Both the position numbers and the translations under genes were made by a program. A stretch of 64,000 nt of DNA from positions 1 through 64,000 of the forward strand of contig NZ_SFCC01000024.1 in NCBI RefSeq assembly GCF_004214935.1, in the 5' to 3' direction. Below are positions 1 through 64,000 of this stretch, piece after piece. The notes under the pieces were generated by a model. The model was not told the DNA's origin and made no database searches. It was given only the letters and a program-made list of their open reading frames with translations. The first letter of the stretch is position 1. Every line of letters starts with the position of its first letter. This DNA comes from Amycolatopsis suaedae (lineage in GTDB: Bacteria > Actinomycetota > Actinomycetes > Mycobacteriales > Pseudonocardiaceae).

Positions 1-2
1 GA

Positions 3-56
3 CAGCTCTACCGCGCCCTCACCACCGACATAGCCCAGCTCACCAACACCACTTGA
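3..56 (+). CDS. 3' end of an unidentified gene (partial)
   Basis: The first 18 codons of this frame read to a TGA stop and encode QLYRALTTDIAQLTNTT. Fifteen of the 17 sense codons end in G or C, which is the codon habit of the real genes here, so I take it as the C-terminus of a protein that starts left of the window. Too little is visible to name it. It is followed by a repeat cluster and faces the sortase-like gene convergently. Confidence 0.4.
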   Translation, partial: QLYRALTTDIAQLTNTT

Positions 57-696
57 CCTCTATAGGAGCATCCTTCATCACATGAGACGACAGAAACTCG
101 GCCTTCATACCGGACACCGGAGCAATGCCGTGACGGGGGCACTCACGGCATGAGACGTCAGGGTCCCGGCGAAGTCGTGGGCAGCGATGGCCTGGGTCCG
201 TGGGCAGGGGCGCTGTGGTTGCGTCTTGCGCAAGTATGGTGCCGTTGGTGGCGGCGGGGTGCGGGGGTGTTGTCTCGTTCGTGGTGGCTGGTGGGGTGAG
301 TGTGCTGGCTGGTGCCGGTGTGACAGGTGTGCCCGCGTGACGGGTACGTGAAGGCCACCTTCATCACGTCTGGCGACAGGAACTCGGCCTTCACGCGATC
401 CCAGGTGTCCCGCTGGCATCGCAGGCCACGCCAGCCCCACCAGCCACACCCGTAAGGCAGCGAGGGAGCTTTACTACCCTTCTTCGCTAGTAAAGCTCCC
501 TCGCTCACGCCCGGCGCGCCGACTTCGCCGGGGCCGTGACGTCAGACGTAATGAAGGGGCCCTCACCACCCTGGCCAGACCCACGGACGGGACACACCTG
601 CCACATTGGCACCCGGGGCCGAGCCCGGGCAACCTGACTTTGCCGCAGGCCCTGGCACCAGATGCCGTGAGGGCCCCTTCGCGGCAATGAGGCCGC
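57..696. repeat. Repeat cluster A in a convergent gap
   Basis: This 640-base gap holds no convincing gene and is built of repeat pieces found again near 12.7, 33.8 and 44.1 kb. Visible parts are an ATGCCGTGA/TCACGGCAT hairpin at 125-151, a copy starting GTGAAGGCCACCTTCATCACG near 350, and a 29-base stretch at 270-298 repeated exactly at 34046-34074. A copy of the ACTTYGCCGGGGCC module lies near 519, and a GCCGTGAGGGCCCCTTC copy near 665. Open frames inside it run through the repeats and are not believable. It separates the ends of two convergent genes. Confidence 0.8.
460..504. repeat. Perfect 17-bp hairpin inside repeat cluster A
   Basis: The arms GCGAGGGAGCTTTACTA (460-476) and TAGTAAAGCTCCCTCGC (488-504) are exact reverse complements separated by 11 bases. 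It is the most stable stem in the cluster. It could act as a bidirectional terminator between the convergent genes, although no T-tract follows. Its sequence differs from the GTGAAGGCCACC family around it. Confidence 0.7.
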
Positions 697-1332
697 TCAG
701 GGAAGCAGGTGCGCGGAGACGACCACGGCGTACTGCTGCGTTGCCGAGCTGGGGTCGTAGTCGCCGTTGCAGGTGACCAGCCGCAGCTCGGGCCCGCCGG
801 TGGTGGAGCCGGTCAGCTCGCCCTCCGGCACCGCGTCACGCGGGTAGGTCTCGACCCGGTCGACCGCGAACCGGGCCTGCTTGCCGTCCTGGCGGTGCAC
901 GACGACCTCGGCACCGGGGCGCAGCTCGTGCAGCCGGGCGAACACGCCCTTGGCGTAGCCGTGGACGACGTACCCGGCGATGACGGCCGTGCCCGCCTCA
1001 CCCGGCGCGGGCCCGGTGGCGTACCAGCCGGCGTGCCTGGCGTCGGCCGGCACCTCCATGACCCCGCGCGGGGTACGGCCCAGCTCGACGAGGTCCTCGG
1101 TCACCAGGTCGATGGCCGGAATGCGCAGGCCGCTCGGCGGCGACGACGTCATCGCCCGCGCCACCGGCACGGCCTGCCCCGCCTCGGCCGTCGCGGAGCC
1201 CGGTGACTGGTCGCGGCCCGGCGCGAACACCAGCGCGGCGACCACCGCGGTGACGACGCAGCCCGCGATCACGGCCCCCGCCGTGACCAGCAGCCGACCG
1301 CTGTCCCCCCGCTTCCGCGGCATGTCCGCCAT
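697..1332 (-). CDS. Class E/F sortase-like membrane protein, probably degenerate
   Basis: A 211-residue protein with a basic N-terminus, one membrane segment at about 13-38, a Pro/Ser/Ala linker and a sortase beta-barrel from about 68. The sortase cysteine is present in LVTCNGDYD (Cys188), and the fold signature AVIAG...GVFARL...LRPG is clear. In active sortases the AVIAG motif is followed by the catalytic His; here it is Tyr121, with a His three residues on (His124). No Arg is seen near the C-terminus where the catalytic Arg is expected. The protein may be inactive or use shifted residues. No LPXTG-type substrate gene is nearby. ATG at 1332 is used; the ATG nine bases in is an alternative. 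Confidence 0.75.
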   Translation of the reverse strand: MADMPRKRGDSGRLLVTAGAVIAGCVVTAVVAALVFAPGRDQSPGSATAEAGQAVPVARAMTSSPPSGLRIPAIDLVTEDLVELGRTPRGVMEVPADARHAGWYATGPAPGEAGTAVIAGYVVHGYAKGVFARLHELRPGAEVVVHRQDGKQARFAVDRVETYPRDAVPEGELTGSTTGGPELRLVTCNGDYDPSSATQQYAVVVSAHLLP

Positions 1333-1622
1333 GTCCAGAAGATCGTTTCACCGCGACACAGTGTTACACGAGTGAGATATAACATTGATTAGAGCACCCG
1401 TTCGGCCCAACGCGGGCAGGTTGGGCGAAAAGAAATCCGCCGGATTGGTCAACGGGGCATAAGTCGTCCTGTCCAGTGGTGACGGGCGGTGAGCAGGATG
1501 GGCGGGGAACGCGACGTCGCCGAAATCCGGTTTGTGAGCTTCCGTTTTCGGGAACAATCGGACATTCGCTTGCGATAGGCAGAAGTGGGTGCGCAGATGC
1601 GCGCGCGTGTGGAGGTGGTGTG

Positions 1623-2585
1623 GTGCCGGAGCTGGTGGGAGTCCTCGACGTCGGCTCGTTCAGCGCGCGGCTGGTCGCCGTGCCCGCCGGCGGTACGCCG
1701 ACGCGTCCGGCGGTACGCCACAAGACCCGGCTGCGCCTGGACCGGGCGCTGGACGGCCGGGGCCGCATTGACCGGGCGGGGATAGCCGCGATCAGCCACG
1801 CCGTGGCGGCGGCCAGACGGGCGGCCCGCGACGCGGGTGTCTCCACGCTGTTCCCGCTGGCCACCTCCTCGATCCGGGACGCGGCCAACAACTCCGCGGT
1901 GGTACGCAGCGTCGCGGCCGACACCGGGGTGGAGCTGCGTTCGCTGAGCGGGCGCCGGGAGGCCGAGCTGGCCTTCGTCGCCGCCCGCCGGTGGTACGGC
2001 GCGGCGGGCGGCCCGCTGGTGGTGCTCGACGTCGGCGGTGGCACGGTCGAGATCGCGGCCGGGGCGGGCGAGCACGCGTCGATGACCCGCTCGCTGCGGC
2101 TGGGCGCCCGTGAGCTGACCCGGACCTGGCTGGGCGAGGACCTCGCGTCGGCGGAACGGGTGGCGCACGTCCGCGAGCACACACTGGAACGGGTCCGCGA
2201 CGCCCTGGCGGGCACCGAGTCGATGGTGCGCGAGGGCATGGTCGTCGGCTGCTCGAAGGTGCTGCAGCAGCTGGCGCGGCTGGCCGGGGCCCGGCCGCAG
2301 CGCGACGGCCTGTTCGTCGAGCGGGGCCTGCACGTCGACGACCTGCGCCGGTGGATCCCGCGCCTGGCGAAGATGCCGCCGTCGCGCCGCGCCGAGCTGC
2401 CCGGGATCTCCCGGTGCCGGTCCCGGCAGGCACTGGCCGGCGCCATCGTCGCCGAGGCGCTGCTCAGCGTCGTCGGCGCCCGGCTGACCGTGTGCCCGTG
2501 GTCGACCACCGAGGGGCTGCTGCTCGGCCTGCTCGACGACGTCGCGGCCGGGCAGCGCCCGGCCGGGCTGTACCGCGTCGCCTAG
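1623..2585 (+). CDS. ppx: Ppx/GppA-family exopolyphosphatase/guanosine pentaphosphate phosphohydrolase
   Basis: A 320-residue protein of the ASKHA phosphatase fold. The N-terminal phosphate-binding strand is LDVGSFSARL, followed by TSSIRDAANNS and REAELAF, and the second phosphate loop is LDVGGGTVEIA at about 137-147. The family hydrolyses polyphosphate and/or pppGpp; actinobacteria carry two short forms of this length. I chose GTG 1623 because GGAGG lies seven bases upstream and the protein then begins just before the conserved strand. An upstream extension in the same frame has no family similarity. The stop overlaps the stop of the convergent SDR gene within a shared CTAG. Confidence 0.85.
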   Translation: MPELVGVLDVGSFSARLVAVPAGGTPTRPAVRHKTRLRLDRALDGRGRIDRAGIAAISHAVAAARRAARDAGVSTLFPLATSSIRDAANNSAVVRSVAADTGVELRSLSGRREAELAFVAARRWYGAAGGPLVVLDVGGGTVEIAAGAGEHASMTRSLRLGARELTRTWLGEDLASAERVAHVREHTLERVRDALAGTESMVREGMVVGCSKVLQQLARLAGARPQRDGLFVERGLHVDDLRRWIPRLAKMPPSRRAELPGISRCRSRQALAGAIVAEALLSVVGARLTVCPWSTTEGLLLGLLDDVAAGQRPAGLYRVA

Positions 2586-3427
2586 CCCGGGTGGGTCTCG
2601 CCGCCGAGCGCGGCGATCACCTCGCCGGTGTAGTACGACGACAGCTGGTTCGCGGCGAGGAAGACGTAGGACGGCGCCAGCTCGTCCGGGTGCGCCGGCC
2701 TGCCCATCGGCACGTGCTCGCCGAAGCCCTCCACGTGCTCGGGGGACAGCGTCGCGGGGATCAGCGGTGTCCACACCGGACCGGGCGCCACGCAGTTGAC
2801 CCGGATGCCGCGCGGTGCCAGCGCCTGCGCCATCGCGTAGGTCCAGGCGTGGATGGCGCCCTTGGTGGCGGAGTAGTCGATGAGTTTCTTGTTGCCCCGC
2901 AGGCCGTTGACCGATCCGGTGTTGATGATGACGCCGTCGCCGGGCAGATGCGGCAGCGCCGCGGCGGTGACCCGGAAGTAGCTGTGCAGGTTCACCTCGA
3001 ACGTGTGCAGCCACTGCTGCTCGGTCAGCTCGTCGGGCGAGTCCAGCTCGTGCTGGGTGGCCACGTTGTTGACCAGCACGTCGAGCCCGTGCAGGTGGTG
3101 CAGCGTCTGGTCGACGACGTCGCGGCAGTGCTGCGCGCCGGCCAGGTCGCCGGGCAGCAGGACGCAGCGCCGGCCCTGCGCGCGCACCAGGTCGGCGGTG
3201 CGCTCGGCGTCCTCGTGCTCGGACAGGTAGGCGATGGCGACGTCGGCGCCCTCCTTGGCGAAGGCGATCGCCACCGCCCGGCCGATGCCCGAGTCGCCCC
3301 CGGTGATCAGCGCCCGGCGCCCGGCCAGCAGGTCGCGGCCGGTGTAGTCGGCCATCGTGTCCCGCGGTTGCGGGGTCATCTCGCCGGTCGTGCCGGGTGG
3401 CTGCTGTTGCTGCGGAGGTTGTGCCAT
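2582..3427 (-). CDS. Short-chain dehydrogenase/reductase (stress-protein type)
   Basis: About 281 residues. A Gln/Pro-rich N-terminus of about 35 residues precedes a classical SDR fold. The nucleotide loop is TGGDSGIG, the catalytic Ser lies in NTGSVNG and the catalytic pair in YSATK, and the C-terminus is YYTGEVIAALGG. The glutamine-rich head and overall pattern match the oxidoreductases related to Bacillus YdaD/YhdF (general stress proteins). The substrate cannot be read from sequence. The ATG is chosen because upstream codons do not look coding. It is divergent from a small acidic protein gene and convergent with ppx. Confidence 0.85.
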   Translation of the reverse strand: MAQPPQQQQPPGTTGEMTPQPRDTMADYTGRDLLAGRRALITGGDSGIGRAVAIAFAKEGADVAIAYLSEHEDAERTADLVRAQGRRCVLLPGDLAGAQHCRDVVDQTLHHLHGLDVLVNNVATQHELDSPDELTEQQWLHTFEVNLHSYFRVTAAALPHLPGDGVIINTGSVNGLRGNKKLIDYSATKGAIHAWTYAMAQALAPRGIRVNCVAPGPVWTPLIPATLSPEHVEGFGEHVPMGRPAHPDELAPSYVFLAANQLSSYYTGEVIAALGGETHPG

Positions 3428-3508
3428 GGCGCTGGCGTACCCGGATGATCCGGGCCTCACACGTGTGGTGAGGTTGTGCCCGCTCGCCCGGATGGGTATG
3501 CCGGAGTC

Positions 3509-3682
3509 ATGACACAGCCAGAACAGCGACCGCCGTCCGGTTCCGTCCCCCGGCCGAAGCACCCCGACCTGGACCCGGAGCGCACGCCCGACGTCGACAC
3601 CGAGAACCTGCCCAACCGCACCGACGTGCCCCCGGCCACCGACGCCAACCGGGATGCCGGGACCACCGAACCCCCGGACTGA
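3509..3682 (+). CDS. Small acidic, probably disordered protein
   Basis: A 57-residue frame rich in Pro, Asp, Thr and Arg with no hydrophobic segment, starting MTQPEQRPP and ending TTEPPD. Codon third positions are almost all G or C, and it ends nine bases before the GH65 gene's stop. No family is recognised. Short Pro/Asp-rich proteins of this type are common hypothetical genes in actinomycetes. The ribosome-binding site is poor (GGAG only two bases from the ATG). Confidence 0.5.
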   Translation: MTQPEQRPPSGSVPRPKHPDLDPERTPDVDTENLPNRTDVPPATDANRDAGTTEPPD

Positions 3683-3691
3683 GCCGCGGGC

Positions 3692-6058
3692 TCAACCGCG
3701 GCCGTCGTGCTCCAGCGGGTTCCGGCGCCGCGGTGCCCGGCCCTCCGGCTGCGTCACCGGCCCGGGCGGGGTGATCGGCGGGATCGCCATCGTGACCGGT
3801 TCGGCGCCCACGGTGAGTTCGGTGCCGTGGTGGCTGATGGCCAGCTCCTCGCCGGACACCAGCTGGTAGTCCGTCGAATCCTGGCCGATCCGCACCACGA
3901 ACCGGCTGTCCCGGAAGGTGAGCCGGAAACTCACCCGGTCGAGCTGGGCGGGCAGCCTGGGTGCGAACGCGAGCCTGCCGCCGTGGTCGCGCATGCCGCC
4001 CAGCCCGGCGACCACGGCCAGCCACGACCCGGCCAGTGACGCCATGTGCAGGCCGTTGCGGACGTTGTTGTGCAGGTCGTGCAGGTCGGTCAGCGCCGCC
4101 TCGGCCAGGTAGTCGTAGGCCAGGTCGAGATGACCCACCTCGGCGGCGAGGATCGACTGCGTCCCGGCCGACAGCGAGGAGTCCCGCACGGTGCGGGCCT
4201 CGTAGTAGGCGAAGTTGCGGGCCTTCTGCTCCGGGCTGAACGCGTCGCCCCGCAGGTGCATGGCCAGCACCAGGTCGGCCTGCTTGATGACCTGTTTGCG
4301 GTACAGGTCGAAGTACGGGTAGTGCAGCAGCAGCGGGTAGTGCTCGGCGGACGTGCCGGCGAAGTCCCATTCGGCGTAGGTGGTGAACCCCTCGGACTGC
4401 GGATGCACCCCGAGGACGTCGTCGAACGGTACGTACATGGCGTCGGCCGCCTCGCACCAGGCGGCGATCTCGTCGTCGGTCACGTCGAGCTGCCGGGCGA
4501 CGTCGGGATGGCGCCGGCAGGCGGCTGCCGCCTCGCGCAGGTTCCGCTGTGCCATCAGGTTGGTGTAGACGTTGTTGTCCGACACCGCCGAGTACTCGTC
4601 GGGCCCGGTGACGCCGTCGATCCGGAAACCGCCGTGCTGGGCGTGGTGGCCCAGCGACAGCCACAGGCGGGCGGTCTCGGCGAGCAGTTCCACGGCGTAC
4701 TCGCGGTCGAAGGCGGTGTCGCCGCTGGCCGCGAGGTAGCGGGCGGTGGCGTCGGCGATGTCGGCCGACACGTGGAACGCCGCGGTGCCGGCCGGCCAGT
4801 AGGCCGAGCACTCGGCGCCGTTGATGGACCGCCAGGGAAACGCCGCGCCCCGCAGGCCGAGCTGGTCGGCCCTGGCCCTTGCTTTGTCCATTGTGGAATG
4901 TCGCCAGTGGAGTGCGTCGCGGGCGGCCTCGGGCATGGTGTAGGTCAGCACCTGGAGCACGAAGGACTCGGTGTCCCAGAAGGCGTGCCCGTCGTAGCCC
5001 GGCCCGGTCAGTCCCTTGCCGGGGATGGCCCTGCTCTCGCCGCGGGCACCGGCCTGCAGCACGTGGAACAGGGCGAACCGGACGGCCTGCTGCAGTTCGG
5101 GATCGCCGTGGATCTCGATGTCCGCGGTTTCCCAGAAGTGGTCGAGGAATTCGCGCTGCTCGGCGACCAGCCCGTCCCAGCCGGTCTGCAGCGCACCCGC
5201 CAGCGCCGCCTCCACCTGCGCGCGCAACGCGGGCGCGGACCGCTGCGCCGACCAGCCGTAGCCGAGGAACTTGGTCAGCTTCAGCGTCTGGCCCTCCGGC
5301 ACGTCGACGGCGACGGTCAGCCGGGCCAGGTCGTCCTCGGCGTCGATCTGGGTACGCAGGCCGTTGCCGGAGGACTCCACCTGGTGGTCCATCGCCGCGG
5401 CCATCCGCAGGCCCGAGCGGCGGGTGTGGTGCACCAGCACGGCCCGGAAGTCCTCGGCGCTGACGAACTCCGAGACCAGCGGCGACTGCAGTGCCGCCGC
5501 CACCCTCGGGTCGCTGGTGTCGGACTCGATCGGCTCATTGGCCAGCAGGTCGGACTGGACGACCAGCTGGATCTCGCCGTCCAGCGGTTGTACTTCGTAG
5601 CGGATGGCGACCACGGCGCGCTGGGTGAACGACACCAGCCGCTCGGTGCTCACCCGCACCCGGCGCCCGGTGGGGGAGGACCACTCGGTGGTGCGGCGCA
5701 GCGTGCCGCTGCGGAAGTCCAGGACCCGGTCGTGCGCGGTCGCGTGGCCGTAGCGCATGTCCAGCGGCTCGTCCTCCACCAGCAGGCGGATGATCTTGCC
5801 GTCGGTCACGTTGACCACGGTCTGGCCCGCTTCCGGATAGCCGTAGCCCGCTTCGGCGTAGGGCAGCCCGTGTTCCTCGTAGAAGCCGTTGAGGTAGGTG
5901 CCGGGCAGCCCGCGCGGCTCGCCTTCCTCCAGGGTGCCCCGGACGCCGATGTGGCCGTTGGACAACGCGAACGTCGATTCGGTGCGCTGCAGCTGGTCGA
6001 CGTCGAGGCCGCACCAGCGCAGCTCCCACGGGGAGATCCGGTAGCCGTGTTCAGCCAT
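3692..6058 (-). CDS. Glycoside hydrolase family 65 phosphorylase (maltose/trehalose/kojibiose type)
   Basis: A 788-residue cytoplasmic enzyme. GH65 members split an alpha-glucosyl disaccharide with phosphate, giving beta-glucose 1-phosphate and glucose. The N-terminal beta-sandwich domain is followed by a linker and an (alpha/alpha)6 barrel. The general-acid Glu lies in GPDEYSAVSDNNVYTN, preceded by FWDTESF and AAFPW and followed by the paired-Lys phosphate-site region RKQVIKQADLVLAM. The disaccharide cannot be assigned from sequence. The gene overlaps the downstream end of the beta-phosphoglucomutase gene by eight bases; that enzyme uses the beta-glucose 1-phosphate made here. The arrangement matches Rv3400-Rv3401 of M. 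tuberculosis. Confidence 0.9.
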   Translation of the reverse strand: MAEHGYRISPWELRWCGLDVDQLQRTESTFALSNGHIGVRGTLEEGEPRGLPGTYLNGFYEEHGLPYAEAGYGYPEAGQTVVNVTDGKIIRLLVEDEPLDMRYGHATAHDRVLDFRSGTLRRTTEWSSPTGRRVRVSTERLVSFTQRAVVAIRYEVQPLDGEIQLVVQSDLLANEPIESDTSDPRVAAALQSPLVSEFVSAEDFRAVLVHHTRRSGLRMAAAMDHQVESSGNGLRTQIDAEDDLARLTVAVDVPEGQTLKLTKFLGYGWSAQRSAPALRAQVEAALAGALQTGWDGLVAEQREFLDHFWETADIEIHGDPELQQAVRFALFHVLQAGARGESRAIPGKGLTGPGYDGHAFWDTESFVLQVLTYTMPEAARDALHWRHSTMDKARARADQLGLRGAAFPWRSINGAECSAYWPAGTAAFHVSADIADATARYLAASGDTAFDREYAVELLAETARLWLSLGHHAQHGGFRIDGVTGPDEYSAVSDNNVYTNLMAQRNLREAAAACRRHPDVARQLDVTDDEIAAWCEAADAMYVPFDDVLGVHPQSEGFTTYAEWDFAGTSAEHYPLLLHYPYFDLYRKQVIKQADLVLAMHLRGDAFSPEQKARNFAYYEARTVRDSSLSAGTQSILAAEVGHLDLAYDYLAEAALTDLHDLHNNVRNGLHMASLAGSWLAVVAGLGGMRDHGGRLAFAPRLPAQLDRVSFRLTFRDSRFVVRIGQDSTDYQLVSGEELAISHHGTELTVGAEPVTMAIPPITPPGPVTQPEGRAPRRRNPLEHDGRG

Positions 6059-6788
6059 CGCCTGCCTCCAGCAGTTCGGCGAGGTCGTCCACCACCACGT
6101 CGGCACCGCGGGCGCGTAGCTGGTCGGCCTGGTCGGCGCGGTTGACGCCGATCACGTAACCGAAGCCGCCCGCCTTGCCCGCCGCCACGCCGGCCAGCGC
6201 GTCCTCGAACACGGCGGCCTGCGCGGGGGTGGCGCCCAGGGCCTGCGCCCCGGCGAGGAACGAGTCCGGCGCCGGTTTGCCGCGCAGCCCGCGCTCGGCG
6301 ATGACCAGCCCGTCGACCCGGGCCCGCACGAAGCGGCTGAGGTCGGCGGCGTCGAGCACCTTGGCCCCGTTGGCCGAGGAGGTGACCACGCCGATGGCCA
6401 GCCCGGCGTCGCGGGCGGCCTCCAGGTAACGCACCGAGCCCGGGTACGGCGAGACGCCCTGTTCGTCGATGATCCGCAGCACCAGTTCGTTCTTGCGGTT
6501 GCCCACCCCGTTGACCGTCCGCGCGTCCACCGGGTCGTCCGGTTCGCCCTCCGGCAGCGTGATGCCCCGGGAGGACAGGAACTCACGTACCCCGTCCGCC
6601 CGCGGCCTGCCGTCGACGTGGTCGGCGTAGTCGCGGTCGGTGAATTCCGCGAAGCCGTCCGGATCCCGCGCCCGCAGGAACTCGTCGAAGGTTTCCTTCC
6701 ACGCCTGTTTGTGCAGCGCGGCCGTGCCGGTGAGCACGCCGTCGAGGTCGAACAGGCAGGTCGTGATCGAGTCCGGCAGTCCGATCAT
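6051..6788 (-). CDS. pgmB: Beta-phosphoglucomutase, HAD superfamily
   Basis: A 245-residue HAD phosphatase-fold protein. Motif I is FDLDGVLTGT, where the first Asp is the phosphoryl acceptor and the second the acid/base; the helical cap follows. Motif II is VVTSSANG, motif III GKPAPDSFL and motif IV FEDALAGV. The sequence after motif I (AALHKQAWKETF) matches beta-phosphoglucomutases, which turn beta-glucose 1-phosphate into glucose 6-phosphate. It is the first gene of a two-gene unit with the GH65 phosphorylase, so disaccharide phosphorolysis feeds directly into glycolysis. Confidence 0.88.
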   Translation of the reverse strand: MIGLPDSITTCLFDLDGVLTGTAALHKQAWKETFDEFLRARDPDGFAEFTDRDYADHVDGRPRADGVREFLSSRGITLPEGEPDDPVDARTVNGVGNRKNELVLRIIDEQGVSPYPGSVRYLEAARDAGLAIGVVTSSANGAKVLDAADLSRFVRARVDGLVIAERGLRGKPAPDSFLAGAQALGATPAQAAVFEDALAGVAAGKAGGFGYVIGVNRADQADQLRARGADVVVDDLAELLEAGDG

Positions 6789-6833
6789 GACTGCACGCTA
6801 CCGTCGTCGGCGCGTGGCCGCGACGTGTGTGGG

Positions 6834-9800
6834 TCAGCGGGTCGGCTGCCTGCCGTCGGGCTGCTCGGGACCGGGACCGGGCGACCACCAGCCGGGCCGC
6901 ACCTCGCTGCCGTGGATGACCGTCGGCTTGCGGCCGTTGGTGTACGGCTCCAGCTGTTTGAGCTGGCCCCACGACTGGTCCGGTTGCCCGATCAGGTAAC
7001 TCGGCACGTCCGGTTGCTCGGCCACCTCCTCGAGGAAGCCGTTCGGCCCGCCGCCCGCGTTGCCGCCGACGTCGCCCTCGAACGCCAGCGCACCGGCGGT
7101 GATCCGGTACTTGGGCAGCTCGGCGATGCCGTCGCGCATCTTCATCGGGTTGAGGCAGGGGTAGACGAACGAGGCGGGCCAGTCGATGTAGACCGGGGTC
7201 TTGCCGATCCGTTCGGTGAGCGTGGTGAACGTCGGCACCCTCGGCCCGGTGACCGCGACCCAGCCGTCCTCGGTGAAGTCGTCGTCGGCGGCGAAGATCC
7301 GCATCGCGTCGACCTCGGGTGGCAGGTCGCGCAGGTTGAACCGGACGTCCTGCCAGAAGCCGGGCCCGCCGGGGCCGTAGACCTGGTTGGTGCGCACCAC
7401 CTTGACGCCCTCGTCGGTGATCTGGCCCCACTCCATCACGACCCTGGTCGCCTTGAACGGCGGCGACGCCACGGAGATCACGGCCTGCCGGCCCTCACGG
7501 TTCTCCCTGGGCACCGAGTACCAGTTGGTGCGCAGCTTGCCCACCGGGGTGTCCGGGTTGCGGTAGCTGCTCCACATCCGGACCGCGTCGCGGGTGAACC
7601 CGTGCGGCGGTTCGTCGATGGGGTCCTCCGGGTCGGCGGGCTCGGTGCGGAACCCGGTCTGCACGCGCCCGTTGTCCTCCTCCGGCGGAGGCAGCGGGTT
7701 GTTCTCCTGCTGCGGTTGTTCCTTCTTCTCGTCGACCGTGTTCTGCTGGTCGCTGGGCAGCTCGGTGAGCATGCTGGAGACCGGTTCGTTCTCCACCATC
7801 ACGTGGTCGGACAGGTTGCAGCCCGAGCCGAAGACGTGGTCGATGTTGGCCGCGCCCAGGCTGTAGCTGTCGCGTTGCTGGTAGATGGCCATGGTCATGG
7901 AGGCGAACTCGCCCGCCGCGACCAGGCCGCACACCACCACGAACGACACCGACGCCATCTTCAGCGAGTAGCCACGGCGTTCCTGTGCCCCGGGAAGCAG
8001 GTCGGAGCGTTGCGCCCGGACGTTCTCGATGAACGCCACCACCGCCGCGATCCCCGCCGCGATGAGCAGGATGTTGGACAGCGCGAACCCGCCGATCGAC
8101 GGTGCGACACCGGCCCACGGCACGCCGAGGTTGGAGACGAACCAGTACGAGTTGGGCCCGGTCATCGCCAGCGCGGCGACGACGAGCAGGCCGGCCAGGA
8201 ACGCGGCTCTGTTGCGGTTGGAGCGCAGCACCGTCGAACTGGTCGCCAGTGCGGTCAGCGCGGCCATGGCGGCCCCGACCGCGGCGAACGCGCCGAAGTG
8301 GTGCGTCCACTTGGTCGGGGTGAGCGCCAGCAGCAGGAAGAACAACGCGACGGTGCCGATGAGCCTGCGCGACGGGCCGAGCGCCGCACCCTGGATGCGG
8401 CCGCGGCGCAGCAGCACCACCAAGCACGCGCCGGTGCACAGCAGCAGCAACAGCACCGGGAACCGGCGGGCGGCCGAGCCGTCGGCGGAGTTGCTGAACA
8501 GCAGCTGGTACCGGGACAGTTCCTCGAACCAGGACAGGTTCGGCCCGACCTGCGCCCGCAGGCGGGTGGCCTCCTGCACCGAGGCCAGCGTCTGGTCGGC
8601 GAACACCACGACCAGCACCAGCAGCCCGGCGCCGAGGATCGGGGCGAGCACGGGCAGCCAGCCGACGGTGCGGGCGCGCTGGCGCAGCAGCTGGAACAGC
8701 GGGCGGCCGGCGACCAGGAATGGGGCGACCGCGATCAGGCCGGTCGGGGTCGCGGCCAGGGTCAGCGCGGCGGCGAGCAAGCCGAGGCACACGGGCAGCA
8801 GCCTGCGGGTGACCAGCGCGCGTTCCACGGCACACAGGGCGATCAGCGAGCCGACCGCCGCGACCGGCTCCGGGCGGGTGCCGGTGTTGAACGGCAGCCA
8901 CCAGACCAGGAAGACCGCGGCGGCGGCCCAGCCGGCGGCGCGGCTGGTGCGGACCAGCTTGCCCAGCCTGGGCATGACCTCGCGGCTGATCAGCAGCCAG
9001 CTGACCACGCCGAGGACGAAGGCGGGCAGGCGGATCCACGGCGGGGCGACGCTGACGTGCCCCATGAGCTGGTAGACGTGGTAGAACCAGCCGAACGGCG
9101 CCTCGGCCACCCCGAACCAGCGGTGGTAGTTGGGCAGGTAGCCGGCGTCCTCGGTGACTCTGGCCATCGTGAGGATGTAGCCGTCGTCGGAGGTCACCGG
9201 CCCGATGAACACCCAGGCGCCGAGCGCCGCGAACACGGTGGCGTCCCGCTTGGTGAGCTTCCACCAGCCGACCGGCGCCCATCGGGGCGCGCGGCGGGCC
9301 CCGCGCCGGTCCATCCGGTTGACGACGATCAGGCAGCCGATCAGGGCGGCGACGCCGAGCGCGCCGACGGCGATCTTCCAGCCGGTGGGGGAGGACTGGT
9401 ACCGGGTGTCCGGGGTGATCGAGACGTCCAGGCCGTCGACCTCGTCCTTGGTCTCGTCGATCTCGGTGTAGATGCCGACCACGCGGGGGCGGACGTCGCC
9501 CTGGCCGGTGTAGATCGGCGTGCCGGCGACGGTGAGCTCGGTCCGGTGGACGTCGGAGGTGATCCGGATGTCGCAGCCCTCGGGCGGCAGCGGCTGCCGG
9601 GCGACCTGCTGGGCGCGGTTGGACGCGATCAACGTGCCGTTGTCGATCTGCAGGTGCATGCCCGCGCCCTCGTCGAACCGGGCCTCGGGCACGGTCGCGA
9701 AGAGCAACGCCGGGCCGCTGCTGCGCTCGTCGAGCGAGAGGACGGTCGCGCACGGGATGTCGGCGCGCAGCTCCTGGGCCCAGTAGCCGGTCAGGGGCGC

Positions 9801-10043
9801 GTTCACCGACTGGGTGTCATTGCCGTTCGGCCAGACGATGCGGGCGGTGTCCTGGACGACCGGCATCAACGGCGTGGCCAGTGCGCAGGCAGCGGCGATC
9901 AGGCCAAGCGTGACGGCGATCGCACGCCACAGTCGGAGGCGGCTCGATTCCGCACTCGACGACTCCGCGTCTGTGGCCGGGTCAGGCTTGGCCGAACGAA
10001 CACGAATAGTGGTCGGCACCGGGCCAACGCTAGCGGCCCGCAT
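6834..10043 (-). CDS. emb: EmbC/EmbA/EmbB-family arabinosyltransferase (GT53)
   Basis: About 1,069 residues. It is a GT-C membrane glycosyltransferase that adds arabinofuranose from decaprenyl-phosphoryl-arabinose to arabinogalactan or related wall arabinan. One N-terminal membrane segment is followed by a periplasmic jelly-roll domain, and the catalytic acidic motif SDDGY lies in the first loop of a membrane domain of about a dozen helices. A C-terminal carbohydrate-binding domain begins near 730. Mycobacterial relatives are the ethambutol targets. Only one copy is in the window, unlike the EmbCAB trio of mycobacteria. The ATG at 10043 is preferred; a GTG 36 bases upstream is also possible. 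Confidence 0.88.
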   Translation of the reverse strand: MRAASVGPVPTTIRVRSAKPDPATDAESSSAESSRLRLWRAIAVTLGLIAAACALATPLMPVVQDTARIVWPNGNDTQSVNAPLTGYWAQELRADIPCATVLSLDERSSGPALLFATVPEARFDEGAGMHLQIDNGTLIASNRAQQVARQPLPPEGCDIRITSDVHRTELTVAGTPIYTGQGDVRPRVVGIYTEIDETKDEVDGLDVSITPDTRYQSSPTGWKIAVGALGVAALIGCLIVVNRMDRRGARRAPRWAPVGWWKLTKRDATVFAALGAWVFIGPVTSDDGYILTMARVTEDAGYLPNYHRWFGVAEAPFGWFYHVYQLMGHVSVAPPWIRLPAFVLGVVSWLLISREVMPRLGKLVRTSRAAGWAAAAVFLVWWLPFNTGTRPEPVAAVGSLIALCAVERALVTRRLLPVCLGLLAAALTLAATPTGLIAVAPFLVAGRPLFQLLRQRARTVGWLPVLAPILGAGLLVLVVVFADQTLASVQEATRLRAQVGPNLSWFEELSRYQLLFSNSADGSAARRFPVLLLLLCTGACLVVLLRRGRIQGAALGPSRRLIGTVALFFLLLALTPTKWTHHFGAFAAVGAAMAALTALATSSTVLRSNRNRAAFLAGLLVVAALAMTGPNSYWFVSNLGVPWAGVAPSIGGFALSNILLIAAGIAAVVAFIENVRAQRSDLLPGAQERRGYSLKMASVSFVVVCGLVAAGEFASMTMAIYQQRDSYSLGAANIDHVFGSGCNLSDHVMVENEPVSSMLTELPSDQQNTVDEKKEQPQQENNPLPPPEEDNGRVQTGFRTEPADPEDPIDEPPHGFTRDAVRMWSSYRNPDTPVGKLRTNWYSVPRENREGRQAVISVASPPFKATRVVMEWGQITDEGVKVVRTNQVYGPGGPGFWQDVRFNLRDLPPEVDAMRIFAADDDFTEDGWVAVTGPRVPTFTTLTERIGKTPVYIDWPASFVYPCLNPMKMRDGIAELPKYRITAGALAFEGDVGGNAGGGPNGFLEEVAEQPDVPSYLIGQPDQSWGQLKQLEPYTNGRKPTVIHGSEVRPGWWSPGPGPEQPDGRQPTR

Positions 10044-10137
10044 TTCATCGATGTGCGGTGGGATACCGTTACCGGCCACCGGATGCGTCGTGCTATCGCG
10101 CCACGGTGGACAGTCGGCGCGGTTGGCGTGGTGACGA

Positions 10138-10752
10138 TCAGCCGAGTTCGAGCACCCGTCCGGCCACCATCAGGTGCACGGCGTCGGCGTGCGCGGAGAC
10201 CTGGGTGTTGAGCGTGCCGAGCACGTCGCGGAACAGCCGCGCGGTGGCGGACTCCGGTTCCATCCCGCTGCCGACGTCGTTGGTCACCGCGACCGCCGGG
10301 TGCCGGGTCTGCGACCAGGCCTGCAGGAACTCCAGCAGCCGCTCGTCGAGCCGGTACTCCCAGCCCTCGGCCGCCCGCCGGGCGCCGACCTCGTCGAGTA
10401 CCCGGCCCAGCCAAGTGCCGAGGCACTCGATCAGCACCGGCCCGGTCGCCGTGTGCAGGGCGGCGGCCAGGTCGGAGGTGTCGCCGAGCTCGCGGACCAG
10501 CCAGCCCGCGGGCAGCCGCGAGCGCAGCGCCGCCAGCCGGGCCGGGTCCTGGTGCCCGGCGGCGAGGTAGGTGACCTGGTGGTGCCGGGACAGCAGCCGC
10601 TCGGCGTGGCGCGACTTGCCGCTGCGTACCCCGCCGATGACCAGCGTCCGCTCCGCGGCGGCGGCGCCGCGGGCGAAGCGGCGCAGCGCCCTGGCGCCGG
10701 CGTCGAGCCGGGTCGCCGCCAGCCTGGCCAGCCGCCGCAGTTGCGTCCTCAT
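10138..10752 (-). CDS. cobU: Adenosylcobinamide kinase/guanylyltransferase
   Basis: A protein of about 204 residues with the CobU signature. The P-loop is GGVRSGKSRHAE, followed by TYLAAG, a central CLGTWLGRVL, and VTNDVGSGMEPES near the C-terminus. CobU phosphorylates adenosylcobinamide and joins it to GMP during assembly of the vitamin B12 lower loop. The P-loop is preceded by an unusual, very basic stretch of about 35 residues (RTQLRRLARLAATRLDAG...), because typical CobU begins only a few residues before its P-loop. No other cobalamin gene is nearby. The start is uncertain: ATGs at 10752 and 10761 are both possible. Confidence 0.85.
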   Translation of the reverse strand: MRTQLRRLARLAATRLDAGARALRRFARGAAAAERTLVIGGVRSGKSRHAERLLSRHHQVTYLAAGHQDPARLAALRSRLPAGWLVRELGDTSDLAAALHTATGPVLIECLGTWLGRVLDEVGARRAAEGWEYRLDERLLEFLQAWSQTRHPAVAVTNDVGSGMEPESATARLFRDVLGTLNTQVSAHADAVHLMVAGRVLELG

Positions 10753-10849
10753 GGCGGGCATTGTGGACCACGCCACGCCGGGGCGACCGGCGGGTAGCCC
10801 CAGTGTCCGGCTCCGGTGCGTCACCGTATGGTCACCAGCCGGGTACGGG

Positions 10850-11728
10850 TCAGGCGACCGTGGCTTCGGCGCGGTCGGCGGTGCGGGCGATCCCGCCGGC
10901 GAACCGCGGCCACAGCGCTTCCGGCAGGTCGTGGCCCATGCCCGGGACGACGTCCAGCTCCGCGCCGGGCACGGCCCTGGCGGTGGCCCGCCCGCCGGAG
11001 ACGGTGATGAGCGGGTCCTGCTCGCCGTGCACGACCAGCGTCGGCACCCGCAGCGTCCCCAGCGCCCTGGTGCGGTCCGGCGCCGCCAGGACGGCCGCCA
11101 GCTGCCGGGCGGTGCCCGCCGGGTTGATCCCGCGCTCGAAACTGGCCTCCGCCCGTGCCCGCAGCCGCTCCTCGGGCGCCGGGTAGCCGGGCGAGCCGAT
11201 CACCCGGAACACGCCGACCATGTGCTCGATGTAGCCGTCGCGGTCCCGCGGCGGCCGGGTGAGCAGGGTCGCCGCCGCCTTCGGGGTCGGCAGCCCGGCC
11301 AGCTTGGCGCCGGTGGTGGAACTCATCGACGTCAGCGACCGGACCCGCTCCGGGTGGTGCAGCGCCAGCGTCTGGGCGATCATCCCGCCCATCGACACCC
11401 CGACGACGTGCGCCGAGGCCACGCCCAGCCGGTCGAGCAGGGCGGCCGCGTCCGCCGCCATGTCGGTGAGGGCGTAGGGCGAGCGCCGCCCGACCAGCGC
11501 CGCCAGCGGGGTGGCGTGACCGCTGCCCGCCGTCGAGCGGCCGCAGTCGCGGTTGTCGAACCGGATGACGTGGAACCCCCGGCCGGTGAGCTGCCGGCAG
11601 AACTCGTCGTCCCACCAGGTCATCGGCCCGGCCAGCCCCATGATCAGCAGCAGCGGCCGGTCCGCCGGGTCACCGAAGGTTTCGTAACACAGCTCGATGC
11701 CGTTGACCTGCGCCACCTGCTCGGACAT
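10850..11728 (-). CDS. Alpha/beta hydrolase
   Basis: A 292-residue alpha/beta hydrolase with a complete triad: nucleophile Ser in GVSMGG, Asp in HGEQDPLI and His in GMGHDLP. The oxyanion-side motif is IMGLAGPMTWW. The opening VNGIELCYETFGD and the DNRDCGRS motif resemble the RdmC/aclacinomycin methylesterase branch of cytoplasmic esterases, but the substrate is unknown. It is divergent from folP2 with about 70 bases between the starts. Confidence 0.85.
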   Translation of the reverse strand: MSEQVAQVNGIELCYETFGDPADRPLLLIMGLAGPMTWWDDEFCRQLTGRGFHVIRFDNRDCGRSTAGSGHATPLAALVGRRSPYALTDMAADAAALLDRLGVASAHVVGVSMGGMIAQTLALHHPERVRSLTSMSSTTGAKLAGLPTPKAAATLLTRPPRDRDGYIEHMVGVFRVIGSPGYPAPEERLRARAEASFERGINPAGTARQLAAVLAAPDRTRALGTLRVPTLVVHGEQDPLITVSGGRATARAVPGAELDVVPGMGHDLPEALWPRFAGGIARTADRAEATVA

Positions 11729-11801
11729 GGATCACTCCCGCCGTATCCGGGTACACCACCCCGGTTCGCAGTCTGCCAGGGTGGACGGCGTGCAGCAGCC
11801 C

Positions 11802-12671
11802 ATGCCGGTCGATCTCACGTTCCGCGGCCGGCGCGTGGTCCGGGACCGCGCGCTGGTGATGGCGATCATCAACCGCACCCCGGACTCGTTCTACGACCGG
11901 GGTGCCACCTTCAGCGACGAGCGGGCCCTGGCCGCCGTCGACCGGGTCGTGTCCGAGGGCGCCGACGTGGTCGACATCGGCGGGGTCAAGGCCGGCCCCG
12001 GCGCCGAGGTGGACGCCGCCGAGGAGATCCGCCGCGTGGTGCCGCTGGTGGAGGTCGTGCGCAACCGGCACCCCGGCATCGTCATCAGCGTCGACACCTG
12101 GCGGGCCGAGGTAGGCAGGGTCGCCTGCGAGGCCGGCGCCGACCTGCTCAACGACACCTGGGCCGGAGCCGACCCGGCCCTGGCCGAGGTCGCCGCCGAG
12201 TTCGGCGCGGGCTACGTCTGCTCGCACACCGGCCGCGCGGTGCCCCGCACCCGGCCGTTCCGGGTGCGCTACACCGACGTCGTGGCGGACGTGATCGAGG
12301 AGACCACCGCCCTCGCCGAGCGGGTGGTGGCGCTCGGCGTTCCCAAGGCGGGGGTGCTGATCGACCCGACCCACGACTTCGGCAAGAACACCTGGCACAG
12401 CCTGGCCCTGCTGCGGCACGCCGACGAACTCGTGGCCACCGGCTGGCCGGTGCTGATGGCCTTGTCCAACAAGGACTTCGTCGGCGAGACCCTCGGGGTG
12501 GAACTCACCGAGCGGGTGGACGGCACCCTGGCCGCCACGGCGCTGGCCGCCGCGTCCGGTGCGGTGATGTTCCGGGCCCACGAGGTGCGCCGCACCCGGC
12601 AGGTGCTGGAGATGGTCGCCTCGGTGCAGGGCACGCGCCCGCCGGGCAGGGCGGTGCGCGGCCTCGCGTAG
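11802..12671 (+). CDS. folP2: FolP2-type dihydropteroate synthase homologue
   Basis: About 289 residues with a TIM-barrel pterin-binding domain. Clear motifs are INRTPDSFYD, DIGGVKAGPG, ISVDTWRAEV, LLNDTWAG, LIDPTHDFGKNT and LMALSNKDFVGETLG, ending in RGLA. The sequence follows M. tuberculosis FolP2 (Rv1207) closely. FolP1 is the proven folate enzyme, and mycobacterial FolP2 has been reported to lack dihydropteroate synthase activity, so its role is open. FolP2 is usually next to glycosyltransferase or wall genes; that is not seen here. GTG codons at 11781 and 11790 are alternative starts. The gene ends in repeat cluster B. Confidence 0.85.
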   Translation: MPVDLTFRGRRVVRDRALVMAIINRTPDSFYDRGATFSDERALAAVDRVVSEGADVVDIGGVKAGPGAEVDAAEEIRRVVPLVEVVRNRHPGIVISVDTWRAEVGRVACEAGADLLNDTWAGADPALAEVAAEFGAGYVCSHTGRAVPRTRPFRVRYTDVVADVIEETTALAERVVALGVPKAGVLIDPTHDFGKNTWHSLALLRHADELVATGWPVLMALSNKDFVGETLGVELTERVDGTLAATALAAASGAVMFRAHEVRRTRQVLEMVASVQGTRPPGRAVRGLA

Positions 12672-13045
12672 TAAGCGTCGTGGGTCAGGAGTGAGCGTGG
12701 AGCATCCGGCCTCATCCCCCGCAAGCACCAGAGCACGTGAAGGCCACCATCACCACGTCACACGTAATGAAGGTGGCCTTCACGAGCTTGACCTCAGGCA
12801 CGGGTCCGGAACGGAGGACTCGCGCGAACGGGCCGCTCACGCGGGGCGACCGGCACGACGTGATAACCCGGTCCACATCGTGAGTTCTGCGCTCACGCAC
12901 GCGAGTTCTGCGTTCCGGCCCGCGAGTTCTGCGCTCGGGACCACCAGCCACCCCACCGGACACCGACTTTGCCGGGGCCCTGACGTCTCACGTGGTGAAG
13001 GTGGCCTTCACGAGCTTCAACGACTTAGGACACTGGAACCGCTGC
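12672..13045. repeat. Repeat cluster B in a convergent gap
   Basis: This 374-base gap between convergent genes holds no gene. A long palindrome with arms CGTGAAGGCCACC (12736-12748) and GGTGGCCTTCACG (12772-12784) opens it. Three copies of GYGAGTTCTGCGYTC follow at an exact 21-base period (12880, 12901, 12922). The composite module ACTTTGCCGGGGCCCTGACG, then CTCACGTGGTGAAGGTGGCC, closes it at about 12966-13012. All three kinds recur at 33.8-34.2 kb. Confidence 0.85.
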
Positions 13046-15550
13046 TCATGGCGCCGCCACCGCCGTCAGCACGTCGGTGCGGGCCGCCTGCCGGGCGGGC
13101 CACAGGGCCGCGGCGACCGCCGCGACCACGATGCCCGCCATCGCCAGCGCGACCGTGTCCAGCGGGAACGTCGTGGTGGACAGTTCCTGGCCGAGCATCA
13201 CCCCCTGCATCACCGCCCCGGTGCCGAGGCCGGTCAGCACCCCGAGCAGGGCACCGAACAGCGACATCACCAGGCTTTCCACTCTGATCACCCGCCGGAC
13301 CAGCGCGCGGTTCGCGCCGACCGCCCGCAGGACGCCGATCTCCCTGCGCCGTTCCAGCACCGACAGGGCGAGCGTGTTGACCACGCCGAACACGGCTACC
13401 ACCACGGCAACACCGAACATCACCGACATGACGGTGAAGCCGACACGCTGCCGTTCGACGTACTCGGCGGCCATCCCGTCGCGGTCGGTGACCCGGACGT
13501 CGGGCCGCCCGGCGAACGCCCGCTCAATACCCTGCCGGGCCGCCGCCGGATCGGTTCCGCTCGCGTACACGTGGGTGATGCCGGTGTTGGCCACCTCCGG
13601 GGCGAGCGCGGCGTCGAGGTAGATGCTGGCCGAGTACTCGGTCGCCTCGTACACCCCGGCCACCGTGGTGTGCACCGGCGGCCTGCTGCCCAGCGTCAGC
13701 GTGATCGCGGCACCCGGGCTCAGCCCGAGCATGTCGGCCTGGTTGCGGGCGACGACGACCCCCTTGCGCAGGTCGCCCACCCCGGCGGTGACGTCGGGGG
13801 TCACCAGCGTGCCCAGCGCGCCGGGGTCGATCACCGACACGTTGCGCCGGGCCGTGCCACCGGGATGGCCCACCTCGGCCAGCATCTCGCTGACCGGCGC
13901 GACCGTGCCGACACCGGGCGCCGAGCGGGCGGCCGTCACGTCCGCGGCGGTCAGCTTCGCGCCGTTGGCAGACGGGACGACCACGGTGCTGGTCAGCGGC
14001 ACGGTGGCGCGCACGGTCGAGGAAATGAGCGTCTCCAGCGTCGAACTGAGCGTGGCGAACGCGCACACCAGCCCGAGCCCGATCGTGATCGCGGCCGCCG
14101 TGCCCGCCGTCCGCCGCGGGTCGCGGGCCGCGTTGCGCAGGCCCAGCCGCAGCGCGGGACCGCCACGGCGGCCGGTCAGCCGGACCAGCGGGCGCAGGAC
14201 GACCGAGGCCAGCCACGGAGCCAGCAGCAGCACACCCGCGGCGGCGACCACCGCGCCGATCAGCGTGGTGATGCGCACCAGGTTCGGCGCGGCCGGGTCG
14301 GAGGTGAGGGCGACCGTGCCGATCCCGGCGGCGAGCACCGCCACGCCCACCGCGGAGCGGCGGCCGAGCGGCCGGTCCGGCCGCGCGTCGTCGCGCAGCG
14401 CCGCGACAGGGGGTACGGAGGCGGCCCGCTGGGCGCTGCCCAGCGCCGCGGCCAGTGTCACCACGACGGCCACGGCGTAGCCGAGCCCGATCGCGGCCGG
14501 GGAGACGACGAACTCGACGTCGCCGGTGCCGAGCGCGGCCTGCGCGGCCGGGCCGAGCGCCAGCCCGGCGAGTACGCCGGTGGTGCCGCCGACCAGGGCG
14601 AGCGCCAGTGCCTCGGTGAACACCGCCCGCCGCACCTGGGAGCGCCGGGCGCCGACGGCCCGCAGCAGCGCGAGCTGCCGGATGCGCTGGCCGACCAGCA
14701 TGCTGAACGTGTTGGCGATGACGAACATCCCGGCGAGCAGGGTCACCGCGGCGAACGGCAGCACCGCCCACCGCAGGTCGTCGCGGGCCGACTCCTGCTC
14801 CTGCCTGGCGGCGGTGGTGAGTTCCGGCCCGGTCCGCACCTCCCGGTCGGCGCCGGTGATCGCGGTGATCGCGCGGGCCGCCGCCGTGGCGTCGGCGCCC
14901 GGCGTGGCCAGCTCGATCCGTTCGGCGCCGGGACCGAACCGGTCCGCCGCGGCCGCGGCGTCGTAGGCGATCGCCGGTGTGGGGTCGAGTTCCGCGTCCA
15001 CCGTGCGGTACTCGTAGATCCCCGCCACCACCGGGTTCTCCCGCCTGCCGCCGGCGAGCAGGACCGGCACCTTGGTGCCCGCCGTCGCGCCCACGGCCTC
15101 GGCCTGGGCCCTGCTGAGGGCGACCTCGCCGGGGCCGGCCGGTGCCCGCCCCGCGGTGAGGAGGAACCGGCCGGTGGTGTCCCACCCGGTGCCTGCCCGG
15201 TCGATGGGCGTCGGGGAGGCGACGAGCCGTCCGTCGGCGCCGACGACGCCCGCGTACCCGGACAGCACCGTCGTCACGGTGCCGCCACCGGCGGCGTCCG
15301 CGATGCGGTCCACCTCGGCCGCCGTCAGCGGGGTGCCGTTCTCGGCCCGCCGCACGCTCACCCCGTCGAGGGTGCGCAGCTCCTGGTGGGTCACCGTCGT
15401 CACGGCCGAGTCGCCCACACTCCAGCCGGCGACCACGGCGGCCACGCCCAGCGTGATCGCCGCCAGGGTCATCGCCACCCTGGACCGGTGCGCGGCCAGG
15501 TCGCGCAGCATGGCGCGGGCCAGCGCACCCCGTGGTGGTCGGCGTTCCAT
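13046..15550 (-). CDS. FtsX-like ABC transporter permease
   Basis: An 834-residue permease of the MacB/FtsX type. A cytoplasmic head and a first membrane segment at about 25-47 are followed by an extracellular domain. There is a three-helix FtsX core at about 240-370, a second N-terminal-type segment at about 425-460, another extracellular domain, and a final FtsX core ending at the C-terminus. This is the duplicated permease layout used to export or detoxify antimicrobial peptides and lipids. Its start overlaps the stop of the ATPase gene by one base (TGATG), so the two are translationally coupled. Confidence 0.88.
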   Translation of the reverse strand: MERRPPRGALARAMLRDLAAHRSRVAMTLAAITLGVAAVVAGWSVGDSAVTTVTHQELRTLDGVSVRRAENGTPLTAAEVDRIADAAGGGTVTTVLSGYAGVVGADGRLVASPTPIDRAGTGWDTTGRFLLTAGRAPAGPGEVALSRAQAEAVGATAGTKVPVLLAGGRRENPVVAGIYEYRTVDAELDPTPAIAYDAAAAADRFGPGAERIELATPGADATAAARAITAITGADREVRTGPELTTAARQEQESARDDLRWAVLPFAAVTLLAGMFVIANTFSMLVGQRIRQLALLRAVGARRSQVRRAVFTEALALALVGGTTGVLAGLALGPAAQAALGTGDVEFVVSPAAIGLGYAVAVVVTLAAALGSAQRAASVPPVAALRDDARPDRPLGRRSAVGVAVLAAGIGTVALTSDPAAPNLVRITTLIGAVVAAAGVLLLAPWLASVVLRPLVRLTGRRGGPALRLGLRNAARDPRRTAGTAAAITIGLGLVCAFATLSSTLETLISSTVRATVPLTSTVVVPSANGAKLTAADVTAARSAPGVGTVAPVSEMLAEVGHPGGTARRNVSVIDPGALGTLVTPDVTAGVGDLRKGVVVARNQADMLGLSPGAAITLTLGSRPPVHTTVAGVYEATEYSASIYLDAALAPEVANTGITHVYASGTDPAAARQGIERAFAGRPDVRVTDRDGMAAEYVERQRVGFTVMSVMFGVAVVVAVFGVVNTLALSVLERRREIGVLRAVGANRALVRRVIRVESLVMSLFGALLGVLTGLGTGAVMQGVMLGQELSTTTFPLDTVALAMAGIVVAAVAAALWPARQAARTDVLTAVAAP

Positions 15551-16305
15551 CAGCGTGTTCCTCCACTTCGGACGGTGGTGAGTTCGAGGGACTTCATGCG
15601 GTCGAGCACCGTGGCCGCGGTCGGCTGCTGCAGCGACCCGACCAGGCGCCCGTCGGCCAGGAACAGCACCTGGTCGGCGAAAGCGGCCGCGGCGGGGTCG
15701 TGCGTGACCAGCACGACCGTCTGCCCCAGCTCGTCGACGCCCCGCCGGAGGAAGCCGAGCAGCTCGGCCGAGGCGCGGGAGTCCAGCGCCCCGGTGGGCT
15801 CGTCGGCGAAGACCACCTCGGGCCCGGTGACCAGCGCCCTGGCGCAGGCCACCCGCTGCTGCTGGCCGCCGGACAGCTCCGCCGGGCGGTGGCTGAGCCG
15901 TTCGCGCAGGCCGATCGTGTCCACCACCCGGTCGACCACGTCCTGGTCCACCGGCCGCCCGGCCAGGTCGAACGGGAGCGTGATGTTCTCCAGCGCGCTC
16001 AGCGTGGGCAGCAGGTTGAACGCCTGGAACACGAAACCGATCCGGTCCCGGCGCAGCCGGGTCAGCTGGTCGTCGGACCACGTGGTGATGTCCGTGTCGC
16101 CGACCAGGACCGTGCCGCGGGTGGGCCGGTCGAGCCCGGCGGCGCAGTGCATCAGCGTCGACTTGCCCGAGCCGGACGGGCCCATGATCGCGGTGAACCG
16201 GTGCCTGGGGAACGTCACGTCCACGTCGTCGAGCGCCGTGACGCCCGCTCCGTAGGTCTTGGTGAGCCCGCTGACCTGCACGGCCGCGGGGTTCGCTGTT
16301 GTCAT
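15550..16305 (-). CDS. ABC transporter ATP-binding protein (MacB/LolD type)
   Basis: A 251-residue ATPase. Walker A is GPSGSGKS, the Q-loop region FVFQAFNLLPTL, the signature LSGGQQQR, Walker B VVFADEPTGALD and the switch His in VTHD. The sequence belongs to the subfamily that drives FtsX-type permeases; the partner gene follows with a one-base overlap. I chose ATG 16305 (MTTANP) because the upstream codons lack coding character. The pair is divergent from a histidine kinase/response regulator pair, an arrangement typical of drug- or peptide-sensing modules. Confidence 0.9.
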   Translation of the reverse strand: MTTANPAAVQVSGLTKTYGAGVTALDDVDVTFPRHRFTAIMGPSGSGKSTLMHCAAGLDRPTRGTVLVGDTDITTWSDDQLTRLRRDRIGFVFQAFNLLPTLSALENITLPFDLAGRPVDQDVVDRVVDTIGLRERLSHRPAELSGGQQQRVACARALVTGPEVVFADEPTGALDSRASAELLGFLRRGVDELGQTVVLVTHDPAAAAFADQVLFLADGRLVGSLQQPTAATVLDRMKSLELTTVRSGGTR

Positions 16306-16336
16306 GGGCCCAGCGTGCGGTCCGGCACAGGGCCGC

Positions 16337-16366
16337 GACATCCATCGATATGCGATTCCGGATGTC
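16337..16366. promoter_or_regulatory. Inverted repeat between the divergent ABC and two-component genes
   Basis: The arms GACATCC (16337-16343) and GGATGTC (16360-16366) are exact and separated by 16 bases. The spacer holds a second imperfect dyad, ATCGATATGCGAT. It sits just upstream of the transporter start, where a response-regulator operator would be expected. The role is inferred. Confidence 0.5.
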
Positions 16367-16436
16367 ACTTAAGTAGGGGGTGATCATCGACTTTCGCCGG
16401 AGGGCGGGCCACGATCGCCGTGGTTAGTCTCGGTCC

Positions 16437-17678
16437 ATGCGAGTAGGCGGGGTGGCGGCGGCGTGGTCGCGGGTACGGCGGGTGGTGCCGTTCCTGTTGC
16501 CGGCGCTGACGTTCCTCAGTTGCCTGGTGCCGCTGCTGCCGGGCATCAACAGGATCGTCCCCCGAGTCGGTGAACTGGCGGAGCAGGCCGGGGTTCCGCT
16601 GATGGTGCAGTGCGGCCTGCTGGCCGTGCTGGCCGCCTGGGCCATATGGGCCACGCCGGCGCGGTGGTGGCCGCTGTTCGCGGTCGCGGTGGTGGGCTGG
16701 GTGCTGCAGGCGGGCGGGCCGCTGATCGCGCTGGTGTCGTTCCGGGTGGCCGCCCGGTTCGGCAGGATGCGGTTGCTGGCCGGCTACGCGGCCGGTGCGA
16801 CGGTGCTGACGCTGATACCGGTCGCGCCGGACAGCGACGGGATCTACCGGTTGTGGCCGGTGCTGCCCGACGCGCTGGGCGGTCCCGCGTTGTTCGTCTG
16901 GTTCCCCGTGGCCGTGGGGCTGTGGGAGACCGGGCGCAGGCGGATCGCGGAGAAGGAACGGGACAGGGCGCGCCAGGCCGAGCGGGCCCAGGAGGCGAAG
17001 GTGAACGAGGCGCGGGCGCGCGAGCGGGCGCGGATCGCGCGGGACATGCACGACGTCGTGGCGCACCGGGTGTCGTTGATGGTGCTGCACGCCGGAGCGC
17101 TGGAGGTGAACAGCGACGGGGAGGTCGCGGCGGCGGCCGGGCTGATCCGCACGACCGGGCAGGAAGCACTGGCGCAGTTGAGGGAGGTGCTCGGGATACT
17201 CAAGCCCGGCCGGGCCACGGCGGGACCGCCGCCGCGCCTGGCCGATCTGGAGGAGCTGGTGGCCAGGTCGCGGACCGCGGGCATCCCGGTCAGCCTGCGG
17301 CAGGAGGGCGAGCCGGTCACGCTGGCGCCGGTGGTCGACCACACGGGCTACCGGGTGGTCCAGGAGGGGCTGACGAACGTGCACAAGCACGCCGGTGCGG
17401 TGACGACCCGGGTCACCGTGCGGTACTCCGGCGACGAAGTGGAGGTGGTGGTGGACAACGTGGCGGCGGTCCGGACCGGTGCGGCGATGCCCGGCAGCGG
17501 CATGGGCCTGGTCGGCCTGCGTGAGCGGGTCGAGTTGCTGGGCGGGCACTTCACCGCGGGCCCCCGGCTCGACGGCGGGTTCACGGTGCGGGCCCGGCTG
17601 CCCGCAGTGGCGGAAACCCAGGACGGTGCGGACGACCTGGCCGGGCCCGCCGGCGTCGCGGACGGGGCGGCCGGATGA
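16437..17678 (+). CDS. Sensor histidine kinase, DesK/NarX-like (HisKA_3)
   Basis: A 413-residue kinase. Five or six membrane segments fill residues 15-165, then a charged coiled-coil leads to the phosphoacceptor helix RARIARDMHDVVAHRVS, whose first His is the phosphorylation site. The N-box is GLTNVHKHAG and the glycine box GSGMGLVGLRERV. No extracellular sensing domain is visible, as in kinases that sense the membrane or a partner transporter. A TAGTCT box ends six bases before the ATG, suggesting leaderless transcription. The response regulator gene overlaps its end by four bases (ATGA). Confidence 0.9.
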   Translation: MRVGGVAAAWSRVRRVVPFLLPALTFLSCLVPLLPGINRIVPRVGELAEQAGVPLMVQCGLLAVLAAWAIWATPARWWPLFAVAVVGWVLQAGGPLIALVSFRVAARFGRMRLLAGYAAGATVLTLIPVAPDSDGIYRLWPVLPDALGGPALFVWFPVAVGLWETGRRRIAEKERDRARQAERAQEAKVNEARARERARIARDMHDVVAHRVSLMVLHAGALEVNSDGEVAAAAGLIRTTGQEALAQLREVLGILKPGRATAGPPPRLADLEELVARSRTAGIPVSLRQEGEPVTLAPVVDHTGYRVVQEGLTNVHKHAGAVTTRVTVRYSGDEVEVVVDNVAAVRTGAAMPGSGMGLVGLRERVELLGGHFTAGPRLDGGFTVRARLPAVAETQDGADDLAGPAGVADGAAG

Positions 17679-18322
17679 TCCGGGTGCTGATCGTCGACGA
17701 CGAGGTGCTGGTGCGGGCCGGGTTCCGGATGATCCTGCAGGCGGCCGACGACATCGAGATCGTCGCCGAGGCGAGCGATGGGAAGGAGGCGGTGGACGCC
17801 GTCCTGAAGCACTGGCCGGACGTGGTGCTGATGGACGTGCGGATGTCCGGAATGGACGGACTGCGAGCGCTGCAGGAGATCAGCAGGCTCCCGAAGGCGC
17901 CGAAGGTGATCATGCTGACGACGTTCGACCTGGACGACTACGTGCACACGGCCCTGCGGGCCGGGGCGTCCGGGTTCCTGCTGAAGGACACCTCGCCGCA
18001 CGACCTGATGTCGGCCGTGCGGACGGTGGCGGCCGGCAGCGCGATGCTGTCGCCCACGGTGACCAAGCGGCTGATCGACGAGTTCGCCGGGCGCGAGCCC
18101 GGCCGTACCCGGCAGGCACGCGAGCAGCTGGCCACGCTCACCGGCAGGGAGATGGACGTCCTCAACGGGGTGGCCGACGGTCTGTCCAACGCGGAGATCG
18201 CCAAGCAGCTGTCGATGAGCGAGGCGACGGTGAAGGCACACGTGAGCAGAACCCTGACCAAGCTCGGGCTGGCCAACCGGGTTCAGGCGGCGATGGTGGC
18301 CCGCGACGCCGCCGGGTGGTGA
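17675..18322 (+). CDS. NarL/LuxR-family response regulator
   Basis: A 215-residue regulator with an N-terminal receiver and a C-terminal helix-turn-helix. Acidic residues are in IVDDEVLV, the phospho-Asp in VLMDVRMSGMDG, then Thr in MLTTFD and Lys in LLKDTSP. The LuxR-type domain has LTGREMDVLNGVADGLSNAEIA... and ATVKAHVSRTL. It is co-translated with the upstream kinase and is the likely controller of the divergent ABC/FtsX pair. Confidence 0.92.
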   Translation: MIRVLIVDDEVLVRAGFRMILQAADDIEIVAEASDGKEAVDAVLKHWPDVVLMDVRMSGMDGLRALQEISRLPKAPKVIMLTTFDLDDYVHTALRAGASGFLLKDTSPHDLMSAVRTVAAGSAMLSPTVTKRLIDEFAGREPGRTRQAREQLATLTGREMDVLNGVADGLSNAEIAKQLSMSEATVKAHVSRTLTKLGLANRVQAAMVARDAAGW

Positions 18323-18340
18323 GGCGGCGCCGCGGGTGGC

Positions 18341-18760
18341 TCAGCTGTCGACCGACAGCGCCTGGACGAGGTCGCCGACCTCCGGGTCCTTCAGTGCCCG
18401 GGCGACGTCGGCCTGCGCGACGATGCCGACCAGGTCGTGGCCGTCGATGACCGGCAGCCTGCGGACCTTGTGGTTGGTCATGGTCGCCAGGATCTCGCCG
18501 GCGTCGTCGTCCGCGCCGATCGTGACCGCCTCGCCCTGGGCGAGGTCGCCTGCCCGGACCGCCATCGGGTCCTTGCCCTCGGCGAGGACCTTCACGACGA
18601 TGTCGCGGTCGGTCAGCATGCCCTTGAGGCGGTTGTCCTCGCCGCAGATCGGCAGGGCGCCGACGCCATGCTGGGCCATCTGCGCGGCCGCGTCACGCAC
18701 CGAATCGCTGGTGCGTACGCAGGTCGGGTCGGGTGTCATGATGTCGCGTGCCTTGGTCAT
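18341..18760 (-). CDS. Tandem CBS-domain protein (HRP1-like)
   Basis: A 139-residue protein made of two CBS domains. ARDIMTPDPTCV opens the first, which holds GALPICGEDNRLKGMLTDRD; the second has VRRLPVIDGHDLVGIVAQAD. The layout and many residues match hypoxic response protein 1 (Rv2626c) of M. tuberculosis, a dormancy-regulon protein. CBS pairs usually bind adenine nucleotides, but the partner here is unknown. The start has a good AAAGGA site. It is last in a minus-strand set with the DUF3618 and holin-X genes. Confidence 0.88.
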   Translation of the reverse strand: MTKARDIMTPDPTCVRTSDSVRDAAAQMAQHGVGALPICGEDNRLKGMLTDRDIVVKVLAEGKDPMAVRAGDLAQGEAVTIGADDDAGEILATMTNHKVRRLPVIDGHDLVGIVAQADVARALKDPEVGDLVQALSVDS

Positions 18761-18786
18761 GAGAGGTCCTTTCTCCGTAGCGGGCG

Positions 18787-19035
18787 TCAGCTGTCGTGCT
18801 TGCGGTGCATCAGCAGGCGGGCCACCACGACCACCAGCACGAGGCCGCCGGCCAGCAGTGGCGCGCGGACCCGCAGCCACACCCGGGTCTCCGCGTCGAC
18901 CTTGCGCCACAAGGCCGTGAGCGTCTCGTCCAGCTCGCGCCGGGTCAGCTCCGCGTCGAGGCGGGCCTGGTCGACATCGTGCGGGAAGTCCTCCCACTGC
19001 TGGCGGTCCTGCTGGGTCCGGTGGGCGCCCGTCAT
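18787..19035 (-). CDS. DUF3618 small membrane protein
   Basis: An 82-residue protein. The N-terminal half is a charged amphipathic region (DQARLDAELTRRELDETLTAL) matching DUF3618, followed by one membrane segment at about 57-76 and a short basic tail RKHDS. Function is unknown; the family commonly sits next to holin-X proteins, as here. Its ATG overlaps the stop of the upstream gene (ATGA), so the two are co-translated. Confidence 0.8.
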   Translation of the reverse strand: MTGAHRTQQDRQQWEDFPHDVDQARLDAELTRRELDETLTALWRKVDAETRVWLRVRAPLLAGGLVLVVVVARLLMHRKHDS

Positions 19036-19460
19036 GTGCGTGCCTTCTCTCGTGACTCACCGATCGTCTCCAGATCGGCCCGTACTCCCGCGGCGGCTTC
19101 CTCGGGTACCGGTGGTGCTCCCTTGCGGACCTGGCTCACCCCGGCGGCGCCGAACAACGCGGCCAGCACGAGGAACGCGCCACCCACCACGAGGGCGGCC
19201 GCCCAGGCCGGCATCGCGGTGGCCAGCCCCAGTACCGCGGCGGCCACCAGTGTCGCCGCGCCGAAGAAGGCGAGAACGACCGCGAAGCCGGACAGGCCGG
19301 CGCCGCGGGTCAGCCGGGTGATCTTGGCTCGCACCTCGGCGACGGCGAGCCGTAGTTCGTCCCGCACCAGTCGGCTCACCTGCGAGGACAGGTCGCTGAC
19401 CAGCGCAGCGATCGACCGGTCGGTGCCGGTCGCCGTTCCGTTCGCTGTCTGCTCGGTCAT
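19032..19460 (-). CDS. Actinobacterial holin-X (holin superfamily III) membrane protein
   Basis: About 142 residues. A helical N-terminus SIAALVSDLSSQVSRLVRDE, then two hydrophobic hairpin segments (about 58-82 and 88-110), then a charged tail. This matches the actinobacterial holin-X/DUF1469 family. Despite the name it is a chromosomal membrane protein and not evidence of a phage. It heads the set with DUF3618 and the CBS protein. GTG 19466 is an alternative start. Confidence 0.78.
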   Translation of the reverse strand: MTEQTANGTATGTDRSIAALVSDLSSQVSRLVRDELRLAVAEVRAKITRLTRGAGLSGFAVVLAFFGAATLVAAAVLGLATAMPAWAAALVVGGAFLVLAALFGAAGVSQVRKGAPPVPEEAAAGVRADLETIGESREKART

Positions 19461-19531
19461 GGCCACCGGTTACCCGGCACGGCCGGTGACTAACCGGTTT
19501 CCACGCTCCGGTGTGGTGGTAACCGGGATTC

Positions 19532-20173
19532 ATGCCGCGCACAGCCGACTCCACGGGCACCGCCGCCGACTTCGTCCCGGACAGCCGCGGCCTGCGCGCG
19601 CTGCGGTCGGCTGCCGCCGGCTGCCGTGGCTGCGGGCTGTACCGCGACGCCACGCAGACCGTGTTCGGCGAGGGGCCGCGGCAGGCCAGGGCCATGCTGG
19701 TGGGGGAGCAGCCCGGCGACCGGGAGGACGTCGAGGGCGCGCCGTTCGTCGGCCCGGCGGGGCGCCTGCTCGACCGAGCGCTGGACGACAGCGGTATCGA
19801 GCGCGATCAGGTGTACCTGACCAACGCGGTCAAGCATTTCAAGTTCGTGCCCGCCGAGCGCGGCAAGCGCCGCATCCACCAGAAGCCGTCGCGGACCGAG
19901 GTCGTCGCCTGCCGGCCGTGGCTGCTCGCCGAGATCGACGCCGTCCGCCCGGAGTTGCTGGTGCTGCTGGGCGCGACGGCGGCGCAGGCGGTGCTGGGCG
20001 CGTCCTTCCGGCTCACCCGGCATCGCGGCGAAGTTCTCGAACTGCCCGCCGAGTTCGGCAGCGCGCGGGGAATGGCGACCGTGCACCCGTCGGCCGTGCT
20101 GCGCGCGCCCGACCGGGACGAGGCCTACGCCGCCTTCGTCGACGACCTCACCGCCGCGGCCCGGCGCCTCTAA
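19532..20173 (+). CDS. udgX: UdgX-type uracil-DNA glycosylase
   Basis: A 213-residue family 4/5-like uracil-DNA glycosylase. The water-activating motif is GEQPGDRED (58-66) and the second active-site motif is VHPS (184-187). It also has the loop KRRIHQKP (112-119), which defines UdgX. In the M. smegmatis enzyme the His of this loop becomes covalently bonded to the deoxyribose after uracil is cut out, leaving protein trapped on DNA. Cys31, Cys34 and Cys127 are candidate Fe-S ligands. It is convergent with the hydrolase-like gene, sharing four bases. Confidence 0.9.
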   Translation: MPRTADSTGTAADFVPDSRGLRALRSAAAGCRGCGLYRDATQTVFGEGPRQARAMLVGEQPGDREDVEGAPFVGPAGRLLDRALDDSGIERDQVYLTNAVKHFKFVPAERGKRRIHQKPSRTEVVACRPWLLAEIDAVRPELLVLLGATAAQAVLGASFRLTRHRGEVLELPAEFGSARGMATVHPSAVLRAPDRDEAYAAFVDDLTAAARRL

Positions 20174-20667
20174 GCGTCCAGTTCGGCCAGCGTCCGTTCC
20201 ACAGCCGCCACCACGTCCGGATGTCCCAGCGGCAACGGCGGCGGCACCCGGTCGCGGGGGCCGCCGGTGCTGTGCGCGACCACCCGGACGTCGACCGGGA
20301 TCCGCGCCGGTTCCTCCTCGGGATCGACCAGCAGCAGCGACCGCACCGTGTCGGCGTGCCGCCCGGCCAGCGCCACCGCCGTGCCCGCCGCGGGACCGCT
20401 GGCCAGCAGGTCCACCGTGCCGCCCAGCGCGGACGGGTCGGTCAGCATCTCCTCCGCCGCCGACAGCGCGCCGTCGGTCGGCAGGCGGAACCACACCACT
20501 TGCCGCCGCGTGGTGACGTCCCGCCAGCTCGCGGGCAGCCCCTCGTGGTTGGCCGCACCCGCCGGGTCCAGCACCAGCAGCGCCGGTGCCCCGGCCGCGC
20601 CCTCCCACACGGTCGGCGGGCCCTGCTCGCGTACCGGGTCGTTGTCGATGTTGTCGGCCTGGTTCAT
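20170..20667 (-). CDS. Short alpha/beta hydrolase-like protein lacking the nucleophile
   Basis: A 165-residue protein whose middle, VDLLASGPAAGTAVALAG, and the following VRSLLLVDPEEEP read like the nucleophile-elbow region of an alpha/beta hydrolase. Where GxSxG is expected there is GPAAG (91-95), so Ser is replaced by Ala93. It is also much shorter than an active hydrolase and has no obvious catalytic His. It may be a non-catalytic partner. Its ATG overlaps the acetate kinase stop (ATGA), making it the fourth gene of the oxidase-phosphoketolase-kinase operon. Confidence 0.7.
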   Translation of the reverse strand: MNQADNIDNDPVREQGPPTVWEGAAGAPALLVLDPAGAANHEGLPASWRDVTTRRQVVWFRLPTDGALSAAEEMLTDPSALGGTVDLLASGPAAGTAVALAGRHADTVRSLLLVDPEEEPARIPVDVRVVAHSTGGPRDRVPPPLPLGHPDVVAAVERTLAELDA

Positions 20668-21770
20668 ACCGGGGTCCCTTCCCGGTCGCTGACGCCCTGC
20701 CGGGCGGCGACCGCGGCCAGTTGCAGTTCCTCCCGCGAACGCACGGTCAGCACCGGCACGCCCGAGGAGCTGATCACCGCGTCCTCCTCGCGGCGCGAGT
20801 CGAGTCCGCTGTGGACTCCCAATGTGCCGAGGCCGGCACACACCGCCTCGGTCACCTCCGGCTGGTCCCAGCCGATGTCGCCGGTGAACACCACGGCGTC
20901 CAGCCGCTCCAGGCTGGTGGCCAGCGCGCCCAGTTCGCGGCGCACCCGGTGGCAGAACACGTCCAGGGCCAGCCGGGCGGCGGGTGAACCGTCGGCGACC
21001 AGGTCCCTAGTGTCCGCCGACAACCCGCCGGACAGCCCGAGCAGCCCGGACGCGTGCTGCAGCTGCTCGGAGACCTCGCCGGGCTCCAGCCCGCGCTCCT
21101 CCAGCAGCCAGAACAGCAGCCCCGGATCCACCGAGCCGGACCGGGTCGACATGGCCATGCCCTCCAGCGGGGTGAACCCCATCGACGTGTCGGCACTGCG
21201 GCCATCGCGCACCGCGCAGGCCGAGCAGCCGCCGGACAGGTGCGCGATCAGCACCTGCAGCTCCCCGGCGGGCCGGTCCAGCAGCTCGGCCGCCCGCCGC
21301 AGCGCCCAGCCGTAGGACAGGCCGTGGAAGCCGTAGCGGCGCACGCCCCACTCCCGCCACGACGCCGGCACCGGGTAGGTGTACGCGGCTTCGGGCAGGT
21401 CGCGGTGGAACGCCGTGTCCGGGCAGATCAGCTGCACCCGGTCGGGCAGCCGGTCGTGCAGGAAGTCCAGCAGCGCCAGCGTCTTCGGTACGTGCGCGGG
21501 CGCCAGCGGAGCCGCCGACCGCAGCGCCTCGCGCACGGTCTCGTCGACGACGGCGGGCTCGGTGATCTTCCCGGCGTGCACCACCCGGTGCGCGATCAGG
21601 CTGATCGGCTCGGCGGGCAGCCGGTCCAGCAGTTCCCCGAGCGCGCGCAGCGCCTCCTCGGAGTCGGCGGGCTGCCCGGTCTCCAGTTCGTCGACGACCC
21701 GCTCGTCGGTCGTGTCGACCAGATGCGCCCGCAGGCTGGACGAGCCGGGATTGACGGTCAGGACGAGCAC
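20664..21770 (-). CDS. ackA: Acetate kinase-like protein (divergent)
   Basis: About 368 residues, shorter than the usual 390-400. It has the acetokinase landmarks: VNPGSSS with Asn7, IAHRVVHAG with Arg62, PDTAFH with Asp118, RYGFHGLS with His149 and STRSGSVDPG with Arg210. Two conserved loops differ. The phosphate loop reads HLSGG instead of HLGNG. The TGGIGEN loop reads TGDIGWD, putting Trp301 where the Mg-binding Glu of known acetate kinases sits. It may use another substrate or be weakly active. GTG 21770 overlaps the phosphoketolase end by 13 bases. It should convert acetyl phosphate and ADP to acetate and ATP. Confidence 0.82.
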   Translation of the reverse strand: MLVLTVNPGSSSLRAHLVDTTDERVVDELETGQPADSEEALRALGELLDRLPAEPISLIAHRVVHAGKITEPAVVDETVREALRSAAPLAPAHVPKTLALLDFLHDRLPDRVQLICPDTAFHRDLPEAAYTYPVPASWREWGVRRYGFHGLSYGWALRRAAELLDRPAGELQVLIAHLSGGCSACAVRDGRSADTSMGFTPLEGMAMSTRSGSVDPGLLFWLLEERGLEPGEVSEQLQHASGLLGLSGGLSADTRDLVADGSPAARLALDVFCHRVRRELGALATSLERLDAVVFTGDIGWDQPEVTEAVCAGLGTLGVHSGLDSRREEDAVISSSGVPVLTVRSREELQLAAVAARQGVSDREGTPV

Positions 21771-24052
21771 TGCGACCACCTCCACTCGGTGAACTCCGGC
21801 GGGTCCGCGCCGTCGGCGTAGGCCCTGGCCACCAGTTCCTTTCGCGTGCGCAGCAGGCCCTGCGCGACGGCACCACCTGCCGACGACCACCCGGCGGCGT
21901 GCCGCACCGCGGCGGCGGCCAGGTCGTAGCGGCTCATCCGGTTGTCCGCCAGCAGGTCCAGCGGCGTCGTCGTGGTGCCCTCCTCCAGGTAGCCGTGGAC
22001 GTGGAACCGGTTGGGCCGGGGCCGGCCGTGCAGCACCTCGTGCACCGCCGACGGGTAACCGTGGAAGGCGAACACCACCGGGACGCCGGTGCCGAAGCAC
22101 GCGGCGAACTCACGCTCGTCCATGCCGTGCGGATGCCGCCGCGACGGCGCCAGGGTGAGCAGGTCGACCACGTTGACCACCCGCACCCGCAGCGCGGGCG
22201 CCCGCTCCCGCAGCAGCGTCACCGCGGCCAGGGTCTCGACGGTGGGGGTGGTGCCCGCGCAGGCGAGCACCACGTCGGGCCGCCCGGGATCACCGGTGCA
22301 GGCCCACTCCCAGACCCCCGCCCCGGCTCGGCAGTGCCGCTCGGCCGCGTCCAGGTCCAGCCACTGCGGACCGCTCTGCTTGCCCGCCACCACCACGTTG
22401 ATCAGGCCGGTCGAGGCCAGGCAGTCGCGCAGCGTCACCAGCAGCGTGTTGGCGTCCGGCGGCAGGTAGACTCTGGCGACGCCCTCCTTCTTGGTCAGCA
22501 TGGCGTTGATGAACCCGGGACCCTGGTGGCTGTAGCCGTTGTGCTCCTGACGCCAGCCGTCGCTGGTGAGCAGGTAGTTCAGGCTCGCCACCGGTGCGCG
22601 CCAGGGCACCTCGCCGGACATCTTCAGGAACTTGGCGTATTGGTTGACCATTCCGTCCACAATGGACACGAAGGCCTCATAGCAGGGGAACAGGCCGTGC
22701 CTGCCGGTGAGCAGGTAACCCTGCAGCCAGCCCTGGCACAGGTGCTCCGACAGCACCTCCATCACCCTGCCGCCCGCGGCCAGGTGCTCGGCGTACTCGC
22801 CGGTCTCGCCGGTGAACGCCCGCGACGTCGCCGACAGCAGCGCCCCGAGGTTGTTGGACTCCAGTTCGTCCGGGCACACCACGCGGAAGTCGCGGCGCCG
22901 CTCGGTGGCCCGCATCAGCTCGGCCAGCCACTCACCCGCCGTCGCGGTGGCACTCACCTCGGTGCCGAGGCCGACGGCGAACTTCTCCAGCGGCGGCAGC
23001 GGCAGGTCGCGGCGCAGCCGCCCGCCGTTGGCCTGCGGGACCGAGCCCAGCCGCAGATCGCCCTCGGGCGCCAGCGCGGTCAGGTCACCGGCGGGGCTGC
23101 CGTCGGCGCCGAACAGCTCCTCCGGCCGGTAGGAGCGCAGCCAGTGCTCCAGGGCGGCCAGCTCGGCCGGATCGTCGGCGGCGTGCTCCAGCGGAACCTG
23201 GTGGGCGTGGAACGTCCCGGCCAGCGGCGTGCCGCCCGGGTCGGTATCCGGCGCGCCCATGCCCTTCGGGCTGCGCAGCACCAGCATCGGCGGACGCTCG
23301 GCGTCCCGGTCGGCCCAGGCGCCGTCCAGCGCGGACGCCCAGGCCGCGTCCGGATCGTCTGCGGCGGCCACGTCGACGATCCGGGGCGACCAGCCGCAGC
23401 CGGTGAAGTACGCGGTCAGCTGCTCGTCGGGCATCGTGCCGTACACGGTCGGCGAGGCGATCTTGTAACCGTTGAGGTGCAGGATCGGCAGGACCCGCCC
23501 GCCGGTGGCCGGGTCCAGGAACCGCGGGCAATGCCAGGACGCCGCGGTCGGCCCGGTCTCCGCCTCGCCGTCGCCGACCACGCACGCCACCAGCAGTTCC
23601 GGGTCGTCCAGTGCCGCGCCGAACGCCGTCGCCAGCGCGTAACCCAGCTCGCCGCCCTCGTGGATGACGCCGGGCACCTCGGGGGAGAGGTGGCTGGGAA
23701 AGCCGCCCGGCCAGGAGAACCGGCGCACCAGCTCGGCCAGCCCGCGCCCGTCCGGGCTCAGCGCCGGGTCGACGTCGGCGTGCGTGCCCTCCAGCCACAG
23801 GTTGGCGTGCACGGCCGGGGCGCCGTGGCCGGGACCGGTCACCAGCAGGGTGCGCTGCCCGGTCCGCCGCACCAGCCCGTTCAGTCCACTGTAGACAAGG
23901 TTGAGGCCGGGGCAGGTGCCCCAGTGGCCCAGCGGCCTCGGCTTGAGATGCTCCGGCCGCAACGGTTCGCGCAGCAGCACGTTGTCCCGCAGGTAGATCT
24001 GCGCCACCGACAGGTAGTCGCAGGCGGCCCGGTAGCGGGCGGGCGCCGTCAC
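21758..24052 (-). CDS. xfp: Xylulose-5-phosphate/fructose-6-phosphate phosphoketolase
   Basis: A 764-residue thiamine-diphosphate enzyme. It splits xylulose 5-phosphate (or fructose 6-phosphate) with phosphate into acetyl phosphate and glyceraldehyde 3-phosphate (or erythrose 4-phosphate). Motifs are GHWGTCPGLNLVYSGLN near 43-59, GPGHGAPA, the ThDP-binding GDGEAETGP, LHLNGYKI, the catalytic Glu region DELESNN, and EHNGYSHQGPGFI. It lies between the pyruvate oxidase-like gene (ATGA overlap) and the acetate kinase gene (13-base overlap), so all are made together as an acetyl-phosphate route. Confidence 0.92.
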   Translation of the reverse strand: MTAPARYRAACDYLSVAQIYLRDNVLLREPLRPEHLKPRPLGHWGTCPGLNLVYSGLNGLVRRTGQRTLLVTGPGHGAPAVHANLWLEGTHADVDPALSPDGRGLAELVRRFSWPGGFPSHLSPEVPGVIHEGGELGYALATAFGAALDDPELLVACVVGDGEAETGPTAASWHCPRFLDPATGGRVLPILHLNGYKIASPTVYGTMPDEQLTAYFTGCGWSPRIVDVAAADDPDAAWASALDGAWADRDAERPPMLVLRSPKGMGAPDTDPGGTPLAGTFHAHQVPLEHAADDPAELAALEHWLRSYRPEELFGADGSPAGDLTALAPEGDLRLGSVPQANGGRLRRDLPLPPLEKFAVGLGTEVSATATAGEWLAELMRATERRRDFRVVCPDELESNNLGALLSATSRAFTGETGEYAEHLAAGGRVMEVLSEHLCQGWLQGYLLTGRHGLFPCYEAFVSIVDGMVNQYAKFLKMSGEVPWRAPVASLNYLLTSDGWRQEHNGYSHQGPGFINAMLTKKEGVARVYLPPDANTLLVTLRDCLASTGLINVVVAGKQSGPQWLDLDAAERHCRAGAGVWEWACTGDPGRPDVVLACAGTTPTVETLAAVTLLRERAPALRVRVVNVVDLLTLAPSRRHPHGMDEREFAACFGTGVPVVFAFHGYPSAVHEVLHGRPRPNRFHVHGYLEEGTTTTPLDLLADNRMSRYDLAAAAVRHAAGWSSAGGAVAQGLLRTRKELVARAYADGADPPEFTEWRWSQCSS

Positions 24053-25830
24053 CTCAGCAGCTCCTGGAACTTCGTCTTGACGCCCTGCGTGACCAGGTGC
24101 CAGGCGTTGGGGTCGCCCCGCAGCACCGCCTCGGTCATCGACTTCACCTGCTCGAACGTGGCGTGCGGCGGGATCGGCGGGACCTCCGGGTCACAGCGGA
24201 CGTCCAGCACGGCCGGCCGGTCGGCGGCCAGCGCGTCGTCCCACGCGGACCCCAGCGCCTCCGGGGTGTCCACGGCGATGCCACGCAGGCCGATGCCGCG
24301 GGCGAAGTCGGCGTAGGACACCTCGGGCAGCGTCTGCGACTGCTCGAACTTCGGCGAGCCACCCATCGCCCGCAGCTCCCAGGTGACCTGGTTGAGGTCG
24401 CCGTTGTGGAACACGCAGACCACCAGCCGCTGGTCGGGCCAGCGGTCCCGGTAGCGGGCGATGGTCAGCAGCTCGGCCATGCCGTTCATCTGCATCGCGC
24501 CGTCGCCGACCAGCGCCACCACCGGCCGGTCCGGGCAGGCGAACTTGGCGCCGATGGCGTACGGCACGCCGGGGCCCATCGTGGCCAGTGTGCCGGACAG
24601 CGACCCGCGCATCGTGCCGCGGAAGCGCAGGTTGCGCGCGTACCAGTTGGTCGACGACCCGGAGTCGGCCGTGACCAGGGCGTTGTCCGGGATCCGCTGG
24701 GACAGCTCGTGCACCACCCGCATCGGGTTCACCGGGTCGGCGTCGAGCATGGCCTGCCGCTCCAGCGTCTCGTACCAGCGCGTCACCGACTTCTCCACGC
24801 CGTCGCGCCACGAGCGCTCGGTCTTGCGCTCCAGCAACGGAAGCAGTGCCCGCAGTGTGCCTCCGGCGTCGCCGAGCAGGGTGGACTCGACGGGGTAACG
24901 CAGGCCGAGGAACCGCGCGTCGTCGTCGATCTGCACCGCGCGCGCCTGGCCGAACTCGGGCAGGAACTGCGAGTAGGGCATGTTCGACCCGACGATCAGC
25001 AGCGTGTCGCAGCCCTGCATCAGCTCGTAGGTCGGCCGCGTGCCCAGCAGGCCGATCGAGCCGGTGACGTAGGGCAGGTCGTCGGGCAGGACGTCCTTGC
25101 CCAGCAACGCCTTCGCCACGCCCGCGCCGGTCAGCTCGGCGACCTCGCGGAGCTCGGCCGCCGCGTCGCGGGCGCCCTGGCCGGCCAGGATGGCCACCTT
25201 GCTGCCCTCGTTGAGGATCGCCGCGGCGTGTTCCAGCTCCTCGGCCGGCGGGACGGCCGTGCTGCGCAGCGACGCGGGCGGGCTGGACGGCACGTGCTTG
25301 AACGCGTGCTCCGGCGGCGAGTACTTCTCCTCCTGCAGGTCGTTCGGGATGATCAGCGCGGTCGGCGCCCGGCGCACCAGCGCCGTGCGCAGGGCCCGGT
25401 CCAGCGCGTTGGGCAGCTGCTCGGCGACGTTGACCTCCACCAGGTACTCGCCGGCGACGTCGCGGTAGAGCGCCTGCAGGTCGACCTCCTGCTGGTAGCT
25501 GCCACCCATCGCGCTGCGCGCGGTCTGCCCGACGATGGCGACCACCGGAACGTGGTCGAGCTTGGCGTCGTAGAGCCCGTTGAGCAGGTGGATGGCACCC
25601 GGGCCGGAAGTCGCCATGCATACGCCGACCCCGCCGCCGAACTTGGCGTAGCCCACCGCCTGGAACGCCGACATCTCCTCGTGCCGGGACTGCACGAACC
25701 GGGGCCGGTCGCCGGCGTCGCGGAACGCCGCGACCAGCCCGTTGATGCCGTCACCGGGGTAGGCGAAGACCTGTTCGACACCCCATTCACGCAGGCGGGC
25801 CAGTACGAAGTCGGCAACGGTGTCAGCCAT
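24049..25830 (-). CDS. poxB: Thiamine-pyrophosphate enzyme, pyruvate oxidase type
   Basis: A 593-residue three-domain ThDP enzyme. The catalytic Glu is in SRHEEMSAFQA (N-terminal Pyr domain), ATSGPGAIHLLNG follows, the central domain carries GSNMPYSQFLPEFGQA, and the C-terminal PP domain binds Mg-ThDP with GDGAMQMNGMAELLT. Closest in character to actinobacterial pyruvate oxidase/dehydrogenase proteins annotated poxB; acetolactate synthase is less likely since no small subunit is present. If it is phosphate-dependent it makes acetyl phosphate from pyruvate, the same product as the next gene; if quinone-linked it makes acetate. It heads the four-gene operon. Confidence 0.85.
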   Translation of the reverse strand: MADTVADFVLARLREWGVEQVFAYPGDGINGLVAAFRDAGDRPRFVQSRHEEMSAFQAVGYAKFGGGVGVCMATSGPGAIHLLNGLYDAKLDHVPVVAIVGQTARSAMGGSYQQEVDLQALYRDVAGEYLVEVNVAEQLPNALDRALRTALVRRAPTALIIPNDLQEEKYSPPEHAFKHVPSSPPASLRSTAVPPAEELEHAAAILNEGSKVAILAGQGARDAAAELREVAELTGAGVAKALLGKDVLPDDLPYVTGSIGLLGTRPTYELMQGCDTLLIVGSNMPYSQFLPEFGQARAVQIDDDARFLGLRYPVESTLLGDAGGTLRALLPLLERKTERSWRDGVEKSVTRWYETLERQAMLDADPVNPMRVVHELSQRIPDNALVTADSGSSTNWYARNLRFRGTMRGSLSGTLATMGPGVPYAIGAKFACPDRPVVALVGDGAMQMNGMAELLTIARYRDRWPDQRLVVCVFHNGDLNQVTWELRAMGGSPKFEQSQTLPEVSYADFARGIGLRGIAVDTPEALGSAWDDALAADRPAVLDVRCDPEVPPIPPHATFEQVKSMTEAVLRGDPNAWHLVTQGVKTKFQELLR

Positions 25831-25877
25831 GGGCCCCGGATACCGCTGGGCCGGACCGGTTAAACAAACGCCGGATC

Positions 25878-25912
25878 TTGTGCCGGTGAAAGCGCTCTCC
25901 TAAGCTGAGCGC
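25878..25912 (+). promoter_or_regulatory. Candidate promoter with LacI-type operator
   Basis: TTGTGC (25878-25883) and TAAGCT (25901-25906) are 17 bases apart. The spacer contains GAAAGCGCTCTC (25888-25899), one base from the palindrome GAAAGCGCTTTC that resembles LacI-family sugar-repressor sites. A second dyad, GCGCTC/GAGCGC, spans 25892-25912. It lies 50 bases upstream of the secreted protein at 25958. Confidence 0.5.
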
Positions 25913-25957
25913 GCCGCCAGACATGACCGCCTGCCACACCCCAACTAGGAGGTTGGA

Positions 25958-26548
25958 ATGTCTCGACGGCCCCGCGTGATCGCGGGTTTCGCGGCGGTGT
26001 GCGGACTGCTGATGACAGCGTCGCCCGCCGTTGCCCAGGTGGAGTCCGGCCCGTGGCGCTCGTACTCGCCATCGTTCAAGGTGCAGGAACGGGGGTGCGG
26101 CCAGGTGGACAACCTGACGTTCCGCCTCACCTGCTCGACCGCGAGCGGCGACCAGCGTGCCGAGCGCCGCTACGACACCTACAGCAGCGGGACCCGCCAG
26201 TTCGAGGGCAGCTTCCGCATCACCAGCATGGGCGGCACCCGCATCAGCCTGAAGCAGACCTTCGGCAGCGGCCCGTTCTTCATGCTCGCCGTCGAACGCG
26301 GCGGGCGGCTGTACGCGGTGCACGGCGGCACGACCATCGCCACCGGCGCCACGGTCGGCGCGACGGTGCGGGTCAACACCGTGCACCAGGTCGGCGGCCA
26401 GCACCGCACCTACATCAACGGTTCCCGTAAGCACGAGGTGGCCAGCCCGGGCGGCTCGTTCTACGACAAGTTCGGCGCCTACCGCACCAACAGCGGCAAC
26501 GGCCCAGCCACCGTGGTCTGGAGCGGAGTCCGGTTCTGGCAGAAATGA
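25958..26548 (+). CDS. Secreted beta-sandwich protein, possibly polysaccharide-lyase-like
   Basis: A 196-residue exported protein. A Sec signal peptide runs to about residue 26 (AVAQ). The mature part is all-beta in character, with RYDTYSSGTRQFEGSFRI, FMLAVERGG and a C-terminal FYDKFGAYRTNSG...VVWSGVRFWQ. This layout resembles concanavalin-like polysaccharide lyases (PL7/PL20 style) and carbohydrate-binding folds, but the typical lyase catalytic residues are not clearly placed, so the activity is only suggested. It has a strong GGAGG site eight bases before the ATG. The next gene overlaps its stop. Confidence 0.7.
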   Translation: MSRRPRVIAGFAAVCGLLMTASPAVAQVESGPWRSYSPSFKVQERGCGQVDNLTFRLTCSTASGDQRAERRYDTYSSGTRQFEGSFRITSMGGTRISLKQTFGSGPFFMLAVERGGRLYAVHGGTTIATGATVGATVRVNTVHQVGGQHRTYINGSRKHEVASPGGSFYDKFGAYRTNSGNGPATVVWSGVRFWQK

Positions 26549-27252
26549 GGCTCTCCGTGGCGGCCGCGGCGATCGTGTTCGCCGCGGCTGGCTGCGCCGC
26601 CGACACCCCCGAGGCCGGGGTGCGGCTCACCGCGACGCTGACCTCGCCCACGCACGCCGAGTTGCACTGGGAAGGGCTGGAGCCGGGCGCGGCCGGCCGG
26701 GTGGTCGAGTTCGCCACCGAGGAGAACGGCCAGTACACCGTCCTGCAGTACGCGCCGCCGCAGCAGACCGCGTTCACCCATCCCGACCTGATCCCCGAGA
26801 CGCCGTTCTTCTACCGGCTGCGGCCCTACTTCGGACCGGCGTCGGCCGAGGTGGAGGTGACCCTGCCGCCGGGCGAGATGGCGCCGGGCAGCGAGCAGGC
26901 CGACCACGGCTGGGCCGAGCCGAAGGCGCTGCCGGGCACGTCGGTGGCGCCCGTGGCGATCCGCGACGAGCGGACCAGGGCGGGGGGTGCGGCCACCGAC
27001 CTGAAGGCGGCCGTCAAGCACGCCAACGGAATCCACTTCACCTGGGTCGACCACGCCGCCGACGAGGAGGGCTACCTGGTGGAGATCCGGCCACGCGGCA
27101 AGCCGGAGTTCAGCGTGGCCGCCGTACTCGACGCGAACATCACCTCGTTCGGCCTGATCACCCTGCCCGACGAGAAGGTGGCCACGTTCCGGGTGCGGCC
27201 CTACGTCTACGGCGCGCAGTCCAACGTCGCACAGGTGCGTACCGGTACGTGA
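26545..27252 (+). CDS. Putative lipoprotein with two fibronectin type III-like domains
   Basis: A 235-residue exported protein. A short signal MRLSVAAAAIVFAAAGC suggests a lipobox at Cys17. Two repeats of FnIII character follow: TATLTSPTHAELHWEG...FFYRLRPYFGP at about 28-105 and AVKHANGIHFTWVDHA...TFRVRPYVYG at about 155-228. Such modules act as spacers or adhesion domains on extracellular glycan-active proteins. It overlaps the preceding stop by four bases (ATGA) and precedes the GH92 gene by 91 bases. Confidence 0.7.
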   Translation: MRLSVAAAAIVFAAAGCAADTPEAGVRLTATLTSPTHAELHWEGLEPGAAGRVVEFATEENGQYTVLQYAPPQQTAFTHPDLIPETPFFYRLRPYFGPASAEVEVTLPPGEMAPGSEQADHGWAEPKALPGTSVAPVAIRDERTRAGGAATDLKAAVKHANGIHFTWVDHAADEEGYLVEIRPRGKPEFSVAAVLDANITSFGLITLPDEKVATFRVRPYVYGAQSNVAQVRTGT

Positions 27253-27256
27253 ATCG

Positions 27257-27286
27257 TTGACAGCGGCGGGCCCGCCGTGGAAAGTT
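27257..27286 (+). promoter_or_regulatory. Candidate promoter before the GH92 gene
   Basis: TTGACA at 27257-27262 is a consensus -35 box, with AAAGTT 18 bases further as a weak -10. The perfect 14-base palindrome CGGCGGGCCCGCCG (27264-27277) fills the spacer and could be an operator or part of a terminator for the lipoprotein gene. The GH92 start has its own GGGAGG site. Confidence 0.35.
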
Positions 27287-27343
27287 CCTGGGCGGGCCGC
27301 GTCCCGTGACGCGCTCTGACAACGATGTCACCGGGAGGCCGGA

Positions 27344-29689
27344 ATGCGCAGGTTCGGGACGATCGCCGTGGTCACGACGCTGGGCGCCGGGCTGGTCAGC
27401 GGCAGCGCCGCGGCGGCGGCGCCGGAGGACCCGACGACGCTGGTCAACCCGTTCATCGGCACGCAGAACTTCGGCAACACCTTCCCCGGCGCCAGCGCGC
27501 CGTTCGGCATGGTGCAGGTCAGCCCGGACACCGGCGGCCAGGGCGGGTACGACTACCTGCAGGACTCCATCTACGGCTTCAGCCAGACCCACCTGTCCGG
27601 CGTCGGCTGCGGCGTGATGGGGGAGCTGCCGGTCATGCCGACCACCGGCCCGGTGACCACCGCCGACCACGAGGCCTACAAGTCGACCTACAGCCATGAC
27701 GACGAGGAGGCCGAGCCCGGTTACTACCGGGTGGGGCTGAAGCGCTACGGCGTCGGCGCCGAGCTGACCGCCACGCAGCGGACCGGCTGGCAGCGCTACA
27801 CCTTCCCGGCCATCGGGCAGGCCAACGTCCTGTTCAACACCGGCAAGGCCAACCAGAAGGTGCACGACTCGGAGATCCACGTCGTCGGCGACCGCACCAT
27901 CGAGGGAAGGGTGCGGGCGGGCGGGTTCTGCGCGGGCAAGGACGAGCACACCGTCTACTTCTCGGCGACCTTCGACCGGCCGTTCACCGCGACCGGCACC
28001 TGGCGCGGGGCCACGCTGACCCCCGGCGGCCGCGACGCGGCCGGTACGGGCGGCAACGGCGCCTGGGTCAGCTTCGACGCCAGCGCCGACCGGGACGCCG
28101 TGCTGAAGGTCGGCCTGTCCTACACCGGGCTGGAGGGCGCCCGGCGCAACCTGGCCGCCGAGACCGGTGGGTCGTTCGACTTCGACGCCACCCGGGCCGC
28201 GCTGCACCGCAAGTGGACGGAGAAGCTGGGTTCGATCCGGGTCACCGGCGGCACGCCCGAGCGGCGGACCGCGTTCTACACCTCGCTCTACCACGCGCAG
28301 CTGCACCCGAATCTCGCCGGCGACGTCGACGGCAGCTACGCCGGGTTCGACGGCAGGGTCCACCGCGCCCGCGGCTACACGCCGTACCAGAACCTCTCGC
28401 TGTGGGACACCTACCGGCCGCAGAACCAGCTGCTGCAGCTGATCGAACCGGGCGTGGCCCGCGACGTCGCGCTGTCGGTGGTCGCGGCGGGCCGCGACGG
28501 CGGCTGGCTGCCGCGCTGGGGACTGGCCAACAGCGAGACCAACATCATGACCGGTGACCCGGTCGCGCCGTTCCTCGTCGAGGCGTGGTCGAAGGGACTG
28601 CTGGCCGGGCACGAACGGGAGGCCTACGAGCTGCTGCGCCGCAACGCCACCAGCACGCCGCCCGCGGACTCGCCGTACAACGGCCGTTCCGGTCAGGAGT
28701 TCTACGCCGCCAAGGGATACCTGCCGTCCGGGCTGGGCGTGGGCACCGACTGCGCGCACAAGGGCGGCGACAACGACTGCAAGCACCCGGCGTCGGCGAC
28801 GCTGGAGTACGCCTCCGCCGACGCGGCGCTGGCGCTGATGGCCCGCGGCCTGGGCCGCCACGACGACGCGGCGATGTTCGCCGAGCGCGGCCAGTGGTAC
28901 CGCAACCTGTGGGACGCCTCGATCGCGCACTTCCGGCCGCGTACCTCCGACGGCGCCTGGGTCACGCCCTACGACCCGGTTCCCGCGGGACACCAGTTCC
29001 ACGAGGGCGGCGCGTACCAGTACCAGTGGCTGGTGCCCCAGGACACGGCAGGCCTGGTCGAGCTGATGGGCGGACGGGCCGCCGCCGGGCGCAGGCTGGA
29101 CGCGTTCTTCGCCTACGACAAGCTGCTCACCGACCCGGCCGGCACCGCGCGCCGCGACTGGATCACCGACCCGTACGACTACTACGGCAAACCCACCTAC
29201 AACCCGAACAACGAACCCGACCTGCTGGCGCCCTACACCTACCTGTGGACCGGGACACCGGCCAAGACGGCGACCGTGGTGCGGGCGGCGATGACGTTGT
29301 TCAGCACCGGCCCGGACGGCATGACCGGCAACGACGACCTGGGCACGATGTCGGCCTGGTACGTGTTCTCCTCGCTCGGGCTCTACCCGACGATGGCCGG
29401 TGCGAACTTCCTCGCGGTGTCCAGCCCGCAGTTCGAGTCCGCCGAAGTCCACATCGGACGGTTCCGCGGCCAGGGCGGCACGCTGCGGGTGACCGCGCCG
29501 GGGGTCAGCGACTCCCGGCGGTACGTCCAGTCGGTCACGTTGAACGGCAGGCCGGTCGAACGCACCTGGCTGACCTGGGACTCGATCGCCCGCGGCGGCA
29601 GGCTCGCGCACACCGTCGGTGACACCCCGTCGGCGTGGGGAACCGCTCCCGGCGCCGAGCCGCCGTCGGTGAACCGGCCCGTTCGCTGA
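27344..29689 (+). CDS. Secreted GH92 alpha-mannosidase
   Basis: A 781-residue exported enzyme with a signal peptide to about 26 (AAAAAPED). GH92 enzymes are calcium-dependent, inverting exo-alpha-mannosidases, mostly alpha-1,2. Family motifs run through the whole length: NPFIGTQNFGNTFPGASAPF at the start, SLYHAQLHPN, LSLWDTYRPQNQLL, the acid Glu in NNEPDLLAPY, and the base region GNDDLGTMSAWYVFSSLGLYP. Full family length, no breaks. Likely substrates are fungal or yeast mannans or N-glycans; the exact linkage cannot be told. Confidence 0.92.
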   Translation: MRRFGTIAVVTTLGAGLVSGSAAAAAPEDPTTLVNPFIGTQNFGNTFPGASAPFGMVQVSPDTGGQGGYDYLQDSIYGFSQTHLSGVGCGVMGELPVMPTTGPVTTADHEAYKSTYSHDDEEAEPGYYRVGLKRYGVGAELTATQRTGWQRYTFPAIGQANVLFNTGKANQKVHDSEIHVVGDRTIEGRVRAGGFCAGKDEHTVYFSATFDRPFTATGTWRGATLTPGGRDAAGTGGNGAWVSFDASADRDAVLKVGLSYTGLEGARRNLAAETGGSFDFDATRAALHRKWTEKLGSIRVTGGTPERRTAFYTSLYHAQLHPNLAGDVDGSYAGFDGRVHRARGYTPYQNLSLWDTYRPQNQLLQLIEPGVARDVALSVVAAGRDGGWLPRWGLANSETNIMTGDPVAPFLVEAWSKGLLAGHEREAYELLRRNATSTPPADSPYNGRSGQEFYAAKGYLPSGLGVGTDCAHKGGDNDCKHPASATLEYASADAALALMARGLGRHDDAAMFAERGQWYRNLWDASIAHFRPRTSDGAWVTPYDPVPAGHQFHEGGAYQYQWLVPQDTAGLVELMGGRAAAGRRLDAFFAYDKLLTDPAGTARRDWITDPYDYYGKPTYNPNNEPDLLAPYTYLWTGTPAKTATVVRAAMTLFSTGPDGMTGNDDLGTMSAWYVFSSLGLYPTMAGANFLAVSSPQFESAEVHIGRFRGQGGTLRVTAPGVSDSRRYVQSVTLNGRPVERTWLTWDSIARGGRLAHTVGDTPSAWGTAPGAEPPSVNRPVR

Positions 29690-29734
29690 GCGGAGTCGCC
29701 AACGTCACGTTCCGGATTCGTCGCCACCGGTTCG

Positions 29735-29748
29735 GTGACGGGGGTCAC
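29735..29748. promoter_or_regulatory. GTGAC-N4-GTCAC palindrome upstream of the conservon
   Basis: GTGACGGGGGTCAC is a perfect dyad with a four-base centre. The same half-sites with the same spacing occur at 45302-45315 inside the rhamnose transporter promoter. It lies in the 290-base gap between the GH92 and cvnA genes. Confidence 0.4.
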
Positions 29749-29883
29749 GAAAACCGGCGTGAACCGTTCGTCCCCGGTGTCCGTACTGCGAGCTGGGTCA
29801 CTATTTCGGGTTGAGGCGTTTCCGGAACGCGGTGGCCGTAGTTAAGCGATCACCACACGGCTCGGCTGGACGGAGTAGCCCAT

Positions 29884-29912
29884 TTGACTCACTCAAGTGG
29901 GGGTGTTTAACG
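29884..29912 (+). promoter_or_regulatory. Candidate promoter of the conservon
   Basis: TTGACT (29884-29889) is followed after 16 bases by TTTAAC or after 17 by TTAACG. The spacer starts with the small dyad CACTCAAGTG. The surrounding sequence is AT-richer than average, and cvnA starts about 70 bases downstream. Confidence 0.45.
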
Positions 29913-29980
29913 TCCGGTCGGCGCCGTCTGGCGCATGGGGGTTTTGGACGAAACTGCCGGAAGGACAACGGACAGCGGTG

Positions 29981-32407
29981 ATGAAGACCTCCGTGCGACG
30001 ACGCGGTGCCTCGATTCGCGCACGCGTGCTGTCGATCGCGTTGATTCCCAGTATCACCTTGTTGCTGGTCGGCGTGGCACTTGCCGGTTATCTGATCTAC
30101 GACGCCATCGGTGTGCGCGACTTCGCGAACAAGATCCGCAATTCGGAACGGCCCGCGCTGCTGTTCTTCACCTCCGCGCAGGAGGAGCGCAGGCTGACGC
30201 TGCGTGAGGTCAGCGGTGCCGGCAACGAGCGGGTCGCGCTCGTCGAACAGCGGGCCAAGACCGACGCCGCGGGCGCCGGGATCATGGACACCCTGCGTGG
30301 CCTGGCCGGTGAGGCGCCGGAGAGCGTGCAGCGCAACATCGGCACCGCCGGGCAGCTGGTCGCGCAGCTGCCGCAGGTCCGCCAGCGCGCCGACGCCGGG
30401 CAGCTGCCGCTGACCGAGGCCTACGCCTACTACAACCGCATCCTCGACCAGTTCGCCGAGGGACTCACCGGCCTGGCCCAGGAGGCGCCCGACGCGGAGG
30501 CCGGCTACCTGCGGGTGATCGCCGTGCCGTTGTTCGTCGCGGCCGACGGCATGCAGCGTGCCGACGCGCTCGCCGCCGCCGGCCTGGTCAGCGGCGGGCT
30601 GGACGAGGCCGGTTACCGTGCCTACGTCGAGCAGATCGGCGCCTACCACGCGCAGCTGACCTCGACGGTGCCGCGGATGATCCCCGAGGTGAAGGCCCGC
30701 TACGACCAGCTGCTGGCCAGCGACGCGTGGCAGAAGCTGACGACGGTGGAGAACGCGTTCCTGCGCGGCCCGCAGTCGCAGCTGCCGATCGCGGAGAACG
30801 AGTGGCGGGCGGCGTCGCGGCAGGTCGGCGACTCGCTCATGGGCCTGTTCGTGCAGCAGAGTTCGCAGAGTACGCAGAAGGCCATCGACGACGGCGAGAA
30901 CACGCTGATCACCTCGATCATCGCGGGCGCGCTCGCGTTGCTGTTCGCCGTCGCGGTGTTCCTGCTGGCGCTGCGGCTGTCCAACCGGCTGATCGGCAGG
31001 CTGGCGCGGCTGCGCGAGGACACCCTGGACCTGGCCGACACCCGGCTGCCGGAGCTGGTGGGCAGGCTGCGCCGGGGCGAGGACGTCGACCTCGACTCCG
31101 ACGTCGCCGTGCTCGACCACGGCAGCGACGAGATCGGGCAGGTGGCCGACGCGTTCAACACCGCCCAGCAGACCGCGATCGCGGCGGCCGTCGACGAGGC
31201 GAAGATCCGTGAGGGCACCAAGACGGTGTTCCTCAACATCGCCCACCGCAGCCAGGTCATCGTGCACCGCCAGCTGAAGGTGCTCGACCAGGCCGAGCGC
31301 CGCCAGGAGGACCCCGACCAGCTGGAGACGCTGTTCCAGCTGGACCACCTGTCCACCCGGGCGCGGCGCAACGCGGAGAACCTGATCATTCTCGGCGGCG
31401 GGCAGCCGGGCAGGCAGTGGCGCAACCCGGTCGGCATCGGCGAGCTGGCCCGTGGCGCGGCCGCCGAGACCGAGGACTTCGCCAGGGTGCGGGTGTCCGG
31501 CCTGCCCGCGATCGCGGTGAACGGCCCGGTCGTCGGCGACCTGATGCACCTGCTGGCCGAGCTGATCGACAACGCGACGTCGTTCTCCCCGCCGGAGTCG
31601 CGGGTCGAGGTGCGCGGCAACATCGTCGGCCGCGGTGTCGTGCTGGAGGTCGAGGACCAGGGGCTGGGCATCGAGCCGGAGCACTGCGCGGCGCTCAACG
31701 GCATGCTGGCCGACCCGCCGGACTTCGGGATCATGGCGCTGTCCTCCGAGCCGCGGCTGGGCCTGTTCGTGGTGGCGCGGCTGGCGGTGCGGCACGGGAT
31801 CTCGGTGACGCTGCGTGAGTCCGCCTACGGCGGTACCCGGGCGATCGTGCTGGTGCGCTCGGACCTGCTGAGCCCGCTGCCCGAACCGGAGGAGCCCGTG
31901 CGCGAGGAACCCGAGGCGCCGCAGTGGCCGGAACCCGCACTGGTGGAGGCTCTGCAGTCGGTGCCAGACTCGGAGTACGACGACTACGAACCCGAGCCGG
32001 AGCCCGAACCCGAGCCCGCCGGCAACGGTTACCACGAGGTGGACGAGCCGACCCGGCAGAACCTGTTCCGCCCGCACGTGCCGGTACCGCCGCGGCAGGA
32101 GGCACCACCCACCCCGCCGCCGCCGGCGCCACCCCGCCCGCCGCGGTCGGCCGGCCGGGCGCCCGCCGAGCCCCCGGTGCGCGGGCCGGGCGGTCCCGGT
32201 GCGCCGGGACGCCCGCCGCTGCCGCAGCGGCGCCGCCAGCAGAACCTGGTGCCGCAGCTGCGTAACGATCTGCCCGGTGTCGAGCGAGAGCAGGACAGGG
32301 GCGATTCACCGGAGATGGCCCGCAACCGGCTGGCGGCGTTCCAGCAGGGCACCCGCCGGGCCCGAGAACAGGACCCGGACGGTCACGACGACAGGTATGG
32401 AGACTGA
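29981..32407 (+). CDS. cvnA: Conservon sensor kinase-like protein CvnA
   Basis: About 808 residues. Membrane segments at about 22-42 and 310-335 flank a large extracellular nitrate/nitrite-sensing-type domain; a HAMP-like linker follows (RLREDTLDLADTRLPELV). The HATPase domain has the N-box ELIDNATSFSPP and a G-box region EDQGLGIEPEH. The acidic/Pro-rich tail of about 190 residues includes EPEPEPEPEP and long Pro runs. CvnA proteins are the kinase-like scaffolds of Streptomyces conservons. ATG 29981 is used; upstream in-frame codons do not look coding. Confidence 0.9.
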   Translation: MKTSVRRRGASIRARVLSIALIPSITLLLVGVALAGYLIYDAIGVRDFANKIRNSERPALLFFTSAQEERRLTLREVSGAGNERVALVEQRAKTDAAGAGIMDTLRGLAGEAPESVQRNIGTAGQLVAQLPQVRQRADAGQLPLTEAYAYYNRILDQFAEGLTGLAQEAPDAEAGYLRVIAVPLFVAADGMQRADALAAAGLVSGGLDEAGYRAYVEQIGAYHAQLTSTVPRMIPEVKARYDQLLASDAWQKLTTVENAFLRGPQSQLPIAENEWRAASRQVGDSLMGLFVQQSSQSTQKAIDDGENTLITSIIAGALALLFAVAVFLLALRLSNRLIGRLARLREDTLDLADTRLPELVGRLRRGEDVDLDSDVAVLDHGSDEIGQVADAFNTAQQTAIAAAVDEAKIREGTKTVFLNIAHRSQVIVHRQLKVLDQAERRQEDPDQLETLFQLDHLSTRARRNAENLIILGGGQPGRQWRNPVGIGELARGAAAETEDFARVRVSGLPAIAVNGPVVGDLMHLLAELIDNATSFSPPESRVEVRGNIVGRGVVLEVEDQGLGIEPEHCAALNGMLADPPDFGIMALSSEPRLGLFVVARLAVRHGISVTLRESAYGGTRAIVLVRSDLLSPLPEPEEPVREEPEAPQWPEPALVEALQSVPDSEYDDYEPEPEPEPEPAGNGYHEVDEPTRQNLFRPHVPVPPRQEAPPTPPPPAPPRPPRSAGRAPAEPPVRGPGGPGAPGRPPLPQRRRQQNLVPQLRNDLPGVEREQDRGDSPEMARNRLAAFQQGTRRAREQDPDGHDDRYGD

Positions 32408-32412
32408 GCCTG

Positions 32413-32832
32413 ATGGTCAACGCGGGAGTCAACGAGCTCGACTGGCTGCTCGACGACCTGATCAAGCGCGTGGCCGGCGCGGACAGAGCGGTCGTGCTGT
32501 CCTCCGACGGCCTGCTGATCGGGCGGTCGGGCAACCTGTCCGAGGCCGACGCCGAGCACCTGTCGGCGGTGGCCTCGGCGTTCCAGAGCCTGGCCAGGGG
32601 AACCGGCAGGCACTTCGGCGGCGGCAACGTGCGGCAGACGGTCGTGGAGATGGACCACGCGTTCCTGTTCGTCACCGCCGCGGGCCGCGGCGCCTGCCTG
32701 GCGCTGCTGGCGACGGAGACGGCGGACATGGGCATGGTGGCCTACGAGATGAACCTGATGGTCAAGCGCGTCGGCGCGGTGCTCACGGCGGCGCCGCGGG
32801 CCGGCGCCGGGGTCGAGCGAAGCTCGCCATGA
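32413..32832 (+). CDS. cvnB: Roadblock/LC7 protein CvnB
   Basis: A 139-residue roadblock/LC7-domain protein (ELDWLLDDLIKRVAGADRAVVLSSDGLLIG at the start, then YEMNLMVKRVGAVL). In bacteria these proteins act with small GTPases of the MglA/CvnD type as regulators of nucleotide turnover. It is second in the standard conservon order, five bases after cvnA, and its stop overlaps the cvnC start (ATGA). Confidence 0.92.
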   Translation: MVNAGVNELDWLLDDLIKRVAGADRAVVLSSDGLLIGRSGNLSEADAEHLSAVASAFQSLARGTGRHFGGGNVRQTVVEMDHAFLFVTAAGRGACLALLATETADMGMVAYEMNLMVKRVGAVLTAAPRAGAGVERSSP

Positions 32833-33209
32833 GCGGCCGGCACGAGGCGTGGTTCGACGAGGAGGCCGGTCCGCTGGTCCGCTCGTACGCGGTCACCGGC
32901 GGACGGACGCGCTCGGCCGCCGTGGGGCTGGACATGATCACGCTGGTGGTCGCCATGCGGTCGGCCGCCGAATGCGTGACGATGGACCCCGAGTACGCGC
33001 AGATCATCCGGCTGTGCCAACGTCCCCTCTCGGTGGCCGAGGTGGCCGCCCGGGTCGACCTGCCGCTGCCGGTGGTCAAGGTGCTGCTCGGCGACCTCAT
33101 CGAGGACGGGCACATGCTCTACCGCACGGCCACGGTGGCGGACCCGGTGACCGAACGACCCAACAAACACGTACTCCAGGCGGTTCTCGATGGCATCCGG
33201 AAACTCTGA
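32829..33209 (+). CDS. cvnC: DUF742 protein CvnC
   Basis: A 126-residue DUF742 protein. GPLVRSYAVTGGRTRS is its signature; the C-terminal half has a winged-helix look (EYAQIIRLCQRPLSVAEVAA...PVVKVLLGDLIEDGHM). The third conservon component is thought to work with CvnB and CvnD at the membrane. Its last 20 bases overlap the cvnD start. Confidence 0.9.
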   Translation: MSGRHEAWFDEEAGPLVRSYAVTGGRTRSAAVGLDMITLVVAMRSAAECVTMDPEYAQIIRLCQRPLSVAEVAARVDLPLPVVKVLLGDLIEDGHMLYRTATVADPVTERPNKHVLQAVLDGIRKL

Positions 33210-33789
33210 CGCGCCGAGGCGGTCCCTCACCGCGACCGCGGTGAAGCTGCTGGTAGCGGGCGGGTTCGGAGTAGGAAAGACCACCATGGTCGGCTCGGTC
33301 AGCGAGGTTCCCCCGCTGCGCACCGAGGAGCTGATCACCGAGGCGTCGGCCGGTGTCGACGACCTGACCGGGGTGGAACGCAAGACCACGACGACGGTGG
33401 CGCTGGACTTCGGCCGCATCACCATCAACCCCGAGCTGATCCTGTACCTGTTCGGCACGCCGGGACAGGACCGGTTCTGGTTCATGTGGGACGAGCTGGC
33501 CGACGGCGCGCTGGGCGCGGTCGTGCTGGCCGACACCCGGCGACTGGACAGCTGTTTCGCCGCGGTGGACTTCTTCGAGCGGCGCGGGCTGCCGTTCGTG
33601 GTGGCGGTCAACTGCTTCGACGGCGCGTACCGCTACGGCACCGAGGAGGTGCGTGCGGCGCTGGACGTCGACCCGACGGTGCCGCTGCTGCTGTGCGACG
33701 CGCGCGACCGCGACTCGACCAAGCAGGTGCTGATCACGCTGATGGAGCACGTGATGGCCGTCGGCGAGCTGGCCGCCAGCCGCTTCTGA
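33190..33789 (+). CDS. cvnD: Conservon small GTPase-like protein CvnD
   Basis: A 199-residue P-loop protein with Walker A GGFGVGKTT, a switch region with TTTTVALDFG, switch II FGTPGQDRFW and a guanine-recognition-like NCFD. It matches CvnD, the Ras/MglA-like member of conservons. It completes cvnABCD; no cytochrome P450 (the occasional fifth gene) follows. Downstream lies repeat cluster C. Confidence 0.92.
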   Translation: MASGNSDAPRRSLTATAVKLLVAGGFGVGKTTMVGSVSEVPPLRTEELITEASAGVDDLTGVERKTTTTVALDFGRITINPELILYLFGTPGQDRFWFMWDELADGALGAVVLADTRRLDSCFAAVDFFERRGLPFVVAVNCFDGAYRYGTEEVRAALDVDPTVPLLLCDARDRDSTKQVLITLMEHVMAVGELAASRF

Positions 33790-34242
33790 CTCACTGGGCC
33801 GCCTCGCCTGTGCCGTGAAGGGGGCCCTCACGGCATCTGGTGCCGTGAGGGCGGCCTTCACGGCATCAGCTACCACGGACGAGACAGCCCCGCCCTGACG
33901 CGAGTTCTGCGCTCGGGGGACCACCTACCTCGCCCTGCCGGATGCCGGGCTTTGCCAGGCCGGAGCCGTTAGAGCACGTGAAGGCCACCTTCATTACGTG
34001 TGACGTGGTGATGGTGGCCTTCACGTGCTCTGGTGCTTGCTGGGGTTGTCTCGTTCGTGGTGGCTGGTGGGGTGGTTGTGGTGTTCGAGGCTGGTGGGGC
34101 GGGTGTGCCGGGGTGAGGGCGGATGTGGTGGCGTCTGATGCCGTGAAGGGGGCCCTCACGGCAATCGCCCACGACGCCCCGACTTTGCCGGGGCCCTGAC
34201 GCTCACCTAATGATGGTGGCCTTCACGAGCCTCCGCCAGCCG
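33790..34242. repeat. Repeat cluster C in a convergent gap
   Basis: This 453-base gap has no gene. It holds two mutually inverted copies of TGCCGTGA-type palindromes at 33811-33835 and 33841-33865, one GCGAGTTCTGCGCTC copy at 33900-33914, and a long palindrome with perfect 19-bp arms (33971-33989 and 34013-34031). A 29-base repeat at 34046-34074 also occurs at 270-298. A further ATGCCGTGAAGG...TCACGGCA element at 34138-34163 and the ACTTTGCCGGGGCCCTGACG module near 34181 complete it. Confidence 0.85.
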
Positions 34243-36057
34243 TCAGGACGCCGCGGGCTCGGCCAGGGTGTCGAGGATCTGCTGCCCGTAGCGGGCCAGC
34301 TTGTTCTCGCCGACGCCGCTGATGCCGCCCAGGTCGGCCAGCGTGGCGGGGGAGCGGGCGGCGATCTGGCGCAGCGTCGCGTCGTGGAAGATCACGTACG
34401 CTGGCACGCCCTGCTCCTTGGCCGCCGCGGCCCGCCAGGCCCGCAGCCGCTCGAACACCGGCGCCGCCTCGGCCGGCATGTCCACCGCCGCTGCCTTGGC
34501 ACGCGCCGAGGACCGGGGCGCGGCGGTGCGTTCCGGTTCGGTCCGCAGCCGCACCGTGCGGCGGCGGCCCAGCACCTCGCCGCTGTCCTCGGTCAGCGCC
34601 AGCGTCCCGTAGTCACCTTCGACGGCCAGCAGCCGCTGCGCCAGCAGCTGCCGCACCACACCCCGCCACTCGCTCTCCGACAGGTCGGTGCCGACGCCGA
34701 ACACCGACAGCTGATCGTGGCGGAACTGCTCGACCTTCGGCGTCTTGCGGCCCAGCAGGATGTCGATCACCTGACCGGCGCCGAACCGCTGGCCGCGCTC
34801 GTTGTCCAGTCGGTACACCGCCGACAGCAGCTTCTGCGCGGCGACCGTGCCGTCCCAGGCCGTCGGCGGGTTGAGGCAGGTGTCGCAGTTGCCGCACGGC
34901 TGCCCCTCCTGCCCGAAGTAGGCCAGCAGCTGCACCCGGCGGCACTCCACCGTCTCGCACAACGCCAGCATGGCGTCCAGGTGCGTGCTCAGCCTGCGCC
35001 GGTGCGCGAGGTCGCCCTCGCTGGTGTCGATCATCTTGCGCTGCTGCACCACGTCCTGCAGCCCGTAGGCCAGCCACGCCGTCGACGGCAGCCCGTCGCG
35101 GCCGGCCCGGCCGGTCTCCTGGTAGTAGCCCTCCACCGACTTGGGCAGGTCCAGGTGCGCGACGAACCGCACGTCCGGCTTGTCGATGCCCATGCCGAAG
35201 GCGATCGTGGCCACGACGACCAGGCCGTCCTCGCGCAGGAACCGCGACTGGTGCGCCGCCCGCGTCCGGTTGTCCAGGCCCGCGTGGTAGGGCAGTGCCT
35301 CGATGCCGTTGGCGGTCAGGAAGTCCGCGGTCTTCTCCACCGACGCCCGGGACAGGCAGTAGACGATCCCCGCGTCACCGGCGTGCTCGGTCTTCAGCAG
35401 CTTCAGCAACTGCTGCTGCGGCCGGTCCTTCGGCACGATGCGGTACTGGATGTTGGGCCGGTCGAAGCTGGCCACGAAGTGCTTGGCGCCGGTGAGGTCC
35501 AGCCGGGTGGCGATCTCCTCCCGGGTGGCCTGCGTGGCGGTCGCGGTCAGTGCCACCCTCGGCACGTCCGGCCAGCGCTCGTGCAGCTCGGACAGCCCGA
35601 GGTAGTCGGGCCGGAAGTCGTGCCCCCACTGCGAGACGCAGTGCGCCTCGTCGATGGCGAACAGCGACACCCTGCCCTTGTCGAGCAGGCTGATCGTGGA
35701 CTCCACCCGCAGCCGCTCCGGCGCCAGGTACAGCAGGTCCAGCTCACCACGCAGGAACGCCGACTCCACCTCCCGGCGCTGCGCGAAGTCCTGCGTCGAG
35801 TTGAGGAAACCGGCCCGCACGCCGAGTGCCTTCAGTGCGTCGACCTGGTCCTGCATCAACGCGATCAGCGGTGAGATCACCACCCCGACGCCCTCGCGGA
35901 CCAGTGCCGGGATCTGGTAGCACAGCGACTTCCCGCCGCCGGTGGGCATGAGCACGAGCGCGTCTCCGCCGGCGACCAGGTGGTCGATGATCGACTCCTG
36001 CTCGCCGCGGAAGGAGTCGTAGCCGAAGACCCGGCGCAGGGTGTCCACCGCAGACAT
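34243..36057 (-). CDS. recQ: ATP-dependent DNA helicase RecQ
   Basis: A 604-residue superfamily 2 helicase. Motif 0/I is FRGEQESII...[17 protein letters not shown], the DEAH box and RecQ aromatic loop are [22 protein letters not shown], and motif VI is [10 protein letters not shown]. Zinc cysteines are CRRVQLL and CGNCDTC, followed by the winged-helix RQC domain and a C-terminal HRDC domain ending in the typical [22 protein letters not shown]. It unwinds DNA during recombination and repair. The start is ATG 36057; it is divergent from the first rhamnosidase. Confidence 0.95.
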
Positions 36058-36165
36058 GCCGCGAGTCTAGGCGTGCCTGCCGACATGGCCACATCGGGAC
36101 AGCACGATTGTCCGCGGGCAGGCGATTTTCCTACCGTAGCGGGAAAACCACCGGCGGGAGATGCG

Positions 36166-39100
36166 ATGACGCGGTTCGACCGGCGAGTATTCCTGCGGAG
36201 ATCGGCCACCGGAGCGGGCCTGGTCGCCGGCGCGGCGGCGTTCGGCGGGCCCGCGGCGGCGGCAACACCCGGCGGTGGAAGGAAATCCGTGCTGCGAGTG
36301 GACCGTTGCTACGTCGAGCACGCACCGAACCTGCTCGGTACCGACACCGCCCGGCCGCGGCTGTCCTGGGCACTGGCCGCCGACGGGCACGGCGCCACCC
36401 AGACCGCCTACCAGCTGGAGGTCGGCACCCGGCCCGGTCACGCCGACGTCTGGCGCGGCGACCGCGTCCCCGGCGACACGCAGGCCGCCGTGTACGCCGG
36501 GCCGGACCTGAAGCCGTCGACCCGGTACTTCTGGCGGGTACGGGTGTGGGACGCCCACGGCGGCGTCAGCGGCTGGAGCGAGCCCGGCTGGTGGGAGACC
36601 GCGTTGCTGGGCAGGCCGTGGCAGGCCTCCTGGATCGGCGCGCCCGAACCGGAGCCCGCGCTGCCGTTCGCGGGCGCGTCGTGGATCTGGACGGCCGACG
36701 GGTCGACGTCCGGCGCGCCGCCCGGCCCGCGGTGGTTCCGCGGCGCGGTGGACCTGCCTGCCGGGGTGCGGCGCGTCCGGGTGGTGGCCACCGCCGACGA
36801 CGACTTCACCCTGTACTGCAACGGCGAACGGCTCCTGCATGCCCCGCAGCGCACCGACGGCTGGCGGACCGGACGGCAGGCCGAGGCCGCCCCCGCGGAG
36901 CGGCTCGTGCTGGCGGCCGTGGCGACCAACCGCGGCGGCGCGTCGGTCAACCCCGCCGGGCTGCTGGTGCGCCTGGTCGCCGAGACCGCGTCGGGGGAGC
37001 GGGAACTGGTCACTGGCCCCGGCTGGCGGGCCACCGACGCGGAGGTCCCCGGCTGGACCGAGCCCGGCTTCGACGACTCCGGCTGGGCGCCGGCCACCGT
37101 GCTCGCACCGTACGGCCAGGGGCCGTGGGGCAGCGGGGTGTCGGTACCGGTGACGGCCCCTGCTCCGTTGCTGCGCAAGGGATTCCGGGTGGACCGGCCG
37201 ATCGCCGGGGCGCGGCTCTACATCGCCGGGCTGGCCTACTACGAGGCCGAACTCAACGGCCGCCGCGTCGGCACGCAGGTTCTCGACCCTGGCTTCACCG
37301 CCTACCACCGCACGGTCCTCTACGCCACGCACGACGTCACCGCCGCACTGCGCCACGGTGACAACGCGCTGGGCGTCACGCTGGGCCGCGGCTTCCACTC
37401 GATGACCACACCCAGCGCGTGGCGCTGGACCGAGGCGTTCTGGCGGGCCGAACCGAAGCTGCTGGCCCGGCTGGAAGTGGAGCATCCGGACGGCACGCGC
37501 ACGGTCGTGGTGTCCGACGGCGGCTGGCGGGTCGCCGAGAGCCCGACCCGGTTCGACTCGCTGTACGAGGGGGAGACCTACGACGCGCGGCTGGCCGTCG
37601 GCGGCTGGTCCGAGCCGGGTTTCGACGACAGCGGCTGGGCACCGGCCGTGGTCCGCCCCGCACCGGCCGGGGCGGTGCGGGCCCAGCAGCACGAGCCGAT
37701 CGAGATCGTCGAGTCGGTGCGGCCCGCCTCGGTGCGGGAGGTGAAACCCGGCACCTGGGTGGCCGACCTCGGCCGCACCACCGCGGGCTGGGTGCGGGTG
37801 TCGGCCGACGCGCCACGCGGCACGGTGGTCAGTGTCCGCTACGGCGAGAAGGTCCGCGACGACGGCACCGTCGACTCGTTCAACGAGCACGTCTACACCG
37901 GCCGCAGCCAGGTCGACGAGTACGTCAGCGCCGGGACCGGCACCGAGGCCTGGGAGCCGCGGTTCAGCTACAAGGGATTCCGCCACGTCGAGATCACCGG
38001 CGCCCGCCCGTCGGACATCCTGGGCCGGGTCGTGCACAGTGCCGTCCCGGCGGTGAGCGACTTCGGCTGCTCCGAGCCGCTGTTCGAGACGTTCGACCGG
38101 GCCATGCGCCGCACCCTGTTGAACAACCTGCACGGCCTGCCCACCGACACGCCGATGTACGAGAAGAACGGCTGGACCGGCGACGCGCAGCTGGGCGCGC
38201 CGACGATGGCGGCGGCGTTCGACATGCGCAGGCTGTTCACCAAGTGGCTGAGCGACATCGCCGACGGCCAGAACGACGCCGGGCAGCCGCCGGTGATCGT
38301 GCCCAGCGGCGGCTGGGGTTACCGCGAGCTGGCACCCGCGCCCGAGTGGACCACCGTGTACCCGTTCGTGCTGCGCGGGATGCACCGCTGGTACGGCGAC
38401 ACCGAGCTGGTGCGCGCGCACTGGCGGCCGCTGACCCGCTACCTGGACTACGAACTCGGCAGGCTGGTCGACGGCCTCGCCGTCACCGCGCTGGGCGACT
38501 ACCTGCCACCCGGCTATCCCGGCGGCATCCCGCCCGAGGACACCCGGCTCACCGCGACCGCGTACCTGCACCGGGCGCTGATCCACACCGCGGAGCTGGG
38601 CACGCTGCTCGGCGAGCAGGCCACCGCGGCCCGCTACCGTGGCGCCGCCGACGACCTGCGAACGGCACTCAACACGGCGTTCCTCGCCCCGGAAGGGCAC
38701 TACCGCACCGCGAAGGACCCGGACTACCGGCAGACGTCCAACGCCGTCCCGCTCGCGTTCGGGCTCGTTCCCGCCGGCGCGGTGGGCACCGTGGTGGCGA
38801 GCCTGGCCGCCGACGTGCGGCGGCGCGGCAACCACCTCAACACCGGCGCGCTGGGCACCAGCGTCCTGCTGCCGGTGCTCACCGCACACGGCCACGCCGA
38901 CCTCGCGCACGCCGTGGCCACCCAGCGCACCTACCCGAGCTGGGGACACTGGTTCGACAACGGTGCCGACACCATGTGGGAGATGTGGCACCTGGGTTCA
39001 CGCTCCCGCGACCACTACTTCCAGGGCACCGTCACGCAGTGGCTGTACGAGAACGTCGCCGGCCTGCGGCCCGGTGAGGACGGCTACCGGACCTTCACCG

Positions 39101-39375
39101 TCCGGCCGGACGCACGCGTGGGGCTGAGCTGGGCCCGGTTCGGGGTGGACACCGTACGCGGCCGCGCCGCGGTGTCCTGGTCGCGCGACGCCCGGAAGCT
39201 GCGGATGCGGGTTCAGGTACCGGTCGGCTCGGTCGCCGAGGTGCACGTGCCCGCCCAGGCGGGCGTCGAGTCGAGCCCGGCCGCGTCCGTGCTGCGGACC
39301 GAGCCGGGCTACGTCGTGCTGCGCGTGCCCTCCGGATTCTGGCGGTTCACCAGCGACGACCCGGACGGGAGGTGA
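36166..39375 (+). CDS. Tat-exported GH78 alpha-L-rhamnosidase
   Basis: A 1,069-residue enzyme that releases terminal L-rhamnose. The N-terminus has a twin-arginine signal (DRRVFLRR, then a hydrophobic Ala/Gly stretch to about 36). An FnIII-like domain, a split rhamnosidase N-domain (ARLYIAGLAYYEAELNGRRV), the concanavalin-like domain with EPIEIVESVRPASV, the (alpha/alpha)6 barrel and a C-terminal beta domain follow. The active-site segment is PTDTPMYEKNGWTGDAQ, a variant of the PTDCPQRDERLGWTGD form in its neighbour. GGGAG precedes the start by about seven bases. Confidence 0.92.
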   Translation: MTRFDRRVFLRRSATGAGLVAGAAAFGGPAAAATPGGGRKSVLRVDRCYVEHAPNLLGTDTARPRLSWALAADGHGATQTAYQLEVGTRPGHADVWRGDRVPGDTQAAVYAGPDLKPSTRYFWRVRVWDAHGGVSGWSEPGWWETALLGRPWQASWIGAPEPEPALPFAGASWIWTADGSTSGAPPGPRWFRGAVDLPAGVRRVRVVATADDDFTLYCNGERLLHAPQRTDGWRTGRQAEAAPAERLVLAAVATNRGGASVNPAGLLVRLVAETASGERELVTGPGWRATDAEVPGWTEPGFDDSGWAPATVLAPYGQGPWGSGVSVPVTAPAPLLRKGFRVDRPIAGARLYIAGLAYYEAELNGRRVGTQVLDPGFTAYHRTVLYATHDVTAALRHGDNALGVTLGRGFHSMTTPSAWRWTEAFWRAEPKLLARLEVEHPDGTRTVVVSDGGWRVAESPTRFDSLYEGETYDARLAVGGWSEPGFDDSGWAPAVVRPAPAGAVRAQQHEPIEIVESVRPASVREVKPGTWVADLGRTTAGWVRVSADAPRGTVVSVRYGEKVRDDGTVDSFNEHVYTGRSQVDEYVSAGTGTEAWEPRFSYKGFRHVEITGARPSDILGRVVHSAVPAVSDFGCSEPLFETFDRAMRRTLLNNLHGLPTDTPMYEKNGWTGDAQLGAPTMAAAFDMRRLFTKWLSDIADGQNDAGQPPVIVPSGGWGYRELAPAPEWTTVYPFVLRGMHRWYGDTELVRAHWRPLTRYLDYELGRLVDGLAVTALGDYLPPGYPGGIPPEDTRLTATAYLHRALIHTAELGTLLGEQATAARYRGAADDLRTALNTAFLAPEGHYRTAKDPDYRQTSNAVPLAFGLVPAGAVGTVVASLAADVRRRGNHLNTGALGTSVLLPVLTAHGHADLAHAVATQRTYPSWGHWFDNGADTMWEMWHLGSRSRDHYFQGTVTQWLYENVAGLRPGEDGYRTFTVRPDARVGLSWARFGVDTVRGRAAVSWSRDARKLRMRVQVPVGSVAEVHVPAQAGVESSPAASVLRTEPGYVVLRVPSGFWRFTSDDPDGR

Positions 39376-39380
39376 GCGGG

Positions 39381-42300
39381 ATGAGACGCCTGGCGATCCC
39401 CGCCCTGCTGGTGATCCTGCTGTCGAGCGTGGCGCCGGCGTCGCCGTCCGCCGGCGCCACCCCGGCCGCGGTGACCGGCCTGACCACCGAGTCGGCCGAC
39501 CGGCCGCTCGGGATCGACGAGCCGGCACCGCGGCTGGGCTGGCGGCTGCGTGCCGGGCGGCCGGGCACCCTGCAGACCGCCTACCACGTCCTCGTAGCGT
39601 CCACTGTGGACAAACTCGCCGAGGGGCGGGCCGACGTCTGGGACAGCGGCCGGGTCGCCTCCGGGGCCTCGGTCCAGATTCCCTACGCCGGCGGGCCACT
39701 CGCGGCACGCACCCGCTACCACTGGACCGTCCGCGTGTGGGACGAACGCGGCCAGGCCTCCGGCTGGGCCGAGCCGAGGTGGTTCGAGACCGGCCTGCTC
39801 ACGCAGCAGGACTGGACGGCACGCTGGATCAGTCACGACGCGCCCACGCTGCTGCCGACCGAGCACACCGCCAAGCAGGACCCGGCGGAAACTCCCGCGA
39901 ACGGCACGCTCGGCCAGACGTTCACCGCGGACCGGCCGTTCGTGGCGGTGTCCGGCAGTTTTCCCACCTGGCACACCACCGACTCGGACGTGACGCTGAC
40001 GCTCTACCGCGACGGCCCCGGCGGGCAGCGGGTGGCCACGCGGCGGCTGGACGACCACGCCGACAACGGCTGGGGTGAGCTGCCGCTGGCCGAGGCCGCT
40101 CCGGCCGGGCGGTACTACCTCGAACAGTCGCAGCCCCGGGGCAAGGTCGGCTGGTGGAGCCATCCCGCCGACGGCTACCCGCACGGGCAGGCGTTCGCCG
40201 GCGGTGAACCGGTGGCCGGCGACCGGACCATTCGCTGGACCCCCGCACCCGAGGTGCCCGATCACCGGACCTCGCTGCTGCGTAAGGATTTCACGCTCGA
40301 CCGGCCGGTCGAGCGGGCCCGGCTGTACACCAGCGCGCTCGGCGTGTCCGAGCCGGAGATCAACGGCCACCGGGTCAGCGCCGACCGGTTCGCGCCTGGC
40401 TGGACCGACTACGCCACCCGCGTGCAGTACCGGACCTACGACGTCACCGCGCTGCTGCGCGAGGGTGGCAACGCCCTCGGCGCGGCACTGTCCACCGGCT
40501 GGTACGCGGGCAGCATCGCCTCGGCAGGGCAGAACCTGTACGGCAGCTCACCGGGGCTGCTCGCGCAACTGGAGGTCGTCCACCCCGGCGGCGCGACGAC
40601 CCGGATCGGCACCGACGAGAGCTGGCGCAGCACGGTCGGCCCCATCCGCACCGCCGACTTCCAGCACGGCGAGACCCACGACGCCCGTGCCGAGCTGACC
40701 GGCTGGAGCAGCCCCGGGTTCGACGCCGGGGACTGGACGCCGGCGCGGCCCAAGACCGACGTGACCGCACGCCTGGTCGCCCAGGCCGACCCGCCGGTGC
40801 GCGCGGTGGCGGAACTGCCGGCGAAGGCCGTCACCAGCCCGGCACCCGGGGTATCCATTGTGGATCTGGGGCAGAACATGGTCGGCACCGCGCGGCTGCG
40901 GCTGCGCGGCGCCGCGCCGGGTACCAGGGTGACGCTGCGCTTCGGCGAGGTGCTCAACCCGGACGGCACCCTGTACACCGCCAACCTGCGCGGCGCCAAG
41001 GCCACCGACCACTACCTCGCCCGCGGCGGCGCGGAGGAGGTGTGGGAGCCGCGGTTCACCTTCCACGGCTTCCGCTACGTCGAGGTCACCGGCCATCCCG
41101 GGCCGCTGCCCGCGGACGCGGTCACCGGAGTCGTGCTCACCAGCGACACCCCGGCCACCGGCACCTTCCGCACGTCGGATCCGATGCTGAACCGACTGCA
41201 GGACAACATCGTCTGGTCCCAGCGCGGCAACTTCCTCAGCGTCCCCACCGACTGCCCGCAACGCGACGAGCGGCTCGGCTGGACCGGCGACATCAACGTG
41301 TTCGCCCCGACGGCCGCGTTCAACGCCGACGTGTCGGCGTTCCTCGGCGACAAGTGGATGCGCGACCTGCGTGACGCGCAGCGGCCCGACGGCGCGGTCA
41401 CCGACGTGGTGCCGTACGTGCCGATCGTCGGCGCGGGCAACGCGGGCTGGGGCGACGCCGTGGTGACGCTGCCACACACCCTGTGGCGGACCTACGGTGA
41501 CACCCGGGTCGTCGAGCGCAGCTATCCGGCGATCGTGCGATGGCTGGACTACCTGCGCGCCAGCAGCACCGGCTTCATCCGCCCGGACGCCGGGTACGGC
41601 GACTGGCTCAACCTCGGCGACCCGGCACCCCGCGACCTGGTCGGCACCGCGTACTTCGCGCACGTCGCGGGGCTGGCCGCCGAACTGGCCGAGGCCATCG
41701 GCAAACCGGCCGACGCGGCCGCCCACCGGGAGCTGCGCGACCGGGTGCGCGCCGCGTTCCAGGCCACCTATCTGGAACCGGACGGGAAGCTGCGTGGCGA
41801 CGCGCAGGCCGGTTACGTGCTGGCGCTGGCGTTCGACCTGCTGCCGGCCGACCGCCGGGCGGCCGCCGCCGGGCACCTGGTGCGCAAGCTGGAATCGCGG
41901 AACTGGCACCTGTCCACCGGCTTCCTCGGCACGCCGGACCTGCTGCGCGTGCTGTCCGACACCGGCCACCTCGACGTCGCCTACCGGCTGCTGACCCAGC
42001 GCAGTTTCCCGTCGTGGGGCTACGAGGTCGACCGCGGCGCCACGACCATCTGGGAACGGTGGGACTCGATCAAACCCGACGGGACGTTCGGCGACCCGGC
42101 GATGAACTCGTTCAACCACTACGCCTACGGCGCCGTGGGCAACTGGATGTACCGCACGGTCAGCGGGATCTCGCTGGACGCGCCCGCGCGGCACGTCGAC
42201 ATCCGGCCGCGGCCCGGCGGCGGGCTGACCGCGGCCGAGGCGAGCTTCGAGTCGGTGTACGGCACGGTCGCGTCGAGCTGGCGGCAGGCCGGGCCGGTGC

Positions 42301-42473
42301 TGACGCTGGCGGTGACCGTGCCGCCGAACACGACGGCGACGATCCACGTGCCCGCGCCGGACCGCGAGTCGGTGCGGGTGCTCGGCCGTGGGGGCGCGCG
42401 GTTCCAGGAGATGCGGGACGGCTTCGCGGTGTTCACCGCCGGCTCGGGCGAGCTGCGGTTCCGGGTCGGTTAG
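39381..42473 (+). CDS. Secreted GH78 alpha-L-rhamnosidase (second copy)
   Basis: A 1,030-residue paralogue of the preceding gene, exported through a Sec-type signal (RRLAIPALLVILLSSVAPASPSA). It has the same domain order plus an inserted beta domain (FVAVSGSFPTWHT) after the FnIII-like part. The catalytic segment is the canonical PTDCPQRDERLGWTGDI, and the later acidic residue is in TTIWERWDS. ATG 39381 has GGGAGG eight bases upstream; a GTG overlapping the previous stop is less likely. Its 3' end overlaps the convergent TetR gene by 41 bases. Confidence 0.92.
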   Translation: MRRLAIPALLVILLSSVAPASPSAGATPAAVTGLTTESADRPLGIDEPAPRLGWRLRAGRPGTLQTAYHVLVASTVDKLAEGRADVWDSGRVASGASVQIPYAGGPLAARTRYHWTVRVWDERGQASGWAEPRWFETGLLTQQDWTARWISHDAPTLLPTEHTAKQDPAETPANGTLGQTFTADRPFVAVSGSFPTWHTTDSDVTLTLYRDGPGGQRVATRRLDDHADNGWGELPLAEAAPAGRYYLEQSQPRGKVGWWSHPADGYPHGQAFAGGEPVAGDRTIRWTPAPEVPDHRTSLLRKDFTLDRPVERARLYTSALGVSEPEINGHRVSADRFAPGWTDYATRVQYRTYDVTALLREGGNALGAALSTGWYAGSIASAGQNLYGSSPGLLAQLEVVHPGGATTRIGTDESWRSTVGPIRTADFQHGETHDARAELTGWSSPGFDAGDWTPARPKTDVTARLVAQADPPVRAVAELPAKAVTSPAPGVSIVDLGQNMVGTARLRLRGAAPGTRVTLRFGEVLNPDGTLYTANLRGAKATDHYLARGGAEEVWEPRFTFHGFRYVEVTGHPGPLPADAVTGVVLTSDTPATGTFRTSDPMLNRLQDNIVWSQRGNFLSVPTDCPQRDERLGWTGDINVFAPTAAFNADVSAFLGDKWMRDLRDAQRPDGAVTDVVPYVPIVGAGNAGWGDAVVTLPHTLWRTYGDTRVVERSYPAIVRWLDYLRASSTGFIRPDAGYGDWLNLGDPAPRDLVGTAYFAHVAGLAAELAEAIGKPADAAAHRELRDRVRAAFQATYLEPDGKLRGDAQAGYVLALAFDLLPADRRAAAAGHLVRKLESRNWHLSTGFLGTPDLLRVLSDTGHLDVAYRLLTQRSFPSWGYEVDRGATTIWERWDSIKPDGTFGDPAMNSFNHYAYGAVGNWMYRTVSGISLDAPARHVDIRPRPGGGLTAAEASFESVYGTVASSWRQAGPVLTLAVTVPPNTTATIHVPAPDRESVRVLGRGGARFQEMRDGFAVFTAGSGELRFRVG

Positions 42474-43044
42474 GCGGCAGGCCGAGCAGGGGCAGCCACA
42501 CCGTGTCCACGATCTCGGTGATCGTCTCGTCCGGTACCGCGCCCATGTTCATCAGCATGTCGTGGCGCACCAGGTCAAAGGGCAGGTTCACCACGCGTTG
42601 CGATCGCGGCACGTCCGCGAGTTCGCCGCGTTCGACCGCGCGGGCGACGAGCGCCGGGAAGGGCGGCGTCCGGTCCGCGGGACGCAGGCGGTCGCGTAGC
42701 TGGCCGAAGGTGGTGCCGGTCTCGCGGAAGTAGTCCGCGAGCTGGACCCGCATGAGGATCAGCGTGCGGGAGCGCTCGGCGTTGACCGTGCGCAGGACGG
42801 TGAGCGCGTCTTGGCGCAGGCTGCCGGTGTCGGGGAGGTCGAGCGGGGGCCAGTGCCGGGCGAGTGTGGCGAGCAGCAGGTCCTCGCGCCGCGGCCAGCG
42901 CCGGTACAGCACCGGTTTGCTGGTTCCGGCGCGTGCCGCGACCGCCTCGAAGGTCAGGCCGTGGTAGCCCTGCTCGACCAGTACCTCCCAGGCGGCATCG
43001 GTGATCGCGTTCTCCAGGGCGGCGCCCCTGCGCCGCCGGCTCAC
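42433..43044 (-). CDS. TetR-family transcriptional regulator
   Basis: About 203 residues. The N-terminal helix-turn-helix reads AITDAAWEVLVEQGYHGLTF then VAARAGTSKPVLYRRW; the C-terminal ligand domain has the TetR_C type pattern (PFPALVARAVERGELADVP). GTG 43044 is preferred since GGGGAG lies five bases upstream. A perfect operator-like palindrome lies about 30 bases upstream, between it and the divergent oxidoreductase, which it very probably represses. Confidence 0.88.
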   Translation of the reverse strand: MSRRRRGAALENAITDAAWEVLVEQGYHGLTFEAVAARAGTSKPVLYRRWPRREDLLLATLARHWPPLDLPDTGSLRQDALTVLRTVNAERSRTLILMRVQLADYFRETGTTFGQLRDRLRPADRTPPFPALVARAVERGELADVPRSQRVVNLPFDLVRHDMLMNMGAVPDETITEIVDTVWLPLLGLPPNRPGTAARPSRR

Positions 43045-43076
43045 CACAGCTCCCCGATGTTCGGCGTACACTCGTT

Positions 43077-43102
43077 CATAAGATACGCAACGGTATCTTA
43101 TG
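43077..43102. promoter_or_regulatory. TetR operator, perfect 10+10 palindrome
   Basis: CATAAGATAC (43077-43086) and GTATCTTATG (43093-43102) are exact inverted repeats around a six-base centre. The site lies between the divergent TetR and oxidoreductase starts and is clearly AT-richer than its surroundings. It is the expected binding site of the adjacent regulator, controlling both directions. Confidence 0.85.
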
Positions 43103-43129
43103 GGTGACACGCAGGCAAGGAGTACGAAC

Positions 43130-44089
43130 ATGTCGATGATCAATGCCGCGGTGGTGGAGTCGTTCGACGAGCCGCCGCACTTCCGGTCCGTTCCCGCGCC
43201 CGAGCCCGCCCCCGGGCAGGAAGAGGTGGAGGTCCTCGCCGTCGGCGTGCACCCCGCCACCCGGGGCATCGCCGCGGGCAAGCACTACACCAGCCCGAAG
43301 ACGCTGCCCGCGCTGGCCGGTGCCGACGCCGTCGTCCGCAGGGCGGACGGCAGCCTCGCCTACGTGATGATGATGGGCGCGGGCACGCTGGCCGAGCGGA
43401 TCGTCATCGATCCGGCGGCCGTCATCCCGGTCCCGGACGGAGCCGATCCCGCGGTCCTGGTCGCGACCATGAATCCCGCCCTGTCCTCGTGGGGAGCGCT
43501 GCGCACCCGCGTGCCGTTCCAGGCCGGGCACTCGGTCCTGGTGCACGGCGCGACCGGCAACGCCGGGTCCATGGCCGTCAAGGTCGCCAAGCACCTCGGT
43601 GCCGGGCGGGTGATCGCCGCCGGCCGCAATCGCTCCCGCCTCGGCGAACTCGCGGCCGAGGGCGCGGACGACATCGTCGCGCTCGTCCCCGACCAGGACG
43701 CCACCGCGGCCGCGCTCGCCGAGGCCGCAGCCGACGTCGACGTGGTCCTCGACTACGTGTGGGGGCCGCCGACCGAACTCGCCATGCGTGCCGTCCTCGG
43801 GGCCCGGACCCAGCGCACCCGCCTGCTCGACTGGGTGCAGATCGGCGGCATGGGCGGGGACGCGATCACGCTGTCCGGGCACACCCTGCGGTCCACCGCG
43901 TTCCGGGTGCTGGGCAGCGGCTTCGGCTCGGTGGACATGCAGGTCATGCTGCGGGAGTTCACCGAGCTCGTCGCCACGATCGCCGCGGGTGGCATGGCCG
44001 TGCGCCCGCACCCGTTCCCGCTCGACCGGGTCGAGGCGGCCTGGGCCCACCAGGACGCACCCGGCGAGCGCACCGTCATCGTCCTGTGA
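43130..44089 (+). CDS. Zinc-type medium-chain dehydrogenase/quinone oxidoreductase family protein
   Basis: A 319-residue NAD(P)H-dependent oxidoreductase of the quinone-reductase branch. A GroES-like N-domain lacks the zinc-binding Cys/His set; the Rossmann motif is VHGATGNAGSMAVKVAK, followed by VIAAGRNRSRL. ATG 43130 has AAGGAG eight bases upstream. It is controlled with the divergent TetR gene by the shared palindrome. The pair interrupts the otherwise rhamnose-related stretch and may respond to a small electrophile or quinone. Confidence 0.85.
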   Translation: MSMINAAVVESFDEPPHFRSVPAPEPAPGQEEVEVLAVGVHPATRGIAAGKHYTSPKTLPALAGADAVVRRADGSLAYVMMMGAGTLAERIVIDPAAVIPVPDGADPAVLVATMNPALSSWGALRTRVPFQAGHSVLVHGATGNAGSMAVKVAKHLGAGRVIAAGRNRSRLGELAAEGADDIVALVPDQDATAAALAEAAADVDVVLDYVWGPPTELAMRAVLGARTQRTRLLDWVQIGGMGGDAITLSGHTLRSTAFRVLGSGFGSVDMQVMLREFTELVATIAAGGMAVRPHPFPLDRVEAAWAHQDAPGERTVIVL

Positions 44090-44130
44090 ACCACGGCGCC
44101 CCGGCAAAGCCGGGTCGCACACGCAAGGCA

Positions 44131-44179
44131 CGTGAAGGCCACCTTCACCACGTCTCACGTAATGAAGGTGGCCTTCACG
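44131..44179. repeat. Long palindrome, repeat family copy D
   Basis: The arms CGTGAAGGCCACCTTCA (44131-44147) and TGAAGGTGGCCTTCACG (44163-44179) are exact. The 15-base centre carries ACGT, three bases, then ACGT. It nearly fills the 111-base convergent gap between the oxidoreductase and LacI genes and is the cleanest copy of the family in the window. Confidence 0.85.
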
Positions 44180-44200
44180 AGCTTTGGACGGGGCCTGGGG

Positions 44201-45214
44201 CTAGACCCGGGGGCGGCGGCTGGACTCGCGCACCACCAGTTCCGGGGTGAACAGGACGTGCTGGTGCTCGTGCCCGTCCGGGTCCTGGCTCTCGGCCATG
44301 ACCAGTGCCGCCGCCGTGCGGCCCAGCTCGTGCCGCGGCTGGCGCACCGACGTCAGCGGGACGGCCGCCGCCGCGGCGAAGTCGATGTCGTCGTAGCCGA
44401 CGATGGCGACGTCCTCGGGCACCCGCACCCCCGCCCGCACCATGGCCTGCAGCACGCCCAGTGCCAGCAGGTCGTTGGCGCAGAAGATCGCGGGCGGCCG
44501 GTTCCGCCGCGCCAGCAGCTGCTCCCCGGCCCGCTGGCCGCCGGCGACGGTCAGCGCCGGAACCTCGACGACGGAGAGCGTGCCCGCCGGGTAGCCGGCG
44601 GCCCGCACCGCGTCCTCCGCGCCCCGCCTGCGTTGCCGTGCCTGGTGCAGCCGGGACGGGCCGTTGACCATGACGATCTCCCGGTAGCCCTCGGCGAGCA
44701 GGTGGTTGATCGCCAGCTCGCCGCCGGTGTGGTCGTCGACCGCCACCGAGCACAGGTCGGGCTCCCGGCTGGGGTGGTCCAGCAGCACCACCGACACGCC
44801 CCGGTCGCGCAGCCGCCGCACCCCGTCCAGCGACGGTCCCGCCGGGGTGACCAGCACGCCGTGCACCCGCTGTTCGGCCAGCAGTTCCAGGTGGCGTGCC
44901 TCGCGGCCGGGGGAGGAGTCGCTGTTGCACAGGATCACCGCGTGCCCGGCCTCCGAGGTGGCCTCCTCGACCCCGCGGGCGACGTCGGTGAAGAACGGGT
45001 TGCCGACGTCGAGCACCAGCAGCCCGATCGCCCTGGCCGTGCCGGACCGCAGCTGCCGTGCCGACTCGTTGCGCACGAACCCCAGCTCGGCGATCGCCGC
45101 CCGGACCCGTTCGCGGGTGGCGACGGCGACGACGTCGGGCTTGTTGAGCACGTTGGACACCGTCGCCACCGACACCCTGGCCAGCGCGGCGACCTCCCGG
45201 ATGCCCACCGCCAC
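44201..45214 (-). CDS. rhaR: LacI-family repressor of rhamnose use
   Basis: A 337-residue LacI/GalR regulator. The DNA-binding head is IREVAALARVSVATVSNVLN with the hinge ESARQLRSGTARAIGLLV, and the periplasmic-binding-like ligand domain includes NPFFTDVARGVEE, VAIVGYDDIDFA and TSVRQPRHELG. It is divergent from the rhamnose importer operon and has operator-like dyads in front of itself and of the importer. Derepression by rhamnose or a breakdown product is inferred. The start is GTG with AAGGAGG seven bases upstream. Confidence 0.9.
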   Translation of the reverse strand: MAVGIREVAALARVSVATVSNVLNKPDVVAVATRERVRAAIAELGFVRNESARQLRSGTARAIGLLVLDVGNPFFTDVARGVEEATSEAGHAVILCNSDSSPGREARHLELLAEQRVHGVLVTPAGPSLDGVRRLRDRGVSVVLLDHPSREPDLCSVAVDDHTGGELAINHLLAEGYREIVMVNGPSRLHQARQRRRGAEDAVRAAGYPAGTLSVVEVPALTVAGGQRAGEQLLARRNRPPAIFCANDLLALGVLQAMVRAGVRVPEDVAIVGYDDIDFAAAAAVPLTSVRQPRHELGRTAAALVMAESQDPDGHEHQHVLFTPELVVRESSRRPRV

Positions 45215-45229
45215 GGCGGTACCTCCTTA

Positions 45230-45242
45230 TTGAAACGTCTCA
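45230..45242. promoter_or_regulatory. LacI-type operator in front of rhaR
   Basis: TTGAAACGTCTCA is a near-palindrome of the TGAAACGTTTCA type with a central CG, 15 bases upstream of the LacI gene start and just before its Shine-Dalgarno sequence. It suggests autorepression. Confidence 0.65.
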
Positions 45243-45292
45243 CAGAACGATAACCCATCTGCCGGTTGATCTTCGGCCATTCACCCTGGGGC

Positions 45293-45322
45293 TTGACACG
45301 CGTGACCCCGGTCACGCAGGCT
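45293..45322 (+). promoter_or_regulatory. Promoter of the rhamnose importer operon
   Basis: TTGACA (45293-45298) is a full consensus -35, and CAGGCT (45317-45322) after 18 bases is a plausible -10. The spacer carries the perfect dyad GTGAC-CCCG-GTCAC (45302-45315), a second possible control site distinct from the LacI operator. Confidence 0.5.
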
Positions 45323-45338
45323 GATCCCGCATGTCTGG

Positions 45339-45352
45339 TTGAAACGATTCAA
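45339..45352. promoter_or_regulatory. LacI-type operator in front of the rhamnose operon
   Basis: TTGAAACGATTCAA has perfect outer arms TTGAA/TTCAA with central ACGA. It sits downstream of the promoter and 15 bases before the first gene, where a bound repressor would block transcription. It matches the operator in front of rhaR. Confidence 0.75.
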
Positions 45353-45367
45353 AGACTGGAGCCGCGG

Positions 45368-46870
45368 ATGCCCGAGGACGACACCGCGCCGGTCGTCGCC
45401 CTGCGCGGGACCGGCAAGGCGTTCGGCGCGGTCCGTGCCCTCGACGACGTCTCGCTGGAACTGCTGCCGGGCCGGGCTCACGCGCTGCTGGGGGAGAACG
45501 GCGCGGGCAAGTCGACGCTGATCAAGCTGCTGGCCGGGGTGCACCGCCCGGACGCCGGCCACGTCGAGGTCGCGGGCAGGCCGGCCCGCTTCACCGGCCC
45601 GGCCGACGCCCGCGCGGCCGGGATCGCGGTGATCTACCAGGAACCCACGCTGTTCCCCGACCTCTCGGTCGCCGAGAACGTCTACATGGGACGCCAGCCG
45701 CTGCGGTCCGGCCGCCGCATCGACGCCGCCGCGCTGGACGGGCTGGTCCGCGGCCTGTTCGGCAGGCTCGGCGTCACGCTGGACCCGCAACGGCCCGCCC
45801 GCGGGCTGTCCATCGCCGACCAGCAGGTCGTCGAGATCGCCAAGGCGCTGTCGTTCGACGCCCGCGTGGTGGTGATGGACGAGCCCACCGCCGCGCTCTC
45901 GCCCGCCGAGGTCCGCAGGCTGTTCGACGTCGCGCGGGCACTGCTGGCCGAGGGCGTCGCGGTGCTGTTCGTGTCGCACCGGCTGGACGAGGTGTTCCAG
46001 CTGTGCGAGCAGGCGACCGTCCTGCGCGACGGCGCTCACGTGTGGACCGGCCCGCTGGCCGGCGTCGGGCCCGACGAACTGGTGCACCGCATGGTGGGCC
46101 GCGAACTGTCGGCGCTCTACCCGGACGGCCGCGGCACGCCCGGCGGCGTCGTGCTGTCGGCGCGCCGGCTGACCAGGGAAGGTGTGTTCACCGACGTCTC
46201 GTTCGACCTGCGGGCCGGTGAGGTGGTCGCGCTGGCCGGCCTGGTCGGCGCGGGCCGCAGCGAGGTCGCCCGCGCGATCTTCGGCGTGGACCGGCTCGAC
46301 GCCGGGACGGTGACCGTCGACGGCCGTCCGCTGCGGGCGGCGTCGCCGAGTGCGGCCATGGCCGCCGGGATCGGTTTCGTGCCCGAGGACCGCCGCCAGC
46401 AGGGCCTGGTGCTGGACGCCTCCATCGAACGCAACACCGCGCTCGCGTCGCTGGGCAGCCTGCGCCGCGGCTGGCTGATCCGCCGCCGCGACGAACGGGA
46501 ACTGGCCCGCGACTGGGCGGTCCGGCTGCGGCTGAAGTTCGCCAGGCTCACCGACCCGGTCGGTGTGCTGTCCGGCGGCAACCAGCAGAAGGTGGTGCTG
46601 GCCAAGTGGCTGTCCCGCCGCCCGAGGATGCTGATCGTCGACGAGCCGACCCGCGGCATCGACGTGGGAACGAAGGCCGAGGTGCACCGGGTGCTGGCCG
46701 AACTGGCCGCCGACGGGGTGGCGGTGCTGATGATCTCCTCCGAACTGCCCGAGGTCCTCGGTATGGCCGACCGGGTGCTGGTGATGCACGAGGGCAGGCT
46801 GGTCGCCGAACTGGACCGCGACGACGCCACCGAGCAGTCGGTGGCCCTGGCGGCGGCGGGGCGCCGATGA
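45368..46870 (+). CDS. rhaT: Rhamnose ABC importer, ATP-binding protein
   Basis: A 500-residue double ATPase of the ribose/rhamnose importer class (CUT2). First half: Walker [10 protein letters not shown], Walker [12 protein letters not shown]. Second half: degenerate Walker A LVGAGRSE, signature LSGGNQQK, Walker [12 protein letters not shown], typical of this class. ATG 45368 has GGAG about seven bases upstream. It opens the importer operon, and each following gene to the binding protein overlaps by four bases (ATGA). Confidence 0.92.
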
Positions 46871-47916
46871 CCACCGAGCTGACCAGCCGCCCGAAGCCCA
46901 CCGGCGCCGAACCGGCCACCGCGCGCCGCCTGGCCCGGCGGGTGGGCCGGGTCCGCGAGCTGGGCATCGCCGGTGCGCTCGTGCTCGTCGTCGCCACCGC
47001 GACCATCGCCAACCCGCGGTTCCTCGATCCCCAGGGCGTGCGCGACCTCCTGCTCAACGCCGCCATCGTCGCGCTGCTCGCCGTCGGCCAGACGATCGTG
47101 GTGGTCACCCGCAACGTCGACCTGTCCGTCGGCTCGGTGCTCGGCCTGTCCGCGTTCCTCACCGCCGACACGCTGGCGTCCAATCCCGGGCTGCCCGTCG
47201 TCGCCGGGATGGCGGTCGGCGTGCTGACCGGGGTGGCCTGCGGGGTGCTCAACGGGCTCGTCGTGGCCGTCGGCAGGGTGCCCAGCCTGGTCGTCACCCT
47301 CGGCACGCTCTACGTCGTGCGCGGCCTGGACTTCGCCGTCGCCCAGGGCACCCAGGTCGGCGCCGCCGACCTGCCGTCGGGCCTGCTGGGCTTCGGCGGC
47401 GGGCGGGTGCTCGGCGTGCCCTACCTGGTGCTGGTGACGCTGGCCGCGGTGCTGCTGGCCGCGTTCTACCTGCGGTCCTACCGGTCCGGGCGGGAGCTGT
47501 ACGCCATCGGCTCGCACCCGGAGGCCGCGGTGCTGGCCGGGATTGCGGTGGGGCGCAGGGTGTTCGCCGCGTTCGTGGTGTCCGGGGCCATCGCCGGGCT
47601 GGCCGGCACGTTGTGGACTGCCCGCTACGGCACCGTCGACGCCGCCGCGGGCACCGGGCTCGAACTGCAGGTGGTGGCGGCCGTCGTGGTCGGGGGTGTG
47701 GCCATCTTCGGCGGGTCCGGCACCGTGGTCGGCGCCGCGCTGGGCGCGTTGCTGCTGAGCACCATTTCCGGCTGCCTGGTCGTACTGGGCGTTCCGGCGT
47801 TCTGGCAGCAGGCCATCACCGGCGCGCTGCTGCTGGCCGCCATCTCGCTGGACCGGCTGGTGGCGCTGCGGCTGGCCGCCGCGCTGCGCCGCAGCAGCGG
47901 AAGGGGGCGGACATGA
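46867..47916 (+). CDS. rhaP: Rhamnose ABC importer, permease 1
   Basis: A 349-residue CUT2-type permease with a cytoplasmic head of about 30 residues and eight to ten membrane helices. Family motifs are [48 protein letters not shown] (the loop that meets the ATPase) and [18 protein letters not shown]. Pairs with the next permease as a heterodimer, as in the Rhizobium RhaTPQS system. Confidence 0.9.
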
Positions 47917-48887
47917 CCCGCGTGCTGCGCTGGGAATCGGCGCTGGTGGTCCTGCTGGTACTGGTCGCCGTCATCGGCTCGGTCCGCACCGGTGGCACGT
48001 TCCTGTCCGGGGACAACCTGTTCTACCTCGGCCTGGACATCGCCGAGATCGCGCTCATCGCGCTGCCGCTGACGCTGGTCGTGGTGTCCGGCGAGATCGA
48101 CCTGTCGGTGGCGTCCACGCTGGGCCTGGCCAGCGCACTGGTCGGTACACTGTGGACGGCCGGCTGGCCGCTGGAGCTGATCCTGCCGACGGTGATCGTC
48201 GCCGGAGCCGCCTGCGGCGCGGTCAACGGCCTGCTGGTCACCCGGCTCGGCCTGCCGTCGCTGGCGGTCACCATCGGCACCCTGGCGCTGTACCGCGGGC
48301 TCGCGCTGGTCCTGCTCGGCGACACAGCGGTGGCCGACTTCCCGGCCGCCTACACGCAGTTCGGCACCACGCCGGTCCCCGGGACGTGGCTGCCCTACCC
48401 GATCCTCGCGTTCGCCGTGCTGGCCGTGGTGTTCGTGGTGCTGCTGCACGCGACGCCGTTCGGCCGCGCCACGTTCGCCATCGGCGCCAACACCGAGGCG
48501 GCCCGGTTCTCCGGGATCCGGGTCAACCGCACCAAGCTGATCCTGTTCGTGCTCACCGGCGCCGTCGCCGCCCTGGCCGGCATCGTGTACACGCTGCGGT
48601 TCTCCAGTGCCCGCGCCGACAACGGCACCGGGCTGGAGCTGGCCGTGGTCGCCGCGGTGCTGCTGGGCGGGGTGTCGATCTTCGGCGGCCGCGGCACGCT
48701 CGGCGGTGTCATCGCCGGGGTGCTGCTGCTCGGCGCGCTGCGCAACGTCCTCATTCTCGGCGACGTCTCGACCGAGACGCTCACCGTCGTCACCGGCCTG
48801 CTGTTGCTGCTCGGCGTCCTCACGCCGCCGACGGTGTCCCGGATAGCGGCCCGCATCAGACGTCCCACGGAAGGAGCCTCCCCATGA
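47913..48887 (+). CDS. rhaQ: Rhamnose ABC importer, permease 2
   Basis: A 324-residue CUT2-type permease. Motifs parallel the first permease: GEIDLSVASTLGLAS, LPSLAVTIGTLALYRG, FAIGANTEAARFSGI (ATPase contact loop) and GGVSIFGGRGTLGGVIAG. Nine or ten membrane helices, no signal peptide. Overlaps both neighbours by four bases. Confidence 0.9.
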   Translation: MTRVLRWESALVVLLVLVAVIGSVRTGGTFLSGDNLFYLGLDIAEIALIALPLTLVVVSGEIDLSVASTLGLASALVGTLWTAGWPLELILPTVIVAGAACGAVNGLLVTRLGLPSLAVTIGTLALYRGLALVLLGDTAVADFPAAYTQFGTTPVPGTWLPYPILAFAVLAVVFVVLLHATPFGRATFAIGANTEAARFSGIRVNRTKLILFVLTGAVAALAGIVYTLRFSSARADNGTGLELAVVAAVLLGGVSIFGGRGTLGGVIAGVLLLGALRNVLILGDVSTETLTVVTGLLLLLGVLTPPTVSRIAARIRRPTEGASP

Positions 48888-49930
48888 GGACACTAGCCGT
48901 ACTGGCTGTAGCCGTACTGGCGCTGGCCGGATGTACCACGCGCGACGGCGCCGGCCAGCAGGCCGGGCCGTCCGGGCCCGCGGGTGCCGCCGATCCCAAT
49001 GCCCAGCTGAAGACCGGGTTGAAGGTGACGTTCCTGCCCAAGCAGGTCAACAACCCGTACTTCACCGTGGTGGGCAAGGCAATCGAGCAGGCCTCCGGTG
49101 AGCTGAAGGCCGAGTACAAGGCGACCGGGCCGTCCGAGGCCAGTGCCGCCTCCCAGGTCACCTACATCAACACCGCCGCCCAGCAGCGGCAGGACGTGCT
49201 GGTGCTGGCGGCCAACGACCGCAACGCCGTCGCGCCCGCGCTCAAGGCCGCCCGGTCGGCCGGGATGAAGGTGGTGACGCTGGACTCCGACGCCGCGCCC
49301 GACGCCCGCGACCTGTTCATCAACCAGGTCGACTCCCGCGAGGTCGCCGTCAAGCAGCTGGAGCTGATCTCCGCCGCCATCGGTGGCGCGGGGGAGTTCG
49401 CGGTGCTGTCGGCCACCGCCAACGCCACCAACCAGAACACCTGGATCGAGGTGATGCGCCAGGAGCTGGCCACGCCGAAGTACGCGGCGCTCAAGCTGGT
49501 CGAGGTGGCCTACGGCAACGACGACGACCAGACCTCGTTCCAGAAGACCCAGGGCCTGCTGCAGGCCCACCCGAACCTGAAGGGCATCGTCTCGCCCACG
49601 ACGGTGGGGCTCGCCGCAGCCGGCCGGTACCTGTCCTCCTCGGAGTACAAGGGCAAGGTCGCGCTGACCGGGCTGGGCACACCCAACCAGATGCGGCAGT
49701 ACGTCAAGGACGGCACCGTGGGCTCGTTCGCCCTGTGGGAACCGGCCAAGCTGGGCTACCTGGCGACGTTCGCCGCCGCCGCGCTGGCGTCCAACCAGAT
49801 CACCGGCGCGCAGGGGCAGAAGTTCCGCGCGGGCAACCTCGGCGAGTACACCGTCGGTGCCCAGGGGGAGATCGTGCTCGGCCCGCCGACGGTGTTCGAC
49901 AAGGCCAACATCGACCGGTTCGACTTCTGA
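48884..49930 (+). CDS. rhaS: Rhamnose-binding lipoprotein of the ABC importer
   Basis: A 348-residue lipoprotein. The signal ends in the lipobox LALAGC with Cys17. A Gly/Pro/Ala linker leads to a periplasmic-binding fold of the ribose-binding type: KVTFLPKQVNNPYFTVVGKAI, then VLVLAANDRNAVAPALKAA, VTLDSDAAPDARDLFINQ and PTTVGLAAAGRYL. The domain start closely resembles known rhamnose-binding proteins (RhaS). It captures the sugar released by the GH78 enzymes outside the membrane. Confidence 0.9.
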   Translation: MRTLAVLAVAVLALAGCTTRDGAGQQAGPSGPAGAADPNAQLKTGLKVTFLPKQVNNPYFTVVGKAIEQASGELKAEYKATGPSEASAASQVTYINTAAQQRQDVLVLAANDRNAVAPALKAARSAGMKVVTLDSDAAPDARDLFINQVDSREVAVKQLELISAAIGGAGEFAVLSATANATNQNTWIEVMRQELATPKYAALKLVEVAYGNDDDQTSFQKTQGLLQAHPNLKGIVSPTTVGLAAAGRYLSSSEYKGKVALTGLGTPNQMRQYVKDGTVGSFALWEPAKLGYLATFAAAALASNQITGAQGQKFRAGNLGEYTVGAQGEIVLGPPTVFDKANIDRFDF

Positions 49931-49941
49931 GGGGACGCGAC

Positions 49942-51090
49942 GTGCTAGAGGTGTTGCGGCGGCAGCGCATCGAGACCCCGTCGTGGGCCTACGGGAACTC
50001 CGGGACCCGGTTCAAGGTGTTCGCGCAGCCGGGAATCCCGCGCACGCCGTTCGAGAAGATCGACGACGCCGCGCAGGTGCACCGGTTCACCGGGGTCGCG
50101 CCGAGTGTGGCGCTGCACATCCCGTGGGACCGGGTGGACGACTGGGACGCGCTGGCCCGGCACGCTGCCGATGCGGGGATCGAGCTGGGCGCGGTCAACC
50201 CCAACGTGTTCCAGGAGGACGACTACCGGCTGGGCAGCCTGTGCAACCCCGACCCGGCCGTCCGGCGCAAGGCCACCGATCACCTGCTGGAATGCGTCGA
50301 GATCGGTGCGCGGATCGGGTCGCCGGTGCTGTCGATGTGGGTGGCCGACGGCACCAACTACGCCGGGCAGGACGACATCCGGGCCCGCCAGGACCGGCTG
50401 GAAGCGGCATTGCGCGAGGCCTACGACGCGATGCCGGAGTCGATGCGGCTGCTGCTGGAGTACAAGTTCTTCGAGCCGCACTTCTACACCATGGATGTGC
50501 CGGACTGGGGCACGTCGTTCGCGCAGTGCCTGCGGCTCGGGGAGCGGGCGCAGGTGCTGGTCGACACCGGCCACCACGCGCCGGGCACCAACATCGAGTT
50601 CCTGGTGGCGATCCTGCTGCGGGAGGGCAGGCTCGGCGGGTTCCACTTCAACAGCCGCAACTACGCCGACGACGACCTCATGGTCGGCGCGGCCGACCCG
50701 TTCCAGCTGTTCCGCATCCTGCACGAACTGGCCGGTGCCGGCGCGCTGGAGCCGGATTCCGGGGTGGCGTTCATGCTCGACCAGTGCCACAACCTGGAGC
50801 CGAAGATCCCGGCGCTGATCCGGTCGATCGTCAACGTGCAGGAAGCCACCGCCAAGGCACTGCTGGTGGACCGTGAGGCGCTGGCCGCCGCGCAGCGGGA
50901 CGGTGACGTACTCGGCGCGCACGCGGTGGTGATGGACGCGTTCCACACCGACGTGCGGCCGATGCTGGCCGGGCTGCGCGAGGACATGGGCCTGGACCCG
51001 GACCCGCTCGCCGCCTACCACCGCAGCGGCTACCAGCAGCGCATCGAGTCCGAACGCGCCGGCGGCGCGGCGATGGGATGGGGAGCATGA
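49942..51090 (+). CDS. rhaI: L-rhamnose isomerase
   Basis: A 382-residue TIM-barrel isomerase of the Pseudomonas stutzeri/Rhizobium type, converting L-rhamnose to L-rhamnulose. Metal-site segments are MLLEYKFFEPHFY (in RLLLEYKFFEPHF), LVDTGHHAPGTNIEF, GGFHFNSRNYADDDL and FMLDQCHNLEPK. The opening ETPSWAYGNSGTRFKVF matches this branch. GTG 49942 is used since it follows the binding-protein stop by 11 bases with GGGG just upstream. The next gene's ATG overlaps its stop. Confidence 0.92.
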   Translation: MLEVLRRQRIETPSWAYGNSGTRFKVFAQPGIPRTPFEKIDDAAQVHRFTGVAPSVALHIPWDRVDDWDALARHAADAGIELGAVNPNVFQEDDYRLGSLCNPDPAVRRKATDHLLECVEIGARIGSPVLSMWVADGTNYAGQDDIRARQDRLEAALREAYDAMPESMRLLLEYKFFEPHFYTMDVPDWGTSFAQCLRLGERAQVLVDTGHHAPGTNIEFLVAILLREGRLGGFHFNSRNYADDDLMVGAADPFQLFRILHELAGAGALEPDSGVAFMLDQCHNLEPKIPALIRSIVNVQEATAKALLVDREALAAAQRDGDVLGAHAVVMDAFHTDVRPMLAGLREDMGLDPDPLAAYHRSGYQQRIESERAGGAAMGWGA

Positions 51091-53120
51091 CACACCCCGA
51101 GGTGAAGGCGCTGCTGGAACGCAGCCACGAACTCGGCGCGGACCCGCGCAACACCAACTACGCCGGCGGCAACGCCTCGGTGAAGGCGAGCGCGCCCGAC
51201 CCGGTCACCGGTGACGAGGTGGACCTGTTGTGGGTCAAGGGTTCCGGCGGCGACCTGGGCACGCTGACCGAGGACGGGCTCGCCGTGCTGCGGCTGGACC
51301 GGCTGCGGGCGCTGACCGGCGTCTACCCGGGCGTCGACCGGGAGGACGAGATGGTGGCCGCGTTCGACTTCTGCCTGCACGGCAAGGGCGGCGCGGCACC
51401 GTCGATCGACACCGCCATGCACGGGCTGGTCGACGCCGCGCACGTCGACCACCTGCACCCCGACGCCGGGATCGCGCTGGCCACCGCCGCCGACGGGGAG
51501 CGGCTGACCGCCGAGTGCTTCGGTTCCCGGGTGGCGTGGGTCCCGTGGCGGCGGCCGGGTTTCCAGCTGGGACTGGACATCGCCGAGATCAAACGGTCCA
51601 ATCCGGACGCCATCGGCGTCATCCTCGGCGGGCACGGCATCACCGCGTGGGGCGAGACGTCCCAGCAGTGCCGCGACCACTCGCTGGAGATCATCCGCAC
51701 CGCGACGGAGTTCCTGGCCGAGCGGGGCAGGCCCGACCCGTTCGGTTCCCGGGTGGCGGAGTGGGAGCCGCTGCCCGTCCAGGCGCGGAGGGAGCGGGCG
51801 GCCGCGCTGGCACCGGTGCTGCGGGGGCTGGCCTCGACCGACCGCCGGCAGGTCGGGCACTTCACCGACAGCGACGAGGTGCTGGAGTTCCTGGCCTGCT
51901 CGCAGATGCCGGAGCTGGCCGCGCTGGGCACGTCGTGCCCCGACCACTTCCTGCGCACCAAGGTCCGGCCCCTGGTGCTGGACACCGCCGCGGACGCGCC
52001 GCTGGACGAGGTCCTCGCGCGGGCCAGGGCGCTGCACGCCGGGTACCGGGCGGACTACCGGGCCTACTACGAGCGCTACGCCGAGCCGGACTCACCGCCG
52101 ATGCGCGGTGCCGACCCGGCCGTCGTGCTGGTGCCCGGCGTCGGCATGTTCAGCTTCGGCGCCGACAAGCAGACCGCGCGGGTGGCGGGCGAGTTCTACG
52201 TCAACGCCATCAACGTCATGCGGGGCGCCCAGTCGGTCTCGGAGTACCGGCCGATCGAGGAACGGGAGAAGTTCCGCATCGAGTACTGGGAGCTGGAAGA
52301 GGCCAAGCTGCGCCGCAGGCCGGCTCCCAAGCCGCTGGCCGGGCGGGTGGCGCTGGTGACCGGGGCGGGGTCGGGAATCGGGCGGGCCACCGCGCGGCGC
52401 CTGGCCGCCGAGGGCGCGTGCGTGGTGGTGGCCGACCTGGACGCGGACGCGGCGCGGACGGTGTGCGCGGAGATCGGCGGTGAGACCGCCGTGGCGGTGA
52501 CCGCCGACGTCACCGACTCGGCCGCCGTCGACGCGGCGTTCGCGGCGGCGTGCCTGGTCTTCGGCGGGGTCGACCTGGTGGTGAACAACGCGGGCCTGTC
52601 GGTGTCGAAAGCCTTGGTGGACACCACCGACGCGGACTGGGACCGGCAGCACGCGGTGATGCCGCGCGGGTCGTTCCTGGTGTCGCGGGCGGCGGCGCGG
52701 GTGATGACCGCGCAGGGCATGGGCGGCGACCTGGTGTACGTCGCCAGCAAGAACGGCGTGTTCGCCGGCCCGAACAACGTGGCGTACGGGGCGGCGAAGG
52801 CCGACCAGGCGCACCAGGTGCGGCTGCTGGCCGCGGAGCTGGGGGAGCACGGCATCCGGGTCAACGGGGTCAACCCGGACGGGGTGGTGCGGGGCTCGGG
52901 CATCTTCGCCGGCGGGTGGGGTGCGCAGCGGGCGGCGGTGTACGGCGTGGCCGAGGAGGACCTGGGCGCCTACTACGCCGGGCGGACGCTGCTGAAGCGG
53001 GAGGTGCTGCCGGAGCACGTGGCGGCCGCGGTGTTCGTGCTCACCGGCGGGGAACTGTCCAGGACGACCGGGACGCACGTTCCGGTGGACTCGGGGGTGG
53101 CCGCGGCGTTCCTACGGTGA
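51087..53120 (+). CDS. rhaD: Bifunctional rhamnulose-1-phosphate aldolase/short-chain dehydrogenase
   Basis: A 677-residue two-domain enzyme. The N-terminal class II aldolase/adducin domain (to about 400) has the zinc His motif HVDHLHPD and GGHGITAWG; it splits rhamnulose 1-phosphate into dihydroxyacetone phosphate and lactaldehyde. The C-terminal SDR domain has VTGAGSGIG (about 427), NNAG and the catalytic YGAAK; it is expected to oxidise lactaldehyde to lactate. This is the RhaE/YuxG fusion found in Bacillus, rhizobia and actinobacteria. Confidence 0.92.
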   Translation: MTHPEVKALLERSHELGADPRNTNYAGGNASVKASAPDPVTGDEVDLLWVKGSGGDLGTLTEDGLAVLRLDRLRALTGVYPGVDREDEMVAAFDFCLHGKGGAAPSIDTAMHGLVDAAHVDHLHPDAGIALATAADGERLTAECFGSRVAWVPWRRPGFQLGLDIAEIKRSNPDAIGVILGGHGITAWGETSQQCRDHSLEIIRTATEFLAERGRPDPFGSRVAEWEPLPVQARRERAAALAPVLRGLASTDRRQVGHFTDSDEVLEFLACSQMPELAALGTSCPDHFLRTKVRPLVLDTAADAPLDEVLARARALHAGYRADYRAYYERYAEPDSPPMRGADPAVVLVPGVGMFSFGADKQTARVAGEFYVNAINVMRGAQSVSEYRPIEEREKFRIEYWELEEAKLRRRPAPKPLAGRVALVTGAGSGIGRATARRLAAEGACVVVADLDADAARTVCAEIGGETAVAVTADVTDSAAVDAAFAAACLVFGGVDLVVNNAGLSVSKALVDTTDADWDRQHAVMPRGSFLVSRAAARVMTAQGMGGDLVYVASKNGVFAGPNNVAYGAAKADQAHQVRLLAAELGEHGIRVNGVNPDGVVRGSGIFAGGWGAQRAAVYGVAEEDLGAYYAGRTLLKREVLPEHVAAAVFVLTGGELSRTTGTHVPVDSGVAAAFLR

Positions 53121-53141
53121 CCGGCACGGAAGGAGTGGTCG

Positions 53142-53375
53142 ATGACGGGGATCTTGCCGGCTGTGCGCGACGCCGACGACCCGGTGGAGCTGTCGGAGGA
53201 AGACCTGAAACTGCTGCGGCTGCTGGCCACCGGGCTGCCGATCGACGCGGTGGCGCGGCGGCTGGACCTGTCCGGGCGGACGGTGCGGCGGCGGACCCGC
53301 GCCATCTGTGACCAGCTCGGCCTGACCGCGCCGGTGCAGGCGATCGTGTGGGCGGCGCACCGGCGGCTGCTGTGA
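53142..53375 (+). CDS. Stand-alone LuxR-type helix-turn-helix protein
   Basis: A 77-residue protein that is almost entirely one LuxR/NarL-type DNA-binding domain: LSEEDLKLLRLLATGLPIDA, then VARRLDLSGRTVRRRTRAIC and DQLGLTAPVQAIVWAA. There is no receiver or ligand domain. The start has AAGGAG five to seven bases upstream, and the stop overlaps the rhamnulokinase start (GTGA), so it is an integral operon member. It could be a local regulator of the rhamnose genes that works beside LacI. I know of no described counterpart in rhamnose operons. Confidence 0.8.
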   Translation: MTGILPAVRDADDPVELSEEDLKLLRLLATGLPIDAVARRLDLSGRTVRRRTRAICDQLGLTAPVQAIVWAAHRRLL

Positions 53376-54787
53376 GCACCGCGGTCGTGGCGGTCGACCT
53401 GGGCGCGTCCAGCGGCCGGGTGATGCTCGCGCGGGTCGGGCCGGGACGGCTGGCGCTGAGCGAGCGGCATCGCTTCGCCAACCAGCCGGTGCTGCTCGGC
53501 GGCACGCTGCACTGGGACGTGCTGGGGCTGTACCGGGGTGTGCTGGACGGGCTGCGGGCGGTGACGTCGGCCGGGGTGGTGCCGGGCAGTGTCGGGGTGG
53601 ACTCGTGGGCCGTCGACTACGGCCTGATCGACGCCGCCGGGACGCTCGTCGGGCTGCCCGTGCACTACCGCGACGACCGCACCGAGGGCGTGGTCGACGA
53701 GGTGGCCGGCCAGGTGCCGCTGCCGGAGCTGTACGCGCTCACCGGGGTGCGGCCGCTGCGGATCAACACCCTGTTCCAGCTGGTGGCCGAGGCGGATTCG
53801 GCGCGGCTGGCCGCCGCGGCGCGGCTGCTGCTGATCCCGGACCTGATCGGCTACTGGCTGACCGGCGTCGCCGGCGCGGAGTCGACCAACGCGTCCACCA
53901 CCCAGCTGCTGGACATCCACAGTGGACAGTGGTCGGACGAGCTGATCGGCAAGCTGGGGCTGCGCCGCGAGCTGTTCGGCGTGCTGCGGACACCCGGCCA
54001 GCAGCTGGGGCCGGTGCGGCCGGAGGTCGCCGCGGACACCGGCCTGCCCGCGGGGACGCCGGTGACGGCGGTGGGCTCGCACGACACGGCGTCGGCCGTC
54101 GCCGCCGTTCCCGCGGCCACGGAACGGTTCGGCTACATCTCGTGCGGCACCTGGTCGCTGGTGGGGGTCGAGCTGTCCGAACCGGTGCTCTCGGAGGACG
54201 CGCGGCTGGCCGGGTTCACCAACGAGTCCGGTGTGGACGGTACGGTTCGCTTTCTGCGTAACGTGATGGGACTCTGGCTGGCGCAGGAGTGCCTGCGGCA
54301 GTGGCGGGCGGACGGGCTCGGCGCGGGATTGCCCGAGCTGCTGCGTGCGGCGGCCCGGCTGCCGCCGGGTGCCGTGGTGGACGCCGACGACGAGGAGTTC
54401 CTGGCGCCGGGCGACATGCCCGCCCGCATCGCCGCCTGGTGTGCCCGCGCCGGTGAGCCGGTGCCGGAGGGGCCCGCGGCCGTGGTGCGCTGCATCATGG
54501 ACAGCCTGGCCCGGGCCCACGCCCGGGCGGTGGCCGACGCGCAGCGGCTGTCCGGCCACGCCGTCGACGTGGTGCACCTGGTCGGTGGCGGTGCCCGCAA
54601 CGAGCTGCTGTGCCAGCTGACCGCCGATGCCTGCGGCGTGCCGGTGGTGGCCGGACCGGTGGAGGCCGCCGCCATGGGCAACGCGCTGGTGCAGGCCAGG
54701 GCGCTCGGTGTGGTGCCGGGGGAGCTGGCCGACCTGCGGGCCCTGGTCCGGGCCACGCAGCCGCTGCGCACCTACCAGCCGCGCTGA
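53372..54787 (+). CDS. rhaB: Rhamnulokinase
   Basis: A 471-residue FGGY sugar kinase. The phosphate-1 motif is VAVDLGASSGRVMLAR, the catalytic Asp region VDSWAVDYGLID, followed by INTLFQL, the adenosine region GYISCGTWSLVGVE and LVGGGARNELLCQLTADACG. These match RhaB, which phosphorylates L-rhamnulose at C1 for the aldolase. GTG 53372 overlaps the stop of the LuxR-type gene. It ends the operon, 24 bases from a convergent gene. Confidence 0.92.
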   Translation: MSTAVVAVDLGASSGRVMLARVGPGRLALSERHRFANQPVLLGGTLHWDVLGLYRGVLDGLRAVTSAGVVPGSVGVDSWAVDYGLIDAAGTLVGLPVHYRDDRTEGVVDEVAGQVPLPELYALTGVRPLRINTLFQLVAEADSARLAAAARLLLIPDLIGYWLTGVAGAESTNASTTQLLDIHSGQWSDELIGKLGLRRELFGVLRTPGQQLGPVRPEVAADTGLPAGTPVTAVGSHDTASAVAAVPAATERFGYISCGTWSLVGVELSEPVLSEDARLAGFTNESGVDGTVRFLRNVMGLWLAQECLRQWRADGLGAGLPELLRAAARLPPGAVVDADDEEFLAPGDMPARIAAWCARAGEPVPEGPAAVVRCIMDSLARAHARAVADAQRLSGHAVDVVHLVGGGARNELLCQLTADACGVPVVAGPVEAAAMGNALVQARALGVVPGELADLRALVRATQPLRTYQPR

Positions 54788-54811
54788 CCGTCTCATGTGG
54801 TGGCCAGGCCG

Positions 54812-55774
54812 CTACGAAAATCCGGTCGGCGAAACTCCAGGAGCGCCTAGACCCGGGTGACCTCCTGGCGGCGGAAAGGCATAGAACCGCACGGAAATTT
54901 CCTTCTCACCCTTTCCTGGACGACGACGTCGGCAGTATCGCGTGACAAGTTCGCGGTACTCGGCGTCCAGTTCACGCAATTCCGCTTGGGTCAGCCGCGT
55001 CGAGGTCCGCTGCGCCATCGCCCACGGGCCGAACTCGTCGCGGTGCTCCGCGGCCCAGGACAGCAGGGCCACCTCCTCCGCATACTTCGCGTCGAGGAAC
55101 GCGGTGACTCGCTGCCGGTCCGCACCGTCGTAGTCGTCCGGCTTCGGCTCACGCAGCTCCTGCGGGACCGGGAGCCAGTTCCCCTTCCGGTCATGGCGCA
55201 CGAAGCCGTTCGCCCGCAGGTTCTCCAGACATTCGGTGACTTCGGCTCGCTCCAGTCCCGTTCGGCGCGCGACCTCCGCCGCACCGGCGGGAAGCACGTG
55301 GGTCACTCGCTGGTAGCGAGGGTCCTCCCGCAGGGCGATGTCCCGCAAGGTGACCGATCGACGGGGGAGAGCGTCGCCGAGCAGCCGCCGCGAGGCGAAC
55401 ACTAGCAGCGCGGCGGCCGGGAGCTCGACGAAGACGGCGAGCGCGACGCTGCTCCACCGCTCGGGCGAGGTCCAACCGAGCATGACGTCGAACCACGCGT
55501 CACAGCACAACATAGCCGCCGTGGCGGACAGCAGGGGCACGGCCGCCCGGCGACGGTTCAACCCAAGCCATGCCGCGGCCGCGAAACTCAGCAGCAGGGC
55601 GATGTCGAATCCGACCCACGCCAGGCGCCACTGGCCGGTGTCGAACCGGTCGGGCAGCGTGTGTGCGAGGTAGACGGTCCAGGGTACGAGCAGGACCGCC
55701 GCGCCGACCAATACCGTCAGCAACATCCGTCGGGTCATGATCGCGACGCTAGTGGCGGCCGGGGTCCCGGACAT
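54812..55774 (-). CDS. Membrane-anchored winged-helix protein of unknown function
   Basis: About 320 residues. Four membrane helices occupy residues 15-145 (LLTVLVGAAVLLVPWTVYLA is the first). They are followed by a winged-helix-like segment (AAEVARRTGLERAEVTECLENL, then GFVRHDRKGNWLPV) and a charged helical tail ending VRFYAFPPPG. The C-terminal part resembles ArsR/MarR-type DNA-binding regions. No family name is known to me. ATG 55774 is preferred for its GGGGAG eight bases upstream; ATG 55738 is an alternative. Confidence 0.7.
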   Translation of the reverse strand: MSGTPAATSVAIMTRRMLLTVLVGAAVLLVPWTVYLAHTLPDRFDTGQWRLAWVGFDIALLLSFAAAAWLGLNRRRAAVPLLSATAAMLCCDAWFDVMLGWTSPERWSSVALAVFVELPAAALLVFASRRLLGDALPRRSVTLRDIALREDPRYQRVTHVLPAGAAEVARRTGLERAEVTECLENLRANGFVRHDRKGNWLPVPQELREPKPDDYDGADRQRVTAFLDAKYAEEVALLSWAAEHRDEFGPWAMAQRTSTRLTQAELRELDAEYRELVTRYCRRRRPGKGEKEISVRFYAFPPPGGHPGLGAPGVSPTGFS

Positions 55775-55890
55775 CCGGGAATCTCCCCGGCCCGGCTTCA
55801 GGGTGACCGTGCGGTGACTGGCTCGGCCTCCTTCCCGCTCTACGACGAGTACGCGGGTAATTCCGGTCGTCCTGCTCACGCCGCGTGAGC

Positions 55891-55903
55891 TAGCCTCCGG
55901 CAG
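55891..55903 (+). promoter_or_regulatory. -10 box of a probable leaderless transcript
   Basis: TAGCCT (55891-55896) lies seven bases before the GTG of the hydrolase, and no Shine-Dalgarno sequence is present. This places the transcription start at the start codon, as in many actinobacterial genes. Confidence 0.5.
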
Positions 55904-56719
55904 GTGATCACGATGGAGGGCCCCGGGCGCAGCGGGGACGCGATGCTGTCCGACGGCCGGGTGCTCGGCTGGGCGGAGTGGGGACCACGCGACGGCAGGC
56001 CGGTGCTGTTCTCCCCGGGCGCGGCGACCAGCCGCTCGCTCGGGTTCGGCTCGAGCGTGGTGGACGGTCTCGGCGTGCGGCTGATCGCCGTGGACCGGCC
56101 GGGCCTGGGCGTGTCGACCCCGGCGCCGGGGCGGACGTTCGCCGGGTTCGCCGCCGACATCGCCGAACTCAGCGAGCGGCTCGGGCTCGGCAGGCCGGCG
56201 ATGGTCGGCAACTCCCAGGGCGCGCCGTTCGCGCTGGCCTGCGCCGTCGAGGGCATCGTCGCCTGCCTCGCCGTCGTCGCGGGCTCGGACGAGGTGGAAC
56301 CCGCCGGCCGGGTCGACGAGGGCATGTTCACCGGCTTCGACGCCGACGCCATGTACGACCTGGTGATGGCCGCCAGCCCGCCGTCGGACCTGGCGGTCTA
56401 CCGGCAGCCGGCGTTCACCGAGGCCTACCTGCGGGCGCTGAAGGAGGGCTTCGCGCAGGGCGCGGCGGCGGGGTACGCCCGCGACACCGTCCTGGCCATG
56501 GGGCGCTGGCCGTTCGACCTGTCGTCGATCACCGTGCCGGTGCACCTCTGGTACGGCGAGGACGACACCACCCACTCGCCGGACCGCGGCCAGACGCTGG
56601 CCACCCGCATCCCCGGCGCGGTGCGGACCGTGGTGCCCGGCATCGGCGGCGCCGTGCTGTGGACCCACGCCGAGCAGATCCTCGCCGCTCTGCTGACGGA
56701 GCTGGGCGATGAACGCTGA
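55904..56719 (+). CDS. Alpha/beta hydrolase, possibly lacking the catalytic His
   Basis: A 271-residue alpha/beta hydrolase. The nucleophile is Ser104 in VGNSQGAPFAL and the acid is in WYGEDDTTH. In relatives the segment after the last strand reads VPGxGHxxLWTHA; here it is VPGIGGAVLWTHA (about 244-256), so the catalytic His is missing unless the nearby THA His serves. Substrate unknown. It appears to be transcribed without a leader from GTG 55904. A 49-codon frame overlaps its end. Confidence 0.8.
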   Translation: MITMEGPGRSGDAMLSDGRVLGWAEWGPRDGRPVLFSPGAATSRSLGFGSSVVDGLGVRLIAVDRPGLGVSTPAPGRTFAGFAADIAELSERLGLGRPAMVGNSQGAPFALACAVEGIVACLAVVAGSDEVEPAGRVDEGMFTGFDADAMYDLVMAASPPSDLAVYRQPAFTEAYLRALKEGFAQGAAAGYARDTVLAMGRWPFDLSSITVPVHLWYGEDDTTHSPDRGQTLATRIPGAVRTVVPGIGGAVLWTHAEQILAALLTELGDER

Positions 56720-56858
56720 CCGGATCAGCTGGGGCGGTGGGCGCGAGGGCGGCCCGACGGAAGCCGGAATCGAGTTCACCGGCCCGGCAGGAATCAGCTG
56801 CCCGGCTTCGGCCTCCGACCTGGCCGTGCGCGCCGCCGCCTGGTTCGGGAAGGACTGA
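56709..56858 (+). CDS. Small coupled protein, 49 residues
   Basis: A short frame from ATG 56709 to TGA 56858, starting MNADRISWGGG and ending AVRAAAWFGKD. Its start overlaps the hydrolase end by 11 bases, GGAG lies about nine bases upstream, and about 42 of 48 codons end in G or C. This suggests a real, translationally coupled small protein. No family or membrane segment is recognised. It stops 29 bases before the glycosylase gene. Confidence 0.45.
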   Translation: MNADRISWGGGREGGPTEAGIEFTGPAGISCPASASDLAVRAAAWFGKD

Positions 56859-56887
56859 TCCGCCGCCTCGGCGGGTACCCGCCCGGC

Positions 56888-57655
56888 ATGCCGGAGCTGC
56901 CGGACGTCGAGGGCTTCCGCCGGGTGCTGGCCGAGCACGCCACCCGCCGGCGGGTCCGCGACGTCCACGTGCACGACGCGCAGGTCCTGCGCGGCACGAC
57001 GGCGCGCCGGCTGCGCGACACCCTGACCGGCGCCCGGCTCGCCGAACCGCACCGGCACGGCAAGTGGCTGCTCGCGCCGGTCAGCGGCGGGCCGGTCCTG
57101 TTGTTCCACTTCGGAATGACCGGTTCGCTGGAGTGGAACGAACCCCACCGGCACGACCGCGTCGTGCTGGAGTTCGCCCGCGGCACCCTGCACTACCGCG
57201 ACATGCGCAAGCTCAAGGGCATCCACCTCGCCGCCGACAGCGACGCCGCGGACGAGTTGCTCGCCGGCCTCGGCCCGGACGCGGCCGGGCTCACCGCCGC
57301 CCGGCTGCGCGGGATCGTCTCCCCGCTGCGGCGGCAGGTGAAGCCCGCGCTGGCCGACCAGGCCGTCGTCGCCGGGCTCGGCAACCTGCTCGTCGACGAG
57401 GTCCTGTGGCGCGCCAGGGTTCATCCGCGCCGGCGGGCGTCCACTCTGGACCGTGACGAGCACACCCGGCTGCACCGGGGCCTGCGCGCCGTGCTGCGCC
57501 GGTCCACCGCCGCCGGGCGGGTGCCGGACCATCCGTCCTGGCTCACCGGCCGCCGCGACGACCCGCACGGGCACTGCCCGCGCTGTGGCACGCTACTGCG
57601 GCGGGGCCGGGTCGGCGGCCGCGGCACCGTCTGGTGCCCGGACTGCCAGCGCTGA
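56888..57655 (+). CDS. Fpg/Nei-family DNA glycosylase
   Basis: A 255-residue bifunctional base-excision glycosylase/AP lyase. The N-terminus MPELPDVEGFRR gives the catalytic Pro and Glu; Asp replaces the usual second Glu. The catalytic Lys is in HRHGKWLL and the helix-two-turn-helix region is QAVVAGLGNLLVDEVLW. The C-terminal zinc finger has CPRCG and CPDCQR. It removes oxidised bases; whether Fpg- or Nei-like in substrate range cannot be decided. A second repair gene in the window besides UdgX and RecQ. Confidence 0.9.
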   Translation: MPELPDVEGFRRVLAEHATRRRVRDVHVHDAQVLRGTTARRLRDTLTGARLAEPHRHGKWLLAPVSGGPVLLFHFGMTGSLEWNEPHRHDRVVLEFARGTLHYRDMRKLKGIHLAADSDAADELLAGLGPDAAGLTAARLRGIVSPLRRQVKPALADQAVVAGLGNLLVDEVLWRARVHPRRRASTLDRDEHTRLHRGLRAVLRRSTAAGRVPDHPSWLTGRRDDPHGHCPRCGTLLRRGRVGGRGTVWCPDCQR

Positions 57656-57768
57656 CCGGCGGGGTGCAGCTGGCCACAGGGTGGGGACGGTGGTTCACCT
57701 CGATGCCCCGCGGTCCGGTCGCGGCATAGCGTGACCGCACCGAGTTTGGGAACAAGGGGGCACAGAAG

Positions 57769-59013
57769 GTGCGTGCACTGCTGATGAGGACCGGGAGCGC
57801 CGGGCTGCTGATGGTCGGGCTGGGCCTGTCCGCGGGGGTGACCGTGATGGGCGCGTTCGCCCTGGTCATGGCGCTCATGTCGTTCGTGGCGTTCGGTCTC
57901 GGGCTGATCCTGGTACCGCTCGGGCTGCTGGGCCTGCGGGCGTGGGCCGACCTGCACCGGGTGATCGCCGGCCGCATCCTCGGCACGCCGGTGCCCACCC
58001 GCCTGCGGCCGCTGAGCGGCGGGATCGGCAACTGGTGGCGCCAGCTGCTCACCGACCCGACGACCTGGCGGGAACTGCTGTGGATCCCGGTCCAGGCCGT
58101 CGTGGGCACCGTCCTCGGCATGGGGATGATGTTCGCCGCCGGGGTGATCTTCGCCGCCCTGTGGAGCATGGCCACCTGGTGGACCGACGAGGCCGCGTCG
58201 GTGCAGTTCTTCGGGATCGTCATGGACGACCCGGCGCGGGCCTACGGCATCGGCATCCCGGTGGTCGTACTGGGGGTGGCCGCCCTGGTGCTGGTGCTGC
58301 CCGCGCTGGCGACGTCGTGGGCCACGATGACCCGCACGATCCTGCACCGCGGCCGCATGGAGCAGCTGGAGGACCGGGTCGGCCAGCTCGCCGAGACCCG
58401 CTCCGGCGCGGTGCACGCCCACGGCGCGGAGCTGCGCCGCATCGAGCGGGACCTGCACGACGGCACACAGGCGCAGCTGGTGTCGATCGCCCTGCGCCTG
58501 GGCCTGGCCAAGGAGATGGTGCGCGACGACCCCGAGCAGGCCGCCCAGATGCTCGCCGACGCCCAGCGCGGCACCGAGTACGCGATGGAGGAGCTGCGCG
58601 GCATCGTGCGCACCATCTACCCGCCGATCCTGTCCGACCGGGGCCTGAACGGGGCGCTGCGCTCGCTGGTCGCCGACGCCGCCGTACCGACCCGGCTGGA
58701 CCTGCCCGACCCCGAGGAGCTGGGCACGCTGCCCGCCGCCATCGAGGGCGCCGCCTACTTCGTCGTCGCCGAGGCGCTGACCAACGTCGCCAAGCACAGC
58801 GGGGCGAGCGTCGCGTCGGTGTCGGTGTCCCGGATGGGCGACCGGCTCACCGTGGTGGTCGTGGACGACGGCCGGGGTGGTGTGGTGGAGTCGGCTGGCA
58901 CCGGAGTCACCGGCATCCGGCGCAGGGTGGCGGCCCTGGACGGGTCGGCCACGGTGGACAGTCCCGCCGGTGGCCCGACCGTGCTGACCGTGGAGCTGCC
59001 GTGCGCGCCGTGA
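57769..59013 (+). CDS. Sensor histidine kinase (HisKA_3 type)
   Basis: A 414-residue kinase. Membrane helices fill residues 8-60 and 110-190 with a short soluble part between (a sensor region of the kind found in actinobacterial NarX-like kinases). The phosphoacceptor helix is LRRIERDLHDGTQAQLVSIA, the N-box EALTNVAKHSG and the glycine box GTGVTGIRRRVAAL. Co-translated with the next gene: 13-base overlap. GTG 57769 follows AGAAG; ATG 57784 is an alternative. Confidence 0.88.
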   Translation: MRALLMRTGSAGLLMVGLGLSAGVTVMGAFALVMALMSFVAFGLGLILVPLGLLGLRAWADLHRVIAGRILGTPVPTRLRPLSGGIGNWWRQLLTDPTTWRELLWIPVQAVVGTVLGMGMMFAAGVIFAALWSMATWWTDEAASVQFFGIVMDDPARAYGIGIPVVVLGVAALVLVLPALATSWATMTRTILHRGRMEQLEDRVGQLAETRSGAVHAHGAELRRIERDLHDGTQAQLVSIALRLGLAKEMVRDDPEQAAQMLADAQRGTEYAMEELRGIVRTIYPPILSDRGLNGALRSLVADAAVPTRLDLPDPEELGTLPAAIEGAAYFVVAEALTNVAKHSGASVASVSVSRMGDRLTVVVVDDGRGGVVESAGTGVTGIRRRVAALDGSATVDSPAGGPTVLTVELPCAP

Positions 59014-59654
59014 TCGCCGAGGACAACGTCCTGCTGTCGCAGGGCCTGGAGCTGCTGCTGCGGCACGCCGGATTCGACGTCGTGGCCAACACCGCCGACG
59101 CCGACGGGTTCCTGGCCGCGGTCACCGAGCACCGGCCGGACATCACCGTCGTCGACGTCCGCATGCCGCCCGGCTTCCGCGACGAGGGCATCCGCGCGGC
59201 CATCGAGGCCCGCAGGCGGGTGCCCGGCCTGCCCATCCTGGTGCTCTCGCAGTACGTCGAGACCACCTACGCCGCCGAGTTGCTCGCCGACGCCGACGGG
59301 TCCATCGGTTACCTGCTCAAGGACCGGGTCAGCCAGGTCGCCGAGTTCACCGACGCGCTGCGCCGCGTGGCCGCCGGGCAGACGGTGATGGACCCGCAGG
59401 TCGTCACCCAGCTGCTCACCCGGCGCAGCGCCGACCCGCTCGACGCGCTCACCCCGCGCGAGCGGGAGGTGCTCGCGCTGATGGCTCAGGGCATGGACAA
59501 CGGCGGCATCGGCGAGCGCCTGGTGCTGTCGGCCAGCTCCGTGCAGAAGCACATCGGCAGCATCTTCACCAAGCTCGACCTGCCGCCGGAGGACTCCGGG
59601 CACCGCAGGGTCCTGGCGGTGCTGGCCTACCTCAACAGCAACGGCACTAACTGA
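59001..59654 (+). CDS. NarL/LuxR-family response regulator
   Basis: A 217-residue regulator. The receiver has the acidic pair IAEDN, phospho-Asp in VVDVRMPPGF, Ser in VLSQYVE and Lys in LLKDRV; the LuxR-type domain has LTPREREVLALMAQGMDNGGI and SSVQKHIGSIFTKLDL. GTG 59001 is preferred; GTG 59010 is possible. It forms a pair with the upstream kinase, and its target is unknown. Its end overlaps the convergent phosphate transporter gene by eight bases. Confidence 0.9.
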   Translation: MRAVIAEDNVLLSQGLELLLRHAGFDVVANTADADGFLAAVTEHRPDITVVDVRMPPGFRDEGIRAAIEARRRVPGLPILVLSQYVETTYAAELLADADGSIGYLLKDRVSQVAEFTDALRRVAAGQTVMDPQVVTQLLTRRSADPLDALTPREREVLALMAQGMDNGGIGERLVLSASSVQKHIGSIFTKLDLPPEDSGHRRVLAVLAYLNSNGTN

Positions 59655-60648
59655 GCAGCGCCACCAGCGGCCACGCCACGGCCGCGCCGACCAGCCCGGC
59701 GGCGGGGAACGTCAGTACCCAGGCGCCGAGGATGTTCTTCGCCACGCCCCACCGCACGGCGGAGAACCGCCGGGTGGCACCCGCGCCCATGATCGCCGAG
59801 GTGATCGTGTGCGTGGTGGAGATCGGCGCGCCGAAGCCCATGGCCGCCACGTAGAGCACCGAGCTGGCGGTCGTCTCCGCCGCGAAGCCCTCCGGCGGCC
59901 CGAGGTGGATCACCTTGCGGCCCAGGGTGGCGATGATCCGCCTGCCGCCCGAGTAGGTCCCGGCCGCCAGCACGGCGCTGATCACCAGGTACACCCACAG
60001 CGGGATCTCCCAGTCGTCCTGGAAACCGCCTGCCACCAGCGCGAGCACCACGATGCCCATGGACTTCGCCGCGTCCTGCATGCCGTGCCCGACGGCCATC
60101 GCCGCCGCCGAGCAGGTCTGCGCGATGCGGAAGCCGCGGTTGAGCTTCTTCGGGTGGCCGCGGCGGAAGATCCACAGCACCGCGAGCATCACGCCGAAAC
60201 CGAGCGCGAAGCCGACCACCGGCGACACGATCATCGGCACGACGACGTCCTCGAAGATTCCGCCCCACAGCACGATTCCGGCTGTCGGCAGCGCCGCTCC
60301 GGCCAGCCCGCCGACCAGCGCGTGCGAGGAACTCGACGGCAGCCCGAAGTACCAGGTGACCAGGTTCCAGACGATCGCGCCGACCAGCCCCGCGGCCACG
60401 ATCGCCAGGCCGGGCAGGCCGTTGGGCAGGGACACGATGCCCGCGCCCACCGTTTTGGCCACCTTGGCGCCGAAGAACGACCCGACGAGGTTGCCCACGG
60501 CGGCCAGCACCAGCGCGGCCCGCACCGACAGGGCGCGGGTCGACACCGAGGTGGCGATGGCGTTGGCCGCGTCGTGGAAGCCGTTGGTGTAGGTGAACAG
60601 CAGCGCGATCAAGATGACCGCGATGACCGCGGTCAGTTCGCCGGACAA
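59647..60648 (-). CDS. pit: Low-affinity inorganic phosphate transporter (Pit family)
   Basis: A 333-residue membrane protein with about ten helices and the two inverted PiT signature repeats: YTNGFHDAANAIATSVSTRAL and GAPISTTHTITSAIMGAGATRR. It takes up metal-phosphate, probably with protons. The start is the rare TTG at 60648: AGGAG lies seven bases upstream and no ATG or GTG fits in frame. The codon follows the DUF47 stop by one base, so translation is coupled. Confidence 0.92.
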   Translation of the reverse strand: MSGELTAVIAVILIALLFTYTNGFHDAANAIATSVSTRALSVRAALVLAAVGNLVGSFFGAKVAKTVGAGIVSLPNGLPGLAIVAAGLVGAIVWNLVTWYFGLPSSSSHALVGGLAGAALPTAGIVLWGGIFEDVVVPMIVSPVVGFALGFGVMLAVLWIFRRGHPKKLNRGFRIAQTCSAAAMAVGHGMQDAAKSMGIVVLALVAGGFQDDWEIPLWVYLVISAVLAAGTYSGGRRIIATLGRKVIHLGPPEGFAAETTASSVLYVAAMGFGAPISTTHTITSAIMGAGATRRFSAVRWGVAKNILGAWVLTFPAAGLVGAAVAWPLVALLS

Positions 60649-60649
60649 G

Positions 60650-61276
60650 TCACGACTCCTTGACCGCGATCGCTTCCACGGTGTTCGCGACCAGTTCGAA
60701 GGCGTCGGCCGCCTCCTCGAGCTCGTCGGCGATCTCCTTGAGCTTCAGCACGGTGAGCGTCTCGTACTCGCCGCCGAACAGGCGGACCAGCAGCATCCGG
60801 TACAGCTTGTCGGCCTCGTTCTCCAGGCTGTTCGACTCGACCCAGTAGTGGCGCAGGTCCCGGCCAGCGGCCAGGTCGTCGAAGGCGGTGACGGTCAGCG
60901 CCCCCAGCTTGCGCAGCACGCTCACCTGGTCGAGCAGCTCCGGCGGCGGCGTGACGTCGGCGAACGGCTGGTACAGGTGGGTAAGGGTGGCCGCGGCCTC
61001 CAGGTGGTCGACCACGTCGTCCAGCCTGGACCCCAGCCGGTACATGTCGTCGCGGTCGAACGGGGTGACGAAGGTGGCGTTGAGTCTGTTGTACAGCTCG
61101 TGGGTCAGCTCGTCGTTGCGGTGCTCGATCTCCACCAGCCGGTTGCTCAGCTCTTCCGAACCCGTGTCGGCCGACCCGAGCTCGGCCAGCGCCTCGGCGG
61201 CCTCGGCGGCGTTGCGGGCCGCGCGCGTGAAGAATTCGTAGAGTTCCGGCTCGCGGGGTCGCAGTCGTAGTCGCAC
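60650..61276 (-). CDS. DUF47/PhoU-like Pit accessory protein
   Basis: A 208-residue all-helical protein of the DUF47 family (PhoU-like). Metal-binding-type motifs are EIEHRNDELTHELYNRL and ADKLYRMLLVRLFGGEYETL; FDRDDMYRLGSRLDDVVDHL is the family core. These proteins are regulators of the adjacent Pit transporter. It starts with GTG and is first of the two-gene unit. Confidence 0.92.
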   Translation of the reverse strand: MRLRLRPREPELYEFFTRAARNAAEAAEALAELGSADTGSEELSNRLVEIEHRNDELTHELYNRLNATFVTPFDRDDMYRLGSRLDDVVDHLEAAATLTHLYQPFADVTPPPELLDQVSVLRKLGALTVTAFDDLAAGRDLRHYWVESNSLENEADKLYRMLLVRLFGGEYETLTVLKLKEIADELEEAADAFELVANTVEAIAVKES

Positions 61277-61317
61277 GGCCGGTAGGCTACCTTCCCGCCA
61301 TTTGGACGCTACCGGTT

Positions 61318-61361
61318 GTTCACCAACCCCGCGTGAACCCCGCTGGCGCTGGGCCTACGCT
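61318..61361 (+). promoter_or_regulatory. Leaderless promoter with GTTCAC/GTGAAC half-sites
   Basis: GTTCAC (61318-61323) and GTGAAC (61333-61338) form an inverted pair nine bases apart. The second also occupies the -35 position, 17 bases before TACGCT (61356-61361). The ATG of the lyase follows six bases later with no ribosome-binding site, as in leaderless genes. A like half-site pair lies just after the gene (62834-62850). Confidence 0.5.
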
Positions 61362-61367
61362 CGACCC

Positions 61368-62756
61368 ATGGCGCAGGCGGGTGACGGCGGGCTGCTCGCC
61401 CCCGCGTGGGCGGCGACCGGGGTGGACGCCCTGGCCGACGACGCCGCCTGGGTGCGGGCCATGCTGTCGGTGGAGGCGGCGCTGGCCCGGGCGCAGGCAC
61501 GGCTGGGCGTGGTGCCCGCCGAGGCCGCCGCCGTCATCACGCGGGTGGCAGGCGACGTCCTGCCGCCCGATCTCGCCGACGGTGTCCGCGCCACCGGCAA
61601 CCCGGTGGTCGCGCTGGTCGCCGGGCTCACCGCGGCCGTGCGGGAGCGCGACCCGGCCGCCGCCGAGCACGTGCACCGCGGCGCCACCAGCCAGGACATC
61701 CTGGACACCGCCGCCATGCTGGTCGCGGCGCGGGTGCTGCGCCAGGTCCGCGCGGACCTGGACGCCACCGCGGCGGCCCTGGCCGGGCTGGCCGAGCGGC
61801 ACCGGGACACCCCGATGGCCGGGCGCACGCTGACCCAGCACGCCGTGCCGGTGACGTTCGGCCTGCGGGCCGCGGGCTGGCTGCGGCTCGTGCTCGACGC
61901 GACCGACCGGGTGGACCGGCTGCTGGACGGCGGGCTGCCGGTGTCGCTCGGTGGCGCCGCCGGAACGCTGGCCGGCTACCAGGAGCAGGCGCGTCTTGCC
62001 GGAGCGGGCGGCGCGTCCGGCCTGCCCGGTGCGGTGGCGGCCGAACTCGGCCTGGCCGAGCCGGTGCTGCCCTGGCACGGCCTGCGAACGCCGGTCGCGG
62101 ACCTGGCCGCCGTGCTCGCGTTCACCGGTGGCGCGCTGGGCAAGATCGCCGCCGACGTGCAGGTGCTGTCCCGGACCGAGATCGGCGAGGTCGCCGAGGA
62201 GACCGCGCCGGGCAGGGGCGCGTCCTCGGCCATGCCGCAGAAGCGCAACCCGGTGTACGCCACGCTGGTCGCCACCGCCGCGCGGCAGATCCCGGCGCAG
62301 ACCCTGGTGCTGTGGCAGTCGATGCCGGCCGAGGACGAGCGATCGGCCGGGGCGTGGCACGCGGAGTGGCAGCCGCTGCGGGAGGCGCTGCGGCTGACCG
62401 GGGGAGCGGCCGCCAACGCCGAGCGGCTGTGTGCCGGCCTGCGGGTGTTTCCCGACCGGATGCGGGCCAACCTCGGGCTCACCGGTGCCGCCGTGGTGTC
62501 GGAGCGGATCAGCGCCGTGCTGGCGCCGGTCGTCGGCAGGCAGGCGGCCAAACGGTTGCTCGCCGAGGCCGTGGCGGCGGAGGGGGACCGGGCCTTTCCC
62601 GAGGTGCTGGCCGAGCTGGCCGCCCGGGACGGCCACCGGATCGACGCCGGCTGGATTGCCACGCTGCTCGACCCCGCCGCTTACCTGGGCCAGGCAGGCG
62701 ACCTGGTGGATCGGGTGCTGGATTCCTACCACAAGCGCGGAACCGCGCGCGTGTAA
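61368..62756 (+). CDS. pcaB: 3-carboxy-cis,cis-muconate cycloisomerase-like lyase
   Basis: A 462-residue member of the fumarase/aspartase superfamily. The signature is GRGASSAMPQKRNP (with catalytic Ser), and HRGATSQDILDTA and TLTQHAVPVTFG are the other two conserved regions. These fit bacterial 3-carboxymuconate cycloisomerase (protocatechuate path) better than adenylosuccinate lyase. No other protocatechuate gene is in the window, so the pathway link is unproven. ATG 61368 has a -10 box six bases upstream and appears leaderless. Confidence 0.8.
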   Translation: MAQAGDGGLLAPAWAATGVDALADDAAWVRAMLSVEAALARAQARLGVVPAEAAAVITRVAGDVLPPDLADGVRATGNPVVALVAGLTAAVRERDPAAAEHVHRGATSQDILDTAAMLVAARVLRQVRADLDATAAALAGLAERHRDTPMAGRTLTQHAVPVTFGLRAAGWLRLVLDATDRVDRLLDGGLPVSLGGAAGTLAGYQEQARLAGAGGASGLPGAVAAELGLAEPVLPWHGLRTPVADLAAVLAFTGGALGKIAADVQVLSRTEIGEVAEETAPGRGASSAMPQKRNPVYATLVATAARQIPAQTLVLWQSMPAEDERSAGAWHAEWQPLREALRLTGGAAANAERLCAGLRVFPDRMRANLGLTGAAVVSERISAVLAPVVGRQAAKRLLAEAVAAEGDRAFPEVLAELAARDGHRIDAGWIATLLDPAAYLGQAGDLVDRVLDSYHKRGTARV

Positions 62757-62912
62757 GAAAATCAATTTTAACTCGACGGTAAACAGGACCGTGGTCCGTA
62801 TTCGAGTGGCGACAAAGCTCTGGGTATTCCGCCGTGAACCCATTGTTCACCGAAGGTTGGCGGCCATCATTACTTGCCGGCCGGTTAGCTGAGGCGGTCA
62901 CTGGGTCGGCTG

Positions 62913-62941
62913 TTGACGCCCCGGACCCGCTACGGTAGTGA
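62913..62941 (+). promoter_or_regulatory. Candidate promoter in the GC-poor region
   Basis: TTGACG (62913-62918) and TAGTGA (62936-62941) are 17 bases apart, a good housekeeping-type promoter. The first sizeable downstream frame is the LmbU-type gene about 690 bases away, so the transcript would have a long leader. Confidence 0.4.
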
Positions 62942-63374
62942 AACCTGTTCGTGATCGGGACGGCTGCCCTTCGGTCGGCCCGGCCGTGGCTCGCTGACCT
63001 GCGGTTATTCCGCTTCTGGATCGGTTCCAGATTAATCGTCGGCCTGGCATTAGTCGAAATACATCGTTATCGTCGTCGTCAGATGAACTTCGTCTCATGT
63101 CAAGAGCGGTCGTCGCCCTTGACTCGCACGTGGGTCGAGATCCGCCTTCTGGGCTAGTGACAGTGGTTCGCAGCGTGATAATGTGGCTTAGGTTGCAGCT
63201 AACGACAAATTCGCTGCGACCGATGGGGTGAGTTTGAGCATGGGGGTCGTCTCTCGCGGTGTTCGGCGGTCTGTCGACCGTACGGATGTGAGCCGCTCTC
63301 ATGAATGTGTGTGAATGTTGTTTTGCGTGAATTAATGCGGTTGTGGGTTGTCCCGGCTGGTGAAGGGAGGTTTC

Positions 63375-63434
63375 GTGGTGTCTGACCGGAGCGAGCGCGG
63401 CGGCGGTGGTGCCGGGGCGCGTTCCGGCGGGTAG
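63375..63434 (+). CDS. Possible 19-residue leader peptide
   Basis: GTGGTG at 63375 is preceded by GAAGGGAGG four to eight bases upstream, the best ribosome-binding site in this gap. The frame encodes VVSDRSERGGGGAGARSGG and ends in TAG. It lies about 200 bases before the LmbU-type gene and may be a leader or upstream control frame. No other evidence supports it. Confidence 0.3.
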   Translation: MVSDRSERGGGGAGARSGG

Positions 63435-63637
63435 TACCCGGTTGTTCTGGTGGCATGAGCGCGGTTTGGCCGATCACAACGTCGTGTGGGGCTGATCGGT
63501 TGCCGAGGGTGGATACCGAGTTCTGGAGCCGGCGTAGGGCTGTGGGGCCTGATGCCGGCGCCGAAGGAGTCGCGCCGGCCACGTACTGACCGTCGCGCCC
63601 GTGGGCGGGCGGACGGATTGCATCACAAAACTGGGAT

Positions 63638-64000
63638 ATGGGGGCTGATGTGGGAAACTCGAGCAATGCCGAAAGTAAGACCAACCGGAGCGCGCCGAGA
63701 CTGAGCGTGCCACCACGGCAGGGACCTCCGATGCCGCCCGCGCCTCGCTCCGAGGCACGGCCGCTGGCCAAGGGGGCGCTGACCAGGCGGACCAGCCTGA
63801 GTCTGCCGCCGTCGATTCCAATGGACGAGTGGAGTCAGATCGGCCGGCAGATCCACGCTATCTCCGACTCCTCCGCCTGGTGGCTCGGGGACTGGCTCAT
63901 CTACGGCCAGTCGCAGTACCCGGACCGCTACAAGCGGGCCATCGAGGAAACGTCACTGGATTACCAGACGCTGCGCAACTACGCGTGGGTCGCGCGGCAG
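63638..64000 (+). CDS. LmbU/NovE-family transcriptional regulator (5' part)
   Basis: The first 121 codons are visible; the gene continues past the window edge. After a variable, Pro/Ser-rich head of about 50 residues comes the conserved start of the LmbU family: LSLPPSIPMDEWSQIGRQIH, then ISDSSAWWLGDWLIYGQ and PDRYKRAIEETSLDYQTLRN followed by YAWVARQ. LmbU activates lincomycin biosynthesis, and NovE, CloE and HmtD are relatives in other antibiotic clusters. The start is uncertain: ATG 63638, GTG 63650 (GGGGG five bases upstream), GTG 63707 or ATG 63731. Confidence 0.85.
   Translation, partial: MGADVGNSSNAESKTNRSAPRLSVPPRQGPPMPPAPRSEARPLAKGALTRRTSLSLPPSIPMDEWSQIGRQIHAISDSSAWWLGDWLIYGQSQYPDRYKRAIEETSLDYQTLRNYAWVARQ

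Follow-up and report, generated by a model that had tools for sequence, protein, structure and literature searches.

Among the known systems closest to the regulator considered here is LmbU of Streptomyces lincolnensis, which regulates the lincomycin cluster and belongs to the same family of helix-turn-helix proteins (NF038070). In the available portions of PMC6510168 and PMC10763038, the site of LmbU is given as CGCCGGCG, and a scan of S. lincolnensis with a 10-bp form of the site returned 176 matches (PMC10763038, in the same portions). A dimer joined by a C12 disulphide has been described for LmbU, and its residues 1-57 form an N-terminal auto-inhibitory region that is said to mark cluster-borne members. 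A second point of comparison is SACE_5599 of Saccharopolyspora erythraea, an LmbU homologue encoded outside clusters that affects an antibiotic in trans, altering erythromycin yield and sporulation according to the excerpts seen of PMC3878487 and PMC6510168.

The window, the whole stretch of 64,000 bp that was analysed, comprises bases 1-64000 of contig C16 (65,466 bases) in an assembly of 7.54 Mb and 32 contigs. The 5' half of an LmbU-family regulator gene lies at its right edge (63638..64000, forward strand) and continues to contig position 64387; once the 1,466 bp that follow the window are included, the complete gene (L009:638-1387) gives a product of 249 residues with no stops. By its computed profile score the protein is firmly placed in the family, the full-length sequence reaching 235 bits on NF038070 against a cut-off of 125 (residues 51-222) and the 121 residues visible in the window scoring 122.9 bits (1.3e-35), just below that cut-off. 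The initial annotation had named an LmbU-type regulator from two peptides, both of which lie in frame from the ATG at 63638, and the full-length match bears it out. This ATG was taken as the start, although the start codon is not certain and the gene caller preferred 63821; with it, approximately 50 residues precede the NF038070 domain, and the alignments of most homologues to the protein begin only at about residue 25-47. The protein keeps 32 of 33 columns that are invariant among 30 relatives and all 28 near-invariant ones, and its helix-turn-helix recognition region, TSLDYQTLRNYAWVAR, is the commonest form among 95 LmbU rows (24 rows). No solved relative of LmbU was found, the best PDB match having an E-value of 0.058. 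The gene has a GC3 of 0.87 and, unlike lmbU (PMC3878487, in the part consulted), no TTA codon; since the protein has no cysteine at all, the C12 disulphide dimer of LmbU is impossible for it.

The gene is preceded by an AT-richer leader or intergenic region of 881 bp (62757..63637, 60.2% GC). Among 881-bp windows taken at 10-bp steps the mean GC content is 72.5% (sd 2.5%), the minimum of 59.8% falls in this region, and outside it only one window start (29291) is below 66%. The sharply lower GC of about 880 bases that had been pointed out is therefore real, but its singularity is one of length: other gaps between gene calls are equally AT-rich and shorter (1333-1619, 58.2%; 45215-45367, 57.5%), so the region stands out as the longest AT-rich stretch of the window. 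In related clusters, the regions upstream of LmbU have a similar make-up (n = 17 by gene calls, 218-1171 bp, GC 0.597-0.705). The region has no Rfam match, and a scan of it for promoters and terminators gave about as many sites as shuffled sequence.

To the left of the regulator gene lie an aspartase/fumarase-superfamily lyase gene (61368..62756, forward strand) and, further left, a PhoU-like gene, a phosphate-transporter gene and an apparent sensor/response-regulator pair; to the right, the last 1,466 bp of the contig hold only the rest of the gene, a convergent AHSA1/ArsR pair and then a dispersed repeat, in which the contig stops. No biosynthetic cluster was seen by eye among the gene calls of the 64-kb window, and a search of the flanks for remnants of cluster genes gave no clear ones, only weak matches such as chance would produce, including an LmbU-like stretch (26-30%) spanning the end of the lyase gene. 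Among the matches listed, in no relative does an LmbU lie close to the match for the lyase or for AHSA1, and the smallest distance within such a pair on one contig is about 117 kb (G066). The AHSA1/ArsR pair of relatives is next to or one gene away from an oxidoreductase gene in four of the five loci fetched, and no LmbU or cluster-type glycosyltransferase was found in those five stretches. The dispersed repeat is present at both ends of contig C16 (L009:2257-2466, at the contig end, and bases 72-394) and probably caused the assembly to break there; its family includes a perfect 24-nt hairpin (GTGAAGGGGGCTCTCACGG type). Attempts to find the adjoining contig failed by two routes: the terminal sequence matches 87 places in the genome, with many of the matches partial or on both strands, and the homologues of the oxidoreductase gene linked to AHSA1/ArsR in relatives are not at contig ends.

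LmbU genes are present in 19 of 80 genomes of the genus, the source genome included, which has only two: the window gene and a second on contig C4 (C4:140912-141619). Genes were called around LmbU in 94 loci, with homologues of C4 cluster genes marked, and a tree of 95 rows was computed (98 LmbU rows, less four that were identical, with the window protein). In this tree the window LmbU is sister to seven LmbU that sit at cluster edges (support 100/90), from Kibdelosporangium, Actinosynnema sp. ALI-1.44, genome G137 and two Amycolatopsis. The stretches fetched around the seven contain 2-7 glycosyltransferase genes each. Five of the seven adjoin a run of such genes, while the two Amycolatopsis members (L021, L140) have deoxysugar genes next to them and two glycosyltransferases within the part that was fetched; the A. 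rifamycinica cluster, over the 40 kb that were read, has three glycosyltransferases and homologues of the ammonia-lyase, AMP ligase and RmlA. The recognition region of the window LmbU is identical to those of six of the seven branch-mates and to that of the C4 LmbU, and an LmbU of a saccharomicin-type cluster is up to 74% identical to it over the tree columns (G062). In all seven, LmbU has cluster genes to one side and a DUF6545-protein homologue to the other, whereas the window gene has neither. Pfam was applied to three proteins, two of which carried the provisional labels XRE and ImmA, and matched only the third, as DUF6545; DUF6545 homologues on contigs C15 and C7 were discarded as cluster-type neighbours, being weak matches (33% and 31%). 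The C4 LmbU groups with those of G067 and G062 (100/98). An approximately unbiased (AU) test kept a tree in which the window LmbU joins this C4/G067/G062 type (p 0.45), so the description of the gene as a displaced cluster-edge copy is not secure; the pairing of window and C4 LmbU alone was rejected only marginally (p 0.0445), which disfavours recent duplication of the C4 gene as its origin to that extent. Five genomes have a second LmbU, from another branch of the tree, in the same glycosyltransferase cluster, 21-26 kb away and on the opposite strand (L177/L178, L179/L180, L181/L182, L183/L184 and L016/L019).

The C4 LmbU lies inside a saccharomicin-like cluster (C4:99042-141619) with 16 close glycosyltransferases, namely 15 in tandem (C4:112929-132298) and one more at C4:107102, plus a divergent one at C4:102229; by computation this is the only glycosyltransferase array of saccharomicin type in the genome. 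The cluster also encodes an aromatic amino-acid lyase, RmlA, an AMP-binding protein, an aminotransferase, a 2,3-dehydratase, an epimerase and a C-methyltransferase. The sam region of Saccharothrix espanaensis has ten glycosyltransferases, matching the count published for the sam cluster and fewer than on C4, and an LmbU at its edge that is more distant (48% identical to the C4 copy). The C4 counterparts of sam-region proteins align with them along most of their length at 47-83% identity (lyase 81%, RmlA 83%, aminotransferase 83%, 2,3-dehydratase 77%, C-methyltransferase 79%). No NCBIfam ammonia-lyase model reaches its cut-off on the C4 lyase, so the word tyrosine in its name would rest on the sam8 homologue. 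The hydroxylase Sam5 and decarboxylase Sam29, genes for the caffeoyl-taurine aglycone that we assign by our own reading to sam-region proteins of 495 and 140 residues, have no match in C4:86000-190000, and for this reason the cluster is called saccharomicin-like only; judging from its genes, the product is probably a saccharomicin-like oligosaccharide with a different aglycone. The initial annotation had expected the window to end at the first gene of a secondary-metabolite cluster. That position is not borne out by this assembly, in which no biosynthetic gene is seen on either side of the regulator (lyase and phosphate transport to the left, AHSA1/ArsR and the contig end to the right); the broader association with such clusters survives in its seven kin at the edges of glycosyltransferase clusters, while the genome's own cluster of this type is on C4 and not beside the gene.

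An 18-bp palindrome, YGTCYCGCYRGCGRGACR, is common to the promoters of saccharomicin-type clusters; at its core is the CGCCGGCG described for S. lincolnensis. The palindrome was derived from paired words in the promoter regions of nine clusters, which gave CGTCCCGCCGGCGGGACG (23 sites), and the published 10-bp site TCGCCGGCGA agrees with the variant in which position 5 is T and position 14 is A. The core alone is uninformative, with 26 occurrences in the window against 21.7 expected and none to the right of 57435. At a score of at least 18, sites are present in 74 of 90 LmbU loci (sugar-cluster genes 27/29, other 28/36, NRPS 19/25) and, when the 11 training loci are left out, in 63 of 79, some of which are close kin of training loci. 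At the same score no site was found in 66 lyase/AHSA1 neighbourhoods, which overlap in part, or in 49 distinct loci checked to be free of LmbU (383,741 bases). Intergenic sequence makes up 17% of the scanned DNA, yet 97 of 120 sites are intergenic and in promoter position, with 19 in coding sequence and four between convergent genes; the median distance from a site to the nearest start is 157 bp. Among 390 genomes of the family, the exact operator was counted in 55 of 81 with LmbU (and so is missing from 26) and in 6 of 309 without (Fisher p 8e-40, a value inflated by shared ancestry, the genomes not being independent by descent); here a genome without LmbU is one without a match to the window protein, and a remote LmbU could be missed. 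Two or more copies were found in 36 genomes with LmbU and in none without, and a reversed control pattern was seen in 14 genomes, of which one has LmbU. Among the matches listed for 34 LmbU genomes, 63 of 74 sites are on the same contig as an LmbU gene and within 60 kb of it, and the sam region itself has four sites that score at least 15. From this co-occurrence the 18-bp palindrome is predicted to be the LmbU operator. Within the collection of papers searched, none contained the 16-base spellings of the longer palindrome that were tried, and the longer site may be in print elsewhere.

The source genome contains five exact operators, of which four are between genes of the C4 cluster: at C4:106326, between the aminotransferase gene and a small gene that is presumably acyl-carrier-like; at C4:108375, before membrane-protein genes; at C4:111681, before a reductase gene and the glycosyltransferase array; and at C4:140723, between RmlA and the C4 LmbU. 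The fifth, at C5:18795, is inside an ORF named PKS-like from its sequence and is probably there by chance. Allowing one mismatch adds 11 sites, two of them upstream of C4 cluster genes (C4:100430 and C4:135192) and nine on contigs other than C4, one of which (C3:17227) is between convergent genes. Operators form a group at C4 and nowhere else in the genome. No site scoring at least 13 was found in the window and none scoring at least 10 in the last 2.5 kb of contig C16. If the window protein binds the site of its family, the positions of the operators thus make the C4 cluster, and not the neighbouring genes, its most likely target. The operator is also absent from the upstream regions of the seven branch-mates themselves (L013 judged from the matching region of L179), and in all five clusters with two LmbU only one of the two has an operator in its own upstream region.

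The explanation that we lean towards, with slightly more confidence than doubt, is that the window LmbU is a displaced cluster-edge LmbU and works in trans, jointly with the C4 LmbU, on the C4 cluster. The window LmbU would have descended from the LmbU usual at one edge of saccharomicin-type clusters, and its gene would since have been displaced, so that in this assembly, unlike that of LmbU in S. lincolnensis, it is apart from a cluster. Both LmbU would bind the palindromes in the C4 promoters, and binding would switch the C4 cluster on. We infer the binding at C4, the activation and the displacement; since the C4 cluster has its own LmbU, the window LmbU may be redundant or inactive. It is unlikely that the gene marks the edge of a second biosynthetic cluster left unassembled beyond the contig end. 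The contig does end at 65466 in a dispersed repeat, the seven nearest LmbU do sit at cluster edges, and the first genes of contigs C3 and C9 resemble biosynthetic clusters (by eye and partly by BLAST), so that contig ends which were not joined may hold cluster DNA; but what comes first beyond the gene is the AHSA1/ArsR pair, near an oxidoreductase in four of five relatives and in all five without LmbU or a cluster-type glycosyltransferase, the genome has no second array of saccharomicin type, and neither the window nor the final 2.5 kb of the contig has an operator.

A role as a stand-alone pleiotropic regulator, serving development or more than one cluster and not specially linked to C4, is less probable again: SACE_5599 offers a precedent for it (in the portions seen of PMC3878487 and PMC6510168) and the nine one-mismatch operators away from C4 would suit it, but the window LmbU differs from SACE_5599 in that its nearest kin are cluster-borne LmbU of a single, saccharomicin type of cluster, and the genome's only operator group is at C4. 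Least probable of all is a non-functional relict of a cluster that was lost or transferred. All the usual neighbours are missing beside the gene and its own upstream region lacks the operator, as would befit a relict; against this, the frame is intact, the family-invariant residues are nearly all conserved, GC3 is 0.87, the flanks hold no clear remnants of cluster genes, and an operator is likewise absent upstream of the seven branch-mates. Compared with the displaced regulator acting on C4, a wider proposal, that the whole family uses a single conserved 18-bp operator in clusters of many kinds, that LmbU pairs often run saccharomicin-type clusters and that a departed member controls the 16-glycosyltransferase C4 cluster, is tentative, with doubt somewhat outweighing confidence.

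The window LmbU adds a member to a known family, and its location is unusual; the operator is the more useful result. Many antibiotic clusters contain regulators of the LmbU family. The published LmbU site is of 8 bp only, whereas the 18-bp palindrome sets most LmbU-bearing genomes apart from genomes that lack LmbU, and the regulons of LmbU proteins should thereby become predictable, with a handle for waking silent clusters. The position of a cluster regulator need not mark its target: the targets predicted here are on another contig.

The lyase upstream of the regulator (61368-62756) has as its nearest solved structure the nitrosuccinate lyase CreD (475 bits to PDB 5xny, against 249 bits to PcaB) and scores 597.5 bits on the nitrosuccinate lyase model NF052556, under the cut-off of 650; the name pcaB was dropped in favour of CreD-like lyase. 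No flavoprotein partner for it was seen by eye among the genes called in the window, where the lyase stands alone. In six of ten relatives' loci the lyase homologue adjoins a protein of 620-660 residues, and the one of these that was tested is FAD/NAD-binding (PF13454), a pairing that might be expected of a nitrite-forming pathway. Elsewhere in the genome, stretches resembling PKS or deoxysugar clusters are present at the left ends of contigs C3 (L217) and C9 (L218) and on contig C5 (L239-L240). On C4, just past the LmbU gene and before the next gene (L010:10620-10900), there are short runs of a repeated unit that translates as NVALGxxxxP.
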